Assembly: GCA_903875465.1 (NCBI GenBank)
Contig: CAIQWB010000077.1
Location: forward strand, 1-59,157
Length of the DNA stretch: 59,157 bases
Origin: an uncultured Verrucomicrobia subdivision 3 bacterium
GTDB lineage: Bacteria > Verrucomicrobiota > Verrucomicrobiia > Limisphaerales > UBA11358
Direction: 5' to 3'
The position numbers and the translations under genes were made by a program. Numbering within the stretch: position 1 is the first letter of the stretch; every line of letters starts with the position of its first letter. The notes under the pieces are model-generated. The model made no database searches, was not told the DNA's origin, and saw only the letters and a list, made by a program, of their open reading frames with translations. Below, piece after piece: positions 1 to 59,157 of this stretch.

Positions 1-153
1 AACGACCGCCAACCCCAACGGGGTTGTGCCCGTTGGCCGGCACCGCCCCATGGCACAACCCCGTTGGGGTTGCCTAAAAATGCGTCAGCCTCCCCAGGGT
101 AGTCCCGCTGCAGGGACAACCCTGGCCTGGCGGACGGAATCCCGTGGGGATTC
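1..153. repeat. Cluster of REP-like palindromes at the left end
   Basis: Four short inverted repeats lie close together. At 10-26 CAACCCC and GGGGTTG flank the loop AAC; at 56-72 the same arms flank GTT; at 137-153 GAATCCC and GGGATTC flank GTG. A longer imperfect hairpin (CCAGGGT/ACCCTGG, with inner GTCCC/GGGAC) spans 94-125. Seven-base stems with three-base loops recur, while the stem sequence varies. Bases 1-39 are identical to 59119-59157. Palindromes like these are typical of dispersed REP sequences moved by single-strand (Y1) transposases, and a remnant of such a transposase lies at 418-681. The mobility link is inference. Confidence 0.6.
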
Positions 154-379
154 GGCAATCCAGCAGCCAACGGCCCAACCGATGGCCTGGCAAAACGTAA
201 CCCATTTGGAAAACAATGCCAAAGACAGCTTGACGTTTCTTACCTGCCCTGTCCCAGTGGAGAGGAGTTTTCACTTGTCATTCCGACCCCCTCAAGGCAT
301 GGACCACCCAAAAGGTAGGAGACGACGTGAGGAGTCTCTGATATGGTTTTCACCCCATGATTTGGCGCGTCATTCTTGT

Positions 380-474
380 AAAGGGGCAACCCATAACCTG
401 GTTCGTTTTTCATTTCCTCACTCTGGCTGGTCTGACATTGGGACCGGGGCGGCCGATTGCTTCATCCATTCGTG
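380..474. repeat. Direct repeat, copy A (partner 829-924)
   Basis: This segment, from AAAGGGGC to CATTCGTG, recurs with few changes at 829-924. The shared part includes the run CTGACATTGGGACCGGGG. Copy A overlaps the 3' end of the transposase remnant read on the minus strand and continues past its stop codon. The repeated unit is therefore the end of the gene plus its downstream flank, probably the right end of a former mobile element. Confidence 0.65.
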
Positions 475-681
475 AAGCCGAATATTCGCGCTTTTGGACG
501 TGCCCAGGTGGATCAGGCGGGCAATGGCTTTGATCGAAAGCGTGGTTTCGGTGCGCAACCGCACCGCCAGCCTCAACTTGGCGGGATCACTCTTGCGCCG
601 GTTCGCCAGGTCGCTTTCGGTCCAGCCCAGCCGGCTTATTTCCTCCGCCACAATTCGTGGTCCATCAGCTCCCGGCGGCAT
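418..681 (-). pseudogene. C-terminal remnant of a REP-associated (Y1-type) transposase
   Basis: The minus-strand frame encodes 87 residues. The run GWTESDLANRRKSDPAKLRL, followed by a segment rich in LRTETTLSIKAIA, matches what I know of the C-terminal tail of REP-associated or IS200-like Y1 transposases (pattern GW-DL-RRKGDP-K-RLA-LR-ETT-IA). The catalytic HUH/tyrosine domain that should precede it is absent: upstream of 681 no frame continues the protein. It is therefore a decayed fragment and not a working gene. It sits among REP-like palindromes, the sequences such enzymes mobilise. Family assignment is from memory of the tail pattern only. Confidence 0.55.
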
Positions 682-743
682 TCCTCATGTCAATGGTTAA
701 AACGAACCTTGTTATAGGTGACCCCTTTGGATACATCGAAATG

Positions 744-769
744 GACGTACGTCAATACAGACGTACGTT
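744..769. promoter_or_regulatory. Pair of GACGTACGT palindromes
   Basis: GACGTACGTC at 744-753 is a perfect palindrome. GACGTACGTT follows at 760-769, sixteen bases further on, and AT-rich sequence (AATATTAATATT) comes next. Two equal sites spaced about 1.5 helical turns apart look like a regulator-binding pair, but no gene starts close by. It may be a leftover from the decayed mobile region. Confidence 0.3.
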
Positions 770-828
770 AAATATTAATATTTCGGATTGTGGGCTTGAA
801 CCGACGGTACAGGCCGAAATTATGGCCT

Positions 829-924
829 AAAGGGGCACCCCATAACCTGGTTCGCTTTTTCTTTGTTTCCTTGCTGGCCCGTCTGACATTGGGACCGGGG
901 CGGCCGATGGCTTCATCCCTTCGT
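829..924. repeat. Direct repeat, copy B (partner 380-474)
   Basis: Second copy of the 95-bp segment. On the minus strand it still encodes HEGMKPSAAPVPMSD, against HEWMKQSAAPVPMSD in copy A, and similarity ends just upstream of that point. Only the extreme 3' end of a second transposase copy is therefore left here, as expected from decay or recombination between two related elements. Confidence 0.6.
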
Positions 925-1281
925 GGAACCGGGGTCATAATTCCTCAGAATGGGCATCGTCTACCCCTCCCAAATGATGTCCGCTTGGGCTTCCGCCCTT
1001 TCAATTATGGGCAATTTAATGGTTTTTCATGCTATTTCTTGGATTTTGCGCAACCAATATGTCCATGCTATTGGCGATGGGGTTAAGAGGCCTCGGGCGG
1101 TGGCCTCCCGAGCCGCCAGCGATTCGGAGGTCCAGACTTGCCGTGCTACCACCTGATGAGGCTGCGGGTCAAATCGGGGCTCAGCACCAGCCTCTGAAAT
1201 GGCAAAGACGCCAAACGTTGGAGCCGTCGCGTGCGTTCAGGCAATGAATGGGGGACCCTCACTCAAGCCATCCGTTACCGG
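925..1281. other. Gene-less stretch
   Basis: I see no convincing gene. Short open frames occur on the plus strand (for example 950-1156), but they have no recognisable family, no good start context and mixed composition. A small inverted repeat CTCGGG/CCCGAG lies near 1095-1113. The stretch separates the mobile-element debris from the stop codon of the transglutaminase-like gene. Confidence 0.4.
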
Positions 1282-2178
1282 CTAAAACTGGATGAATTGC
1301 CGGCCATCCAATCGCTTGGACAAATCAATGGGATCACCCACGGAGACTTGCCGGGGATTCACCTGATAGGCCCAGACTTGGAAACTGGTGAGGGTGGCGG
1401 AACCGTAAATCGTGGCAAACGCGCCATCCACCGCATCCGCCCCGTGGGCGACTTTGACGCGGCCAATGCGCTGGGTGTTGAAGCGCGCGTCGAAGGTGAG
1501 CCATTCCCGGCCCAGATATACTTCGCAATAGGCATGGAAATCCATGGGCGTGCCGGGATCGATGAAGCCAATGTCCGGCAGATGGCCGGTCACATAGCGG
1601 GCCGGGAGGTTGAACGTGCGGCACAGGGCGATCATGGCATGGGCAAAGTCGCGGCAGACCCCGTAACGCCGTTCAATCACCTCGGAGGCGGAGAGATCGG
1701 GACGGCCGGACATGAATCGGTACTCGATGTTATTATGGACCCAGTCGCAGATGGCCTGCACCCGGGGCAGGCCATGCGGGACCTGGCCGAACTGGTTCCA
1801 GGCAAAATTGAGCAGCTTGTCCGAATCGCAATAACGGCTCGGCAGTGTGTACCGCAACAACTCGTAGGGCAGTTGCCCCACAGACAGGAGCGGTCCATTG
1901 ATTTCCCGACTGTCCGGCAGTGAGGAAATGGCCACGAGGGCATCATGGCGGATTTCATTGCGACCCGGCATGAACAGGGAGCGGTAGGTGATGTTGCCGT
2001 GGGAATCTTGAAATTCATAGGCCGGCAGGCCGATGCCGAAGGAAAGCTTTTCCTGCATCACGAGCACATTGCCTTCGAGGCGGGGTTTGAGCACAAAAAG
2101 CACGGCCGTGGGCACGGTCGTTTCGTAGGCCAGGTGGCAGCCTACGCGCACAGTGAGGTTCAGCGGTGTCCAGTTCAT
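1282..2178 (-). CDS. Transglutaminase-like cysteine protease-fold protein
   Basis: A 298-residue cytoplasmic protein of the bacterial transglutaminase-like family, which are mostly peptidases or amide hydrolases of unknown substrate. The catalytic triad is visible: Cys175 in YGVCRDFAH, His215 in DFHAYCEVY and Asp230 in WLTFDARFN. The first ~120 residues form the usual beta-rich N-terminal region. The frame is open to 2253, but I chose the ATG at 2178 because the protein then begins MNWTPLNLTVRVG as relatives do, and AAGGAA lies upstream. It follows ubiA after a 180-bp gap and is probably transcribed alone. Substrate cannot be inferred. Confidence 0.85.
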   Translation of the reverse strand: MNWTPLNLTVRVGCHLAYETTVPTAVLFVLKPRLEGNVLVMQEKLSFGIGLPAYEFQDSHGNITYRSLFMPGRNEIRHDALVAISSLPDSREINGPLLSVGQLPYELLRYTLPSRYCDSDKLLNFAWNQFGQVPHGLPRVQAICDWVHNNIEYRFMSGRPDLSASEVIERRYGVCRDFAHAMIALCRTFNLPARYVTGHLPDIGFIDPGTPMDFHAYCEVYLGREWLTFDARFNTQRIGRVKVAHGADAVDGAFATIYGSATLTSFQVWAYQVNPRQVSVGDPIDLSKRLDGRQFIQF

Positions 2179-2358
2179 AATTGATTGTCGGTTTCCTTGC
2201 GACCGGCACCTGCCAGCCTGGTCAAGGTACATGGGCACGCCGCAAGGGCGCATTTAATTCGCATTATTTATTGCGCCCAATGCCGGCAACCAATTTAGTG
2301 CGAAGGGAGGATTTGAGCTATGGGGTAAAACCCGACCTGGTGGAGCGAAAACCCAGAT

Positions 2359-3255
2359 TCAGCGCAGATGGAAACCACCTTGGAACACCACCTCCGCGGC
2401 GGTGACGATGAAAAACACGGCACTGACCAGGGCATTGAGGCGGAAGAAAGCGAGGTTGATCCAGTTCAGGCTGCGACGGCGGGCTACCCAGTGCTCCAGC
2501 AGCAGGCAGGCAACGATGATCAACCAGCCAATGGTGTAGGCGAAATGAAAGCCGCAGAGCAACCCAAAGGCAAATAACACCCCGCACATGATCATGTGCG
2601 CGAGAAAGGCGGCTTGCAGGGCGTTTTTGGGTCCCCAGGCCACAACCAGTGAATGCAGGCCATGCGACTTGTCGAATTCATAATCCTGCAGGGCGTAGAT
2701 GATATCAAACCCGATCAGCCACAGGACCACCGCCACCGAGAGCACGCCCATTTGGAGAATTTCCAAGCTGGAAACATGAGCCCCCTTCACCGCCAGCCAG
2801 GCACCCACCGGGGCCAGGGCCAGGGCGATGCCAAGAAACACATGAGTATAATCCGTAAACCGTTTGGTGAGGGAATAAAAGCAGATGACCACCAATGCCA
2901 CCGGCGACAGGTAAAAGCACAAAGGATTTAAATAATAGCTGGCCCCCAGCAAGCCGGCGGCAGAGAGGCCGCACAAACCACAGGCACCCGCCAGCGAGAC
3001 CTGACCAGCCGGCAGATGGCGCTGGGCGGTGCGCGGGTTCAATGCGTCATATTTCCGGTCCACAATCCGGTTAAAAGCCATGGCGCAGGTGCGGGCGCAG
3101 ACCATGGCGGCCAAAATGAGGGCAAACGTATGCCAGCCGGGCCAGCCCCGGTGGTCGCGGGCGGCCACGCACATGGCCGCCAGGGCAAAGGGCAGCGCAA
3201 AGACGGTGTGTGAAAACCGGACGAAGGCCCCCCATTTTTGAATAGTCGCCAGCAT
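2359..3255 (-). CDS. ubiA: UbiA-family polyprenyltransferase (menaquinone pathway likely)
   Basis: A 298-residue integral membrane prenyltransferase that attaches a polyprenyl chain to an aromatic acid. Both aspartate motifs that hold the Mg-diphosphate are visible: N62-x3-D66-x3-D70 (NRIVDRKYD) and D183...DYEFD191-195. About eight hydrophobic segments follow. It lies 15 bp after ubiX on the same strand, so the two are co-transcribed. An MqnC gene in this window indicates the futalosine route, where a UbiA-type enzyme (MqnP) does the prenylation. It is therefore more likely menaquinone than ubiquinone synthesis, though the sequence does not prove the substrate. Confidence 0.88.
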   Translation of the reverse strand: MLATIQKWGAFVRFSHTVFALPFALAAMCVAARDHRGWPGWHTFALILAAMVCARTCAMAFNRIVDRKYDALNPRTAQRHLPAGQVSLAGACGLCGLSAAGLLGASYYLNPLCFYLSPVALVVICFYSLTKRFTDYTHVFLGIALALAPVGAWLAVKGAHVSSLEILQMGVLSVAVVLWLIGFDIIYALQDYEFDKSHGLHSLVVAWGPKNALQAAFLAHMIMCGVLFAFGLLCGFHFAYTIGWLIIVACLLLEHWVARRRSLNWINLAFFRLNALVSAVFFIVTAAEVVFQGGFHLR

Positions 3256-3270
3256 GATGATTCGGTCGGA

Positions 3271-3828
3271 TTATTCGGCCTCCTCGGTCCAGCGGGCCAC
3301 CAGGCTGTGCGGGATACCGAGATGATCCAACACCCGGGCCACGACGGTGTCCACTACTTCCACCACGCTCTTTGGGCCGGTATAAAAACTGGGATTGGCG
3401 GGAATTAAGGTGGCTCCGGCGAGCAGCAGCAGTTCGAAATTTTTTACGTGGATCAGGCTCAAGGGCGTTTCCCGGGGCACGAGAATGAGTTTGCGCCGTT
3501 CCTTGAGTGCCACATCGGCAGCCCGCATTAAAACATCCTCACTATAGCCGTGGGCAATGCGCCCCAAGGTGCCCATGGTGCAGGGAATGACCACCATGGC
3601 ATCCGGCGGGTTGGAGCCGCTGGCGAAGGGGACATTCATGCTTTTCAAGCCGTAAGCCTTGACGCCCTCGGGCAGCCGCAATCCCTCCGGCAACTCGGTG
3701 GCCACGACTTGATGGGCATAATTACTCATCACGACGTGAATTTCGTGCTGGCGCGGGTCGAGATTATCGAGCAGGCGCTGGGCGTAGAGGGAGCCACTGG
3801 CTCCGGTGATGGCAACAAGAATTTTCAA
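3271..3828 (-). CDS. ubiX: UbiX flavin prenyltransferase
   Basis: A 185-residue protein starting MKILVAITGASGSLYAQRLL, the hallmark of the UbiX/Pad1 flavoprotein fold. UbiX joins dimethylallyl phosphate to FMN to make prenylated FMN, the cofactor of UbiD-type decarboxylases. The conserved CTMGTLGRIAHGYSEDVL and VPRETPLSLIH segments are present. It heads a two-gene unit with ubiA. No UbiD partner lies in the window. Together with UbiA and MqnC it fits late steps of the futalosine menaquinone pathway, where UbiX/UbiD-like proteins are proposed. The upstream gene is divergent, so the promoter must lie within 3829-3931. Confidence 0.93.
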   Translation of the reverse strand: MKILVAITGASGSLYAQRLLDNLDPRQHEIHVVMSNYAHQVVATELPEGLRLPEGVKAYGLKSMNVPFASGSNPPDAMVVIPCTMGTLGRIAHGYSEDVLMRAADVALKERRKLILVPRETPLSLIHVKNFELLLLAGATLIPANPSFYTGPKSVVEVVDTVVARVLDHLGIPHSLVARWTEEAE

Positions 3829-3931
3829 TGGGTGCGATCAATCGCAGGGCAAAGATACGCCAAGCCGGGGCGGCAAACAAGTCGCCGCCAAAACAACTTG
3901 AGTCCGATTTCGAGATGCGCACAATGTCGGG

Positions 3932-5101
3932 GTGTTCAGACTTGCGGTTCTTGTTATATCATGCCTGGGGCTGGGGCTGGCGGGGTGCGTGACCGCGCCC
4001 CCGGAAGCCCCCCCGCAGGCCCCATCGCCCCTGCCCGTGCCCCCCAAAAAAAGCGCACCTGCCCCCAAGCAGGAGCCGGTACCGGCACCACTGCCCAAGC
4101 CAGTGGTACCACCGCCGCCACCACCAGCCCTCCAGGTTAAACCGCCGGTGACCAATCAAGTTACCAATATCGTCCGGCCGGTGACGCAGATTAATGCGCC
4201 GCCCCGGCAAGTTTCCCGGCCCATATTGACCTGGACCTCGTTGAATCGCTGGGCGGAACAGCACGAAGTGGGTGCGCCGCACCGGCTGGGGGTAAAACCA
4301 CTGGTAAGTTATGCGATAGGATCCCCGCGCGGAGTGCTGATTCTGGAAATTGGGAGCCGCGATGCCACGTGGAATGGCACCCTGGTGCACTTGGGTTTCG
4401 CCCCGGAAATGATCGATGACCAGGTGTTTGTGCACCAGCTTGATTTGGAAAAAAACCTGGCCCCGTTATTGTGCGACACGCCCAGTGTTCCGGAAAACAA
4501 CCGGGTGATCGTCCTGGATCCGGGCCATGGGGGGGCACAGGTCGGCACCGTGAGCTTGTTGGATGGCCGGACGGAAAAGCAATTTACACTCGATTGGGCC
4601 CGGCGGCTGGCCAATTTGCTGGAGGCCAAGGGCTGGCAGGTCATTTTGACGCGCACGAACGACACCGAAATTGAGGTCACCAACCGCGTCAATTTTGCCA
4701 ACGCCCACCATCCGGCCCTGTTTATCAGCCTGCACTTTAATTCCGCGGCACCCGATCACAAGCAGGCGGGTTTGGAGACCTATTGCCTGACACCGACGGG
4801 GATGCCGTCTTTTATTACCCGGGGCTATCCCGACCTGACGTATTTGAATTTTCCGGCAAATGAATATGACCGTGAGAGCTTTTTGCTGGCCATGCGGCTG
4901 CAACGGTCGATTGTGCGGGCCACTGGGGAGGAGGATCGGGGCGTGCGCCGGGCGAGATTTCTGGGTATTCTGCGGGGACAACATTGTCCCTGCGTGCTGA
5001 TTGAGGGCGGGTATTTATCCAATCTGCATGATGCGCAGGCGATTGAAAATCCGGATTTCCGGCAAAAACTGGCCGCGGCGGTCGCGGCGATCCTCAACTA
5101 A
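3932..5101 (+). CDS. N-acetylmuramoyl-L-alanine amidase, lipoprotein form (Amidase_3)
   Basis: A zinc amidase of 389 residues that cuts the bond between N-acetylmuramic acid and the stem peptide. The N-terminus is a lipoprotein signal with lipobox LAGC19. A proline-rich linker covers about residues 22-70, a small domain about 95-180, and the Amidase_3 domain about 190-389. The zinc and catalytic residues are visible: His199 (DPGHGG), Glu215, His268 (SLHFN) and Glu358 (LIEGGYLSN). The start is GTG at 3932; no in-frame ATG lies before the signal. Its TAA overlaps the ATG of the epimerase gene by one base, so the two are translationally linked. Confidence 0.88.
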   Translation: MFRLAVLVISCLGLGLAGCVTAPPEAPPQAPSPLPVPPKKSAPAPKQEPVPAPLPKPVVPPPPPPALQVKPPVTNQVTNIVRPVTQINAPPRQVSRPILTWTSLNRWAEQHEVGAPHRLGVKPLVSYAIGSPRGVLILEIGSRDATWNGTLVHLGFAPEMIDDQVFVHQLDLEKNLAPLLCDTPSVPENNRVIVLDPGHGGAQVGTVSLLDGRTEKQFTLDWARRLANLLEAKGWQVILTRTNDTEIEVTNRVNFANAHHPALFISLHFNSAAPDHKQAGLETYCLTPTGMPSFITRGYPDLTYLNFPANEYDRESFLLAMRLQRSIVRATGEEDRGVRRARFLGILRGQHCPCVLIEGGYLSNLHDAQAIENPDFRQKLAAAVAAILN

Positions 5102-6069
5102 TGAGCGAACGCAAACACATATTGGTTACGGGCGGGGCGGGCTTCATCGGCTCGCATTTGGTGGAACGACTGCTGAAATCCGGGAAGCGCGTGGTGGTCA
5201 TTGATGATCTTTCCACGGGCAGCCGGGAAAACCTGCGCCCGCATGCCGGGCATCCGGGGCTGGAATTGATTCACGCCAAAATTTGTGAATGCGACCGGCT
5301 GGCGGAACTGGCGGCGGAAGCGGAGTTTATTTTTCATCTGGCCGCCACGGTGGGCGTGGAATTGGTCGTCAAATCGGCGTTGCATGTACTGGAGGCGAGT
5401 TTTCATGAGACCCAGATTTTGTTGCGGGCGGCAGTGGCCCATGCCACGCCACTGTTGCTGACCTCCACTTCGGAAGTGTATGGGAAAAGCCAGAAACCGG
5501 CCTTCAGTGAAGAGGATGACCTGCTGATCGGACCGCCGGGACAATCGCGCTGGAGTTATGCCTGCTCGAAGCTGACGGATGAATTTCTGGCGCTGGCGTA
5601 TGCGCGGGAAAAGGGCCTGCCGGTGACGATTGCGCGGCTGTTCAACACTGTGGGACCGCGGCAAACGGGACGTTACGGGATGGTCTTGCCGCGGTTCATT
5701 GCTGCGGCCCGGGCGGGGGAGCCATTGAAAGTGTTTGGGGACGGAGCCCAGACGCGGTGTTTTTGCCTGGTCACGGATGTGGTGGAGGCGCTGGTGCGTT
5801 TGCAGCATTGTGGGGCGGCGCGCGGGGAGATTTTTAACATTGGCGGCACCGAGGAGGTTTCCATGAGGGAACTGGCGCACCGGGTGGTGCAGACACTGGG
5901 GTCAAGTTCAACGATTGAATTGATTCCGTATGCCCAGGCGTATGCGCCGGGATTTGATGACATGCGCCGACGCAAACCGCTGGTGGAAAAGCTGGAGCGG
6001 TTCGTGGGGTTTCATCCCCAAACGACTTTAAAGGATATTATCCGGATTACGGGCGGGCTGCCGGTTTAA
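5101..6069 (+). CDS. NAD-dependent sugar epimerase/dehydratase (extended SDR)
   Basis: A 322-residue extended short-chain dehydrogenase acting on nucleotide sugars. The Rossmann NAD motif TGGAGFIGS is at 10-18, followed by the acidic end of beta-2 (VIDDLSTG). The catalytic residues are Ser/Thr in TSTSEVYG (121-128) and Y153-x3-K157 in SYACSK. The RLFNTVGPRQ segment and the pattern GRYGMVLPRF are common in UDP-glucose 4-epimerase and UDP-glucuronate decarboxylase relatives. The exact sugar cannot be told. Its ATG overlaps the amidase stop, so it is probably made with that envelope enzyme. Its last 23 bp overlap the convergent Sel1-repeat gene. Confidence 0.85.
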   Translation: MSERKHILVTGGAGFIGSHLVERLLKSGKRVVVIDDLSTGSRENLRPHAGHPGLELIHAKICECDRLAELAAEAEFIFHLAATVGVELVVKSALHVLEASFHETQILLRAAVAHATPLLLTSTSEVYGKSQKPAFSEEDDLLIGPPGQSRWSYACSKLTDEFLALAYAREKGLPVTIARLFNTVGPRQTGRYGMVLPRFIAAARAGEPLKVFGDGAQTRCFCLVTDVVEALVRLQHCGAARGEIFNIGGTEEVSMRELAHRVVQTLGSSSTIELIPYAQAYAPGFDDMRRRKPLVEKLERFVGFHPQTTLKDIIRITGGLPV

Positions 6070-6862
6070 GCGGTGGCGGGGCCGGCAACTGGGGGCGGGG
6101 CACGAACGCGGCGGCGTCATTTTGGGCGGCGATGATTTCGGCACTGGTGAGGCGGATGGCAACGTTGTCGCGTTCGTTGGCGGCATCGGGATCCCCTTGG
6201 GCCGCGGCCCGACTGAGCCAGACATAAGCATCATGGTTGTTTTGCGGCAGATACTTGCCATGGTCGTAAAAGCGGCCGAGATTGAATTCGGCGGCGGCCT
6301 CGCCCTGTTCGGCTCCCCGGCGAAACCACTGGGCGGCGGTGGCATAATTTTGCGTGACGCCCTGGCCATTTTCGTAGCAGGTACCCAGATTGTTTTGCGC
6401 TTTGGCGTGACCGTGTTCGGCCGCCAGCCGATACCATTTAACAGCTTCGGCATCATCTTGCGGCACGCCCACACCAGCGTCATAGCAGCAAGCCAGCTCG
6501 TATTGCGCCTGAAGGTCGCCGTGATCAGCGGCCTGGCGAAACCACTTGGCGGCTTGGGGGTAATTTTGTTTAACGCCCTGGCCGGCATAATAGAGGTGGC
6601 CCAGCTTTAGTTCGGCCGGGACGTTACCGTGGCTGGCTGACTGGCGATACCATTTCGCGGCGCGAACCAAATCGCGATCCAAGCCATTGGTCCCGCTAAA
6701 ATAGGCCTCGGCCAGGTTGAACTGGGCGGATGCGTCGCCCGTTTCGGCTTTGACTTTGGTGGCAGCAATCGAGGAGTGATTGTCCGCAAGGGACTGGGCA
6801 GGCAGGCGCAAGGCGGTGATCACCAGCCATAAGAGCAAGCACGTTGCCAGATTCGTTTTCAC
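6047..6862 (-). CDS. Secreted Sel1-like repeat protein
   Basis: A 271-residue protein with an N-terminal signal peptide (MKTNLATCLLLWLVITALRL, cut near LPAQS). It then carries about five Sel1-like repeats of ~36 residues, with the signature AAKWYRQSA, AAKWFRQAA, AVKWYRLAA, AAQWFRRGA and AYVWLSRAA. Such alpha-alpha repeats make curved protein-binding surfaces. The C-terminus is a proline-rich tail. The 3' end overlaps the convergent epimerase gene by 23 bp. Target unknown; periplasmic scaffold is an inference from the family. Confidence 0.85.
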   Translation of the reverse strand: MKTNLATCLLLWLVITALRLPAQSLADNHSSIAATKVKAETGDASAQFNLAEAYFSGTNGLDRDLVRAAKWYRQSASHGNVPAELKLGHLYYAGQGVKQNYPQAAKWFRQAADHGDLQAQYELACCYDAGVGVPQDDAEAVKWYRLAAEHGHAKAQNNLGTCYENGQGVTQNYATAAQWFRRGAEQGEAAAEFNLGRFYDHGKYLPQNNHDAYVWLSRAAAQGDPDAANERDNVAIRLTSAEIIAAQNDAAAFVPRPQLPAPPPLKPAARP

Positions 6863-6927
6863 GGTGACACTCTAGCGGATGGCGATTGCTGGGCAAGCGC
6901 TTTGCGGATGATTCATCCGGAGCGCGC

Positions 6928-7356
6928 TTATTTCTGCGGGAAGATCTGGTAGAGCAGAAGGTAGACGACCACGCCGGTGACGGAAACATAGAGCCACAAG
7001 GGGAAGGTCCAGCGGGCGACTTTTTTGTGGAGTTCAAATTTTTCCCGGCGGGCGCGGTTGAGGGTCAGGAGAATCAGCGGAACAATGACCACGGCCAGGA
7101 CGGTATGGGTCAGCAGAATCGCCAGGTAAATGGGGCGGAACCAGGCGGGTTCCACAAAGTGGGTAATGGTTTTGACCGTGGCATGATAAGTGAGGTAGCA
7201 GGCCAGAAAAATTACCGAGGTGGTGAACGCCGCGATCATGCAATTGCGATGTGCGATTTTCTTGCCCGCGCGGATGTTAAGGTATCCAGCCGTGAGCAGG
7301 ATGGCACTGAGAGCATTTAGGCCGGCGTTGACGGCCGGCAGATCGTGGAGGGTCAT
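6928..7356 (-). CDS. DUF420 membrane protein, oxidase maturation (CtaM/YozB-like)
   Basis: A 142-residue protein with four hydrophobic segments and conserved histidines (HRNCM, YLTYHATVK, LLTHTVLA, ELHKKVARW), matching DUF420. A Bacillus member, CtaM, is needed to mature cytochrome aa3 oxidase. Here it is the last gene of the oxidase run and overlaps the sco gene by four bases (ATGA), which supports an assembly role. The product is inferred from family and position; no catalytic residues are known. Confidence 0.82.
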   Translation of the reverse strand: MTLHDLPAVNAGLNALSAILLTAGYLNIRAGKKIAHRNCMIAAFTTSVIFLACYLTYHATVKTITHFVEPAWFRPIYLAILLTHTVLAVVIVPLILLTLNRARREKFELHKKVARWTFPLWLYVSVTGVVVYLLLYQIFPQK

Positions 7357-8009
7357 GGTTCGTGTTCGAGTTGGGCGAGGGCGGTTTTGATGCGCATTTG
7401 AACGGACGGCCAGTCCACACCGTCACCGCCGGTTTCAAAGATACCACGGAGGCGGGCGTGTTTATCGACCATCACAAAAATGGTGGTGTGGATAAACAAA
7501 TCAAACTCGCCCTGGCGGTCGGCAGCTTTTACGGCCTGGGAACCGAGTTTCAAACTGTCGGCGGCAAGGCCGGCAATTTGTTGCTTGGTGCCGGTAAGGA
7601 ACAGCCAGCGGTTGGTGTCCGCCTCGTTATGGAGGGCGTAGCGGGCCAAGACCGGGGGGGTGTCAAATTCCGGGTCAGTGGTGAGGGTGACCAGTCGGGC
7701 GTTACTGGTGGCCGGAAGCAGGTCCTGCAGCGACTTCATTTGCCGGCTCATGCGGGGGCATGGACCGGGGCAGCGGGTGAAAATGATGTCGGCAATCCAC
7801 ACGCGATTGGTAAGCTCAGCCAGGGTAACGACGCCACCGACCTGATTGGTGAGGGTAAAATCCGCAATGGCATTGAGCACCGGGAGATTTACCTGGCGGG
7901 CTTTTTGCGCTTCCACAAACGCGAGCAAGTAACACAGCCCCAGCAGGCCAAACAGCAGACTGCTGCCCAGCCACAAGGATCGGGGAATGGCGGTGGGGCG
8001 GTTAGGCAT
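7353..8009 (-). CDS. Sco1/SenC copper chaperone for cytochrome oxidase
   Basis: A membrane-anchored thioredoxin-fold protein of 218 residues that delivers copper to the CuA centre of subunit II. One N-terminal membrane segment spans about 12-33. The copper ligands are visible: C80-x3-C84 (TRCPGPCP) and His174 (FIHTTIFVM). The frame stays open to 8060, but the ATG at 8009 gives a normal short cytoplasmic tail before the anchor. It lies 253 bp after subunit II and overlaps the DUF420 gene by four bases. Confidence 0.87.
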   Translation of the reverse strand: MPNRPTAIPRSLWLGSSLLFGLLGLCYLLAFVEAQKARQVNLPVLNAIADFTLTNQVGGVVTLAELTNRVWIADIIFTRCPGPCPRMSRQMKSLQDLLPATSNARLVTLTTDPEFDTPPVLARYALHNEADTNRWLFLTGTKQQIAGLAADSLKLGSQAVKAADRQGEFDLFIHTTIFVMVDKHARLRGIFETGGDGVDWPSVQMRIKTALAQLEHEP

Positions 8010-8262
8010 GGCGAGGGGAGAAATCTTCCAATTCCAAACTGCATACTCCTGGGCATCCACGAAGACCCTTATTTAAAGCGGGCATCAACTTGGATAGCGC
8101 ATGGATCGCAGAAAAAAGAAGGGGAGGCCCCATCTGCGGCCAAGCGAGAGTTGGATGAAAATAAATCGAGTTCATTTGCCCAAAGGGACTACAGGCGCAT
8201 TGCCCCGTGGAGGAACTGCCAGCCGACCCACTTTCCCGAAGAATAGCCCCGGAGCTATGAAA

Positions 8263-9030
8263 CTATTCAAAGCTGGTGGCTGCGCCACTCTTGGAGGCGA
8301 GCCATTTTTCGAAATCGGCCTGGCTTTGCACTACCACGAACCCACCGGCCATGGAGGCATGCCCACCGCCGCACAACTGCGCGCATTCAATCTGGTATTT
8401 GCCGATCTTATTGGGAGTAAACGTGCAGGGAATGCGCAAGCCGGGAATGGCATCCTGGGTAAGGCGCATGGCCACCAGTTTCAAGTCATGGATGACATCC
8501 TTGGAACTTAAGTAAATGATCACCGGCTTGTTCACAGGAACATGGATTTCGTTAAGAATCTGAACATCATCCTTGCCGTGAGTATCCGTGGGGTCCACCC
8601 CGAACACGTTGTCGGACGTAACGAATTTCATGTCTTGGCGGCCAAAAACACCATCCGGTCCGGAATAGCGGGCGTTCCAAGCATATTGCTGGGCGACCAC
8701 TTGAATCACGGTAGAGTCAGCGGCGGCGGGGAATTTTTCCACGCTTTTGGCCCAGAGCGGAACGGCCAGCACTAATAATAGAATGGCTTCCACGGCAATA
8801 ACCCCATATTCGACATAGTGAGGAACATGGCTGGTGGAACCCTCGTAACTGGCCTGAGGCTGCCGCTTATTGCTAAAACGGTACAGCACGTAACCAAAGT
8901 AAATAATCCAGCCAACGAACAGCACGGCCATTAGCCAATGGACATAAACAATCAGGTTATCCACCCCCTGGCCACTGGAAGCGGCCAACTCGGGCAATCC
9001 CAACATATTTTTGGCAAACCAATCGATCAT
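8263..9030 (-). CDS. coxB: Cytochrome c oxidase subunit II
   Basis: The CuA-bearing subunit (255 residues) that takes electrons from cytochrome c. Two membrane segments (about 25-50 and 73-94) precede a cupredoxin domain. The CuA ligands are complete: His181 (DVIHDL), Cys216, Cys220, His224 and Met227 in CAQLCGGGHASM. There is no fused cytochrome c domain, so this is not a caa3-type subunit. No cleavable signal is apparent. It overlaps the 82-residue gene upstream by four bases. In this locus it comes after subunits I, III and IV, while in many bacteria it comes first. Confidence 0.95.
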   Translation of the reverse strand: MIDWFAKNMLGLPELAASSGQGVDNLIVYVHWLMAVLFVGWIIYFGYVLYRFSNKRQPQASYEGSTSHVPHYVEYGVIAVEAILLLVLAVPLWAKSVEKFPAAADSTVIQVVAQQYAWNARYSGPDGVFGRQDMKFVTSDNVFGVDPTDTHGKDDVQILNEIHVPVNKPVIIYLSSKDVIHDLKLVAMRLTQDAIPGLRIPCTFTPNKIGKYQIECAQLCGGGHASMAGGFVVVQSQADFEKWLASKSGAATSFE

Positions 9031-9275
9031 AATTCTTCCATTCTCTTAACGGCATCCCGGTGGAGGGCGTCACTTTTGCGAACAATGTGCACAAAGCACA
9101 CCAAAAAAACGGTTAATACCGAGAGTACCACGCCCAGAAGGGTGAGGATACCGTAGTTCATGCCTGTGGCGAGCGGTGAATCGGTGCGGCCATAGCAGGC
9201 GGCGCAGGCAAACAAGGGAGTGGGCGCGGCCGCAGCCAGCAGACCCAAAACGAGGGTTTTTCGCGCAATACTCAT
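9027..9275 (-). CDS. Small membrane protein of the oxidase locus, CxxC motif
   Basis: An unrecognised protein of 82 residues. It has an N-terminal signal-like segment (LVLGLLAAAAPTPLFA) followed by CAACYGRTDS, then one strong membrane segment (about 43-66) and a charged C-terminal tail. It overlaps both neighbours by four bases, so it is translationally coupled to subunit II and the 61-residue protein. The CxxC just after the signal could bind copper or heme, or serve in thiol exchange; that is a guess. Its tight packing argues for a real oxidase-linked role. Confidence 0.72.
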   Translation of the reverse strand: MSIARKTLVLGLLAAAAPTPLFACAACYGRTDSPLATGMNYGILTLLGVVLSVLTVFLVCFVHIVRKSDALHRDAVKRMEEL

Positions 9276-9457
9276 AAAAAATCCACGTTTTTCAATTTTT
9301 TAAGAAAATAAACACCGTAAACGATGACCAATACCCCGGAGGCCACCCCCGCGACGCCGAAAATGGCGTGTCCCGCGGTAAAGGCCCAGGTGGCGCACAA
9401 AAAGGCGAGCGCGGTCAGCAACGTGACAAATACGAGATGAAAGCCTTTGAGCGACAT
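9272..9457 (-). CDS. Tiny two-helix membrane protein of the oxidase locus
   Basis: A 61-residue protein made almost wholly of two hydrophobic helices (about 8-28 and 32-51), ending KKLKNVDFL. I do not recognise a family. It lies 22 bp after the subunit IV gene and overlaps the 82-residue gene by ATGA. Size and position suggest an accessory oxidase subunit, as small single- and double-helix subunits are common in heme-copper oxidases. Confidence 0.65.
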   Translation of the reverse strand: MSLKGFHLVFVTLLTALAFLCATWAFTAGHAIFGVAGVASGVLVIVYGVYFLKKLKNVDFL

Positions 9458-9479
9458 AATTTAGGGTTGGGGTTTCGAC

Positions 9480-9791
9480 TCAGTGAGTGGTGCCGACGGG
9501 GAAATCCGCCATGGCCCACAAGGTGAGGCCCAGCAGTCCCGCGAAGAAAAACACGGTGAAGGCCAGCACGGTAAACACCATTTTCTTCTCGGACAACAAG
9601 TGCATCAAGTAACTGGCCACCAAAAAGGCATTAATGACTGCCACGGACAAGATGAAGGTCACCTTTAAAGGCCAGGTGAGTTGGGCAAAGGAAATCCCAA
9701 TCATCATGGCCGTGGTGCAAATAATAACCAACAGGACCACGCTGCACAGACGGATGGTTCCTTTGATATTTACAGAATGGCTTTCGCTCAT
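9480..9791 (-). CDS. Cytochrome c oxidase subunit IV family protein
   Basis: A 103-residue protein with three membrane helices, matching the small bacterial subunit IV (prokaryotic COX4/CyoD-like): SFAQLTWPLKVTFILSVAVI, then SYLMHLLSEKK, then a final helix. It lies seven bases after subunit III, where subunit IV normally stands. Subunit IV is not catalytic and is thought to help assembly or stability. Confidence 0.82.
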   Translation of the reverse strand: MSESHSVNIKGTIRLCSVVLLVIICTTAMMIGISFAQLTWPLKVTFILSVAVINAFLVASYLMHLLSEKKMVFTVLAFTVFFFAGLLGLTLWAMADFPVGTTH

Positions 9792-9798
9792 AATTCAA

Positions 9799-10578
9799 TC
9801 AGGTCAAATATAGGACAGGAAACAGGAAAATCCATACCAAGTCGACAAAGTGCCAGAACAGACCGGAAATTTCGATGCGGTTGGTAAAACGGGCGTGGTC
9901 AGTTTTCCACATGCGACTGCCCGGTCCCCAAAGGAAACCAATGACGACACAACCGCCCAGAATATGGAGGGCATGAAGGCCGGTCATGGTAAAGTAAATG
10001 GCGGTGAAGGTGTTATGGCGCGGGCCGTAGTTCTCCATTTTAAGGATGTTGCTCCGGTCCAGCTTGATTTCGTCGCGCGGAATGCTTTTTTGTGCGCGCA
10101 GATCATACAGCAATTGCTCTTGATCCCCGGGGATAATACGGCCCGAAATGGTGACGGTTTTTTCATCCTGCTCCTCCAAGTGGCCATCGGCAATGCGGCC
10201 GTCCTTCAAATGAATCTCGTAATGAATCCACTTGTCATGATACTCGTACGACTTGATACAGAGGAAGCTCAAGGCGAGCACCAGGGTCAATCCGTGGAAC
10301 AGTTTAAATTGGCGAAAATCATTCACTTTGCAGGCCACCCAGGCCAGCAGCGTGGTGATAGCCGAAAGCGCCAGGATGAGGGTGTTGACCGTGCCGAGGG
10401 TGACACTGAGCCAACCGTGCGGCCAGAAGCCTTCCGGAGAGCCGACCCGGAGGAGCACGTAGGCGGAGAACAAACCGCCGAAGAGCATCACTTCCGAGGC
10501 CAGAAAGAGCCAGATGCCGAGCTTGGCGTTATACAGGCCGGTATCCGGACGAACTTGAGTCGTATAGGGTATTTCCAT
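9799..10578 (-). CDS. Cytochrome c oxidase subunit III with a soluble insertion
   Basis: A 259-residue subunit III. The first helices carry GIWLFLASEVMLFGGLFSAY and the last pair carry LHALHILGG and FWHFVDLVWIFLF, as in the family. Between helices there is an extra polar segment of about 70 residues (about 115-187) rich in charged residues (GRIADGHLEEQDEKTVTISG and beyond). Short bacterial subunit III proteins lack it. The gene lies eight bases after subunit I. Subunit III supports proton uptake and stability of subunit I; the role of the insertion is unknown. Confidence 0.92.
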   Translation of the reverse strand: MEIPYTTQVRPDTGLYNAKLGIWLFLASEVMLFGGLFSAYVLLRVGSPEGFWPHGWLSVTLGTVNTLILALSAITTLLAWVACKVNDFRQFKLFHGLTLVLALSFLCIKSYEYHDKWIHYEIHLKDGRIADGHLEEQDEKTVTISGRIIPGDQEQLLYDLRAQKSIPRDEIKLDRSNILKMENYGPRHNTFTAIYFTMTGLHALHILGGCVVIGFLWGPGSRMWKTDHARFTNRIEISGLFWHFVDLVWIFLFPVLYLT

Positions 10579-10586
10579 GACAAGAT

Positions 10587-12485
10587 TTAATGGGCGTGGG
10601 TGGCGGGTGCCGGAGGACCGCCGGCTTCATTCTGGGGCGTGAAATCTTTGGCGGCGCCGGGCACGCTGTATTCGTAAGGACCACGGGCCACCTGGGGTTC
10701 CACCGTGAAATTCCCGTGCGGCGGCGGCGTGGGGGTCTGCCATTCCAAGGTCGTGGCACCCCAAGGATTGTTGGAGTTCACTTTCTCGCCGTGATAAATA
10801 CTGTAGAACAAATTGATGATAAAGGGAATTTGCGCGATCCCCAGGCCGATGGCCGCCCACAGGATGGTGGTGTTCAAATGCATTACCGAATCCGGCAGGG
10901 TGTCAATGGCCCCCGGCACCCGGGCAGCCGAGTAATTGGCACCCCCATCCGACATCCGGCGCAACATGCCCTTGATGCCCTGCATAAACATGGGCATGAA
11001 CACAATATTCATGAAAACAAAGGAGCACCAGAAATGCACGCGGCCCCAAAACTCATTCATGCGCCGCCCAGTCATTTTGGGGAACCAGTAGTAAACCCCG
11101 GCAAACAAGGCGAAGATGGTGCCCGGCGCCACCACATAATGGAAGTGGGCAATAATGTAGTAGGTGTCGTGCAGGTACAAATCCGCGGCGGCCAGCCCAA
11201 GCGGCAAACCGGTAAGACCACCAATCCCGAACATGGGCAGAAAGCCCAGCACGAAGAGCATGGGGGTATTAATGCGGATGGAACCACCCCAGAGCGAAAT
11301 AAACAGACAGGTCAGAATGATCACCGAGGGAATGGAAATGATCATTGTGGTCGTCTGGAAAAACGTGGCAATGGTCTGGCCCATGCCGGTCATATACATG
11401 TGATGCGCCCAAACGATGAAGGAGAGAAAGCCGACAAACAGGGCGGAGTAGACGAGGGATTTGTACCCCCAGATCGGCTTGCGGGTGTTGTTGGCAATGA
11501 CTTCGCAGACAATCCCCATGGCGGGCAAAATCAAGACATACACTTCCGGATGACCCAGGAACCAGAACAAATGCTGCCAGAGCAACGGACTGCCGCCCCC
11601 GCTAATGTCGGCCAACCGGCCACCGACGGCCAGACCGGTGGGGAGAAAGAAGCTGGTGTGGGCGACGTTATCCATCAACTGCAACAGGCCGGCGGCTTCC
11701 AAGGGCGGAAAGGCCAGGAGGAGAATGAAGGCCGTCACAAATTGGGCCCAGACGAAGAAAGGCAGTCGCATCCAGGTCATTCCAGGGGCGCGGAGCTGGA
11801 TGATGGTGGCGATGAAATTCACGGCCCCCAACAGCGAGGACGTAATGAGCAGCACCATGCCGACCAGCCAGAACGCCTGGCCATTCGTGGGAATGGTCGT
11901 GGCCAGTGGGGAGTAGGAAGTCCAGCCGGCCTGGGCGGCCCCGCCGGGAACGAAAAAGCTCACCAGCATGACCACGCCGCCGAGAAAGAATGCGTGAAAA
12001 CTGGCCATGTTAATCCGGGGAAACGTCATGTCCGGGGCGCCAATCATCAGCGGCACCACGTAATTACCGAAAGCGGCAAAGGCGAGGGGCACCACGCCCA
12101 AAAACACCATGATCGTGCCGTGCATGGCCCCAAAGGAATTGTACAGTTCCGGAGAAATCACCCCTCCGGAGGCCATCTGACCGAGCATTTTTTCCAGCAC
12201 GGGACCAAACAGCGGCACGGCCTTGCCGGGATGCGCGATCTGCCAGCGCATTAACAACATAAGGCCAAAGCCAAAGAGCATGAACAACAGGGACATGAGC
12301 CCGTATTGAATGCCAATCACCTTGTGATCCGTGGAGAAAATATATTTGGTGATGAACCCCGGCTCAGCATGCTCGTGGTGTTCGTCATGGTGATGTTCAT
12401 CGTGCCCGTGGTGCCCATGTTCTTCATGCACCGCAGGGGCCTGCGGTTCGCGAAACGGCGGGAATTGTTGAACGTTTTTTTCCAT
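10587..12485 (-). CDS. ctaD: Cytochrome c oxidase subunit I (heme a/a3-CuB)
   Basis: The catalytic subunit of 632 residues, reducing O2 to water and pumping protons. Recognisable signatures are FGAMHGTIMV (heme ligand), the HPEVYVLILPAMG segment with the cross-linked His/Tyr, the CuB pair in VWAHHMY, and HDTYYIIAHFHYV with both heme ligands. Twelve or more helices are evident. The N-terminus is unusual: residues 20-39 contain eleven histidines with many acidic residues before the first helix, and the protein ends THAH. The gene lies one base after ctaB. Confidence 0.96.
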   Translation of the reverse strand: MEKNVQQFPPFREPQAPAVHEEHGHHGHDEHHHDEHHEHAEPGFITKYIFSTDHKVIGIQYGLMSLLFMLFGFGLMLLMRWQIAHPGKAVPLFGPVLEKMLGQMASGGVISPELYNSFGAMHGTIMVFLGVVPLAFAAFGNYVVPLMIGAPDMTFPRINMASFHAFFLGGVVMLVSFFVPGGAAQAGWTSYSPLATTIPTNGQAFWLVGMVLLITSSLLGAVNFIATIIQLRAPGMTWMRLPFFVWAQFVTAFILLLAFPPLEAAGLLQLMDNVAHTSFFLPTGLAVGGRLADISGGGSPLLWQHLFWFLGHPEVYVLILPAMGIVCEVIANNTRKPIWGYKSLVYSALFVGFLSFIVWAHHMYMTGMGQTIATFFQTTTMIISIPSVIILTCLFISLWGGSIRINTPMLFVLGFLPMFGIGGLTGLPLGLAAADLYLHDTYYIIAHFHYVVAPGTIFALFAGVYYWFPKMTGRRMNEFWGRVHFWCSFVFMNIVFMPMFMQGIKGMLRRMSDGGANYSAARVPGAIDTLPDSVMHLNTTILWAAIGLGIAQIPFIINLFYSIYHGEKVNSNNPWGATTLEWQTPTPPPHGNFTVEPQVARGPYEYSVPGAAKDFTPQNEAGGPPAPATHAH

Positions 12486-12486
12486 A

Positions 12487-13389
12487 TTATTTTACTTTGT
12501 CCAGCACCATGACCACCAGGAGCAGTGGCAGGTAAATGATTGAAGCCAAAAACAACTGCCGGGCGCGGGGAAGGGTCAACTGCCGGGCAAACGCCAGGGA
12601 GCACCAGAAATAATAAACACCGAGCAACAGCGCCCCGGCCAAATAAACGGGACCGGCCATTTTAAAAACATAGGGGAAGACACTGACCGCCAGCAAAGCC
12701 AGCGAATGACTCACGGCTTGCTGGCCGGTCCGCTGACCATCGGCATCTAAGAGGGGCAACATTTTGAAGCCGCCGCGGGCATAATCTTCCCGATACATCC
12801 AGGCAATGGCAAAGAAGTGAGGCAACTGCCAGAAGGCGAGAATGGCAAACAAGGCCCACCCTTCACTGCTCATTTCACCACGGGCGGCGGTCCATCCCAT
12901 CAGGGGGGGAATCGCTCCAGGAATAGCCCCGATGGGGGTGTTCAACCAGGTAACTCGTTTCAAGGGAGTGTAAATGAACAAATAACTCACGAGCGTTACC
13001 GCGCCCAGCACGCTGGTTACGGGGTTTACCAAAAACGCCAGGTAAACGAGGCCGGCCACGGAGCAGATGCCGCCGAAGATCATCACGCTGGCGGGCTGCA
13101 AGCGGCCAGAGGGCAATGGACGGGACATGGTCCGGTGCATTTTGGCATCGTATTCGCGCTCCAGCAACTGGTTCAGTGCGGCGGCACCGGAAGCCACCAG
13201 AGCGGTGCCCGCCAGGACATGAAACATCAGCAAATAATTCATTGGCCCGTGCCAGCCCATGTAAAAACCCACGAGCGTGGTCAGCAGGACCAGCGTCGTC
13301 AAACGGGCCTTGACCAGGTCGGCAAAGACTGCCGACCAGCTTTTGTCCGCAGCGGAGGCTGCGTTCGCGATGTCTGCCGTTGATTTCAT
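12487..13389 (-). CDS. ctaB: Protoheme IX farnesyltransferase (heme O synthase)
   Basis: A 300-residue UbiA-fold membrane enzyme that adds a farnesyl group to protoheme to make heme O, the precursor of heme A. The diagnostic aspartate motif NQLLEREYDAKMHRTMSRPL is present, as are TPLKRVTWLNTPIGAIPGA and YREDYARGGFKML. The gene stands between ctaA and subunit I, with five and one spacer bases, so the heme supply is co-expressed with the enzyme that uses it. Confidence 0.95.
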   Translation of the reverse strand: MKSTADIANAASAADKSWSAVFADLVKARLTTLVLLTTLVGFYMGWHGPMNYLLMFHVLAGTALVASGAAALNQLLEREYDAKMHRTMSRPLPSGRLQPASVMIFGGICSVAGLVYLAFLVNPVTSVLGAVTLVSYLFIYTPLKRVTWLNTPIGAIPGAIPPLMGWTAARGEMSSEGWALFAILAFWQLPHFFAIAWMYREDYARGGFKMLPLLDADGQRTGQQAVSHSLALLAVSVFPYVFKMAGPVYLAGALLLGVYYFWCSLAFARQLTLPRARQLFLASIIYLPLLLVVMVLDKVK

Positions 13390-13394
13390 TTCAC

Positions 13395-14468
13395 TTATTT
13401 ACCACCCAACGCCAAAACTGCCGGGCAATTTAACTCACCAGAATTTGCCCGGTTGCCCGCCAATTTTGGAGTGGCGACTGACCGCCGGAAAGCAATAACG
13501 CACCAGAGCGCGCCTGTCACGAGCGAAAGTGCACCAATCATCACATGCAGGGTGGCAATGTCAGCGGCTTTGTTGCTGTGCAGGGTTTCGATGCCGAGTC
13601 CGATTTGCAGAATGAGCAGGCCATGCCAGGCGGCCGCCATCCGGGCCAGACCATCGCGCCGGCCGAGCTGCCGACGGGCCTGCCAGGCACAAAGGGTCAC
13701 TGCGAGGAAGATGGCGAGCGCCCCCAGGCGGTGGAACATCTGCAAGACAATTTGAAACGCGGTGACGGGGGTTTCGGCCACGACTTCGACGCGCTGTGAA
13801 TTATAACGGGCCATGGCCTCGGGACTGGTATCCGGCCACCATTGACCATAAGCGAGGGGAAAATCACGAATGGCCAGACCGGCGTGCTGATGGCGCATGG
13901 TCGCCCCCAGCATTAATTGCAAGAATATTAAAACCGTCGTGGCCACAAACAGGGAACGCAAGCCGGCGGGCACCGAAACCCAATTTCTTTCGGCGGACAA
14001 CTGCAACCACCAGCGGCTGGTTAACAGCGCCAGGGCGCAGACCAAAATAAAAAACACTTGGGCCACCGTGCCGTGAAACACTCCCAGGTTGTCCATGTGC
14101 CAGCGCACGCGGAGCCCGCCCAGCACGCCCTGCGCAATCACCAACAACACCGCCACCACCCCGAGCTGGCCCATCCAGCGGCGGACATCGCGCAGCCATA
14201 ACCAGACCGCGAGCACCACCGTGAGCAGTCCCACCGCGGAAGCCAGCAAACGATGCGTGTGCTCATAGAACACGCCCCCCACCCATTTGCCGATGGGGAA
14301 CAGAAACATGTTGTAGCCGTAGGTATTAGGCCAGTCGGGCACGGACATGCCCGCCTCATGACTGGTTACCAAACCGCCCAACCCCAGCAGCAAGAAGGTG
14401 GTAATTGCCGTGGCAATGGCAAAATAATGCATCCACGGGTTGTACTTGGCAGGGCAATTTTTGTTCAT
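13395..14468 (-). CDS. ctaA: Heme A synthase (COX15/CtaA family)
   Basis: A 357-residue protein with eight predicted membrane helices that oxidises the C8 methyl group of heme O to give heme A. Family landmarks are GGLVTSHEAGMSVPDWPNTYG, the heme-binding histidines in FYEHTHRLLAS and VLQMFHRLGAL, and the second-half HSNKAADIATLHVMIGA. The start codon at 14468 is only about ten bases beyond a terminator-like hairpin and T-run that end the preceding gene, so expression of ctaA and everything after it may depend on read-through. Confidence 0.92.
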   Translation of the reverse strand: MNKNCPAKYNPWMHYFAIATAITTFLLLGLGGLVTSHEAGMSVPDWPNTYGYNMFLFPIGKWVGGVFYEHTHRLLASAVGLLTVVLAVWLWLRDVRRWMGQLGVVAVLLVIAQGVLGGLRVRWHMDNLGVFHGTVAQVFFILVCALALLTSRWWLQLSAERNWVSVPAGLRSLFVATTVLIFLQLMLGATMRHQHAGLAIRDFPLAYGQWWPDTSPEAMARYNSQRVEVVAETPVTAFQIVLQMFHRLGALAIFLAVTLCAWQARRQLGRRDGLARMAAAWHGLLILQIGLGIETLHSNKAADIATLHVMIGALSLVTGALWCVIAFRRSVATPKLAGNRANSGELNCPAVLALGGK

Positions 14469-14477
14469 GTGATACGC

Positions 14478-14510
14478 AAAAAACTGCTGCGCTTTGGGCG
14501 GCGCAGCAGT
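14478..14510 (-). terminator. Terminator or attenuator between the copper-site gene and ctaA
   Basis: On the minus strand ten paired bases (ACTGCTGCGC with GCGCAGCAGT, loop of eight) are followed at once by six T residues. This is a textbook intrinsic terminator for the gene ending at 14528. It stands only ~10 bases before the ATG of ctaA, so it may act as a dosage control: much transcript for the first gene, less for the oxidase. Confidence 0.75.
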
Positions 14511-14527
14511 ATGCCGGGTTAAATTAA

Positions 14528-15244
14528 TTACTTGGGTTCAAAGGTGAAATTGATGGTAACGCTGGCGTCCTTCACTTCGATGTCCTGGGTTTTCTCACCG
14601 GCTTTGCGGTGATTGGCCACTATGGTGTACTTGCCCGGCGGCACGTTTTTGATCACAAACTTGCCATCGGCACCCGTCTGGGAGTAATACGGGCTGTCCA
14701 CAATGGTCACCCAGGCAAACATCCAGGGGTGCACATCGCATTGGAATTTGAGGAACTTCTCGGGCTTGACGAAGGAATAATTCAAATCGGCACCATTGGG
14801 CATTTGGGCCGCATTAATGGAGGCCTCATTGGCCTTTTCATTTTCCGCCACCGTGGGATTCAAATGCACATTGTGCAGCACCGGATCGGAATTTTTGACG
14901 ATTAACTTCTGGCCAGTCTGGACGGTGAGAATCGTGGGCGTGTAGAGGCAGGCTTTTTGATCCATGACCGCCGGGGCGGCGCTGGCCCCCGTGGAACCAG
15001 TGGTATCCTTGAGGGAAACAATCACATCCCCAAATTCACCATTGGCACCCACCGCATAAAAATGCGTGGTGGGCGCTTTGCCATTATAGGAAGCACCACA
15101 CGTCGGATCATCGAGAATGGGGGTGATGGTTTTTTCCGCGGGCGCGGCACCTTTATAGGTAACGGTGCCAATGATGTCCGCCGCCGAAACCGCAGAGCAG
15201 GCACCGACCATGCCGACAGCCAAAATCGAGAGAATTTTGTTCAT
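14528..15244 (-). CDS. Secreted cupredoxin-like protein at the head of the oxidase locus
   Basis: A 238-residue exported protein (signal to about residue 21, cut near VSAAD). A central beta domain carries a likely type 1 copper site: His124/His127 in NSDPVLHNVHLNP and Cys169-x2-His172-x2-Met175 in QCDVHPWMFAW. A carboxypeptidase-regulatory-like beta domain follows (GKFVIKNVPPGKYTIVANHR). It may carry electrons to the oxidase or hold copper for it; both are inferences. It is the first gene of the oxidase run, but a terminator separates it from ctaA. A CRP-type palindrome lies upstream of its start. Confidence 0.78.
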   Translation of the reverse strand: MNKILSILAVGMVGACSAVSAADIIGTVTYKGAAPAEKTITPILDDPTCGASYNGKAPTTHFYAVGANGEFGDVIVSLKDTTGSTGASAAPAVMDQKACLYTPTILTVQTGQKLIVKNSDPVLHNVHLNPTVAENEKANEASINAAQMPNGADLNYSFVKPEKFLKFQCDVHPWMFAWVTIVDSPYYSQTGADGKFVIKNVPPGKYTIVANHRKAGEKTQDIEVKDASVTINFTFEPK

Positions 15245-15593
15245 AATCCAGTTAAAATTGATAGATTCCTATTTAAACTAGCACCCCCCCCAAGCACGGG
15301 CAAGTACTTTGTGAAAGATTTCACAAAGTCACCAACGGGGGGTGAAAGGTTGGCAAGATCGGGATGGATTTTTGGGTGAAACTGCCAATTCGCCGAACCG
15401 TATTTTGAACAAATGCGGGAGGCAAGCGACTATGACCAGGGAGGGGCATCCGCTTGACGAAAACAGGGAACATAACTCTGGTTCAGCGCGCCCAATGAGC
15501 GAAACCAACCGCGAGGCTCTGGCCTGGATGGAGGAATTCCGCCCTAATTGGAAATTGATAGGCCGGAAGGTGATTTTCCATTAGAATTGGGCC
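15245..15593. other. Divergent intergenic region carrying the oxidase promoter
   Basis: This gap separates the oxidase locus (minus) from the thrE-like pair (plus). It holds the palindrome at 15306-15329, a run of eight C residues at 15284-15291, and AT-rich sequence (GTTTAAATAG on the minus strand) close to the oxidase-locus start that could hold the -10 element. A short plus-strand frame from 15342 has no recognisable product. Confidence 0.5.
15306..15329. promoter_or_regulatory. CRP/FNR-family operator upstream of the oxidase locus
   Basis: Two 11-bp arms, ACTTTGTGAAA and its exact reverse complement, are separated by GA. The core reads TGTGA-N6-TCACA, the consensus of the CRP/FNR superfamily, and the symmetry is perfect. 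The centre lies about 73 bp upstream of the first start codon, which fits an activator site. Which family member binds is not known. Confidence 0.65.
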
Positions 15594-16382
15594 ATGGGTA
15601 ATCGTCAGGCCGTCATGGAAATAGCATCGCTGGAGGAAATCGCCATGCTGGCGATGGAATTTGGCCGCATTCTCATGGAATGCGGGGCCAGCGCGAATAT
15701 TGTGGATGAATATGTTGGCCGCGCCGCCACCGGGCTGGGGGCGGAACGGGTGGATTTGCGCGTGGGTTATGCCTCACTGGCGATCACCGTGGGCGTGGGC
15801 GGGGAAGGCATCACGCGGATGCGCAAGGTGGGGCATCTGGGGGTGAACCAGCGGCTGGGCCAGGCCGTGCGCGGTCTGGTGCGCCGGCTCGAAAATGAAT
15901 CGTTGACTTTAAAGGCGACCCGGGAGGAATTAAGCCGGTTGGTGAAAGAAACACCCCGACATCCGGGCTGGGTGGTGGATCTGGCAGTGGGCCTGGCCTG
16001 CGCTTCCTTCGGTCGCCTGTTGGAGGTGGATTGGGTGGCCTTTCTGCCGGTGTTTGGGGCGGCCGCCCTGGGCCAGTGTGTGCGCCGGCAACTGCTGCAC
16101 CGGCACGTGAATGTTTTCATTGTGGCCACGGTGGTGGCGTTTCTAGCGTCGTTTCTGGCTGGATTGGCCGCCCGTTTGGCGGGGAGTGAAACGGTGGACA
16201 AGGCGATGGTTTCGGCGGTCCTGCTGCTAGTGCCGGGTGTGCCGCTGCTGAATGCGCAATATGACGTGCTCGGGGGTTATCCCACGCTGGGAAATGCCCG
16301 GGCTGTCTGGGTGGCCACCATCCTGGTATTTCTGGCGGTGGGCGTGTGGCTGGGCCAGATTGCCTTGGGGGAGGGCCACTAA
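15594..16382 (+). CDS. Threonine/serine exporter family protein, large part (ThrE N-terminal, DUF1212)
   Basis: A 262-residue protein matching the first half of ThrE. Residues ~8-115 are a cytoplasmic domain with the family pattern FGRILMECGASANIVDEYV and the turn RVDLRVGYASLAITV; then four or five helices follow. In many bacteria the exporter is split in two genes, and the second half follows here after a single spacer base. The substrate (threonine/serine in Corynebacterium) is inferred from the family. The start codon GTG at 15594 or the nearby ATG at 15615 could be used. Confidence 0.82.
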   Translation: MGNRQAVMEIASLEEIAMLAMEFGRILMECGASANIVDEYVGRAATGLGAERVDLRVGYASLAITVGVGGEGITRMRKVGHLGVNQRLGQAVRGLVRRLENESLTLKATREELSRLVKETPRHPGWVVDLAVGLACASFGRLLEVDWVAFLPVFGAAALGQCVRRQLLHRHVNVFIVATVVAFLASFLAGLAARLAGSETVDKAMVSAVLLLVPGVPLLNAQYDVLGGYPTLGNARAVWVATILVFLAVGVWLGQIALGEGH

Positions 16383-16383
16383 C

Positions 16384-16851
16384 ATGGACTGGTTCCGTAT
16401 TCTGCATCAAATGTTTTTCGGCGGCCTGGCGGCCATGGGTTTTGGCGTGCTGTTCAACATGTATCGGCACCATCTTTTATGGTGCGGGCTGGCGGGCGGG
16501 CTGGCGCTTGGGGTCCGCACGATTGGACTGCAACTAGGCTGGAGTCTCGAGGCGGCCTCGTTTGCCGCCGCGCTGTCAGTGGGCAGTGTGGTGACCGTCC
16601 TGCAGGAGCGGATTGGGGTTTCCCGTAATATTCTGGACGTGGCGGGATGTATTCCCATGGTGCCGGGACTGTTTGCCACCAAGGCCATCCTGGGATTTTT
16701 TGCACTCACGGCGCCGGTGCCGAAGAATGCGGATGAGACATTGATAACCTCCGTGGAATTTTTTCTGCGGGTGGCGTTCACCATCGGGGCAATTGGCACG
16801 GGGCTGGCGATTCCTTCACTGTTACTGCGGGTGCTGGCGCGGAAGCGGTGA
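16384..16851 (+). CDS. Threonine/serine exporter family protein, small part (ThrE_2, DUF3815)
   Basis: A 155-residue protein with four or five helices and the family segment ILDVAGCIPMVPGLFATKAI, matching the second half of split ThrE exporters. It starts one base after the stop of the large part, so the two should form one transporter. The stop codon is followed within 12 bases by a CCCGAAC element, which separates it from the convergent mqnC gene. Confidence 0.82.
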   Translation: MDWFRILHQMFFGGLAAMGFGVLFNMYRHHLLWCGLAGGLALGVRTIGLQLGWSLEAASFAAALSVGSVVTVLQERIGVSRNILDVAGCIPMVPGLFATKAILGFFALTAPVPKNADETLITSVEFFLRVAFTIGAIGTGLAIPSLLLRVLARKR

Positions 16852-16863
16852 GGGGGAATTTAA

Positions 16864-17087
16864 CCCGAACTCCGAAATTAAAATGGCTGGGATGCGTCAA
16901 GATATTGGAGCAGAAACGCTTTGGCAAAATCGCCGCATACCCGCAGCGGTCTGGTAAGACTGCCTCGGCGCACAGCGCGCATCCTTAAATGGGCAACTGA
17001 TTGGCAGCGGCTTGGGAAGCCAATTTTCCAAACCGTTTATGCCCAATAGATGGATGCAGACCGGGCGTCTTAATTTCGGAGTTCGGG
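16864..17087. mobile_element. CCCGAAC element, copy 1 (224 bp)
   Basis: A non-coding element with terminal inverted repeats CCCGAACTCCGAAATTAA on both ends (18 identical bases). The duplication TTTAA flanks it at 16859-16863 and 17088-17092. Beyond the perfect ends, the left and right ~75 bp remain complementary at roughly two of three positions, so the whole unit could fold as a long hairpin. Compared with copies 2 and 4 the internal reading frame is broken, which argues against a protein product. It lies between two convergent genes. Confidence 0.85.
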
Positions 17088-17132
17088 TTTAAGTCACGCC
17101 ATATCCCCGGTATCTTCAACGCTCTCCAGGAG

Positions 17133-17231
17133 TTACTCGTAATCTTTGATGGGGATGATCAAGGAAACAGGTTTGCCCTTGCGCGTTACAATTTCACGTT
17201 CAGCCAAAAGAAGCTTTCACAAGCTGCTTAG
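17133..17231 (-). pseudogene. Possible Phd/YefM-type antitoxin remnant
   Basis: Minus-strand reading gives ELSSL, an in-frame TGA (17217-17219), then KLLLAEREIVTRKGKPVSLI followed by IPIKDYE and a stop. The tail EIVTRKGKPVSLI resembles the middle of Phd/YefM antitoxins (pattern E-I-V-TR-GKPVA-L). The N-terminal DNA-binding part and any toxin are missing, and the frame runs into the 3' end of mqnC. It is a decayed scrap at best, and the assignment rests on a short pattern. Confidence 0.35.
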
Positions 17232-18382
17232 TTCACCAGCCGGTACCAGTTATCTCGCTGGTGGGGTTCGTAACCGAGGTCTTTAATGAGGCGGTGCATG
17301 TCGGGCACGGTCATCTTAAAGGTGGTGCCAGCCTGAGAGACGACATTTTCCTCGATCATGATACTGCCGAGGTCGTTCGCGCCAAACTTGAGGGCGATCT
17401 GGCCGATTTCCAAGCCCTGGGTGACCCAGGAGCTTTGGATGTTGGGAAAGTTATCGAGGTAGATGCGGCCCAGGGCTTGGGTGCGCAGGTATTCGTGCGC
17501 GCCCACGGTGGGGGCCTTGAGCTTGGTATGCTCGGCCTGGAAGGTCCAGCAGATGAAGGCGGTAAAGCCCTTGGACTGGTCCTGCTGCCGGCGCAAACGC
17601 TCCAGATGCTCGATGCGGTCGGCGATGGTTTCCACGTGGCCAAACATCATGGTGGCGCTGGAATTAAGTCCCTGCCGGTGCGCAATGTCCATGACTTCCA
17701 GCCAGTCGCTGCTCATGGCCTTGAGCGGGGCGATGCGCTGGCGGACGCGGTCCACGAGAATCTCCCCGCCGCCACCGGGAATGGAGCCCAGGCCGGCCTT
17801 GGCAAAATCGGCAATGATGGTTTCCAGCGGTTCATTGAAAACGTCGCGGAAATGGATGAACTCGCTGGGGCTGAAACCGTGGATGTTCACCTGCGGCCAC
17901 TTGGCTTTGATGTGGGACAGGAGCTCTAGGTACCACTGCTTGGTGAGCTTGGGATGGTGGCCGCCCTGCATCAAAATTTGCGTGCCACCGAGCGCGACGG
18001 TCTCGGCGATCTTCTGGTCCATTTCCTCAAGGGAAATGACGTAAGCGTCGTCGTCCTTTTCCACGCGATAAAAAGCGCAGAACTTGCAATAGACATTGCA
18101 AACGTTGGTGTAATTGACGTTGCGATCGACGTTATAGGTGACGATTTCGTTGCCACGGCCATCATAGGCGGCAGCTTTGGCGAGCTGGCGGCGACGGTCG
18201 GCAAGCGCGCCCAGTTCTTCCAGGGGTAAACGATACAGCCGCAGCGCCTCGGCTTGGTTAATCCGCTGGCCGTCCCACACTTTTTGGAGCAACTCGTCCA
18301 ATGACGCGTCGTAAATCACAAGCGCGAAGATAACCCATCCGCCGCCGTAAAACAACCTTGGAAACGCACCGTCCAAGTCCAC
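17228..18382 (-). CDS. mqnC: Cyclic dehypoxanthinyl futalosine synthase
   Basis: A radical SAM enzyme that cyclises dehypoxanthinyl futalosine in the futalosine route to menaquinone. The iron-sulfur ligands are C95-x3-C99-x2-C102 (CNVYCKFCAF). Other MqnC landmarks are GGTQILMQGGHHP, IHGFSPSEF, GLGSIPGGGGEILVDRVR and GANDLGSIMIEENVV. The 384-residue frame has ~20 extra residues at the N-terminus compared with relatives; the GTG at 18319 (start VIYDASLDELLQKV) is a better start by homology. It follows glyS and a DUF2127 gene on the same strand. Confidence 0.95.
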   Translation of the reverse strand: MDLDGAFPRLFYGGGWVIFALVIYDASLDELLQKVWDGQRINQAEALRLYRLPLEELGALADRRRQLAKAAAYDGRGNEIVTYNVDRNVNYTNVCNVYCKFCAFYRVEKDDDAYVISLEEMDQKIAETVALGGTQILMQGGHHPKLTKQWYLELLSHIKAKWPQVNIHGFSPSEFIHFRDVFNEPLETIIADFAKAGLGSIPGGGGEILVDRVRQRIAPLKAMSSDWLEVMDIAHRQGLNSSATMMFGHVETIADRIEHLERLRRQQDQSKGFTAFICWTFQAEHTKLKAPTVGAHEYLRTQALGRIYLDNFPNIQSSWVTQGLEIGQIALKFGANDLGSIMIEENVVSQAGTTFKMTVPDMHRLIKDLGYEPHQRDNWYRLVN

Positions 18383-18421
18383 GGACCCGAACGCCCGGGC
18401 GCGGACTGGAGGGTAGTTCAG

Positions 18422-18970
18422 TTAATGATGCTTAAAGATGCGGTCCCGATTTTTATAAAGGTAAAAAACAATCAGGATGTTTACCCCGAGCAGAATCGAA
18501 AGCCCCAGCTCGGGATGATGAAACATGTCCGGTCGCGGCCGCACAGTGATGGGATCAGCCGAGAGCCGGCGCGCCAGCTCGTAAATTTCCACCGGGATGA
18601 AAAAAGCGGATTCCCCGATGGCCAGCCAGACCGCCCAGTGCGCCCGAAAGGCCAGTCCCAGACCACCGCCGGTGAGCAGCAGGCCATAGAGCAGCGTGCC
18701 GACTTCCACCGCCCGCAAATTCGCCGGGGTGATCTTGTCCAGTTGCACGCCGATGTTCTGAAAGAACTTCTGTTCCGGGTCCAGGTGAACCCAGCGGAGA
18801 AATTCATCAAAGGCATCACTCAAATCATGCCCGGACAACGCAAAAATCCCCAAGGCCGTCAGCAGGAGCAAGGTACCCTTGCCCAGCTTCAACAGCACGA
18901 TGAAGTACAGCGTCGGCGCGGCCTTGGGTTTTGCGGGGGTGGACTTTTTGGACTTCTTTTTATCAGACAT
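18422..18970 (-). CDS. DUF2127 membrane protein
   Basis: A 182-residue protein with a lysine-rich start (MSDKKKSKKSTPAKPK) and four hydrophobic segments, ending in YLYKNRDRIFKHH. The patterns LKLGKGTLLLLTALGIFAL and ESAFFIPVEIYELARR fit DUF2127, whose function is unknown. The ATG overlaps the glyS stop codon (TGATG), so it is translationally coupled to glyS. It sits 39 bp before mqnC. Coupling to these genes says nothing clear about its role. Confidence 0.82.
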   Translation of the reverse strand: MSDKKKSKKSTPAKPKAAPTLYFIVLLKLGKGTLLLLTALGIFALSGHDLSDAFDEFLRWVHLDPEQKFFQNIGVQLDKITPANLRAVEVGTLLYGLLLTGGGLGLAFRAHWAVWLAIGESAFFIPVEIYELARRLSADPITVRPRPDMFHHPELGLSILLGVNILIVFYLYKNRDRIFKHH

Positions 18971-20589
18971 CAGCGTATTTGGGGTAGCAACCAGTTGACC
19001 AGGTCACTGATGGCCACGCGCTCCTGCCGGCCATCATCGCGGTGACGAATGGTGACCGTGTTCAGCAATTCCGGTTTTTCGCCCAGCGAGTCAAAATCGA
19101 TGGTCACGCAAAACGGCGTGCCCGCCTCGTCCTGGCGCGCATAGCGCCGGCCGATGGAACCGCCGTCATCGTAATAAACATTCATCCAGGGACGCAGCAA
19201 GTCGCGCACGGCCAGGGCCTTGGCGACCAGTTCCGGCTTGTTCTTGAGCAAAGGCAGAACCCCGACCTTGATGGGCGCCACCCGGGGGTGAAAGCGCAAC
19301 ACCACGTTGGTCTCGGTCTTGCCTTTCTCGTCCGTCTTGCTCGTCTCACTATAAGCGTTGGCAATCAATGCGAGGATTAGACGGTCGACCCCGGCACTTG
19401 GTTCAATCACGTGCGGCACATATTGCCCCTTGGCCAGGCCATTGGCGTCTTCGGTGGCCTGTTTGGCGGCCGCCTCGGGGGCCACGCCGGACTTTTCCAA
19501 GTAGCGCTTGCGGTTGTCATAATAACGACGCCACAGGTCGTCGCTCTTTTCCTTGGGCAATTTGCCCCAGGCCGCGCGCAGTTCGTCGTCAAACACCCCC
19601 ATGGGTTTGCCCGAAAACCGGGCATGCTGGCTGAGATCAAAATCGCTGCGGGCGGCGATGCCTTCCAGTTCCTCACCTTTGAGTTCGCCCTGTTCGTCGC
19701 GTTTGCTGAAGGGGAATTTGAAGAGAATATCCACACAGGCCCGGGCATAATGCGCCAGTTCCTCCGGGGTCTGCCGGTGAAACGCCAGGGTGGTGCGGTT
19801 CAGGCCAATGCCTTCATAGAACCGCACCCGTTCCTCGACCCAATATTGATGCCAGGCCTGCCAGCCCCAGTTCGACTGGGGTTCGCCGGGGTGACCGGTG
19901 GTGGGGACCGATGCCACGGAACCGTGAATGGCTTCCACCGCTTCATCGGGCTTGATGAAAAACTCCAGTTCCATCTGCTCAAATTCGCGGGAGCGGAAGG
20001 TATAATTGCGCGGCGTCACTTCGTTGCGGAACGCCTTGCCGGTCTGGGCAATGCCAAACGGCACTTTTTGCCGGGAGGTTTCCAGCACATTTTTGAACTG
20101 GGCAAAAATCGCCTGGGCCGTTTCCGGACGGAGATAAGCAATAGCCGAATCATCCTGCACCGGGCCCACAAAGGTCTGGAACATCAGGTTGAAGGCGCGC
20201 GGCGCGGTCTTCTCGCCGTGGCAGTCATTCACGCACTTGCTCGGTTTTTGCGGGCAGGGAATTTCATCCGTCTGGTCGGCACGAAAACGGCCTTTGCACG
20301 TTTTGCAATCAATCATGGGGTCACTAAAGGTATCCACGTGACCGGAGGCTTTCCAGATGGCCGGGGACATGATGATGGTGGCTTCCAGACCCACCACGTC
20401 CTCGCGTTGCCGGGTCATGGCGTGCCACCACAACTCCTTGACATTCCGCTTCAATTCCGCCCCCAAGGGGCCATAATCCCAAAATCCGTTGATGCCGCCG
20501 TAAATTTCCGACGATTGAAATATGAACCCGCGCCGCTTGCACAGCGACACGATCTTCTCCATCTGCACATTTTCTTTGGGATCGGCCAT
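18970..20589 (-). CDS. glyS: Glycyl-tRNA synthetase, single-chain dimeric type
   Basis: A 539-residue class II synthetase that charges tRNA-Gly. It starts MADPKENVQMEKIVSLCKRR and shows class II motif 1 to 3 segments (SSEIYGGINGFWDYGPLGAE, FRNEVTPRNYTFRSREFEQMEL, EPSAGVDRLILAL) and an anticodon-binding C-terminal domain (VAPIKVGVLPLLKNKPELV). Cysteines in CKTCKGRFRADQ and CVNDCHG form the inserted zinc-like module. This is the alpha2 type and not the alpha2beta2 type of Proteobacteria. It leads the run glyS-DUF2127-mqnC. Confidence 0.96.
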   Translation of the reverse strand: MADPKENVQMEKIVSLCKRRGFIFQSSEIYGGINGFWDYGPLGAELKRNVKELWWHAMTRQREDVVGLEATIIMSPAIWKASGHVDTFSDPMIDCKTCKGRFRADQTDEIPCPQKPSKCVNDCHGEKTAPRAFNLMFQTFVGPVQDDSAIAYLRPETAQAIFAQFKNVLETSRQKVPFGIAQTGKAFRNEVTPRNYTFRSREFEQMELEFFIKPDEAVEAIHGSVASVPTTGHPGEPQSNWGWQAWHQYWVEERVRFYEGIGLNRTTLAFHRQTPEELAHYARACVDILFKFPFSKRDEQGELKGEELEGIAARSDFDLSQHARFSGKPMGVFDDELRAAWGKLPKEKSDDLWRRYYDNRKRYLEKSGVAPEAAAKQATEDANGLAKGQYVPHVIEPSAGVDRLILALIANAYSETSKTDEKGKTETNVVLRFHPRVAPIKVGVLPLLKNKPELVAKALAVRDLLRPWMNVYYDDGGSIGRRYARQDEAGTPFCVTIDFDSLGEKPELLNTVTIRHRDDGRQERVAISDLVNWLLPQIR

Positions 20590-21378
20590 AAATTAGGTCA
20601 ACCAGTGTTTGCGAAGTGCCCGGTTATGTCAAGGTGCGGTAACGGCCCCAAGGGGTGGTTCCGGGGGGACGGGACCAGCCACCGCCAGGCTGGCCGTTAC
20701 GGTGGGCAAGCGTCCTCCATTGCCATTGGCGTGGTTTTTGATGGCCAAAGCCCGCCCGGGTTGTTTTGGGGCAGCGGCGAAATCCGGCAGCGGCGGAATG
20801 GCGGCCTGATTTTTCGGGCGGGATTCCCGCCCTCTGAGGGCCAACCGCCCCGAAGAGGGGGGGCTTGACCAGGCTTGACGGGTTAGCGGCCCCCGGCGAG
20901 TGCCTGGTCCGCTGGAGCCAGCCATGGTTACGCGGGCGGCAAAAGCCAGCCACGGCTAATTTAGCATCATTTGATGAGTTGCCAAACGGCGGCGGGACCG
21001 AGGGGGGGCGATCGGGGAGTGCGCCGACTGGCAGCATGGGCAAGCAGCAAGCTTCCATATCCACAGAATTTACCACATCCAACATTCAAACTTCAGACCG
21101 GAAGCCCACCACCCGGAATTGTGAATAACTTTTTGCAGGATGCGTGATTTTCACGCAGGATGCGTGAAAATTTCACGCATCCGCAGGCCCGAGAGGCTCA
21201 TTCGGGCAGTCACGGCCAAAAAAAGCCGAAAACGGCCTGTTTTTGGCAACGTGCCGAATGGGTGAATTTGGCACGTGGTTTGCTTTATGGTCCTCAGCAA
21301 TCCGTTTGGCAGTTCGTGAATCTGAAAGATTTGGCGGGGCCAGCCGGTTTAGAGAACAATAAACAAACCAAAAACAAA
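20590..21378. other. 789-bp gene-less region between glyS and a pseudopilin gene
   Basis: Divergent promoters must lie here. No protein is convincing. It contains an inverted repeat GTAACGGCC (20639-20647) with GGCCGTTAC (20692-20700), a seven-base-stem palindrome GGGCGGG/CCCGCCC with loop ATT at 20816-20832, and the operator-like pair at 21141-21179. About 200 bp of leader follow before the pseudopilin ATG. Confidence 0.5.
21141..21179. promoter_or_regulatory. Two tandem TGCGTGA inverted-repeat operators
   Basis: TGCGTGA-TTT-TCACGCA at 21141-21157 is followed by TGCGTGA-AAATT-TCACGCA at 21161-21179. The second is extended to a 12-bp arm (GGATGCGTGAAA) on both sides, 21158-21182. The centres are 21 bp apart, two helical turns, so two dimers would bind on one face. 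It lies ~200 bp before the pseudopilin start and ~570 bp from the glyS start. The regulator is unknown. Confidence 0.6.
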
Positions 21379-22209
21379 ATGAAAAGCTACACACAAAAGA
21401 AAACAGCGTTCACGCTGATCGAACTGCTGGTGGTGATCGCGATCATCGCCATTCTCGCGGCCATGTTGCTGCCTGCCCTCGCGGCGGCCAAGCGCAAAGC
21501 CCAAAAAATCAACTGCGTCAACAACCTCAAGCAGGTCGGCATTGCCTTCCGTATTTGGGAAGGTGACAACGGCGACCGTTATCCCATGGCTGTGGCTGTG
21601 GCTTCCGGCGGCGCTTCGGATTACCTGATCCACGGCGGCAACCAGAGCACCGCGGGCACGCCCACGGCCAATGGTTATTCTTACAACCCCGGTGTGGTAT
21701 TCATGGTGATGTCCAACGAACTGGCCACCCCCAAGATCCTCGCCTGCCCTTCCGACACGATTCATAACGTGCCGGCCACCAACTTCACCTACCAGGACGT
21801 GCTCCAAATCGCGACTTCTCCGACGGCCACCACCAAGGCCGCTATTCTGAGCGCCCCGACCAAGGTCAGCTATTTCGTGGGCGCTGACGCCACGGAAGCC
21901 GATCCCCAAGGCATCCTGAGCGGTGACTGCAATATCGGCAACACCGGTTCCACGGGCAACGGTCCTTCCACCGCCCGCTTCGGCGCCACGGTGAGCAACA
22001 CCTCCTCCGCTCCGGAAATCTATGGTCCCAATGCGTTCTCCTCCACCGCCGCCGCGTGGGCCTGGACCGCCAGCGACCTGCACCAGAAGACGGGCAACTT
22101 GCTGATCGCTGACGGCAGCGTGCAATCCGCCACCATCTCCGGCCTGCACACGTTCATGCAGAACGCCACCAACACGGTCAATGGTCCGTGCTGGAACTTC
22201 CTGCCCTGA
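21379..22209 (+). CDS. Type II secretion-type pseudopilin with large C-terminal domain
   Basis: A 276-residue protein starting [20 protein letters not shown], the prepilin peptidase recognition site and hydrophobic helix (cleavage before F of FTLIELL). The C-terminal region carries a DG segment ([20 protein letters not shown]), like the H-X9-DG pseudopilin-like proteins that are greatly expanded in Verrucomicrobia and Planctomycetes. The ATG at 21379 is chosen because it places seven to ten residues before the cleavage site; the frame is open further upstream. It is probably anchored in the envelope. An intrinsic terminator follows. Confidence 0.88.
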
Positions 22210-22238
22210 TCTTGATTTAAGAACAGTTTAAACATTAA

Positions 22239-22262
22239 GGCACCCGCAAGGGTGCCTTTTTT
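22239..22262 (+). terminator. Intrinsic terminator of the pseudopilin gene
   Basis: GGCACCC and GGGTGCC pair around GCAA and are followed by six T residues, 30 bp past the stop codon. A second T-run follows. Confidence 0.88.
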
Positions 22263-22391
22263 GTTTTTTTGGGAAAGCGTGGCCAACAAAGATCGCAAGG
22301 CACACAACGAGGGAAGGCAGACTGGTATCCACCGGCTGGTCAATCTTTCAAGGCACCGCTTTTCAGTGTGCTCTGGGTTCTTTGGCAGCGA

Positions 22392-22892
22392 CTAAGAATC
22401 CACTTCGTTTTTGCGGGCCAGGCGCTGCTCGGCAAAAAAGGCCTTCAACATCTGTCGGCATTCCTCGGCCCTGACGAGGCCCGTGATGGCGCATTGATGA
22501 TTGAGCGTGGGGAATTGCAATAAATTCATGGCCCCGCCGGCCGCGCCGCCCTTGGCATCGCCCGCGCCGAAAACCACCCGGGCCAGCCGGGTATGCACCA
22601 CCGCGCCGGCGCACATGGGACAGGGTTCCTTGGTCACGTACAGGGTGCAATCGGTCAACCGCCAGTCCCCCACGGATTCCTGGGCCTGGGTGAGCACCAG
22701 CATTTCCGCATGGGCGGTGGCGTCTTTGAGCAGCTCCACTTGATTAAAAGCCCGGGCGATGATGCGGCCGGCCCGCACAATCACCGCACCCACGGGCACT
22801 TCCTCGGCGGCATAAGCCCGCGTGGCCTGGCGCAGGGCCTCGCCCATGAAGTAATGGTCACTCTGGAGGTCAATGATGGGCTCGTCGGTCAC
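22392..22892 (-). CDS. tadA: tRNA-specific adenosine deaminase
   Basis: A 166-residue zinc deaminase that turns A34 of tRNA-Arg(ACG) into inosine. The zinc and catalytic residues are His61 and Glu63 (TAHAEMLVL) and Cys91/Cys94 (PCPMCAGAVV). The frame runs open back to 23048 inside trpS; the GTG at 22892 is chosen since it gives the normal length and lies 13 bp after the trpS stop. An ATG at 22847 is the other choice. It is the second gene of a trpS-tadA unit. Confidence 0.9.
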   Translation of the reverse strand: MTDEPIIDLQSDHYFMGEALRQATRAYAAEEVPVGAVIVRAGRIIARAFNQVELLKDATAHAEMLVLTQAQESVGDWRLTDCTLYVTKEPCPMCAGAVVHTRLARVVFGAGDAKGGAAGGAMNLLQFPTLNHQCAITGLVRAEECRQMLKAFFAEQRLARKNEVDS

Positions 22893-22905
22893 GCGGCAGG
22901 ATGGG

Positions 22906-23871
22906 CTATTCCAAGCCGCAATTTTTCCGGGCGCGTTGCAAAACGGTGCGCGCCAGCGTCCGCGCCCGCGCGGCCCCTTCGGCCAGCACTTGATTGACGT
23001 AATCCAGATTGGCGGCCAGTTCGGCGCGTTTTTTGCGGGCCTCGGCAAAGTGGGTCCAATACGACTCGAACAATTGTTTTTTCAAATCGCCATACCCCAT
23101 GCCACCGGCGCGCAGGCGTTCTTCGATGGCCGCCGCGGTCGCCTGGGGCTCCACCAACTTGATGAGCTGGATGGCCAGGTTCTTGTCCGCATCTGGCTTG
23201 GGTTCGGCCGGGGTGCGGGAATCCATGACAATGCCCATGATCTTTTTGCGGGTAGGCTTCTCCTCGCCGAAAATCTCAATAGTATTGCCATAACTCTTGC
23301 TCATTTTCTGGCCGTCGATGCCCGGCACCACGGCCACGGATTCGCGAATTTGCGGCTCCGGCAGCACAAAGGTCTGGCCGTAGGTCTCGTTGAACTTGAT
23401 GGCAATGTCGCGGGTCATTTCCACGTGCTGCTTCTGGTCGCGGCCCACGGGCACCACGTTGGAGTCGTAGATTAAAATGTCCGCCGCCATCAGCACGGGG
23501 TAGGCGAAGAGTCCGTGATTGGGGGAGAGTCCCTTGGCCACCTTGTCCTTGTAGCTATGGGCGCGTTCGAGCAGGCCCATGGGCGTGAGGGTGGTGAGCA
23601 ACCAGGAGAGTTCGCAGACCTCGGGCACGTCGGACTGGCGGAAGAACACGGATTTTTGAGGATCCAGCCCGCAGGCGAGGAAATCCAGGGCCACATCCAG
23701 CGTGTTTTTGCGGCGCTGGGCGGCGTCAAACAGCGAGGTCATGGAATGATAATCGGCGATAAAATAGAACGCCTCCCCCTGCTGTTGCAGGTCGATGGCG
23801 GGTTGCATCATCCCGAAATAATTTCCGAGATGCAGGGCGCCCGAAGGCTGGATGCCGGACAAAATACGCAT
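22906..23871 (-). CDS. trpS: Tryptophanyl-tRNA synthetase
   Basis: A 321-residue class I synthetase. The HIGH-like motif is GALHLGNY (residues 11-18) after SGIQPS, and the KMSKS loop is KMSKSYGN near residue 190. The family segments VVPVGRDQKQHVEMTRDIA and MGIVMDSRTP are present. Length is typical. It precedes tadA by 13 bp on the same strand, so two genes for tRNA handling are expressed together. Confidence 0.96.
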   Translation of the reverse strand: MRILSGIQPSGALHLGNYFGMMQPAIDLQQQGEAFYFIADYHSMTSLFDAAQRRKNTLDVALDFLACGLDPQKSVFFRQSDVPEVCELSWLLTTLTPMGLLERAHSYKDKVAKGLSPNHGLFAYPVLMAADILIYDSNVVPVGRDQKQHVEMTRDIAIKFNETYGQTFVLPEPQIRESVAVVPGIDGQKMSKSYGNTIEIFGEEKPTRKKIMGIVMDSRTPAEPKPDADKNLAIQLIKLVEPQATAAAIEERLRAGGMGYGDLKKQLFESYWTHFAEARKKRAELAANLDYVNQVLAEGAARARTLARTVLQRARKNCGLE

Positions 23872-23984
23872 AAGAACAAGCTAACACTCCCGGGGGAAAT
23901 GTGGAAAGCAGGAAAAATCCCCCTGCCCCGGCGGGCTCGGTGCGGGATGACTGGCCGCCGCCAGCGATGCCGCGGTCGCGGCGG

Positions 23985-24025
23985 CTCATGGACTACGGCA
24001 CCTTGAGGCGGCGTGAACGCCGCGC
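23985..24025. repeat. GC-rich palindromic repeat fragment
   Basis: GCGGCG and CGCCGC pair around TGAA at 24008-24023, preceded by CCGCGGTCGCGGCGG (about 23970-23984) with its own imperfect symmetry. It looks like one of the GC-rich dispersed palindromes seen elsewhere in the window. There is no gene between the trpS start and 24111. Confidence 0.35.
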
Positions 24026-24110
24026 CCCGGTCAGGCCACCATGCCAAATTTGACTATTGGCATAACGTGGGGAATAGTAAACATCAATAAATGCTCATTT
24101 GGGTAAGTTT

Positions 24111-24473
24111 ATGCCACGCAGCACCATGACCATGCCAAGCGCCCGCCTGCAAGAGGCGGGTGGCATGTTTCTCTTGGGCACGGGTCTATGTGGCGTGGCG
24201 TTCCTGGCCCCGGATTCCGGCCATCACTTTGGTGAATTTTTCCGGCTCGCCACCCAAACCTCCTGGCTGAATCCGCTCCAGACCACGGCCGTTTGGTGCA
24301 GCTTTAAAATCATCCTGCTCAGTATTGGCTTGTTGTTTGCGCTGGATTCCATCGGCCTGGTTTTGTGGCGCACCGGCCGCAAAAACCTCGCCGTGGCCAT
24401 TTTCTCCATGCACCTCCTGAACCTGCTGGTCTTTTTGGCCGGCTGCTTTTATTTCATTAAAGCCCTGCTCTGA
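24111..24473 (+). CDS. Small membrane protein of unknown function
   Basis: A 120-residue protein with three hydrophobic segments (about 19-35, 63-87 and 96-119) and a short polar N-terminus (MPRSTMTMPSARLQEAGG). I do not recognise a family. A TTG at 24099 in the same frame could be the start, adding four residues. Codon use is like its neighbours. There is no co-directional partner; a 420-bp gap follows. Confidence 0.55.
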   Translation: MPRSTMTMPSARLQEAGGMFLLGTGLCGVAFLAPDSGHHFGEFFRLATQTSWLNPLQTTAVWCSFKIILLSIGLLFALDSIGLVLWRTGRKNLAVAIFSMHLLNLLVFLAGCFYFIKALL

Positions 24474-24894
24474 TTTGTGCGAGGCCGGGTGCATTTGCGC
24501 CGTCAAACCTTTTGGCGCCAGTGAACCGGCGTTTGTCCAAGAATCCAAATGGAGGTGACCTGAAGACCGCACTCCGGCATGCAGTTAACACACTCTCCCC
24601 AGCGGGTGTGAGACAAATTTCAGGAAACCGCCCGGTCTGGCCGGGTAGCGCCGATGGTTAATCGGCTGTATCGCCGGCTGGCAGCCGGCCTGTCCGCCGA
24701 AGTTGCCAGCCAACCTCCCTCCCGATCAAATGGTTAAAAAAACCGCTTTTGGAGGAAATTTGTCCCACGCCCCTCCCTAGCCCCCCCGGGCTTTTGCACT
24801 GGACAGGCCGGATATTAATGATTACCCCTCAATTCGTGCCTGTGACCAGCGGACGCCTGACTGCGTCAAGATTTATCTGGCGGCCGAAGAATTG
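24474..24894. other. 421-bp gene-less stretch with palindromes
   Basis: No gene is seen. Three palindromes cluster at 24631-24689: CCCGG/CCGGG (24631-24645), GCCGAT/ATCGGC (24650-24666) and GCCGGCT/AGCCGGC around GGC (24673-24689). The last has the same seven-base stem and three-base loop plan as the palindromes at the window's left end. A run of seven C residues lies near 24781-24787. Confidence 0.4.
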
Positions 24895-25137
24895 ATGAAA
24901 CCACGACAAGCATTTGGGGTGGCTGTACGCGTCCTCGGGTTGATGATCGCGCTCTTTGGCGGATATTTTTTAGTGTGCGGCGTGGTCTTGGTTCTTGACC
25001 CCGAGTATGGCCTGAAGCTCGCCCCGGCCGCGCATTACTTTATCTTTGGAATAGTGGAAGTGCTGGCTGGCTATGGGTTGATTCGGGGAGCGCGCCGCCT
25101 GGTTCGCCTGGCCTATCCGGAAGATACCGATGAATAG
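24895..25137 (+). CDS. Small two-helix membrane protein
   Basis: An 80-residue protein with two membrane helices (about 8-33 and 45-62) and an acidic end (PEDTDE). No family recognised. The last eight bases overlap the next gene, so the two are probably translated together. ATG at 24895 is chosen over the in-frame TTG one codon earlier. Confidence 0.6.
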   Translation: MKPRQAFGVAVRVLGLMIALFGGYFLVCGVVLVLDPEYGLKLAPAAHYFIFGIVEVLAGYGLIRGARRLVRLAYPEDTDE

Positions 25138-25963
25138 TCTCCGTACCGCATTGAAATCAACCTGGCTGGCAGGCCTCCTGCTTCCCTTGGCGGGGCAGGC
25201 CGAACAGTTGGTGGACCTCACGGCGGAAATCGAAGCCACGGAATGGTCCTACCAATTTTTTGCGGATAGCCTGACGAATGGGGCCTTGCCTGCCGCCAGT
25301 TTATTTGCCGGCAGCCAGACGGTTCACTGCATTGTGGGAACCAACTGCTGGTTCATGGAATGCGGCCATGGCTGGTTCTATAATGGCAAGGCGCAATATT
25401 GGTTCACCGGCACCAATGTGATCCGTTATTATGAGCTGACGCAAACTTATACCAATGAGCAGGGCCATGTTTTTCGGGCCGGTGAAACGAGTGTGGAAAG
25501 CACCCAAAGCCGGGATGGGAATCCGGGGCGGCCAGTGAAAGTAGTGGATGTGCTCTCCCTGGCCCAACAAATTCCCTGGCTCGCTTTTTGCTCAGGTTCC
25601 GCATTAAAAACTCCGGGGCGGCAGCTGAATCCGCCCCTGGATTTATGGAAGGAGACCACCGCTGCCCCCCATGGGTTCACGGACCTGACCAAGGTTTATC
25701 CGGACGCCCTGGGTTTGCCCATGAGCATGAAACTCTTTGCCCAAACCAGCCAGCAGGTCTTCCAATATCAGGCCCATGCCACCACGAATGTGCTGGGCTG
25801 GCATTTCCCCCGGGAGTTTTACATGGTGCAGTATGAACCGGATGGCAACGGCGGCTGGGTGGCCAGTTTCACCGCGCGTGGCCGGATTACTGCCATTGGC
25901 AGTGGGCAACGCCCGGCAATTCCGGAACCAGTGCTGCGAGCGTTGAAGACTCAACGCGAGTAA
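25130..25963 (+). CDS. Secreted protein of unknown function
   Basis: A 277-residue protein with a probable signal peptide (TALKSTWLAGLLLPLAGQA, cut near GQAEQ). The rest is soluble and rich in aromatic residues and threonine, with several cysteines (TVHCIVGTNCWFMECGHGWF). It resembles many unnamed exported Verrucomicrobia proteins. It overlaps the 80-residue membrane-protein gene by eight bases, so both may work in the envelope. Confidence 0.65.
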   Translation: MNSLRTALKSTWLAGLLLPLAGQAEQLVDLTAEIEATEWSYQFFADSLTNGALPAASLFAGSQTVHCIVGTNCWFMECGHGWFYNGKAQYWFTGTNVIRYYELTQTYTNEQGHVFRAGETSVESTQSRDGNPGRPVKVVDVLSLAQQIPWLAFCSGSALKTPGRQLNPPLDLWKETTAAPHGFTDLTKVYPDALGLPMSMKLFAQTSQQVFQYQAHATTNVLGWHFPREFYMVQYEPDGNGGWVASFTARGRITAIGSGQRPAIPEPVLRALKTQRE

Positions 25964-26048
25964 CCTGCCCAAACACCTGGGGTCCGATAGCCAAGCCCGT
26001 CTCCGCCGCATCCCGTCAACGAACCATTTCTCCGCCAATCATCCTCTC

Positions 26049-26816
26049 CTAAACCACCACGCGCAGGTAGGTATCGCGGTTGGGGAGCTGGCCGTGCAGT
26101 CCTTTTTTAAAACAATGCTGGTCGGGCAGGATGATCCCATGGGTCCGGCCCACCTGCATGAAACTGGCGGGATGAGCATAGGATTCTTCCCAGGCACGGG
26201 TGAGCAAGGGCTCATCCGCCTGGGGTTGGCAGTAGAGCGTATGGTCGAACTCCGCGCGCGCATGCACCTCGCCATCATGAATATGCACCGTGGGGAAAAA
26301 GACTGTGCGCGGATCCCGGCGCGGGAACGAAAAAGCCATGGGATGCACCCGCATCGCGCCCGCTTTGAGTTTGAAGACGGCAAACCCAAAATCGCCATAG
26401 CCCGGGAGTTGGGCCCAGAGGTGGTCGGCAATGAGAAACCGTTCGTCCAGGCGCGAAAAGTCCTGAGTGGACGGCACGAAGGAGGCCTCAAAGTCGCCCA
26501 CCGCGACCACAGGCAGCGGGGCGAGGGCGGCAGCAGCGGGCGCGGCGAGCAAATTGAGCGAGTGGCCGCCTTTGCTCGGCGGGGGGACAAAACCCCGTTC
26601 CAAATCGGCAAAAAATTGGGGGTAGCCCTTGAGGTTGACAAACGTCACGTCCTGGTCCCCGGCAGGCCGGTGCACCGGGAGCGGCAGAATCATGGCGAGT
26701 TCAGTGCGCGCCTCAATGGCCATGCTGTACACCACCAACTGCCGGCCGTTGCCCTCGGCCCGGGCAAAAATATTCGTGGCGCTCACCGATATCACTGGTT
26801 GGGAAAAGCAGCACAT
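26049..26816 (-). CDS. Conserved hypothetical protein (MCCFSQPV start)
   Basis: A soluble protein of 255 residues with no signal peptide. The start MCCFSQPVISVSATNIFARA is chosen at 26816 because this MCCFS-type opening occurs in unnamed proteins I recall from other phyla; the frame runs open to 26936. Later segments include MILPLPVHRPAGDQDVTFVN and GYPQFFADLERGF. No domain of known function is visible. Histidine-rich stretches near residues 180-215 (TVHIHDGEVHARAEFDH) could bind metal. It is divergent from the VOC gene. Confidence 0.68.
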   Translation of the reverse strand: MCCFSQPVISVSATNIFARAEGNGRQLVVYSMAIEARTELAMILPLPVHRPAGDQDVTFVNLKGYPQFFADLERGFVPPPSKGGHSLNLLAAPAAAALAPLPVVAVGDFEASFVPSTQDFSRLDERFLIADHLWAQLPGYGDFGFAVFKLKAGAMRVHPMAFSFPRRDPRTVFFPTVHIHDGEVHARAEFDHTLYCQPQADEPLLTRAWEESYAHPASFMQVGRTHGIILPDQHCFKKGLHGQLPNRDTYLRVVV

Positions 26817-26959
26817 GGTTGTTGGCCCATGTGTACGCCTGGCCCGGGGGGAAAGAAAGCGAAATCTGCAACCACGGCGCGCGGCCGGTCCGTGGCAAAT
26901 TTCCTCGACATTCCCGTCCCCTTGGGACAGTGTCAAAAGGCGCTGAGCGCACCCCGGTT

Positions 26960-27346
26960 ATGAACATATTACGGCTCCATCATGTGGCAATTATTGCCGC
27001 CGATTACCCCCGCTCCAGGCAATTTTACACCCAGGTGCTGGGCTTGCGCGTGGTTTCCGAACTCTACCGCGCCGAACGTGATTCCTACAAGCTGGACCTC
27101 GCCCTGCCCGGCGGCGGCCAGATCGAACTGTTTTCCTTTCCCAATCCGCCCCCGCGCCCCAGCCGCCCCGAGGCCTGCGGCTTGCGCCACCTCGCCCTCG
27201 CCGTGGCCGACATCGAGGCCGCCGTCCACTTTATCGAGCGCCAGGGCATTCCCGTGGAACCCATCCGCATCGATGAATTAACTGGCAAACGCTACACCTT
27301 CTTCGCCGATCCGGATGGTCTCCCCATCGAATTCTATGAAGGCTGA
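26960..27346 (+). CDS. VOC-superfamily metalloprotein (glyoxalase-like, YaeR type)
   Basis: A 128-residue single-domain member of the vicinal oxygen chelate fold. Metal ligands fit His8 (LHHVAII), the Glu in QIELFSF, His in LRHLALAV and Glu in PIEFYEG. YaeR-type proteins are named glyoxalase-like, but their substrate is not settled. The ATG at 26960 is used since the fold begins within eight residues of it. Confidence 0.85.
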   Translation: MNILRLHHVAIIAADYPRSRQFYTQVLGLRVVSELYRAERDSYKLDLALPGGGQIELFSFPNPPPRPSRPEACGLRHLALAVADIEAAVHFIERQGIPVEPIRIDELTGKRYTFFADPDGLPIEFYEG

Positions 27347-27456
27347 AAACCCGCCCGGCCAGGATTGCCGGATTGACTTCCCCGCCCATGGCGCGGTTGA
27401 ACCAAGCAGGTTTCCTGCCTTATCCCGCTCCTCCCGTTAACCTGCCGGCTGAATTT

Positions 27457-27672
27457 ATGACTGACGAATTGCAACAGCGGTTGGAACGGCTGGAGGCGAA
27501 TTTCGCCCACCTGGAACACCAGGTGGAACAACTCAACGGCGTGTTAATCCAGCAAAGCCGGACGGTGGATTTATTAAAGAAGCAGGCGCAGCGCCAGTCT
27601 GAGGTCCTGGAAAGCATGGAACTCGACCGCATCAAGGCCAACCAGACCAAGCCGCCGCACTATCACCAATAA
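27457..27672 (+). CDS. slyX: SlyX-family coiled-coil protein
   Basis: A 71-residue protein that is nearly all coiled coil (ELQQRLERLEANFAHLEHQV) and ends KPPHYHQ. A PPHY-type tail is typical of SlyX. Its function is not established; the name comes from a lysis-defective phenotype seen in E. coli phage work. The upstream frame to 27373 is not needed. It lies eight bases before ribH. Confidence 0.75.
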   Translation: MTDELQQRLERLEANFAHLEHQVEQLNGVLIQQSRTVDLLKKQAQRQSEVLESMELDRIKANQTKPPHYHQ

Positions 27673-27680
27673 TTATCGTC

Positions 27681-28151
27681 ATGCTCCAAACCAATAAAAA
27701 ATCCAAGGCTCAGAAAACCCGTGCCACCTTCGCCATCGTGGCCTCCCGCTACAATGCGAAATACGTGGATGCCATGCTGCGCGCCGCCCAGGCCGAGTTA
27801 AAACGCGCCGGGGCCAAAGTGCGCACCGTGCGGGTGCCGGGCGCCTATGAGATTCCCGTGGTGGCCGCCCGCCTGGCCCGCGCCAGCACGCCTCGCCTCG
27901 GCGGCATCATTTGTCTCGGCGTCATCCTGCGCGGAGCCACCACCCATGCCCAGCACATCGGCGAAGCCGTGAGCAATGCCCTGGCGCACATTCAAGTGCA
28001 GCACGAAGTCCCGGTCATTCACGAAGTGCTGTTATTGGAGAATGCCGACCAGGCCCGCGAACGCTGCCTGGATCCCCGGCACAATCGCGGCCTCGAAGCC
28101 GCCCAAACCGCCCTGGAGATGGCGCGGGTCATGGAATCCTTGCGGGACTGA
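27681..28151 (+). CDS. ribH: 6,7-dimethyl-8-ribityllumazine synthase
   Basis: A 156-residue lumazine synthase that joins 3,4-dihydroxybutanone phosphate to the ribityl pyrimidine, the step before riboflavin. Active-site segments are SRYNAKYVDAML, PGAYEIPVVAARLA, the phosphate loop/catalytic His in GATTHAQHIGEAVS, and the HNRGLEAAQTALEM end. It is not next to nusB, where ribH often lies: nusB, ribD and ribE form another operon 8-12 kb away. Confidence 0.93.
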   Translation: MLQTNKKSKAQKTRATFAIVASRYNAKYVDAMLRAAQAELKRAGAKVRTVRVPGAYEIPVVAARLARASTPRLGGIICLGVILRGATTHAQHIGEAVSNALAHIQVQHEVPVIHEVLLLENADQARERCLDPRHNRGLEAAQTALEMARVMESLRD

Positions 28152-28174
28152 GCAACGAGTGTAGACTCCCGGAC

Positions 28175-28623
28175 GTGCCCTATCCGTCCATCGCCTTCAT
28201 CATCGTAATCGCGGTGTTGTTTTACCGCGCGGCGGAGCTGGAGGACGCACCGGGTGTGTTATGGCCGGTCTTGTCCGTGGCGATTTCCCTCGTGACTTTA
28301 TCCCGAACTCCGAAATTAAAATGGCCGGGATGCGGCAAGATGTTGGAGCAGAAACCCTTTGGAAAAATCGCCGACATACCCGCAGTGGTCGGGTGAGACT
28401 GCCTCTGCGCGCAGCGCGCATCCTTAAATGGGCAACTGATTGGCAGTGGCTTGGGAAGCCACTTTTCCAAAGCGTTTATGCCCAGGAGATCGATGCCGAC
28501 CGGCTGTTATAATTTCGGAGTTCGGGTTTATTTTACCTTGGCGGAGGCTGGCTGTTTGCGTGCCTGGGGCAGGCCGGGCTTTTCCTGGGCATTGCCGGGT
28601 TCCGTGCCTTGCGCAAACCCTGA
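28175..28623 (+). pseudogene. Small membrane-protein gene split by a CCCGAAC element
   Basis: The first half (28175-28301) reads VPYPSIAFIIVIAVLFYRAA, then LSVAISLVTL, from a GTG start. The second half (28531-28623) reads FYLGGGWLFACLGQAGLFLG, then IAGFRALRKP and a stop. Between them is the 225-bp copy 2 plus one five-base duplication. Deleting 230 bp joins the two halves in frame as ...VTLFYLGGG..., giving a 72-residue protein with two or three helices. The element has no in-frame path, so the gene is inactive here. No family recognised. Confidence 0.8.
28302..28526. mobile_element. CCCGAAC element, copy 2 (225 bp), inside a gene
   Basis: Terminal repeats CCCGAACTCCGAAATTA match at both ends (17 bases). 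The target duplication is TTTAT at 28297-28301 and 28527-28531. Because the host gene's frame is exactly restored by removing the element and one duplication, these boundaries are fixed to the base. The element has the same internal layout as copies 1 and 4, and a 63-codon frame at 28321-28512 that is shared only with copy 4. Confidence 0.92.
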
Positions 28624-28732
28624 TGGCTTGCCGCCGGGCGGTTGAAGTTCCCGCCAATCTGGTGCCGGATTCCATTTATCCACCGATTTTGTAATGGTTC
28701 CCCGCCCATTCCGGGTTATGCTGCTCATTGTT

Positions 28733-29362
28733 ATGAAAATTGTCGCGATTATTTTTGGGGCGGTGCTGGGGTTGGTACTGTTGGTGGTCGTGCTGGGAGC
28801 CGGCAGCTACAACCGCCTCGTGCGGCTCTCCCAAGGCGTGGACAGCCAGTGGGCCCAGGTGCAAAATGTGTATCAACGCCGGGCGGACCTCGTCCCCAAT
28901 CTGGTCGCCACGGTTTCCGGCGCGGCGAATTTCGAGAAATCCACCCTCACCGAAATCACCACGGCCCGCGCCTCGGTCGGGCAGGTGAAGCTCGACCCCA
29001 ATTCCGCGCCCAGCGATCCCGCCAAACTCGCCGCCTTTGAAACCGCCCAGGGCCAGCTCTCCTCGGCCCTGTCCCGTTTGCTGGTCGTGGTCGAAAAATA
29101 TCCAGACTTGAAAGCCACCGGGAATTTTCGCGATTTGCAGGCGCAATTGGAAGGCACCGAAAACCGCATCAGCGTGGAACGCCGTGACTTCAACACCGCC
29201 GTGCAGGATTATAACACGGCGATCAAATCATTTCCCGCCGTGCTCTATGCCGGGGGGTTTGGCTTCAGTCCCAAGCCTTATTTTACCGCCACGGCCGGGT
29301 CTGAGACCCCGCCCAAGGTTCAATTCGACTTCAACCAAACCGCACCCGCCGCCAAACCCTGA
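28733..29362 (+). CDS. lemA: LemA-family protein
   Basis: A 209-residue protein with one N-terminal membrane helix (about 4-24), then the LemA helical-bundle domain: YNRLVRLSQGVDSQWAQVQN, YQRRADLVPNLVATV, EKYPDLKATGNFRDLQAQLE, GTENRISVERRDFN. LemA proteins are widespread and of unclear function. ATG at 28733 is chosen; the frame is open to 28694 with other starts. The next two genes carry TPM domains and follow in the same direction with three- to four-base gaps, a familiar lemA-TPM arrangement. Confidence 0.9.
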   Translation: MKIVAIIFGAVLGLVLLVVVLGAGSYNRLVRLSQGVDSQWAQVQNVYQRRADLVPNLVATVSGAANFEKSTLTEITTARASVGQVKLDPNSAPSDPAKLAAFETAQGQLSSALSRLLVVVEKYPDLKATGNFRDLQAQLEGTENRISVERRDFNTAVQDYNTAIKSFPAVLYAGGFGFSPKPYFTATAGSETPPKVQFDFNQTAPAAKP

Positions 29363-29365
29363 GCC

Positions 29366-30124
29366 ATGAAACTCCTTGGTGCCATTCTGGCTTTGCTCAT
29401 CGGCGGCCGGTTGCTGGCACAGGAGGTCATGCCGCCGCCCCCGGCGGCCTATTTCAATGACTACGCCCACGTGGTTTCGGCCAGCACCGCCGACCGGTTG
29501 AACCACACCCTGGAGGATTTTGAACGGCAAAGCTCCGACCAAATCGTGGTGGCCGTCTTCCCCAAGTTTCCGTCCGACTCGGACCTTGCGGATTACTGCG
29601 TGCGGGTCTTTCGCGCCTGGGGTGTGGGTCAAAAAAGTAAAAATAATGGCGCGGTACTGTTTGTATTTGTCCAAAGTCACAAACTATTTTTGCAAACCGG
29701 CTATGGTCTGGAAGGCGTGCTGCCCGACGCACTGTGCAAGCGGATTATTGATGAACAAATCACCCCCCAATTTAAAACGGGTGATTACGATGGCGGCCTC
29801 ACGGCGGGGGTGACGGCCATCCTGGCCGCCACCAAGGGCGAGTACCAGGGCAATGGGCAGACCGCGGCGGACCAAAAGGAAGGGTCCGGGCGGGGTGCGG
29901 GCCTCGCACCAGTCCTCATTTTTGGCATGATTTTTTTGGTGGTGATGCTGGCCCGGATTTTTGGCCCCCGGCGGGGACGCGTTTATACTGGCAGCGGCTG
30001 GGGCGGCGGGGGTGGTTGGTGGGGTGGCGGCGGCTTTGGCGGTGGTGGCGGCGGCAGTAGTGGCGGCGGTTTTTCCGGGGGGGGTGGCAGCAGCGGCGGC
30101 GGCGGCGCGGGAGGAAGTTGGTAA
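29366..30124 (+). CDS. TPM-domain membrane protein with glycine-rich tail (YgcG-like)
   Basis: A 252-residue exported protein. A signal peptide (to about LLAQE) is followed by the TPM domain (about 27-150; YFNDYAHVVSASTADRLNHT, GYGLEGVLPDALCKRI), a single membrane helix (about 183-200) and a tail of ~50 residues that is mostly glycine and serine with tryptophans. TPM stands for the domain shared with thylakoid and membrane phosphatases; activity here is unknown. The repeat-rich tail is encoded by G-rich sequence prone to length change. Confidence 0.88.
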   Translation: MKLLGAILALLIGGRLLAQEVMPPPPAAYFNDYAHVVSASTADRLNHTLEDFERQSSDQIVVAVFPKFPSDSDLADYCVRVFRAWGVGQKSKNNGAVLFVFVQSHKLFLQTGYGLEGVLPDALCKRIIDEQITPQFKTGDYDGGLTAGVTAILAATKGEYQGNGQTAADQKEGSGRGAGLAPVLIFGMIFLVVMLARIFGPRRGRVYTGSGWGGGGGWWGGGGFGGGGGGSSGGGFSGGGGSSGGGGAGGSW

Positions 30125-30127
30125 CCC

Positions 30128-30517
30128 ATGGACCCGCGCGCATTTTCCCAGCACCTGCACCATGCGGGCATCGTCGCGGCCATCCAGGCCGCCGAAGAGC
30201 GCACGACCGGCCAAATCCGCGTCATTATCAGCCCCAAACGCATTGCCGACCCGGTGGCCGCCGCCGGACGAGATTTTCGGCGCCTAAGTCTTCACCAGAA
30301 CCCCGGGCGCAACGCCGTCCTCATTTTTGTCGCCCCCCGCGCCCGCCAGTTTGCAGTCATTGGCGACACCGCCGTGCATGCCCAATGCGGCGACCCGTTC
30401 TGGCGGCAACTGGCCGGCACCATGGGCGGTTACTTTCGCCTGGGTGAATTCACCCCCGGAATCATCCATGGAGTGCAAACCGCCGGGGAACTGCTGGCCA
30501 CCCATTTTCCCCGCTGA
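30128..30517 (+). CDS. Second TPM-domain protein, soluble
   Basis: A 129-residue protein with a TPM-like domain only: AIQAAEERTTGQIRVIISPK, NAVLIFVAPRARQFAVIGD, AGELLATHF. It has neither signal peptide nor membrane helix. It follows the larger TPM gene by three bases and so completes a lemA-TPM-TPM unit. It may be a regulator or partner of the larger one; that is inference. Confidence 0.82.
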   Translation: MDPRAFSQHLHHAGIVAAIQAAEERTTGQIRVIISPKRIADPVAAAGRDFRRLSLHQNPGRNAVLIFVAPRARQFAVIGDTAVHAQCGDPFWRQLAGTMGGYFRLGEFTPGIIHGVQTAGELLATHFPR

Positions 30518-30647
30518 AAACCTTGGCTTGATGCCCCGCGCGGCCGGCCGCCCCGCCTGCCCAAATCCACGCTACCTGGCTTGCCGTTTAAGACCTCCGG
30601 CGGTATGTTAATGCCCAAGTTCATGGATCATCACTCGGGCTGGGTCA

Positions 30648-33221
30648 ATGCATTGGTTTAAATTCATTTCTGGCGGCACTCGTTTCCGCCAGGCTGGCAT
30701 AGGGTTCCTCGCCGCCTTCCTGGCCGCGATCAGCAACCTTTCCCTTTACGGCAACAATCCCGGCGGTTACACCTCCCTCATCACCAATTCCGTGACCACG
30801 GGGACCGAGCTGTTTGGCAGCCAGACCGATCGCTATCTGGATAACGGCATCCTGCACGTCCTGGTGTCGCCCAGCGGTGGGGTGGATTCCCTGAAATATC
30901 TCAAGCCGGGGTCCGCCGGCACGCCCAAGACGAACGGCACGGAAATGGTCAGCCAATCCGGGGTGAATTTCGGGAATCACACCGCCATCTATTATTACTG
31001 GTACCCGGACAGCAATGGCGACTGCGTTTATCAGGGCACCACCACCAACAGTCCCAATGTGGACCTGGCCTACGTGCGCCCTTACAATCCGGCCAAGGAC
31101 CAGGTGATCGCCGATGTTGAAGTGCATTATGTGCTCGGCCAAGGCAACCCCGGGCTCTATGCCTACCTGATCGTCCGGCACCCGGCCAGCTACGTGAGCT
31201 ATGCCACCAATCTCAACATCAGCTTCATCCAATGCCTCTGGCCCACGGCGCACGACAACACCAATTTCCTCTGTGAAAATTCCTACGTGGACGACGGCGT
31301 GAAATATGGCCTGGTGCGCAATGGCGTGCGGCAAAAGCGCAATGGTCTCCAGCCCAATTTCTACGACAGCTACCACACCATCGCCATTACGAACATCAAC
31401 ATTCCCAAGGAGGTCGTCCAATATACCACCGGGGCCTTCGCCGGGAGCACCAATGGCAAATACTCCTTCACCTTTGATTATCCCAAACTCAGCACCTTCG
31501 GCATGGCCAGCGATGTCAACCACCTTGGTCTGTGGATCATCGCCGGGGGGCACGAATATCAGAACAACGGTCCGACGGCCTGCGAATATTCCGGCGGCAT
31601 CGGGGGGATCGTCACCTTTGAGCCGCTGATTGCCCACTACGGGAACACCGGGCTCACCGTCAGCAGCAATGCCAGTTTTAATAAAATTTACGGGCCGTGG
31701 CTGTTTTACCTAAACAGCCAGACCAATGGCGCCGCCTGCTGGCGGGATTCCCAAAACCAGGCCGTGGCCGAGCAAGCCGCCTGGCCTTATGCCTGGCTGA
31801 CCAACAGCCTTTACCAACCGCGCTCCCAGCGGGCCAGCATTTCGGGCCGCCTGGTGATCAACGACCCGTTACGCCCGCAAGCGAGTGCCGCCGGGGCCTG
31901 GATCGGTCTGGCCGCCCCCGATGCGGGCCTGGAAAATGATCCCAACGACTGGCAGTTGCAATCCGATGGCTACCAATTCTGGACCCAGGCCGCCGCGGAT
32001 GGCACCTTCACCCTGCCACCCGTGACCACCTTTTCCCCGTATGGCGGTGCCGCCACTTATGAATTATACGCCTACTGTGCCGGGACCAATGGCTCCGTGG
32101 GCCAGTTTCAGAGCGGACCCTACATCTTTGCTCCCGGTACTGTGACCAATCTGGGCACGCTCACCTGGAACGTGCCGCATGCCGGTTCCAGCGTGGCTTG
32201 GGAAATGGGTTATCCCGACCGCACCGCCGCCGAGTTTCGTCATGGCGATGACTACGCGGTGCCCGGTCTCTGGCTGAATTTTGCGGCCGAATTTTCCAAC
32301 CCCCTCACCTATGCTGTCGGCACCAGCAACTGGACCAACGACTGGAACTACGCCCAAGGAGCTTATTTTGTCAATGGTGTGGCCAGCAACATGGTCTGGA
32401 ACATCCAGTTCAACCTGCCCCGGGTGCCCTTGAGTGGCAACGCCACGCTCAATCTGGCCTGGGCCGGCGCGTCCTACGCCGCCATTCAAGTCTTTGTTAA
32501 CGATCCCCATATGACCGGCACCGTCTTGCGCGATTTCTATCCCAATGTTCCCGCCGGTGCCAACACCTTGATCCGCCAGGGGATTCACGACAAATACGGC
32601 GTTGACCACACCACCATCCCCGTCAGCAAACTGGTGGCCGGCACCAACACCATTACCCTCGTGCAACGCCGCGCGGTCACGGACACCTCCAGCTACGTGA
32701 TGTATGATTACCTGAATCTGGAATTGCCCACCCCCATTCCGCCGCCCGGACTGACGGCTACCGCCGGGGACCGGCAGGTGATTTTACAATGGACCGCCGC
32801 GCCGGGGGCAACGGGTTATTACGTGGGCCAGTCCACTACCAACGGCGGCCCCTATCGAATCATCGGCACCAACGTGACCAGCCTGGCCCTAACCAACGCC
32901 GCCCTGTCTAACGGATTGATTTATTATTATACGGTCACCGCCACCAATGCCGCGGGGGCCAGCCTGCCTGCCCCGCCCGCCAGTGCCCGGCCAGTGGCGG
33001 GGAACCCGCCCCCGCTGGGTTTTCAAGCGCGCTTCGGACAGCTTCAGTTGAGCTGGCCAGCCGGTCACACCGGCTGGCAATTGCAGGTCCAGACCAACCC
33101 GCCCGGACTCGGACTCGGCACCAATTGGCTCACGGTGCCCGGCTCCGCCACGACCAATTTCTGGACCGTGCCGCTCAACGTGACCCGTGGCAGCATTTTT
33201 TACCGCCTGGTTTATCCGTGA
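30648..33221 (+). CDS. Secreted rhamnogalacturonan lyase-like protein (PL4) with FnIII domain
   Basis: An 857-residue exported protein. The signal peptide is near the N-terminus (AGIGFLAAFLAAISNLSLYG). A large beta-sandwich domain (about 45-390) is followed by a small fibronectin-like domain (about 395-500, SISGRLVINDPLRP) and a carbohydrate-binding-like domain (about 515-690, with GYPDRTAAEFRHGDDY and NDWNYAQGAYF). These three modules are the plan of PL4 lyases, which cleave rhamnogalacturonan I. An FnIII domain (about 697-785) and a C-terminal segment follow. No transport or sugar genes adjoin it. Confidence 0.8.
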   Translation: MHWFKFISGGTRFRQAGIGFLAAFLAAISNLSLYGNNPGGYTSLITNSVTTGTELFGSQTDRYLDNGILHVLVSPSGGVDSLKYLKPGSAGTPKTNGTEMVSQSGVNFGNHTAIYYYWYPDSNGDCVYQGTTTNSPNVDLAYVRPYNPAKDQVIADVEVHYVLGQGNPGLYAYLIVRHPASYVSYATNLNISFIQCLWPTAHDNTNFLCENSYVDDGVKYGLVRNGVRQKRNGLQPNFYDSYHTIAITNINIPKEVVQYTTGAFAGSTNGKYSFTFDYPKLSTFGMASDVNHLGLWIIAGGHEYQNNGPTACEYSGGIGGIVTFEPLIAHYGNTGLTVSSNASFNKIYGPWLFYLNSQTNGAACWRDSQNQAVAEQAAWPYAWLTNSLYQPRSQRASISGRLVINDPLRPQASAAGAWIGLAAPDAGLENDPNDWQLQSDGYQFWTQAAADGTFTLPPVTTFSPYGGAATYELYAYCAGTNGSVGQFQSGPYIFAPGTVTNLGTLTWNVPHAGSSVAWEMGYPDRTAAEFRHGDDYAVPGLWLNFAAEFSNPLTYAVGTSNWTNDWNYAQGAYFVNGVASNMVWNIQFNLPRVPLSGNATLNLAWAGASYAAIQVFVNDPHMTGTVLRDFYPNVPAGANTLIRQGIHDKYGVDHTTIPVSKLVAGTNTITLVQRRAVTDTSSYVMYDYLNLELPTPIPPPGLTATAGDRQVILQWTAAPGATGYYVGQSTTNGGPYRIIGTNVTSLALTNAALSNGLIYYYTVTATNAAGASLPAPPASARPVAGNPPPLGFQARFGQLQLSWPAGHTGWQLQVQTNPPGLGLGTNWLTVPGSATTNFWTVPLNVTRGSIFYRLVYP

Positions 33222-33225
33222 ATCC

Positions 33226-34077
33226 TCACGGCGGAAATCCAAATGCCAGTTTCACCGCGGCATATTCCGGATGCACCCGGCCATCCGTCTGCCGAATGAT
33301 CAAGGCCGGCTCCGCCCACGCCTGATGGCGCATCGCCTCCGGCAAATCCGCGGCCCGTTGCATCAAAAACAAGCCCAGCAGGGGCCGGTTGCCCTCGCGC
33401 AAAACCACCGGCCGCCAGCGCACAATGGTCAGCCCCGCCGCCCGGGCGCCCGCCTGCACCCGCGCCGCCTGTTCCGGCGGGTCCACCGGAAACACACAGG
33501 CAAACACCCCGCCCGCCGCCAGCTGGCGCGCCGCCGTCGCGCAATAATCCGCCACCGTGCCGCGCAGTTCGAACCGGCAGGCCAGCTTTTGCGGATGCTC
33601 GCTCTCCACCCCACTGCCGGGCGGAAAATACGGCGGACTGCCCAGCACCAAATCGAAGGTCTCCGCCGCACCCAGCACCCCGGGATCGCGAAAATCCCCG
33701 GTGCGAATCTCGTAACGCTCCCCCAGGCCATTCCACGCCGCGGATTTGCGGGCCAGCCGCACACTTTCCGCCTGCGCCTCCACGGTGACCAGGCGCGCGC
33801 CCGGCAAACGCCACGCCGCAATCATGCCCACCGTTCCCAGGCCGCTGCCCAAATCGAGCACCCGCTGAGCGGTGGGACACCAACTCGTGCCATACCACGC
33901 GGCCAGCACATCATCCGTGGAAAAACGATGGCCATTGGCCAGTTGAAACAGGCGAAAATGTCCGCTGATGGCATCCAGCGTTTCCCCCGGCTCCACGGCC
34001 GGTTCCCCGGTTAAAGCACCGGGCGGGACCGGACCGGGTTTGGCCCAGCCTTTGAAACAGGGATCAGGTATCATCAT
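33226..34077 (-). CDS. SAM-dependent methyltransferase, TrmN6-like
   Basis: A 283-residue class I methyltransferase. The SAM-binding motif is LDLGSGLGTVGMIAAWRLP, with the acidic end of beta-2 in VTVEAQAESVRLA. The catalytic motif GSPPYF replaces the usual NPPY of N6-adenine methylases, so Gly-Ser stand where Asn is expected. TrmN6 methylates A37 of tRNA-Val; with this change the target is uncertain. The start at 34077 is a guess: the frame is open to 34140. It ends four bases from the convergent PL4 gene. Confidence 0.75.
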   Translation of the reverse strand: MMIPDPCFKGWAKPGPVPPGALTGEPAVEPGETLDAISGHFRLFQLANGHRFSTDDVLAAWYGTSWCPTAQRVLDLGSGLGTVGMIAAWRLPGARLVTVEAQAESVRLARKSAAWNGLGERYEIRTGDFRDPGVLGAAETFDLVLGSPPYFPPGSGVESEHPQKLACRFELRGTVADYCATAARQLAAGGVFACVFPVDPPEQAARVQAGARAAGLTIVRWRPVVLREGNRPLLGLFLMQRAADLPEAMRHQAWAEPALIIRQTDGRVHPEYAAVKLAFGFPP

Positions 34078-34164
34078 GCCCCGCCAGAATTCCTGAATGG
34101 CCCCGCCAATGCAAATCGATAAGGCACGGCCCCTCCGCACCGGCTGCCCGCTTAAACCACCTGC

Positions 34165-35055
34165 TCACCCCGCCTGGCGGCTGGCGAGTTGGAATTCCTC
34201 TGCAGTTTGGCCATTGAATTTTGCCGCTTCCCGCGCCAGCCAGTCTGCCACCGCTGCAATCGTCCCTGCCGGCGTGGAAGTGCCCGCTGTAACCCCCACG
34301 GTGTCCTCCGCCTGGAACCATTCCGGGCGCATCTCCGCCGCCGTTTGCACATGATAAACCCGCTCGCAATGCTGGCGGCAGGTGGCCACGAGCTCGCGCG
34401 TGTTATTGCTGTGCGCCCCGCCGATCACCAGCACGACGTCCACCTGCCGTGCCAGATCCTGCGCGGCTTGCTGGCGCTGTTTGGTCGGCTGGCAAATAGT
34501 ATCGCGATAGTGCACTTGCGCTTGCGGAAACCGCTGGCGCAGCAGGCCCACCAAATGGGTCACTTTCGCCACCGGCTGGGTGGTCTGGGCCACCACGCCA
34601 TAGCGGGAATGCCCAGGCAGCCGCGCCACATCCTCCGGGGTGAGCACCACGTCAAAGGCCGCCAAATCCCCGGTCAGACCCCGGACCTCCACATGCTCCC
34701 GCTGGCCAATGACGACCGGATGAAAGCCCGCCGCCACCAGTTGCGCCAGGGCGCGATGGGCAAAATGCACCAGCGGGCAGGTGGCCTGAAGCACGTTCAA
34801 CCCCTCCCCGCGCGCCTGCGCCATGGCCCGTTCCGAGGCACCGTGGGCGGTGATCATCACCGTCGGGGTCGTCACCTCGCCGGCTTCCCGCGCGAAGCGC
34901 ACGCCCTGGCGGCGCAGTTCCGCCAGCACCGTTTCATTGTGCACCAGGTCCCCGAGAATGGTCAGCGGTTCCTGCTGCGCCGTGCGGGTGGCCAGGGCAA
35001 TGGCATCGCGCACCCCGAAACACATGCCCAAATATTCCGCCTGTATGATTTTCAT
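34165..35055 (-). CDS. ispH: 4-hydroxy-3-methylbut-2-enyl diphosphate reductase
   Basis: A 296-residue iron-sulfur enzyme making IPP and DMAPP in the last step of the MEP pathway. The three cluster cysteines are Cys12 (GMCFGVRDA), Cys93 (QATCPLVH) and Cys188 (DTICQPTKQRQ). Substrate histidines fit LVHNE and ITAHGAS. It therefore indicates the MEP route for the prenyl chains used by the UbiA enzyme. It is a single gene, with the methyltransferase ~90 bp downstream on the same strand. Confidence 0.95.
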   Translation of the reverse strand: MKIIQAEYLGMCFGVRDAIALATRTAQQEPLTILGDLVHNETVLAELRRQGVRFAREAGEVTTPTVMITAHGASERAMAQARGEGLNVLQATCPLVHFAHRALAQLVAAGFHPVVIGQREHVEVRGLTGDLAAFDVVLTPEDVARLPGHSRYGVVAQTTQPVAKVTHLVGLLRQRFPQAQVHYRDTICQPTKQRQQAAQDLARQVDVVLVIGGAHSNNTRELVATCRQHCERVYHVQTAAEMRPEWFQAEDTVGVTAGTSTPAGTIAAVADWLAREAAKFNGQTAEEFQLASRQAG

Positions 35056-35112
35056 GTTTTTACTTTGTGATACAAAGTTAAAGACCGCACGCCCGCGCGG
35101 CTGTTCAAAAAA

Positions 35113-35421
35113 TTATTCTGGTTTGTGCTGGCGGACGATTTGTTCCAGCAAGTTAATGTAGCTCGCAAAGGCTTGGCGGCCCGGCGCGCTGAGCGAACAA
35201 GTGGTCAGCGGCCGGTGGTTCGCGTAGGACTTGCTCACGGCCACAAATCCCTCCTCCTGCAGCGTGCGGATGTGGGTGGTGAGATTGCCGTCCGTCATGT
35301 TCAGGGCATTGCGCAGTTCGGTGAACGAGAGTTCCGCCGACGCGGCAAGCATGCTCATGATGGCCAGGCGGCCCTTCTCATGAATGACCCGGTCAAGCTG
35401 GAGGGACAATTCCGGATTCAC
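35113..35421 (-). CDS. Winged-helix transcriptional regulator (HTH_34 type)
   Basis: A 102-residue DNA-binding protein: LDRVIHEKGRLAIMSMLAAS, LSFTELRNALNMTDGNLTTH, IRTLQEEGFVAVSKSYANHR, then a dimer helix. This is the pattern of short MarR/ArsR-like winged-helix regulators (PF13601 group). The start is GTG at 35421, which overlaps the stop of the membrane-protein gene as GTGA. Coupled pairs of such regulators with membrane proteins usually control that membrane system; the signal is unknown. Confidence 0.85.
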   Translation of the reverse strand: MNPELSLQLDRVIHEKGRLAIMSMLAASAELSFTELRNALNMTDGNLTTHIRTLQEEGFVAVSKSYANHRPLTTCSLSAPGRQAFASYINLLEQIVRQHKPE

Positions 35422-36044
35422 GTTGCCTTCCCGCCCGGTTCGGTGAAATACAAATAAATGCCGTAGGCCAGATGCAGCCCGCCAAAAGTGGCCGCCATGA
35501 GCCAGTGCGGCTGAATCAGGGCCAGATTCACCAGTTCCCCGGCCACGGAAACGGCCAACAACAACCAGCCCACGAGGATAAACAACCACCCAAACCGCCG
35601 GAGTCCCTCGGGCATGAAAAAGCCGGCCGCATGCAGGGCCAGTCCGAAGAGAATGCACCACACCGGCACCAGGAAGCGGCATTCGTACCAATACGGATCC
35701 AGCCAGGCCACCACGCCACCGGCAAAGGCGCCCACCATCAAACCAGGCAGCAGGGCCTGGGTGACCCGCCGGAGGGGCGGCGACCAAAAGGGTTCGGCCG
35801 CTTTCCCCGCCTGCCGGCGAATGAGCAGCGCTGTGCCCCCCAGTGCCAGCACCGCCATGCCCGCCCAATAAACGACAAAACGGCGGGACTCATGCAGTGG
35901 CAGCCAATCCCCCGCCACGCCGGCCAGCAGGCCCAACCCACCGCAATAAATCATAATGGGGGCCAGGGCGCGCCGGTAAATGGCGGAGCGCTCCATCAGC
36001 GTCCGAATCGTGTGCAACTGCGCCGCTGCCTCTTTGGATTCCAT
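35418..36044 (-). CDS. Six-helix membrane protein coupled to the HTH regulator
   Basis: A 208-residue protein with a short soluble N-terminus (MESKEAAAQLHTIRTLMERS) and about six membrane helices. No enzyme motif is visible. The stop codon overlaps the regulator's GTG start by four bases (GTGA), so the two are translated together. It follows ribE after 35 bp on the same strand, so it might be read from the riboflavin operon as well as from its own promoter. Confidence 0.75.
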   Translation of the reverse strand: MESKEAAAQLHTIRTLMERSAIYRRALAPIMIYCGGLGLLAGVAGDWLPLHESRRFVVYWAGMAVLALGGTALLIRRQAGKAAEPFWSPPLRRVTQALLPGLMVGAFAGGVVAWLDPYWYECRFLVPVWCILFGLALHAAGFFMPEGLRRFGWLFILVGWLLLAVSVAGELVNLALIQPHWLMAATFGGLHLAYGIYLYFTEPGGKAT

Positions 36045-36079
36045 GCCTTCACTTTGCCAGACAAAGCCGGATTGGCAAG

Positions 36080-36694
36080 CTATTTCCTACCCGCGCGCCC
36101 GGCCAGGAATTTCTCCACGTATTTGCCCAGCATGTCGGCCTCGAGATTCACCGCATCGCCCACTTTCCGTTCGCGGAGGGCGGTGACTTCAAAGGTGTGG
36201 GGAATGATCCAGAGGCGAAAACTTTTCTTTTGCACGGCCGCCACCGTCAGACTGATGCCATCAACCGCCACGGAGCCTTTAAAAATCAAATAACGCATCA
36301 CGTCCGCCGGGGCGGTGATGTCCAGCAGGTGGTCGGCCCCGCTTTTTTCCCAACGCGTGATCGTGCCACAACCGTCGATGTGACCAGTGACAAAATGGCC
36401 GCCAAACTCCCCATCCGCGCGGAGGGGCCGCTCCAGATTCACCAGCGCACCCACGGACGCATATTGCAAATTCGTGCGCGACCAGGTTTCCCGCAGCAAA
36501 TCAAACTGCACCAGTTTCTTTTTGCCGCGCGTCCCGATCTGGACCGCCGTCAGGCAGCAGCCATTCACGGCAAAGCTGTCGCCCAGCTTTAACCCGCGCG
36601 CCGACGCCCCCGCGCTGATAGTCAATTCAATGGACCGCTCGGTAGGCTTGATCCGCTCGATGACGCCCGCTTCCTGCACAATGCCGGTGAACAT
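36080..36694 (-). CDS. ribE: Riboflavin synthase, alpha chain
   Basis: A 204-residue enzyme with the usual two repeated barrels: MFTGIVQEAGVIERI...NGCCLTA and GHFVTGHIDGCGTI...DGISLTV. It converts two lumazine molecules to riboflavin. Both substrate-binding repeats are intact. It follows ribD by 17 bp in the run nusB-PHP-ftsY-ribD-ribE. Confidence 0.94.
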   Translation of the reverse strand: MFTGIVQEAGVIERIKPTERSIELTISAGASARGLKLGDSFAVNGCCLTAVQIGTRGKKKLVQFDLLRETWSRTNLQYASVGALVNLERPLRADGEFGGHFVTGHIDGCGTITRWEKSGADHLLDITAPADVMRYLIFKGSVAVDGISLTVAAVQKKSFRLWIIPHTFEVTALRERKVGDAVNLEADMLGKYVEKFLAGRAGRK

Positions 36695-36711
36695 AAAACC
36701 TTAGCCTGCGG

Positions 36712-37845
36712 TCAGCCGACCCGGGCGGTCAACAACAAATCCTCCCCCAGTTTTTGCCAACGCAGATCCATCAGCCCCACCACTTCACCCAGACTCCGCG
36801 CCCCCTCCCCGGCCACGGCTTTGCGCGACTCGCTGCCACCGAGAACTTTGGGCGCATAAAAGAACGCCACCCGCTGGGCCAGTCCGCCCAGCAAAAAGGA
36901 CGCGTTCACCTCGCCGCCGCCTTCCACCAGCAGACTGGTGACGCCCTCCTTGCCGATTTGCCTGAGCAGCCAGCGCAGGTCCAGTGATGAGTGACGCGTG
37001 GCGGGTGACGAGGACTTCGCGAACGGAGCCATGATCACATTTACCCGGCGCGCCAATGCCGCAACGTTCTTTTTCGGAGCGGACTTGCCGACCACAATCG
37101 TGGTCAACCCGGCGAATTCATCCGTCACCACCCGGGCGGCCAGGGGCGTGCGCGCCCGGGCATCCAAAATAATCCGGCGCAACCCCCGCCCCGGGAGCGC
37201 CGCCTTGCCCGCCCGCACGGTCAAGGACGGATCATCCGCCAGCACCGTGTTGATGCCCACCAGAATTGCGTCACTGCCCTGCCGCAATTTCATGCCATAC
37301 GCCCGGGCCTGGTCACCGGTAATCCATTTTGACTCCCCGCTGGCCGTGGCGATTTTTCCATCCAGCGTCATGGCCGCCTTGACCGTCACCCAGGGCGTGC
37401 GCCGGACAATCCAGTGATTGAATACCTCATTTAACTTCGCGCATTCATCCGCCAAGACACCCTGCTCCACCGCGATCCCGGCCGCCTGCAAAATTGCAAA
37501 ACCGCGCCCTGCATGTTCCGGATTGGGGTCCGTGGCCCCCACCACCACCCGCTGCAAACCCGCCGCGATAATCGCCTCCGTGCAGGGCGGTGTGCGGCCA
37601 TGCGTGCAACACGGTTCCAGCGTCACATAAATCGTCGCCCCGCGCGTCGCCTGCCCCTGCCGGGCAGCATCCCGCAGCGCCTCGATTTCCGCATGGGGTT
37701 CCCCCGCGCGATGATGCCAGCCCTGGCCAAGAATCTTGCCCCTTTTCACCACCACCGCCCCCACCATGGGGTTGGGCGACGTCCGGCCAAAACCCTTCCG
37801 GGCCAGGCGCAGGGCCAAACGCATATATTGAGGATCTGTCCTCAC
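36712..37845 (-). CDS. ribD: Bifunctional riboflavin deaminase/reductase
   Basis: A 377-residue two-domain enzyme. The N-terminal zinc deaminase carries His51/Glu53 (PHAEIEAL) and the cysteine pair in EPCCTHGRTPPC; the C-terminal reductase carries TLDGKIATASGESKWITGDQ and LLVEGGGEVNASFL. It performs the second and third steps of riboflavin synthesis. Its ATG overlaps the ftsY stop by four bases (ATGA), so riboflavin and protein-targeting genes are tied in translation. Confidence 0.94.
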   Translation of the reverse strand: MRTDPQYMRLALRLARKGFGRTSPNPMVGAVVVKRGKILGQGWHHRAGEPHAEIEALRDAARQGQATRGATIYVTLEPCCTHGRTPPCTEAIIAAGLQRVVVGATDPNPEHAGRGFAILQAAGIAVEQGVLADECAKLNEVFNHWIVRRTPWVTVKAAMTLDGKIATASGESKWITGDQARAYGMKLRQGSDAILVGINTVLADDPSLTVRAGKAALPGRGLRRIILDARARTPLAARVVTDEFAGLTTIVVGKSAPKKNVAALARRVNVIMAPFAKSSSPATRHSSLDLRWLLRQIGKEGVTSLLVEGGGEVNASFLLGGLAQRVAFFYAPKVLGGSESRKAVAGEGARSLGEVVGLMDLRWQKLGEDLLLTARVG

Positions 37846-38753
37846 TCCCCAAACAACGCCTGCGCAAATTGTTTCGCGTCAAAAGGCTGCAAATCATCGG
37901 GCTTCTCCCCCACCCCAATAAACTTGATCGGCAGGCCCAGCTCTTTTTGAATCGCCACCACCATGCCGCCTTTGCTGGTGCCATCCAGTTTGGTCACAAT
38001 CAGGCCGGTCAGCGGCACCGCTTTGTGAAATTCCCGCGCCTGGTTCAGGGCATTCATGCCGGTGGTGGCGTCCAGCACCAGCAGCACCTCATGCGGCGCG
38101 CCGGGAATTTGTTTGCCGATCACCCGGTGCAGCTTTTGCAATTCCTGCATCAGGTTATGCTTCGTATGCAACCGGCCGGCCGTGTCGATGAAGAGAAAAT
38201 CCACCTGGCGCGCCAGGGCGGCGGTCACGGCATCATGCGCCACTGCGGCGGCATCCGCCCCGTAGGCCCCGGCGATCACGTCCACCTGCAAGCGCTGGCC
38301 CCAAAGCTTGATCTGCTCAATGGCCGCCGCCCGGAACGTGTCGCACGCCGCCAGCAGCACGCCGTGCTGCTGCAGTTTCACATAATTGGCCAGCTTGGCC
38401 GAGGTGGTGGTCTTGCCCGTGCCATTGACGCCCACAATCGAAACAATCGTCGGCCCGCTGGCCGCCCGGATCAGGCCCGGACGGTTGCCGGCCAGGCTTT
38501 GTTCCACTTCCTGCCGGGCGATGGCGAGAAAATCCACCCCGGCCGTGCCTTGCGATTCATAAGCTTTTTTGACCGCCGTGACGATCTGGCTGGTCATCGC
38601 CTGCCCCAGATCGGCCCCGATCAGTGCCGCTTCCAGTTCTTCGATGGACTCACTGGTGAGTTTGGGGGAACGGCTGATGATCCGCTTGATTTCGTGGACC
38701 AACTTGTCCTTGGTCTTAAACAGACCCGCCTTGATTTTGTCGAGAAATCCCAT
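37842..38753 (-). CDS. ftsY: Signal recognition particle receptor
   Basis: A 303-residue SRP-type GTPase that receives ribosome-SRP complexes at the membrane. Short N domain (about 1-95) with no long acidic A domain. G motifs: GVNGTGKTTTSAKLA (108-122), DTFRAAAIEQIKLW, DTAGRLHTKHNLMQEL and TKLDGTSKGG. It lies in the run nusB-PHP-ftsY-ribD-ribE and overlaps ribD by four bases. Confidence 0.95.
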   Translation of the reverse strand: MGFLDKIKAGLFKTKDKLVHEIKRIISRSPKLTSESIEELEAALIGADLGQAMTSQIVTAVKKAYESQGTAGVDFLAIARQEVEQSLAGNRPGLIRAASGPTIVSIVGVNGTGKTTTSAKLANYVKLQQHGVLLAACDTFRAAAIEQIKLWGQRLQVDVIAGAYGADAAAVAHDAVTAALARQVDFLFIDTAGRLHTKHNLMQELQKLHRVIGKQIPGAPHEVLLVLDATTGMNALNQAREFHKAVPLTGLIVTKLDGTSKGGMVVAIQKELGLPIKFIGVGEKPDDLQPFDAKQFAQALFGE

Positions 38754-38771
38754 GGGAAAATGGCCGGTGAA

Positions 38772-39638
38772 TTATTTCGCGAGGGCGGCCTCGGCCCGGG
38801 CCGTTGACGCCGCGCGCCGCCGGGCCTGCACCGCTGCGGTCATTTTTTCCACCTGTTCATAAGGCAGCTTGACCGACCCAATCAACGGCTTGGCCTTGCT
38901 ATAGCCATGGCAGTCGGACCCGCCGGTGACCAGCAAATGATGCGCATCCGCGATCTCCAAATACCGCTCAGACATGGTGGCCGTGTGCTTGGTGTGAAAG
39001 CATTCCAAACCGTCCAGCCCCGCCGCCGCCAGGCCGGGGATGATTTCATCCGTCCGGTTCAGTCCGGGATGCGCCATCACCGCCAGTCCGCCGGCTTCAT
39101 GGATCAGGGCAATGGAATCAAGGGCCGACATGCGGGCCTTGGGCACCCAGGCCACCCGGCCGCGCTTCAAAAACCGGTCAAACGCATCGTCCAGAGTTTT
39201 CACCAACCCGGCCTTTTGCAGTGCCCGGGCCACATGCGGCCGGCCGGGGGATTTGCAATTGGCCAGCGCAAACACCGATTCCGCGGTCAGCGGCACACCA
39301 ATTTCATTGATCCGGGCGACCATTTCATAGATTCGTTGCTGCCGGACGGCCTGAAACTTGGTGATCTCCGCCAGCAAACGTTCATTCTGTGGGTCCAGGA
39401 AATAGCCCAGTAAGTGGACTTCCGTGTCGTTAAACTCCGCGGTCAGTTCCGTCCCGACAATAAATTCAATCCCGGCCGCCGCACATTCCCGGGCGGTTTC
39501 GTCGCAGCCCTCGACGGTGTCATGATCCGTGAGGGCAATGGCCGCCAGGCCATGCTGCACGGCATGCGCCACCAGTTCCTTCGGCGTAAAGGTGCCGTCA
39601 GAAAACTGGGTATGCAGATGGAGGTCGGCGTACTTCAT
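38772..39638 (-). CDS. PHP-domain phosphoesterase (YciV/RNase AM-like)
   Basis: A 288-residue metal-dependent phosphoesterase. PHP motifs are visible: DLHLHTQFSDGTF (5-17), ALTDHDTVEG (35-44), VGTELTAEF, MAHPGL and GGSDCHGYSK. Members include RNase AM and 3',5'-nucleoside bisphosphate phosphatases. The ATG immediately follows the nusB stop codon with no spacer, so they are co-translated. Confidence 0.9.
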   Translation of the reverse strand: MKYADLHLHTQFSDGTFTPKELVAHAVQHGLAAIALTDHDTVEGCDETARECAAAGIEFIVGTELTAEFNDTEVHLLGYFLDPQNERLLAEITKFQAVRQQRIYEMVARINEIGVPLTAESVFALANCKSPGRPHVARALQKAGLVKTLDDAFDRFLKRGRVAWVPKARMSALDSIALIHEAGGLAVMAHPGLNRTDEIIPGLAAAGLDGLECFHTKHTATMSERYLEIADAHHLLVTGGSDCHGYSKAKPLIGSVKLPYEQVEKMTAAVQARRRAASTARAEAALAK

Positions 39639-40139
39639 TTATTTAATGATCCGCGCCGGCCGCATGAGTTCGCCCTTCACTTTGTCCAGAATGCCATTAA
39701 CAAATTTGCCGCTGTCTTCCGTGGAAAACTTTTTGGCGATGTCCACCGCCTCATTAATGCTCACAATGGGCGGGATATCCTCCCGGTTGAGCATTTCATA
39801 GATGGCCAGCCGCATGATATTGCGGTCCACCGCGGCAATCCGGTGAAAATCCCAGTTGCGGGTGTGTTTTTTGATGTGCTCGTCAATCTGGTCGCGCTGC
39901 TCCAGCACGCCTCTGATGAGCGGATCCGCAAACAACCGGGCCTCGGCCTCCTCGGTGGTGGGCGGCGGCAGGGCAGGACGTGGCCCCCAGACGGACGGGG
40001 CCTTTTCATCCTCCAACGCGGTTGTCCGCTGGGTGTTCCAGAACAAGCCCAGTTCCGCTTCCAGATTCTCCGGCGGGTTCAGGTCATGCTGAAATAAAAA
40101 TTGAACTGCGCGTTCCCGCGCTTCGCGTCGTTTGCCCAT
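39639..40139 (-). CDS. nusB: Transcription antitermination factor NusB
   Basis: A 166-residue NusB: MGKRREARERAVQFLFQHDL, then IAAVDRNIMRLAIYEMLNRE and INEAVDIAKKFSTEDSGKFV. It joins NusE in rRNA antitermination. About 25 extra residues in the middle (proline- and glutamate-rich, about 44-72) make it longer than the common ~140. It is the first gene of the run and starts 128 bp downstream of the pseudopilin stop. Confidence 0.93.
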   Translation of the reverse strand: MGKRREARERAVQFLFQHDLNPPENLEAELGLFWNTQRTTALEDEKAPSVWGPRPALPPPTTEEAEARLFADPLIRGVLEQRDQIDEHIKKHTRNWDFHRIAAVDRNIMRLAIYEMLNREDIPPIVSINEAVDIAKKFSTEDSGKFVNGILDKVKGELMRPARIIK

Positions 40140-40267
40140 AATTCACAGCATGCCTTAATTGGCGGGCGCGGGAAATTAAAAACTTCAGGCCGGGGCAAAT
40201 CGCCGGAAGTTGGCCCCGGAGAGCCGGGCCGGCGGGGGTGCGGATAAGGAAGTTGCCTCCCCCCCGT

Positions 40268-41152
40268 TCAATCCCCGGTGGCAATCGTCCACATGCCCTT
40301 CGGCTGGGTCAGACTGCCCGTGCCCACGGTTTGCAGCAAGGTGAGCGCCTCCACATGGTTGTCGTGGAACAGGTAGTTGAACCGGTGATTGTGCAGGCCG
40401 TAGGCACTGGTGCCAAAATTGCCACTGGAAGGAATGCTGGTGCCCCCGACCGAGGAATCCGTCTGATAGAGGGAGGAACCGGCATAGACCGGGCCCAGAC
40501 TGATGCAGGGCCAGATTTGCCCCACCAAATTCTGTTCGTTGGGTTCTTCCACCAATAAAATCGTGCCCGAATTATCACGCACGACATTGCTTTTATAGCC
40601 CCGTGCTTCCCAATCGAGGGGACCGTTGTCCTGCCAGTAAATCCCCACCCCCTGGTCCGGCTTGGGCAAAGGATAGCTGTGACCAGCCGTGCTGACCTGG
40701 TATTCCGAGCCCCAGGCCGGCCCCACCCCGTTCATGGCATAGGTCCGCCGGGAGCCGTAGGTGGCCCAGGAGGGGGTGACTTGAATGCTGTCCGCCGGAC
40801 ATAAGAGCACCGCCGGACAATAATTTGGCGGACGCACCGATATTTGGAGCTGGGCCTGCGGGCTATGGCCGCCAATGTAGGAATCCAACCAGTCGTCCCA
40901 GGTGATTTGTTTGTAATCATCCACCCCATATCCCGCCGGGGGAAAGCGGTCGTCGTGATCAACCGTGAACATGTTGAACCCCAGGCCCAGCTGGCGCATT
41001 TGGTTGGCGCATTGAATGCGCTGGGCTTTCTTTTTGGCCGAGGCGAGGGCGGGCAGCAGCATGGCCGCCAGGATGGCGATGATGGCAATGACCACCAACA
41101 GTTCAATGAGCGTAAAGGCCGGTGCGGCTTGGGGACGGAGCTTGGGTTTCAT
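40268..41152 (-). CDS. Second type II secretion-type pseudopilin with large C-terminal domain
   Basis: A 294-residue protein with a prepilin signal [20 protein letters not shown] after [12 protein letters not shown]. The C-terminal domain includes [20 protein letters not shown] and [11 protein letters not shown], like the H-X9-DG class. It is related to the protein at 21379 only in the first ~45 residues. Downstream on its strand, arms CCGGGGC/GCCCCGG (40190-40219) with nearby T residues may give a weak terminator before nusB. Confidence 0.88.
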
Positions 41153-41179
41153 GGCGCTTGGGGTGGGATTGCCAGTTAT

Positions 41180-41560
41180 TTATTTTAGAATCACCTGACC
41201 GGCGGCGATCACGTACTTTTTTCCCGCCGGGGCCGGCGGGTAGGTGATGGGATCTTTACTGGTGAATTCCTCAAACGTGTGTGGCGGGGTGTGCGTGTAG
41301 CGGACATAACGGCGCAATTCCGCAGTCAACTGTCCCAGCACGGCATCGGTATCCTGGCCCGGCGCGATCGTTTGCATTTGCGGGTCGGACGGTAAATCCG
41401 TGGGTTGGGGGGCCGCGTCCCGGGCCGGATCAAGGCTCGTGGGTGGCGGGGCCACCGCCACGGGCGCGGCTTTGTGACACCCGGCGGCCAGCCCCGCCAA
41501 CAAAACGAGTACCCCGAGACCGCGCCGCAGCGGTTCGCAGTGAAAAATCCGGCGTTGCAT
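41180..41560 (-). CDS. Small lipoprotein of unknown function
   Basis: A 126-residue exported protein. The N-terminus (MQRRIFHCEPLRRGLGVLVL) leads to lipobox LAAGC, followed by a proline-rich stretch and a short domain ending KKYVIAAGQVILK. The frame is open to 41575 (start MNLSLMQRR). It lies 27 bp upstream of the pseudopilin gene on the same strand and could be co-expressed with it. I do not recognise the C-terminal part, though EFTSKDPITYPPAPAGKKYV resembles small unnamed envelope proteins. Confidence 0.65.
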   Translation of the reverse strand: MQRRIFHCEPLRRGLGVLVLLAGLAAGCHKAAPVAVAPPPTSLDPARDAAPQPTDLPSDPQMQTIAPGQDTDAVLGQLTAELRRYVRYTHTPPHTFEEFTSKDPITYPPAPAGKKYVIAAGQVILK

Positions 41561-41688
41561 GAGGCTTAAGTTCAAAGTTTAAAGGCCCAGCGGGGCGTCA
41601 GTTGATGGTGAATTGGTTCTGTCAGATAATATGGCGATTTATCGGGCTTTGGCTAGCCCCTAAAATTAGCGACAGGGCGGGATTCCGG

Positions 41689-43374
41689 CTATGGCAAGGC
41701 GGCCGCCAGGGCATAAACCAGCGCGGCCTGCCAGTTGATGGCAATTTCATTGGTGCGAAAATCTGCCTGCACATCATGCCAGTCCGCGGCCCCCGGGTTG
41801 GGGCCACCCACCAGATAGCCCGGCCACGGCGGCACTAGGTTATCCGCCCCGGAACGCCGGTCATGCGGGTGTTCAGGGGGATGAAAGCCCACTCCCGTAA
41901 CATAAGAGCGGCCATGCACATTGCGGCCCAACAAATAATCCAGCGTCGCCCGGCTGGCCGCAACGTACTCGGGGTGCGGATCCAGCCGGTTGGCCGCCTC
42001 CAGGATCACCGCCTGCCGCGCCACCGCCCCATTGCCGCCCCAACTATAACTGCCCCCCAACGGCCGGCCGTAACCGTGCGCCAGATGCTTTTGCACGATG
42101 ACATCCGCCGTCACCAACCAGTGCGTGCGCAGGAGTCCGGCGAGGGCTTCGTCCCGGCCCGGGCGATGGGAAAATAGGTAGGTTAATGCGCCCAGATTGC
42201 CCACATTGCCATAGTCAAAAGATGCTTCCACCCGGGCTCCCTCGGCCCGGCAGCGGGTTTCAAAATCCCGCAGGCAATCGGCCCGCCCGGTGGCTTCCCA
42301 TAATTCTGCCGCCGCCCACAACCGTGCGCTGCGATCATTCACCTCGTAAGCGCCAGTATGGAATGCCGACTGGTCGGCCCGGTGATTCTCCGGATGGGTG
42401 GTTAAAAAAGCATAGCTTTTACTGGCGGCGGCCAGGCATTGGTCCGCGTAAGCGGGTGTATAAGGCCGGAATTCCCGCGCCGCCTGCGCCAGCATGGCCA
42501 CGAAATTCGCGGTGGCCGCACTGCTCCAGGGGACAAAATAGCGCGGCGTCAGCTCGGTCTCCGGCAGGATAAAGCCACCGAATGACTGGGTGGAAACCTT
42601 GTGATAAACTGAGCCATCCGGAGCTTGCATCGTCAGCAACCAGTCGGTCTCCCATTTAATTTCCGCCAAAAAATCCGGCCACCCCGGCGTGGGCTCCGCC
42701 ATTGCGGGCAGCTCCATCGCGACCTTTTGAATCGCCCCGCCAAAATCCTCCCAAGCCCGGAACAGCACCCCGACGGTGACCCCGGCGTTAACGACATATT
42801 TGTTGAAATCCCCGGCATCATGCCAGCCCCGGGTGGAAGCCACCCGGGTGTGCTGGCCGGTGGCCAGATCCAGCCAGGCATCATTCGTGTGGCAGGCCGC
42901 GTGGGCAAAGGTTTGTCCCTGCCAGGTTTCCCTCACCGCCGTGCCGCAGCGCCACAAATAAAATGCCCGTTCCACGGCATAAAATGGCTCCGCATAAACT
43001 AATGGGCTGATGGTAAATTCCGCGGAGCGGCCCACCCCGGGAACCTCCAGTTGGAATTTCCCCGGGGCTTGCAGCGCCGAGAAATCCGCCTGCCACAATG
43101 TTTCCTCCGTGTCCGCGTTGACCATGGACGAGCTGATGGTATTGCTGAAGACCACCGCCCCGTCACTGGCGCGCACCACGGTAAAGTTCGTGCAACCCCG
43201 CGCAATGGCGGCATGTTTTTCCTGCGCGGGTAAAAAGCCCACTGTATTCATCCGGATGTCCGGCGCGGCGGTGGGCGGATTGGCCTGTGCTTCTAATGGC
43301 TCGGCGGCCAGGCGGGTGGCGAGGATGCCGCCAACGGTCAGGGCCGTCCATGGCTTGCGGTAAAATGGGTGCAT
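41689..43374 (-). CDS. Glycoside hydrolase family 9 endoglucanase-like enzyme
   Basis: A 561-residue exported enzyme. A signal peptide is followed by an immunoglobulin-like CelD_N domain (about 38-125, RMNTVGFLPAQEKHAAI) and the GH9 barrel. Catalytic residues fit Asp186/Asp189 (GWHDAGDFNKY) and Glu543 (NEIAINWQAAL). The C-terminal GH9 signature around RSYVTGVGFHPPEHPHDRRS is present. Family members cut beta-1,4-glucan backbones, including xyloglucan. Its ATG directly follows the GH3 stop codon, so both are made from one transcript. Confidence 0.9.
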   Translation of the reverse strand: MHPFYRKPWTALTVGGILATRLAAEPLEAQANPPTAAPDIRMNTVGFLPAQEKHAAIARGCTNFTVVRASDGAVVFSNTISSSMVNADTEETLWQADFSALQAPGKFQLEVPGVGRSAEFTISPLVYAEPFYAVERAFYLWRCGTAVRETWQGQTFAHAACHTNDAWLDLATGQHTRVASTRGWHDAGDFNKYVVNAGVTVGVLFRAWEDFGGAIQKVAMELPAMAEPTPGWPDFLAEIKWETDWLLTMQAPDGSVYHKVSTQSFGGFILPETELTPRYFVPWSSAATANFVAMLAQAAREFRPYTPAYADQCLAAASKSYAFLTTHPENHRADQSAFHTGAYEVNDRSARLWAAAELWEATGRADCLRDFETRCRAEGARVEASFDYGNVGNLGALTYLFSHRPGRDEALAGLLRTHWLVTADVIVQKHLAHGYGRPLGGSYSWGGNGAVARQAVILEAANRLDPHPEYVAASRATLDYLLGRNVHGRSYVTGVGFHPPEHPHDRRSGADNLVPPWPGYLVGGPNPGAADWHDVQADFRTNEIAINWQAALVYALAAALP

Positions 43375-45534
43375 TTAAGGAAAGGTTTGGGTGACTGGCA
43401 ATTGATAGCGCTGTTTCAACGGCAGGTCGCGCGACGAACCGCCCACGCGAATTTCAAACTCATCGGCTTCCGCCCGCCAGTGGTGCTGGCGGTCATCATA
43501 AAAGGCAAAGGCCGTGCGATCCAGGGGCACGGACACGCGGCGGGTTTCGCCGGGGTTGAGCCCGACCTTTTGAAATCCCTTCAATTCCTGCTCCGGCCGG
43601 GCCAGACTGGGATGCCTTTGATGGACATATAATTCCACCACTTCCGCGCCCGGACGCTGCCCGGTGTTGGTGAGGTCGAATTCCGCACTCAGCAAAGGTT
43701 GTTCCGCATTGGTTCCCGGTACGAGTTTCAAATTTGAGTATTTAAACTGGGTGTAACTCAGGCCGTAGCCAAAGGGAAAGAGCGGTTCCACGTGCTGCGT
43801 ATCAAACCAACGGTAGCCCACCAGCAAGCCCTCGGTGTAGGTGACCGTGCCATTCGTGCCCGGATAAGCACCCAGGGCATGGGCCGGGGAATCCAGCAAC
43901 CGCCGGGGGAACGTGCACGGCAGTTTGCCGGAGGGATTCACGTCCCCAAACAGCACGGCCGCCAGGGCATTGCCACCTTCCATGCCGGGATACCAGGCCT
44001 GGACCACCGCCGGCACCTGGTCCAGCCAGGTATCCATCGTGACCATGGTACCTTCCAGCACCACCACCGTGCGTGGATTGGCCGCGACCAGTTTCTGGAT
44101 TAATTCGTTCTGTCCATAAGGCAGCTCCAAATTGGGGCGGTCAGCGCCTTCGCAATCAAAGCCCTTGTCATGATTGAGTCCGCCGATAAACACCACCACG
44201 TCCGCCTGCCGCGCCGCGGCGAGGGCGCGTTCCACCAGATTCGTGTCCCCACCTTTGCGGTAGCCTTCGGAGAACGTCACATTCACGGAAGATCCCACCC
44301 GCTGCAAGATGCCTGACAACGGGGCCACCTCGTAAAATGCCTTGATCTCGGAGCTCTCCCCGCCATGGGCCTGGAGGCGCACGGCGTTTTCCCCAATCAC
44401 CGCAAGGGAAACGATTTTTTGGGGGTCCAGCGGCAGCAGTTGATCCCGGTTTTTAAGCAGGACCAGGCCTTCGGCCGCCACTTGCTCGGCCGTTTTTTGG
44501 TGTGCGGCGGTGTTCAGGGAGCCCGGCTTGCGGTTGGCGTCCAGCACGTGCGTGGCCAGCATCACCCGCAGGTTGCGCCGCACCTTTTCATCCAGGCCAG
44601 CCAATGGATAATCACCATGCTGCAAGCCCTCCCGGTAAGGCCGGGCCAGATAAAAATCATCGTATGGGCCATCCGTGCCCATCTCCAGATCGAGCCCGTT
44701 CCGGACCGCCTGGCGGGTGTCATGCACCCCCGCCCAGTCGGACATCACCAACCCTTGGAACCCCCACTCGCCCTTCAAAATATGGTTGAGCAAATAATCA
44801 TTGTGGCAGCAATGTTCGCCGCGCAACTGGTTGTAAGCCCCCATCACCGACCAGACCCGGCCTTCCTGCACCACCATTTTAAACGCCGGCAGATAAATTT
44901 CCCGCAGGGTGCGCTCATCCATTTCCACATTGATCGTGCCGCGCTGGTATTCCTGGTTGTTCGCGGCAAAATGTTTCACGCATGAGGCAATGTCCGCCGC
45001 CTGCGCCCCCCGCACATAGCCGGTGGCCATCCGGCCGGACAGCAAGGGATCCTCGCCGAGATATTCAAAATTACGGCCGCAGAGTGGGGTGCGCAGAATG
45101 TTCACGCCCGGTCCCAGCATGATGTCCTTGCCCCGCGCGCGCGCCTCCTGGCCAATCACCTGGCCCTCGGCATGGCCCAATTCCGGATTCCATGTGGCCG
45201 CCAGGCAAATGCCGGCGGGCATCGCCGTGGCAAAATCATCCGTATGGCCGGATGCATTCCACGTGTCCGGACCAATATCCTCCCGCACGCCATGCGGGCC
45301 ATCCGAGAGCCACCGCCGGGGGATGCCCAGCCGGGGTATGGCCGCCGTGGTAAATTTGGAATCCCCATGCAGCTGGGCAATTTTCTCCTCCAGGGTCAGG
45401 CGGCCCAATAAATCAGCCACGCGCTGTTCCAAGGGTTGCTGCGGGTCCATGTAAATGGCCGTTGGTTCGGCGCACACGTTAAGGGCCAGGGCCAGCAGGG
45501 CTACGCCCAGCCGGGAAGCGGTGTTTAATGTCAT
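43375..45534 (-). CDS. Glycoside hydrolase family 3 beta-glucosidase-like enzyme
   Basis: A 719-residue exported enzyme with a signal peptide (LGVALLALALNVCA). The TIM barrel shows K187-H188, and the likely nucleophile is Asp266 in LVMSDWAGVHDT. The alpha/beta domain (VVFIGGLNHDKGFDCEGADR) and a C-terminal FnIII-like domain (LSAEFDLTNTGQRPGAEVVE) complete the family plan. The ATG at 45534 is chosen because the frame further upstream only translates the inserted element. A CCCGAAC element's target duplication begins at the base before this ATG. Confidence 0.92.
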   Translation of the reverse strand: MTLNTASRLGVALLALALNVCAEPTAIYMDPQQPLEQRVADLLGRLTLEEKIAQLHGDSKFTTAAIPRLGIPRRWLSDGPHGVREDIGPDTWNASGHTDDFATAMPAGICLAATWNPELGHAEGQVIGQEARARGKDIMLGPGVNILRTPLCGRNFEYLGEDPLLSGRMATGYVRGAQAADIASCVKHFAANNQEYQRGTINVEMDERTLREIYLPAFKMVVQEGRVWSVMGAYNQLRGEHCCHNDYLLNHILKGEWGFQGLVMSDWAGVHDTRQAVRNGLDLEMGTDGPYDDFYLARPYREGLQHGDYPLAGLDEKVRRNLRVMLATHVLDANRKPGSLNTAAHQKTAEQVAAEGLVLLKNRDQLLPLDPQKIVSLAVIGENAVRLQAHGGESSEIKAFYEVAPLSGILQRVGSSVNVTFSEGYRKGGDTNLVERALAAARQADVVVFIGGLNHDKGFDCEGADRPNLELPYGQNELIQKLVAANPRTVVVLEGTMVTMDTWLDQVPAVVQAWYPGMEGGNALAAVLFGDVNPSGKLPCTFPRRLLDSPAHALGAYPGTNGTVTYTEGLLVGYRWFDTQHVEPLFPFGYGLSYTQFKYSNLKLVPGTNAEQPLLSAEFDLTNTGQRPGAEVVELYVHQRHPSLARPEQELKGFQKVGLNPGETRRVSVPLDRTAFAFYDDRQHHWRAEADEFEIRVGGSSRDLPLKQRYQLPVTQTFP

Positions 45535-45539
45535 TTTAA

Positions 45540-45700
45540 CCCGAACTCCGAAATGAAAATGGCTGGGATGCGTCCAGATATTGGAGCAGCAGCGCTTTGG
45601 AAAAATCGCCGCATACCTGCAGCGGTCTGGCAGGATTTTTCCAAACCGTTTATGCCCAATAGATGGATGCCGGCCGGTCGTTTTCATTTCGGAGTTCGGG
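45540..45700. mobile_element. CCCGAAC element, copy 3 (161 bp, internally deleted)
   Basis: Terminal repeats of 20 identical bases (CCCGAACTCCGAAATGAAAA). Both ends carry ATG where other copies have ATT, so the two arms changed together. TTTAA flanks it at 45535-45539 and 45701-45705. About 64 bp of the middle are missing relative to copy 1, around the step from GGTCTGGCA to GGATTTTTCC. It lies between the GH31 stop and the GH3 start, splitting what was a close (~15 bp) gene pair. Confidence 0.9.
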
Positions 45701-45714
45701 TTTAAAGCGGTCAA

Positions 45715-48591
45715 TTAAAAGTGAATCGCCACGGCTTTGCCGTGATACTGAATCGTGCGTTCCGGCACGGCGGCGAAGGCAAACGGCACGGGATGTTGCG
45801 CCCGGACCCGCACCACCTGGAACGTGCGTTCCGTGAGCATCCCCGCAAATGTCCCGGTGCGCCGGCCGATGGTCAGCGTCTGGTGCCGGTCATCCCAATG
45901 CAGGGGGATGCGGCTGCAATGCCCCTGCTCGTAAGCATAAGACTGTCCGTCATCCTCATACAACGTGAACGCGCCGTCGGCCCCGCCATACACCCACAAG
46001 GTGATCGGGTCCGCCGGTTTCTCGCTGGTGTATTGCAATTCCGGCCCCAGCGGAATAATGGACCCCGCCCGCACCTGCAAAGGCAGGGAATCCAGCGGTG
46101 CCGCCACGCGAATGGCGGCCCCCCCTTCCAGGTTTTCTCCGGTCCAGAAATCAAACCAGCCGCCCGGCGTGGCCGGCAGGTAAACAGTCCGTTCGCGCGC
46201 CTCATAGGCAGTAATCGGACTGACCAGCAGGGCCGGGCCAAACAGAAACTGGTCTTTCAGATCCCCGACGTTGGGGTCCGTCCGAAAGTCCATGACCAGT
46301 GGGCGCATAATGGTGCTGTGCTCGTGCGTCACCGCGCCCGCCAGGGAGTAAATGTAGGGCAGCAACCGGTAGCGCAGCCGGTCAAATGTCAACTCCGTCT
46401 GGTAGGCCGGGTGGTTGGTCGGTGCCACGTTCCACATCTCCCGGTAGGGAAATTGCCCGTGCACCCGGAAAATCGGGCTGAAAGTGCCAAACTCAAACCA
46501 GCGCGTGTTGAGTTCCCGCCATTCGGCCTGGTCCGCTGCCGTCATGGAATCCTGGCTGAAACGGTCGGGCACGGCAAAGCCGCCAATGTCCGTCGTCCAA
46601 TACGGCATGCCCGACAGGGCAAAACCCAGGCCGGCCGGAATCTGTTTGCGCAGGGCCGTCCAGGTGGCGGTGACATCCCCGGACCACACGGCGCCCGCAT
46701 AATGTTGCTGGCCGGCAAACGCCGAGCGGGTGAGAATAAAAACGCGCTGGCCCGGGGCGGTTTCCCGCTGGCCTTCGTAAATGGTCCGGCTGTTGGCCAG
46801 GGCATAGCCATTCAACTCCCGCGCCCCGGTTTGGCCGCCGCTCGGGTTCGCCAGTTCGCGCTGGCCATCCAGGGTCGGATACGGCTGCTCAATGTCCGGC
46901 TCGCTCGCGTCCATCCACCAGCCATCCACGCCCAGTTGGAACAGGTCGTGATTGATTTGCGACCAGAACATTCGGCCCGCCGCGGGATTGAAGGGATCGT
47001 AAAAGGTGTAGTCAAACCCCAGCCAGTCTTTCATGTTCCGTTGCAAGGGTCCTTCGTAGAGAAAGCCATGCTGGTGCAGGGCGGCGAAATTCGCCGTGCC
47101 CGGATAAAATTTACCCCAGACCGACACCATCAAATGACTGTGATAGTGTTCATGTATGGTGCGCAGCCAGCCGGCGGGGTCGGGATACCGTGTGGGATCA
47201 AATTGATGCGAGCCCCAGGTGTCCAGCTTCCAGTATTGCCAGTCCTGCACGATGTTGTCCAACGGGATGCCGCGGTCCCGAAAACCCGCCAGCACGTTCG
47301 TGATTTCCTGCGCCGTCTTGTAACGCTCGCGGCATTGCCAGAGTCCATAGGCCCAGCGCGGCATCATGGGGGCGTCGCCCGTCAACTGCCGGTAACCAGC
47401 GATGATCTGCTCGGGTTCCGGCCCATGCACAAAATAATAATCCACCCCACCGCCCACTTCCGACCACAGGGCGGTGTCCGCGCTGGGGTTGGGGGTTTTC
47501 CACCGCAGCCGCACCGTGGCCGGGTCCTGGTCCTTGGACCATTCCAACTTGAGGCGGCCGGGCCGTCCGGCGGTCAAATGCACCTTCGCCACGTCAAACC
47601 ATGGCAGCCAACCCTGCCGCCAGTGATCCATCACCAGTTCGTTGTCGACCCACAGTTTCAGGCCGCTGGCGGAAAACGCCTGGAACTGGTAGTCCCCTGT
47701 TTCCGCCGGCACCACCGACCCCTCCCAGCGCACACTGATATCACCCCGGGATGGCAGTGCCGGGCAGATCATTTGGTTTTTGCTATTAACGGCATCGGGC
47801 AGCTCGATGGCCACTCTGGCATCCACTCGTTGCGCCGCCAATTTCTCAAAATGCGCCCCGCGATAATATCCCGCCGTCAGCCCGCCCGGCTGGCCGTCCC
47901 GGGTCAGTAATTGACCGGCAGGAATGGCCGTGAATGGCCGCAAATCACCAAACCGGGAGTACGCCGCATTGTCCCACAAGATCCCATAGCCGCGGCTGGA
48001 AACCAAAAAGGGAATGACAATCGTGCCATTGTGCTGCCACAGCTCGAGGTCGTAGCCTTTCAGATTGAGCAGGCCCAGCTGCTGTTGCCCCAGGCCGTAC
48101 AACGCCTCCCCCGGCTGGGCTTCCCATTGCTGGCCCACATGCCACGTGCGTTCCCCTTGCACCACGGCCGGGGCCAGTTCCCGACCGCCGGATTTTTCCG
48201 CCGTCAGCAACACCCCTTTTTGGTCGTAAAAGGATACCTGCCCGGTGGCGAGCACCACGCGCACCACCAAGTCGGCGGTGGTGATCGTGGTCATTCCCTG
48301 GGCCGTTTTTGCCCGCCAGTGCGGCCGGGGGCCGCTGGCCGGCAACACCGAGTGGCTGGGATGCTGGAAAAAGGCCCGGTCCGGCGCACTGGCCACCCGC
48401 ACAATATTGCTCGCGCACAGTTGGATTTTTAAATACTGGCTGCCCACCGGCACGATCATGCCATCCGCCACCGTTTCCGGGTCCGCCGTTTGGGCACTGG
48501 CAGTGCCGGCCACGAGGCAGAGGGCAGTGCATGCGGCCAGCAGCCGGTGGCCATGGGCGGCCAGGCCACGCGATATTGGAACGAATGTCAT
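45715..48591 (-). CDS. Glycoside hydrolase family 31 (alpha-xylosidase-like) with PA14 domain
   Basis: A 958-residue exported enzyme. The GH31 N-terminal beta domain is interrupted by a PA14 domain (about 235-365, LTAGYYRGAHFEKL through LKLEWSKDQDPATVRLRW). The barrel carries the nucleophile Asp561 (WWMDASEPD) and acid/base Asp639 (WSGDVTATW). PA14-bearing GH31 members include alpha-xylosidases acting on xyloglucan oligosaccharides. The ATG at 48591 gives a proper signal peptide; the frame is open to 48663. GH3 and GH9 genes follow. Confidence 0.88.
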   Translation of the reverse strand: MTFVPISRGLAAHGHRLLAACTALCLVAGTASAQTADPETVADGMIVPVGSQYLKIQLCASNIVRVASAPDRAFFQHPSHSVLPASGPRPHWRAKTAQGMTTITTADLVVRVVLATGQVSFYDQKGVLLTAEKSGGRELAPAVVQGERTWHVGQQWEAQPGEALYGLGQQQLGLLNLKGYDLELWQHNGTIVIPFLVSSRGYGILWDNAAYSRFGDLRPFTAIPAGQLLTRDGQPGGLTAGYYRGAHFEKLAAQRVDARVAIELPDAVNSKNQMICPALPSRGDISVRWEGSVVPAETGDYQFQAFSASGLKLWVDNELVMDHWRQGWLPWFDVAKVHLTAGRPGRLKLEWSKDQDPATVRLRWKTPNPSADTALWSEVGGGVDYYFVHGPEPEQIIAGYRQLTGDAPMMPRWAYGLWQCRERYKTAQEITNVLAGFRDRGIPLDNIVQDWQYWKLDTWGSHQFDPTRYPDPAGWLRTIHEHYHSHLMVSVWGKFYPGTANFAALHQHGFLYEGPLQRNMKDWLGFDYTFYDPFNPAAGRMFWSQINHDLFQLGVDGWWMDASEPDIEQPYPTLDGQRELANPSGGQTGARELNGYALANSRTIYEGQRETAPGQRVFILTRSAFAGQQHYAGAVWSGDVTATWTALRKQIPAGLGFALSGMPYWTTDIGGFAVPDRFSQDSMTAADQAEWRELNTRWFEFGTFSPIFRVHGQFPYREMWNVAPTNHPAYQTELTFDRLRYRLLPYIYSLAGAVTHEHSTIMRPLVMDFRTDPNVGDLKDQFLFGPALLVSPITAYEARERTVYLPATPGGWFDFWTGENLEGGAAIRVAAPLDSLPLQVRAGSIIPLGPELQYTSEKPADPITLWVYGGADGAFTLYEDDGQSYAYEQGHCSRIPLHWDDRHQTLTIGRRTGTFAGMLTERTFQVVRVRAQHPVPFAFAAVPERTIQYHGKAVAIHF

Positions 48592-48850
48592 AAGGATTTT
48601 AATAAATTCGTTCCGATCATATAGGTTTCCTGAATTCTGGCTACTCGTCAAAATGATGGACACCGCCGGCCGTTTAAATCAACGATTGCATGAATTTTCC
48701 CGCAAGGATCAGGACGCCCTGTGGTCGCCGCTCGCGGCTGGGCCCACCGCCCGGAACCGCTTCGTCAGGGGTTCCTCAAGGTTAAACGCTCGCTGCGCAG
48801 ACTGGGTTTGATTCTAATTGCAGATTTCATAATGCAGGGGTGCCCTTGCT

Positions 48851-50446
48851 TCAGCGGCCAATTTGAGGGATTAACTTAAGTAGTATCACTTCATTCTCCG
48901 CCAATGGCACGGTGGTATTCAGCTCCCCGCCGACCGGGATTTCCACCCCTTCACCCGCCTCCGGTTCCCCCCGGCTCGCCGCCCGCAGCGCGGCTTCCTG
49001 CCCCCGGGTTAACTGGCGCGGCGACCCCATTTCCAGGTAAGCCGTGTAGGCGTCATTATGATGGTAACCCACCTGCCAGCGTTGCAGTTGATATTTTCCC
49101 GGGGGCACGCCCGTCAACTTGACTGCCACCCGGCCCCGGTCAGCTGCCGGATGCGGCTGCCGAAAATAAACATGATTGGCCAGCTTGCCGCCCGTCGGAT
49201 GGGTCAGGTCCCAGACCAATATCTCGGCGCCGCCATTCGTATCGCGGCAAACCCACGAATGCGCGTCCGTATTTTTCAATTCCACCGGCCCCAGTTGGTT
49301 GAGGAATTGATAGGCAAAATAGGCCGGCTTTTTGATGCCCGAAATGGTCAACAACCCGAATCCCCCGTGAAACGGCGTCATGGCCGGACCGTTTTCTTCA
49401 AAAATGTCCGTGAAGACCCAATACGAAAAGGAAGCCACCCCGGCCTGGGTGTTTTTATATTGCTCCAAAATATAGGGCGCCGAGAAATAAGCGTCATGCA
49501 CGGGGTCCCGTGGCGAGTAGGAAGCACTCCATTCCGTCACATGAATCGGCCGGCCGGCAAACGCGCTCGCGTCAATCGCCGCCCGCTGGCTGGTCGCATT
49601 GTGCGCCGGGGCCAGCAGATCTTCGCTCAAATACAAATACGAATTCCCATCCGCATCCAGCCCGCTGGGTCCGCCGCCCAACCCGTACCCGTGATAACTG
49701 ACAAAGTCCAGCGGCACATTGCTGGCCGTGCAAAACGCCAGCAGCGCCGGCACCCAGTCCGGCCCCGCTCCCGAGGGTCCGCCCACCCGATAGTCCGGGC
49801 TCACACTTTTCACCGCCGCCGCCGTATGGGCATACAGTTCAAAATACTCTTCCCGGGCCTTTTGCGGATTGCGCGGCCCCCAGAATCCCGGATAGTTCGG
49901 CTCATTCCAGACTTCAAAATTCCACTGGCGCACCGTCTCCGCTCCATAGCGCTCCGTCCAATGCGCCACCAGGTCATGAATCAAGCCATCCCATTTTTCA
50001 TAAGACTTGGGCGGCGTGACATTCGCCTGCCACCAAAAAATCTTCTTCCCGCCACTCGCCAGCGCCGCCGGCATGAAACTCAGTTCCACCAACGGCCGCA
50101 GCTGCATGGCCAGCAGCGCGTCGTAGAGGGAATCCACATACTGCCAGTTATGCAGCGGCTGGCCGGCCCGGTTTTCCGCATACACCCCCATGTCATCCGA
50201 CAACAGGCCGTGAAAGCGAATCTGTTTGAAGCCGATTTCCTGCTGGCACAACTGCAATTGCCGCTGCCAGTCCGCGCGCAGCCCCTCGTTCGCCCGCCCG
50301 GCGCCAATGCACTCATGGAACAGTTGGGACGTGGGCCCCTGAACCGCCTGCCAGTCGGCCGTGATCTGCCGGTCTGCGGCACCGCTGGCCAGAGCGCCCA
50401 TGAGCAAGGTCAAACCCGCGGCCAGCCGGGGATAAATAGTCTTCAT
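48851..50446 (-). CDS. Glycoside hydrolase family 39-like enzyme
   Basis: A 531-residue exported enzyme with signal peptide (RLAAGLTLLMGALASGAAD). Catalytic residues fit the GH39 plan: acid/base Glu182 (NFEVWNEPNYPGFWG) and nucleophile Glu305 (IHVTEWSASY). The C-terminal beta domain follows from about 425. GH39 includes beta-xylosidases and alpha-L-iduronidases; the exact sugar cannot be told here. It precedes GH31 by ~260 bp and leads the glycosidase run. Start at 50446 is chosen for the signal; the frame is open to 50503. Confidence 0.85.
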   Translation of the reverse strand: MKTIYPRLAAGLTLLMGALASGAADRQITADWQAVQGPTSQLFHECIGAGRANEGLRADWQRQLQLCQQEIGFKQIRFHGLLSDDMGVYAENRAGQPLHNWQYVDSLYDALLAMQLRPLVELSFMPAALASGGKKIFWWQANVTPPKSYEKWDGLIHDLVAHWTERYGAETVRQWNFEVWNEPNYPGFWGPRNPQKAREEYFELYAHTAAAVKSVSPDYRVGGPSGAGPDWVPALLAFCTASNVPLDFVSYHGYGLGGGPSGLDADGNSYLYLSEDLLAPAHNATSQRAAIDASAFAGRPIHVTEWSASYSPRDPVHDAYFSAPYILEQYKNTQAGVASFSYWVFTDIFEENGPAMTPFHGGFGLLTISGIKKPAYFAYQFLNQLGPVELKNTDAHSWVCRDTNGGAEILVWDLTHPTGGKLANHVYFRQPHPAADRGRVAVKLTGVPPGKYQLQRWQVGYHHNDAYTAYLEMGSPRQLTRGQEAALRAASRGEPEAGEGVEIPVGGELNTTVPLAENEVILLKLIPQIGR

Positions 50447-50627
50447 TCGTTTTTCGGGTGAAATTTGAGAGCCCATCCTACCACGGCGGCGGGCGGGCAA
50501 CATACGACATTTGGCGGATGAAACGCCACCCCCGCTGCGCCAGCCCCACCTCCTCGTCCCCCGTGGGCCTTGCTTACCGGCTCGCGCCGGCGTTTCCTAA
50601 ATTTTACAAAATAATTGATAAGAAAAT

Positions 50628-50656
50628 GTGACAGCGCGAATTCTCCACACTATATT
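50628..50656 (+). promoter_or_regulatory. Sigma-70-like promoter of phoU
   Basis: GTGACA (50628-50633) and TATATT (50651-50656) are 17 bases apart, each one base off the consensus. The start codon is only 11 bases past the -10, so the mRNA would have almost no leader if this is the promoter. Confidence 0.55.
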
Positions 50657-50666
50657 TCGCTTTCAA

Positions 50667-51368
50667 ATGGAAAAGCATTTGGAAATGGAACTGGACCGGT
50701 TGCGCCAGCAATTGCTGCGCATGGCCAGCCATGCGGAAAACGCCGTGAGCCTCGCACTGCAAGCCTTGATGCACCGCGACCACGACCTCGCCCTCCAGGT
50801 CAGGGACAACGACCGCATCATTGACCAGTTTGAAGTCGAAATAGACAACGAAGTCATCCGCCTTCTGACCAAGGCCCCCCTCGCCACCGATTTACGCATG
50901 GTCACCGTGGCCATGAAAATCTCCCAAAACTTTGAACGCATCGGCGACGAGGCTTCTAAAATTGCCAAGCGGGCGCGCGATTTAAGCCTCGAACCGCCTC
51001 TCAAGCTCCACCTGGATGTCCCCCGTCTCTCCAGTCTGGCGCAGGACATGCTCAAGGCCGCGCTCGATGCCTTCACCCACCGCGATCCCGCCGCTGCCCG
51101 TGCCATAATCCCCCGCGACCGTGAGGTCAACGCGGTCAACCATGAAATTCATGCCGCCCTGGTGCAGCACATGATCGCCAGTCCGGATAATATCAGCCGT
51201 TGCCTGCACTGGCTGGTGGTGGCCAAAAGCCTCGAGCGCATTGCCGACCATGCCACTAACGTCGCTGAGTACGTTATTTATTTTTGTGAAGCCCGCGACG
51301 TCCGGCTGACCAGTCGGTCCGTCCAGCCCGGCCAGTGGGAGCCCCAGCCCGCCATGGCCACCCGCTAG
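50667..51368 (+). CDS. phoU: Phosphate signalling protein PhoU
   Basis: A 233-residue all-helical protein with two PhoU repeats (MEKHLEMELDRLRQQLLRMA..., DLRMVTVAMKISQNFERIGD, then HWLVVAKSLERIADHATNVA). The conserved E/D-rich metal segments ERIGDEASKIAKRA and ERIADHATNVAEYV are present. PhoU restrains PhoR-PhoB signalling with the Pst transporter. No pst or pho genes are near. The ATG at 50667 (MEKHLEME) matches family starts; GTG at 50628 lies in the promoter. Confidence 0.93.
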   Translation: MEKHLEMELDRLRQQLLRMASHAENAVSLALQALMHRDHDLALQVRDNDRIIDQFEVEIDNEVIRLLTKAPLATDLRMVTVAMKISQNFERIGDEASKIAKRARDLSLEPPLKLHLDVPRLSSLAQDMLKAALDAFTHRDPAAARAIIPRDREVNAVNHEIHAALVQHMIASPDNISRCLHWLVVAKSLERIADHATNVAEYVIYFCEARDVRLTSRSVQPGQWEPQPAMATR

Positions 51369-51469
51369 TCAATAATATGGTTTTATTGCCGGAGTTTACC
51401 AGCCACCTGACCCCGGCTTAACTGGAATACGCTGCCTTTCCGCCTGGTTCTATTCTATTTTACCGGCAT

Positions 51470-54280
51470 TCATTTCGCCGGCCCGTCTTGCAGCACTTTC
51501 ACCCGCGCTTTTACCAGTTCCACTTCTCGCAAATTGGGTGGCGCAAATTGCAGAAACCACTGGTAGTTCGTCAGCGCAGCCGCCGGGTGGTGCTCCCGGT
51601 CGTCCATGTCGCCCAGGGCATAATAAGCCCGGCAATCATTGGTGTTGATTTGCCGCAAGGCCTGGTAATCCAGCCGCGCCGTGGGAAACTGCCCGAGGTC
51701 CCGCCAGGCCTGGCCCCGGTTCAGCAACGCCATTTGATTGGTTGGTTCCATGACCAGCACTTGGTCCAGGAGAGGAATCGCCTGCGAATAGCGGTGCATC
51801 TGGATCTGCGTGGCGGCCTTGAACACCATGCCCAAAATGTTGGTCGGGGACCGGTCCAGCAATTCATTCGCGGCCAACAGGGCGTTGGTGTAATCGCGGC
51901 AGGCCGAAAACATCGCCGTGAGGCTGGTATAGGTGTCCAACCGGTCCGGGTTCATGACCTTGACCCGCTCATACTGGCTGATGGCCGGGCGGTAGAGCTG
52001 GCTTTGGGACATTAAAGTGGCCAGCAGGTAGCAGAAATTCGGCTCATCCACCGCCCCGTCCCGCAGCACATGCCGCAAATCGCGGTATTCGTTCAGGCCC
52101 TCAGAAGTCTCCCGGGGGGTCTGAATCGGCGTCGCCCGGCCCGCCTGATAATCGGCATTAAATTTCTGGTTTAAATGCGCCGCAATATTGTTCGCATTCA
52201 AACGCAGGGCGTCCCCGAAACATTGCCCCGCCGCCGCCCATTGCCCATCCTTTTGGAGCTCCACGCCCCAGTCATTCAGCGCCCCGGCATAAAAAGCCCC
52301 CGCCAGTTGCGCATGCGGGTCCGTTTCCGGCCCAAACCGGAAGGTGTGCAGAAACCGCTTCAACAAGCCATTCACCGGCGCCTGGGGCGGTGGGTCCGTC
52401 TCGCGCACTAGATTGGTGAACTGCTCCGTGCGAAACCGTTCCCAGAACTCCTCGTTCTCCCGCCGGCGCGTGGTCGACATGGGTTCAGCAAACGCCACAT
52501 CCCGCGGGTAGGCGCGGAGGTGGTACAGCAGGCCTTGGGGCTCAAAATAGAAAAACTCCGCCAGCGTTTCCGCCATGGGGGCTGGGTGCAGGGCGTAAAT
52601 CTCGTGGTTCGTGCCCAGCTGTTGCAGCAAGGCCACGGGCAAGATTTTGCGCCGCTCGGCCTCCGTTGCCGGGGGCAGCTTCAAAGTCAGATTAAATCCA
52701 TCGGCCTGGGTTTTAAGAATATCCAGGTACTCCGGTAATTCCGTCAACGCCTCCAGATTAATAAACAGGTATTGCCGCTGCCGGCCGGCCTGCAGCAGGT
52801 CGGCTTGCAGGCTGGTCAGGCGGTAGGCATCCGTGCCAATCACCACCGCTCCCGCCGGCGGCAGATCGGCTGCCATTTGGCGAATGTAAGCCGCTGCCGG
52901 GTCGACCCGCTGGCGGTTCAAAACCGGCAAATTTTTGCCTAGCAGGATCACCGGCATGCCCGCGGCCAGCAGGAGGGTCCCCGCCAGTACCAGCCGTTTT
53001 AGCAGCCGGGTGAGCCAGCGCAATTGCTGCTCCCGCCGTTCAAACTGGCTCGCCCGAATCCGCCGGCTGGGCTCCGCCTCCGTTTCCGAGGTCAGCAGAA
53101 AATGGCCCGCAAAAAAACCAATGCTCAGGGCCTCCAGGAAGTAGAGCGGCAGCGTGGGCATGGCCGGGGCCAGCCGGCGCGGGCTCAGCGGCGCATCCAG
53201 CATGATCCACAGGCCCATCAGAAAAAAGAAGCCATAGACCAGTTGAAAGAACACCGCCCCGAGAAAGTAATTCACCCGGTTGAACCCGGAGAGAAAATGG
53301 TAGAAACGCATACCAATCAAAAACACCGGCACCACTGAAATCAAGAAGAAGGTGAAGAGCAACTGCTTTGGTATATGAACGAGCGCGCCCTGATAGGTTT
53401 TCAGCACATACTTGAAGGCCGGCCAGAAAGCCGTGTGGGCCACCGGGGTCAGACTGGCCAGCCCGGGCAGCAGCAACAGCAACAGCACGCCCGCCAGACC
53501 GGCACCCGGCAATTGCCACAGCAGGTGAACGTTCAATTTGCTCCGCCCGCTGGACAATGATTCCAACTGAAAATGATTGATCCGGAAAATGCCTTTGACC
53601 AACAGCAGCCCCAGGATGAAAACCGGCAAAAACAAGACCATGAACCAGTCATTCGCCATGGCCAGGCCATAAACCAGGGCCCCGCTCAACAACCAGCCAT
53701 TCCGCCCGCTGGCGTTATATTCCAGAAAACTGCGGACGACCTGGGCAAACATCAGCAAATTAATCATGCTGCTGGTGGCGGTAATGGCATTTTGCCAGAA
53801 ACTGAGTTGCCACCCGCAAACCAGTACCGCCACCACGGGCGGCAGCCACGGCCAGCGCCGGGTCATCAGTTGCGGGGGCTTGAACGCCCAGGTTCGCCCG
53901 GGCTCCGCCGCCTGTTTGGAGAGGTCATGCGGCAGCAGTGCCACACAGCGCGCCAGCCACACCAGGCTCAAGGCCGCGCACCCGGCCGTGAAAAAATTCA
54001 GGGCCACCGGCACCATCGCCCCGGGCAGCCAGTGGAAGGGATACGTCACCAAATAAGTCACCGGTCCCAGGACCGTGGGCGACCACAGCAGACCCTGTGC
54101 GCGCGCCACCACGGCAAAGTTTTCCAGGTTCAGCACCTGCTTGAGGGTCAGGCCATAGCCGAGCAGCATGAAGCCGCCTAGCAGCCAGGGTAGCCAGTCG
54201 GCCACCCACCCGGCGCTCGGCTTTGCCGTTCCAGTGGGTGCCGGCGGGACCGATTGTGATGGAATTAAATCTTCAACCAT
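51470..54280 (-). CDS. Large membrane protein with C-terminal TPR repeats (DUF2723-like)
   Basis: A 936-residue protein. Residues ~30-480 hold roughly a dozen membrane helices with long loops; about 500-640 is a soluble part (VVIGTDAYRLTSLQADLLQA); about 650-936 holds TPR-type repeats (YRPAISQYERVKVMNPDRLD, YSQAIPLLDQVLVMEPTNQM). The layout resembles DUF2723/TMEM260 and GT-C-like proteins common in Verrucomicrobia; a glycosyltransferase role is not shown. ATG at 54280 is chosen; the frame is open to 54313. Confidence 0.72.
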   Translation of the reverse strand: MVEDLIPSQSVPPAPTGTAKPSAGWVADWLPWLLGGFMLLGYGLTLKQVLNLENFAVVARAQGLLWSPTVLGPVTYLVTYPFHWLPGAMVPVALNFFTAGCAALSLVWLARCVALLPHDLSKQAAEPGRTWAFKPPQLMTRRWPWLPPVVAVLVCGWQLSFWQNAITATSSMINLLMFAQVVRSFLEYNASGRNGWLLSGALVYGLAMANDWFMVLFLPVFILGLLLVKGIFRINHFQLESLSSGRSKLNVHLLWQLPGAGLAGVLLLLLLPGLASLTPVAHTAFWPAFKYVLKTYQGALVHIPKQLLFTFFLISVVPVFLIGMRFYHFLSGFNRVNYFLGAVFFQLVYGFFFLMGLWIMLDAPLSPRRLAPAMPTLPLYFLEALSIGFFAGHFLLTSETEAEPSRRIRASQFERREQQLRWLTRLLKRLVLAGTLLLAAGMPVILLGKNLPVLNRQRVDPAAAYIRQMAADLPPAGAVVIGTDAYRLTSLQADLLQAGRQRQYLFINLEALTELPEYLDILKTQADGFNLTLKLPPATEAERRKILPVALLQQLGTNHEIYALHPAPMAETLAEFFYFEPQGLLYHLRAYPRDVAFAEPMSTTRRRENEEFWERFRTEQFTNLVRETDPPPQAPVNGLLKRFLHTFRFGPETDPHAQLAGAFYAGALNDWGVELQKDGQWAAAGQCFGDALRLNANNIAAHLNQKFNADYQAGRATPIQTPRETSEGLNEYRDLRHVLRDGAVDEPNFCYLLATLMSQSQLYRPAISQYERVKVMNPDRLDTYTSLTAMFSACRDYTNALLAANELLDRSPTNILGMVFKAATQIQMHRYSQAIPLLDQVLVMEPTNQMALLNRGQAWRDLGQFPTARLDYQALRQINTNDCRAYYALGDMDDREHHPAAALTNYQWFLQFAPPNLREVELVKARVKVLQDGPAK

Positions 54281-54458
54281 GAATGCTGGCCAGCCGTTCC
54301 GCTGGACCGCCAAACTATGCGAATTTAGCCCTGCCTTCGCCAGCCTTAAATCAGTTACAATGGTGGGAAGGCCGGCAGCCCGAATGCCCGCGGCCGCTGG
54401 GGCGCTCGGGTTTGGCTTTTAGTATCGCGCCCCCGGTCTATTGCCAGCTCCCGCAGGC

Positions 54459-54487
54459 TTGTCACCCACCCGTCAGACCGCTATCTT
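54459..54487 (+). promoter_or_regulatory. Promoter of tRNA-Arg
   Basis: TTGTCA (54459-54464) and TATCTT (54482-54487) are separated by 17 bases. The tRNA begins 15 bases after the -10, as expected for a short precursor leader. Confidence 0.55.
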
Positions 54488-54501
54488 AAAAAGGCGCAGG
54501 C

Positions 54502-54577
54502 GCCCCTATAGCTCAAATGGATAGAGCACGCGTTTCCTAAACGTGTGATTTCGGTTCAATTCCGAATGGGGGCACCA
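54502..54577 (+). tRNA. tRNA-Arg, anticodon CCU
   Basis: A 76-nt cloverleaf. The acceptor stem pairs GCCCCTA with TGGGGGC (one G-U). The D stem is GCTC/GAGC, the anticodon stem is CGCGT/ACGTG with loop TTCCTAA (anticodon CCU, codon AGG), and the T stem is TTCGG/CCGAA around TTCAATT. The CCA end is encoded. It reads a rare arginine codon in GC-rich genomes. Such tRNA genes often serve as integration sites, but I see no integrase or repeated 3' end here. Confidence 0.96.
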
Positions 54578-54666
54578 ACCCCACCCCGGTCCCTGATCCC
54601 TGGCGGTTTTCATTCCGGCCATTTTTGCGGCTTTTCGTCGGTGCGTCGTTGCCTTAAGCTGCTGCC

Positions 54667-55341
54667 ATGTTCAAACCCACCGACTTGTTTGACCTGACCC
54701 ACAGCGAGCACGCTGCCATCTTTGATGGGTGCCATTACGCTTGGGAGGCCCTTAAAAAAATCGAGCCGTACCTCGCCGCCCGGCTCCGGCCCGCGCCGCC
54801 CCACCAATCCGCCGGACGTGCCTTCATCGGCGAACAAGTTTACCTCGGCGAGGGCACGGTCCTGGAGGATGGCGTCATGATCAAAGGCCCGGCCATCATC
54901 GGCCGCCATTGCCAGATCCGCCACAACGCTTATATCCGGGAGCATGTCATCATCGGCAACCATTGTATTATCGGCAATGCCTGCGAACTCAAGAATTCCC
55001 TCCTCTTCAACGGTGCCCAGGTGCCCCACTTCAATTATGTCGGCGACTCCATCCTTGGTTACAAATCCCATCTCGGCGCAGGGGTGAAAATCTCCAACAT
55101 CAAGCTGCTCGCTGGCAATGTCACAGTGGAAATCGACGGCCGCCCCCAGGACACCGGCCTGCGCAAATTCGGGGCCCTCCTCGGCGATCATGCCGAAGCC
55201 GGCTGCAACGCCGTGTTGAACCCCGGCACCATCCTCGGCCGCGGGGCCATCGTCTACCCCAATGTCTTCTGGCGCGGGGTGCTCCCCCCTTACTCCATCG
55301 CCAAAAACAAAGCGGAAATCGAAGTCGTCGCGCGCCGATAG
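54667..55341 (+). CDS. Left-handed beta-helix protein (GlmU C-terminal-like)
   Basis: A 224-residue protein of hexapeptide repeats (IGEQVYLGEGTVLEDGVMIK, IGRHCQIRHNAYIREHVIIG) with the typical run of [LIV]-G-x4. Such proteins are acyltransferases or the C-terminal half of sugar-nucleotide pyrophosphorylases. Here no nucleotidyltransferase domain is present. The segment HFNYVGDSILGYKSHLGAGV is like GlmU's acetyltransferase active region. It could act on sugar nucleotides; the substrate is not known. Confidence 0.8.
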   Translation: MFKPTDLFDLTHSEHAAIFDGCHYAWEALKKIEPYLAARLRPAPPHQSAGRAFIGEQVYLGEGTVLEDGVMIKGPAIIGRHCQIRHNAYIREHVIIGNHCIIGNACELKNSLLFNGAQVPHFNYVGDSILGYKSHLGAGVKISNIKLLAGNVTVEIDGRPQDTGLRKFGALLGDHAEAGCNAVLNPGTILGRGAIVYPNVFWRGVLPPYSIAKNKAEIEVVARR

Positions 55342-55479
55342 CCGGGCGGAAAACTCGCGCTTGCAGCCATGGTTGCCGGGTATTGACCCGGATGGGAAAT
55401 TTCCCCCGGGGACCGGGCCGATGCGCACCGGCATCCCCGCGATTGACAGGTGACACCTTTTCCCTCCGGGTTAATTTAA

Positions 55480-55704
55480 CCCGAACTCCGAAAGTAAAAT
55501 GGCTGGGATGTGTCCAGCTGTTGGAGCCGAAACCCTTTGGAAAAATCGCCGGCCTACCCGCAGTGGTCTGGTGAGACTGCCGCTGCGCGCAGCGCACACC
55601 CTTAAATGGGCAACTGCTTGGCAGCGGCTTGGGAAGCCAATGTTCCCAAGCATTTATGCCCAAGCGATGGCTGCCGACCGGCCGTTTTAATTTCGGAGTT
55701 CGGG
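55480..55704. mobile_element. CCCGAAC element, copy 4 (225 bp)
   Basis: Flanked by TTTAA (55475-55479) and TTGAA (55705-55709), one base different, which suggests an older insertion. The left end has CCGAAAGTAAAA where the right arm has AAATTAAAA. It lies between two convergent genes (beta-helix protein and miaA). It shares a 63-codon frame (55499-55690) with copy 2, but most codon differences between them change the residue, so no protein is being conserved. Confidence 0.88.
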
Positions 55705-55713
55705 TTGAACCGT

Positions 55714-56652
55714 TCAATTTGCCGTGTTCATCTGCCTGACCAGCCGCTCCGCCACCGCTCCCAATCCCTCCCCGGGCCGGAGTTCCAGCCACGTCGGATT
55801 GCCATGCCGGCGAAACCAAGTCAGTTGCCGCTTCGCATACTGCCGGGTCCGGATTTTCACCAGTTCCACCGTTTCCGCCAGCGCCGCCGGCGTCCGGGCG
55901 GGCCGCCCCAAATACTCCACCACCTGCCGGTAGCCAATGGCTTGCATCGCCGTTTGGTTTTCCGCCAGCCCATGCTGCAACAAATGCTCGGTTTCCGCCA
56001 CCAAACCACCCCGGAACATGGCCTCCACCCGCCGGTTGATCCGCTGCTGCAAATCCGCGTTGGACCGGAGCAGCGCCACAAATCGTGGATTCGGCGTTCC
56101 CCGGGGCCCGGTCGCCGCGTCCCACGGAGTGCGTTGCTCGGAAAACGGTTTGCCGGTCAGCCGGATCACCTCCACCGCCCGCACCACCCGGCGCGGATTC
56201 TGCCGGTCAATCCGCTCATGGGTCACCGGATCGCGGGCCAGCAATTCCGCCAGCAAGGTGGCCAGCGGCAGCCGCTCCAACTCGCCGCGCAACGCCGGAT
56301 CAGCCGGCGGCGCCTCCCCCACCCCCTCCAGAAATGCCTTAAAATACAAGCCCGTGCCCCCGCAAAGAATGGGCACCCGGCCCCGCGCCTGGATTTCGGC
56401 CACCGCCTGTTTGGCCTGCCGGGCAAATTGCGCCGCATCAAATGCCTGCGTCAGGTCGCAGATATCAATTAAATGATGCGGCACCCGCGCCCGTTCGGCG
56501 GCGGTCGGCTTGGCCGTGCCCACGTCCAACCCCCGGTACACCTGCATGGAATCCGCCGAGATAATTTCGCCGCCCAGGCGTTCCGCCAGTTGCAGGGCGA
56601 TTTCCGATTTGCCGCTGGCCGTCGGTCCGGCGATGAGGATGGGCGATTTCAT
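55714..56652 (-). CDS. miaA: tRNA dimethylallyltransferase
   Basis: A 312-residue enzyme that prenylates A37 of tRNAs reading codons starting with U. The P-loop GPTASGKSEIALQLAE is at residues 8-23, followed by ISADSMQVYRGLDVGTAKPT, VPHHLIDICDLT, LCGGTGLYFKAFLEGV and AKRQLTWFRRH. DMAPP would come from the MEP pathway (ispH in this window). It overlaps the lgt gene by four bases. Confidence 0.95.
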   Translation of the reverse strand: MKSPILIAGPTASGKSEIALQLAERLGGEIISADSMQVYRGLDVGTAKPTAAERARVPHHLIDICDLTQAFDAAQFARQAKQAVAEIQARGRVPILCGGTGLYFKAFLEGVGEAPPADPALRGELERLPLATLLAELLARDPVTHERIDRQNPRRVVRAVEVIRLTGKPFSEQRTPWDAATGPRGTPNPRFVALLRSNADLQQRINRRVEAMFRGGLVAETEHLLQHGLAENQTAMQAIGYRQVVEYLGRPARTPAALAETVELVKIRTRQYAKRQLTWFRRHGNPTWLELRPGEGLGAVAERLVRQMNTAN

Positions 56653-57416
56653 TTGGCCGGAGTGCGGCGGGACAGCCCGAGGGTGAGCCCCAACCCGGCC
56701 AGGAAAATCGGCACACTGACCAGTTGCGCCGGGGTCAGTCCGTAATGCTGGTGCGCCGTATTATAGTCACCACGAAAGAGTTCCACCAGAGAGCGGGTCA
56801 CCGCATAGCAGAGCAAATACGTCGCAAACACCTGGCCATCAAATTTCCGCCGCCGGAACAACCAGGCCAGAAACCCATACAGCAGCAGATTCAGGCCCGC
56901 ATCATACAATTCCGTGGGATGCACCGGGGCGCCGCCCGTGGCGTGGTCCGCCGGAAACCGGATCGCCCAAGGCAGGCTGCACGCGCGCCCGTAACAGCAG
57001 CCATTCAGCAGGCAGCCGATCCGCCCAAACACACTGCCCAGGGCAATGCTCGGGGCCAGCGCATCCGCCGTTTTCCAGAGTGGCATTTTTTTCCAACGGA
57101 TCGCCCCCGCCCCGGCCAGGGTCGCCCCGATGAGTCCCCCGTAATAAACCAGCCCGCCATGCTGGATCATGAAAATTTCCGCGAGCGGCCCCCCGGCAAA
57201 CTCATCCTGCCAGTATGTAATGACGTAAACCGTCCGCGCCCCCAAAATCGCCCCAACCATCAGCCAGAGCGTCACGTCCCCGATGTCCTCGCGCGAGAGT
57301 CCCACGGTCGCCCCCCGGCGCGAAGCGGTCCACAGGCCCGTCAAAAACGCCAGGGCGATCATCACGCCGTAGGAATGAATGGACAGGCTGCCAAGATGAA
57401 AGGCAATCGGTTGCAC
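56649..57416 (-). CDS. lgt: Prolipoprotein diacylglyceryl transferase
   Basis: A 255-residue membrane enzyme that adds diacylglycerol to the lipobox cysteine of prolipoproteins. Family motifs are FGRIGCLLNGCCYGRACSLP and HPTELYDAGLN; seven helices are likely. It serves the lipoproteins in this window (for example 3932 and 41560). Its ATG is 71 bp upstream of the DUF3106 gene's stop codon region, and its stop overlaps miaA. Confidence 0.93.
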   Translation of the reverse strand: MQPIAFHLGSLSIHSYGVMIALAFLTGLWTASRRGATVGLSREDIGDVTLWLMVGAILGARTVYVITYWQDEFAGGPLAEIFMIQHGGLVYYGGLIGATLAGAGAIRWKKMPLWKTADALAPSIALGSVFGRIGCLLNGCCYGRACSLPWAIRFPADHATGGAPVHPTELYDAGLNLLLYGFLAWLFRRRKFDGQVFATYLLCYAVTRSLVELFRGDYNTAHQHYGLTPAQLVSVPIFLAGLGLTLGLSRRTPAK

Positions 57417-57487
57417 ACTACCACTTTAAGCCGTGGCGGGGAAAATGGGAATGCAAATTCGCAACTTGCCAGCGGCCTGGCTGCGGC

Positions 57488-58405
57488 TTAATTAGTGGCC
57501 ATGGCCGCATGATTTTTCGCGGGCACCGGCGGTGTGGGCGGCAGTGGCGGCTGGCTCAAAGCGCCCGGGACCGGCGGCCAGGAGGGCACCCGCGCCACCA
57601 AATCCCGCCAGGTTTGCCGTTCCTGGGGCGACATTTGCGCCCAGCTTCCGGCATTGCGCAGGAACTCCGCCCGTTCCCCCGCGCTCATCCCGGCAAATTC
57701 GGTGAACGCGCGCAGGCATTGCGCCCGTTGCTGCACCGGCAGGTGACTGAAGGCTTGCAGGGTTTGCTCCATTTGGCCCCGCTCCGTGGCCGAGAGCGTT
57801 TTTAAGGTTTTTTGCTTCTCCGCCGGGGTCAGCTCAAAAAACTGGTTGAAATGGGCGGCGATGGTTTGCTGCTGGGCCACCGTGGCCAGGTCGGTCCCCG
57901 TTTGGTTCGTGCCGGCCACCTGCGCAAAATAATGGAGCGTGCGGTCATTCGCCAAAAATTCCGCCTGCACCGCGGGCGGCAACTGGTCCCATTCCGCCAG
58001 CCGGCTCTGGACGAGCGCCACCAAGTCATCCGGAATCAAGGCCAGGCGGGAGGCCCGGTCGGCCGGGGCAAGATGCAGCAGGGGCGTGAGCTGCCAGCGC
58101 AATTCCGTGGCCCGCAACCGTAATTCCCGGGTGTCCGCGTCCAGCGCCAGATATTCACTAATCTTGGCCCGCAATGCCGCCCGGATTTGCGGCGGACGAT
58201 TGGCCAGGTAGCTTTCCCGTTCGGCCAGCGACATGCTGAGCAAACGGCGAAACATCCCCACTGGGGAGGGCGAAGTGGGCAGGGGCGGCGTCAGGCTGGC
58301 CGTAGGGGGCGCGCCCGGCACGGGCGGGGCGGGCAGCTGGGCCGTGGCCGTCAGCCCACCCAGCAGGAGAACCCATGCCAGTACAGTGAAACGGAAACCC
58401 TTCAT
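57488..58405 (-). CDS. DUF3106-like secreted protein
   Basis: A 305-residue exported protein: signal peptide (FTVLAWVLLLGGLTATAQ), proline-rich linker (~25-48) and then repeated helical segments with the LSAxERxQxxxxLxxFxxLPxxQR theme (LTPAEKQKTLKTLSATERGQ, FSHLPVQQRAQCLRAFTEFA, MSPQERQTWRDLVARVP). This fits DUF3106, of unknown function, which often lies beside sigma-factor/anti-sigma genes. It overlaps the next gene by four bases. Confidence 0.8.
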   Translation of the reverse strand: MKGFRFTVLAWVLLLGGLTATAQLPAPPVPGAPPTASLTPPLPTSPSPVGMFRRLLSMSLAERESYLANRPPQIRAALRAKISEYLALDADTRELRLRATELRWQLTPLLHLAPADRASRLALIPDDLVALVQSRLAEWDQLPPAVQAEFLANDRTLHYFAQVAGTNQTGTDLATVAQQQTIAAHFNQFFELTPAEKQKTLKTLSATERGQMEQTLQAFSHLPVQQRAQCLRAFTEFAGMSAGERAEFLRNAGSWAQMSPQERQTWRDLVARVPSWPPVPGALSQPPLPPTPPVPAKNHAAMATN

Positions 58406-58881
58406 TGCATCAAGGCCAGCAATTCGTCATCGGCCCGCTGGGCCTGGCCCATGCGCTTGATGGCGTCAAAATTTTTCCAGGCCTCCACGCCGGGGAGCGG
58501 GGCGTTGGCCGTCACGGCCGCCACACTGCGGGCCAGGGCGGTCCGTTGCTGGACGACCTCATAATGCCGCCAGGAAACCGCCGAAACCGCCATCACCGCG
58601 GCGGTCACCGCCAGCCGGGGCACCCAGCGGGGCAGGGCCCAGCGCCAGCCCCGGGTGGCCGGACGGGCCTCTTCCATATCAATGGCTTGCAGCACGCGGG
58701 CGGTAAAATTCGAGGGCACCTGGGCGGTCGGCAGTTGTTCGAGCGCCGCGTTCAGGCGGGCTTCCCGTTCGAGTTCGGCCCGGGTTTCCGGGCGGTCACC
58801 CGAGCGAAGTTGCTCGGCCTCGCTCAAGGGCCGCCGCCAGAGCAATTCCCGCAGTTCATCGGAGATCGGTTTGTCTTTCAT
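58402..58881 (-). CDS. Single-pass membrane protein, anti-sigma-like
   Basis: A 159-residue protein: soluble N-terminus (~80 residues; KDKPISDELRELLWRRPLSE), one membrane helix (about 87-105) and a periplasmic tail. Size, layout and coupling to a DUF3106 gene (ATGA overlap) fit the regulator of an ECF sigma factor. No sigma factor gene lies upstream within the window: only REP-like repeats and a fragment of a CCCGAAC element. The start at 58881 is chosen over 58887. Confidence 0.6.
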   Translation of the reverse strand: MKDKPISDELRELLWRRPLSEAEQLRSGDRPETRAELEREARLNAALEQLPTAQVPSNFTARVLQAIDMEEARPATRGWRWALPRWVPRLAVTAAVMAVSAVSWRHYEVVQQRTALARSVAAVTANAPLPGVEAWKNFDAIKRMGQAQRADDELLALMQ

Positions 58882-58953
58882 AGCCACCTGCTAAATAAAA
58901 ACCGGCGCGGGCGGAAAGTTGCGGGAGATTTTGGCCGCGCACTGGCGGTTTAA

Positions 58954-58983
58954 CCCGAACTCCGATATTAAAATGGCTGGGAG
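58954..58983. mobile_element. CCCGAAC element, copy 5 (left-end fragment)
   Basis: About 30 bases (CCCGAACTCCGATATTAAAA and a little more) match the left end of the other copies, preceded by TTTAA at 58949-58953. After AATGGCTGGGA the sequence departs. No right end or second duplication follows, so it is a truncated copy. Confidence 0.7.
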
Positions 58984-59118
58984 GTTCCTCGCTGTTTTCG
59001 GTGGCATGTGAATCGAGCTGACCATTTGAGCGGTTGGGGAATTGCTGCTTCCATCCCAACGGGATTGCGCCCGCTCGCCCAAGGTTGCGCGGCACGAGCT
59101 ACCTTGGGTATTCCCCCC

Positions 59119-59157
59119 AACGACCGCCAACCCCAACGGGGTTGTGCCCGTTGGCCG
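59119..59157. repeat. 39-bp terminal repeat, identical to 1-39
   Basis: The last 39 bases equal the first 39, in the same orientation, and carry the REP-like palindrome CAACCCC-AAC-GGGGTTG at 59128-59144. Either the contig ends in two copies of a dispersed repeat, or the sequence is circularly closed. The housekeeping gene content favours the first. Confidence 0.8.

Follow-up and report, generated by a model that had tools for sequence, protein, structure and literature searches.

A 225-bp MITE splits a 72-codon gene in an uncultured Verrucomicrobial genome and shares its ends with IS1380-family elements

Passages of PMC10969869 describe Correia, ERIC, MITEAba12 and other bacterial miniature inverted-repeat transposable elements (MITEs) as short, with terminal inverted repeats and a stem-loop, as present in up to hundreds of copies and as occasionally disrupting genes. 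In the same passages the Chunjie MITE of Geobacter uraniireducens has a full length of 235 bp, while other copies of 178-235 bp retain both kinds of repeat, inverted and direct; one such copy is located in an operon, and for the remaining 37 an intergenic position is given (the original Chunjie paper is cited in a section of PMC4133298). Chunjie resides in a different phylum, and Correia, ERIC and MITEAba12 in other hosts, than the MITE reported here, and all of these are likened to it by description only. A likeness also exists to IS1380-family insertion sequences (NF033539, PF13701), which have the outer 12-16 end bases in common with our MITE and in one genome (G087) show a TTAAA duplication. 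These, however, are about 1.5 kb long, contain a transposase gene and differ from the MITE in their interior.

Here we analyze a stretch of 59,157 nt (the window) from an uncultured Verrucomicrobia subdivision 3 bacterium of the order Limisphaerales, in which a MITE interrupts a small gene. The disruption of bacterial genes by MITEs is already known (see e.g. the treatment in parts of PMC10969869), and the insertion event as such is ordinary, well-documented biology. The locus is a clean case of it, exact to the base, in an uncultured Verrucomicrobial genus. What is added here is the MITE family, its sizes and its probable transposase: a family of about 110 copies tied to IS1380 elements of the same order provides a concrete transposase candidate. 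For this link we make no claim of a first report.

Structure of the insertion and age of the split gene

The element measures exactly 225 bp and splits a gene of 72 codons (Table 1). Its terminal inverted repeats are 27 nt long and 89% complementary, the outer 17 nt being identical, and TTTAT is found on either side of them. Because the adjoining bases differ, the repeat can be neither slid nor extended, and the inverted repeats admit no other placement; the ends are therefore fixed to the base, as the original prediction had it. If the element and one TTTAT are removed in silico, the two gene parts combine to 219 nt (72 codons and a stop), and the protein reads ...ISLVTL/FYLGGG... across the junction. 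The predicted spacing of the halves (exactly 225 bp plus a TTTAT duplication) and the predicted rejoining of the frame to 72 residues at VTL/FYLGGG upon removal of 230 bp are thus both borne out. With the element in place, the first 42 codons are followed by 31 codons of element sequence and a stop, which results in a fused frame of 73 residues as compared to 72 before the insertion.

Table 1. Features of the window around the split gene and further MITE copies.
Feature	Position	Strand	Remarks
ribH, 6,7-dimethyl-8-ribityllumazine synthase, upstream neighbour	27681..28151	+	PF00885, E 7.1e-40; order kept in four relatives
Split gene, 5' part (codons 1-42 and one base)	28175..28301	+	homologues, joined frame
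Target-site duplication TTTAT, left copy	28297..28301	.	
MITE, no transposase gene	28302..28526	.	225 bp; 5.3% from consensus of 35 copies
Left terminal inverted repeat, CCCGAACTCCGAAATT...	28302..28328	.	same ends in IS1380-family elements
Right terminal inverted repeat	28500..28526	.	inverted-repeat comparison
Target-site duplication TTTAT, right copy	28527..28531	.	
Split gene, 3' part with stop codon	28532..28623	+	homologues, joined frame
LemA-family protein, downstream neighbour	28694..29362	+	PF04011
Second MITE copy, 224 bp	16864..17087	.	TTTAA on both sides
161-bp MITE version	45540..45700	.	TTTAA on both sides
Further 225-bp copy	55480..55704	.	flanks TTTAA / TTGAA, one base different

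The joined 72-residue protein was sought in 40 genomes (the own genome and 39 others) at a threshold of E 0.01 or better. In the own genome only the two halves of the split gene were recovered. Homologues were found in five of the 39 other genomes, namely G012 (69% identity), G004 (51%), G016 (47%), G010 (37%) and G030 (40% over part of the protein); the remaining 34 gave no match at this threshold, so that the gene is patchy. As in the window, ribH lies directly upstream of the homologue in G012, G004, G016 and G010 (where the contig carries only the end of ribH), and no ribH was found in the locus of the G030 homologue. The homologues in G012, G004 and G016 are single uninterrupted frames that span the junction unbroken (residues 1-71, 1-72 and 1-71, respectively). 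The closest one, in G012, comprises 72 residues if the last codon is counted, and at the DNA level the target site is uninterrupted there. These uninterrupted homologues behind ribH in three genomes support the original prediction that the gene existed first and that the element arrived later.

As would be expected for a coding gene, third codon positions account for 21 of the 40 differences from G012 in the 5' part and for 13 of the 22 in the 3' part; the excess is weaker against G004 (24/52 and 25/47) and G016 (21/47 and 16/37). No Pfam or NCBIfam family matched the 72-residue protein, the hydrophobic stretches of which suggest a small membrane protein.

According to the original prediction, intact copies of the gene should occur in relatives, and a relative with a frame not joining at TTTAT would speak against the insertion. 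G012, G004 and G016 carry the gene unbroken. The alignment to the homologue in G010 is spread over two frames (residues 1-60 in one and 42-72 in the other), so that this copy is split near the same point, which touches the latter case, yet such a reading does not explain the other three homologues. The split itself (L055, about position 1560) is a frame break of one base near residue 42, not far from the position of the MITE in the window; it may be real, a coincidence or a sequencing error.

The MITE family

The 225-bp element is a MITE. MITEs are below about 500 bp and have no transposase gene, and 225 bp is too short for one; the open frames across the element are either short or enter it from the flanking DNA. 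Terminal inverted repeats, a target-site duplication and many copies are all present. End counts indicate some 110 copies in the own genome; contigs break within repeats, and therefore such counts may be too low and the assembly could lack a multi-copy transposon. The end motif CCCGAANNCCGAAATTAAAA with at most one mismatch was found 109 times in forward and 107 times in reverse orientation in the own genome (reversed control 0 and 0), and a shorter end motif 117 and 115 times on the two strands against 5 and 5 for the control. Forty of 162 first-look candidates were scored; each of the 40 covers at least 217 of the 235 query bases, with identities of 89-93% (the element itself excepted). Elsewhere in the order, the end motif CCCGAANNCCGAAATTAAAA occurs in 13 of 319 genomes, with 1 to 4 matches.

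Fifty end pairs were examined, 32 of which span 224-225 bp and 8 of which span 161-163 bp. Exact 5-bp repeats flank 31 of the 50, and another 11 differ at one base; 19 pairs have no exact 5-bp repeat. Registers of 4 bp and 6 bp fit one pair each. Three of the pairs (316, 422 and 491 bp) each have one end with 3 mismatches and probably arose by chance; if they are set aside, 31 of 47 are exact. All 31 exact repeats fit NTNAN, and 19 of them read TTAAA or TTTAA. Given this preferred target, chance matches between flanks are commoner than 1 in 1024, and the flanks of different copies indeed match in 389 of 2450 pairings (16%). The insertion structure at the split gene is not a chance arrangement, because a genome-wide family shows the same ends and 5-bp duplications and because the homologues of relatives align unbroken across the junction.

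Among 35 copies of the 225-bp kind, the mean difference is 7.9% (1.8-15.7%). The copy in the split gene lies 5.3% from their consensus (range 2.7-11.6%) and is therefore part of the general burst rather than a notably young insertion. One copy each of the 225-bp and 161-bp kinds was folded, and both form one long hairpin (z -8.7 for the element with DNA parameters). Most copies are probably intergenic, because frames at the emptied sites are rarer than at control points: a frame of at least 150 codons was seen for 7 of 32 copies against 65% of 320 control points, and at 70 codons for 18 of 32 against 83%, these frames being mechanical and several of them looking like no gene.

Related elements of 162-163 bp with similar ends were seen in G008, G228, G231 and G239, one or two in each. 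The centre of the element (window 28375-28397, consensus CATACCCGCAGTGGTCTGGTGAG) is largely kept in the low-copy relatives of G008 and G239. The end pattern of the G008 type, which is not that of the window, retrieved two records from genome_contigs, one from Flavobacterium ustbae and one that is apparently the own contig of G008. The exact window-type end had no match in IMG/VR, the element had none among plasmids and phages, and Rfam at gathering threshold reported one tRNA only for the window. A much shortened copy is present in L094 (159-220), where a 62-bp pair of MITE ends has CTTAA on both sides.

The putative transposase and alternative explanations

An autonomous partner with the same ends is common for MITEs but not required, and none was found in the own genome: neither PF13701 nor a search with the G087 protein revealed an IS1380 transposase in the own assembly. 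Likewise, no transposase was recognised between the ends in 24 stretches with single unpaired end motifs (judged by eye and by end pairing). PF13701, absent from the own genome, became the best candidate after the search was extended to the order, where it matches in 142 of 313 genomes. Since the own genome yielded no such transposase, the partner is inferred from relatives.

The reference element, G087:C57:131-1650, is 1520 bp long and codes for an IS1380 transposase (NF033539, 184.7 bits at a cut-off of 180; PF13701 also matched). Its ends are CCCGAACTCCGA.../CCTGAACTCCGAAGTT with TTAAA on both sides; the transposase frame of this copy is broken. Intact IS1380 transposases of about 472 residues are encoded in G245 and G218. 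With the G087 protein as query, 59 matches were obtained in 39 of the 313 genomes. Loci were fetched for 30 of the 59 matches, 11 at 61-100% and 19 at 29-41% identity. Among these 30, eight of the 11 close loci show an end with at most 2 mismatches to CCCGAACTCCGAAATT, the first 16 bases of the MITE (in L202 all 16 bases are identical), whereas none of the 19 distant loci has such an end within 3 mismatches. The three other close loci have no good end (4 mismatches in L221, none within 4 in L205 and L224). Three of the 11 close loci belong to genomes of the window's genus (G242, G010 and G228). MITE-type ends thus go with one IS1380 group, defined by percent identity, that is present in the window's genus. 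Both flanks of an IS copy are exact only in G087; those of L202 (TTTAA / TTCAA) differ at one base, and L200 and L201 each lack one flank because the contig ends there. Further inward than about 16 bases, MITE and IS elements are unlike: p < 0.05 was reached in 2 of 24 comparisons, both times at the same IS end. A likeness confined to the ends corresponds to a type II MITE in the terms used in parts of PMC10969869. Other IS1380-family elements of the order (L164, L179 and L186) carry CCCGAATATTTC or CCCGGATATTTC at their ends, adjacent to TTAA or CTAG.

Judging from these ends, an IS1380-family transposase acting in trans most likely mobilised the MITE. This enzyme would recognise the MITE ends (about 16 bp), and the element would be joined into a staggered 5-bp cut at TTTAT inside the existing 72-codon gene. 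Gap repair would then duplicate TTTAT. Of the gene, the first 42 codons are left, extended by 31 codons from the element, presumably with loss of its function. The structure, the duplication, the family of copies, the prior presence of the gene and the ends held in common with IS1380-family elements of the order are observed; the transposition itself, the transposase responsible and the loss of gene function are inferred. We have high confidence in this account as a whole, i.e. a MITE, an IS1380 transposase acting in trans and an insertion at TTTAT in an existing gene.

The strongest alternative, which we nevertheless regard as unlikely, assigns the MITE to another transposase family (e.g. of the IS4/IS5 type) and explains the likeness to IS1380 ends by convergence. 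This likeness is indeed confined to about 16 bases, and PF01609 transposases are present in the own genome (3 matches). However, the end sequence tracks the close IS1380 group and not the distant ones, and at up to 2 mismatches the end motif is absent from all 32 PF01609 loci scanned (the own 3 and 29 from the genus, taken from more than 150 listed matches); L130, L132 and L147 each have one unpaired 3-mismatch match. Also, L130, an IS5-type element in the own genome, has different ends, GAGACTGTTTTAAAATT, with TTA on both sides. PF01609 transposases were accordingly rejected as the partner on the basis of these 32 loci.

Still less probable, in our view, is a scenario in which the split gene remains useful, its new C-terminus or an RNA hairpin between ribH and the LemA gene being the reason why the arrangement was kept. 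The frame does stay open for 31 codons into the element, and the element does fold as one long hairpin. A single insertion, however, cannot show conservation, the added tail consists of element sequence, a search for promoter-like sites yielded none, and terminator-like sites number 2 against 1.2 expected.

The original prediction further held that precise excision restores the gene; the frame is restored in silico, while the excision itself exists on paper only. The eukaryotic piggyBac excises precisely, and by analogy an IS1380 transposase might cut the MITE out precisely at its NTNAN site; some of the cells would then carry an intact gene and the element would act as a genetic switch, a scenario to which we attach very little probability. 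IS1380 transposases figure as the prokaryotic outgroup for piggyBac in a portion of PMC10813416. Least credible of all is an assembly artefact, i.e. a repeat copy misplaced between two unrelated stretches: the assembly does break inside MITE repeats (16 of 18 contig starts chosen for a nearby end motif begin within one), but the sequences to the left and right of the element belong to a single gene, in the correct order and frame, and each is bordered by the same TTTAT, which is not expected from a wrong join. Thus, the insertion of a MITE mobilised by an IS1380-family transposase remains our preferred explanation.

Neighbouring repeats

The right edge of the window, at 59157, falls inside a repeat, as do the chosen contig starts (L032-L049) in 16 of 18 cases. 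A second repeat family with ends GGTTCCTCGCTGTTTTCGGTGG has 36 forward and 24 reverse matches in the genome (reversed control 0). Members of this family (window 58983-59157; L031, L088 and L093) are in several cases nested in the MITE, more than once at an identical position; an apparent 8-bp duplication, TCCCAGCC, is seen in L031 and L088. The nested repeats may mark a hot spot or, alternatively, composites moving together as a single unit. The IS5-type insertion sequence in L130 (G000:C96, 1440-2402; PF01609, PF13340) has an end motif that also occurs inside the MITE copies in L041 and L043.
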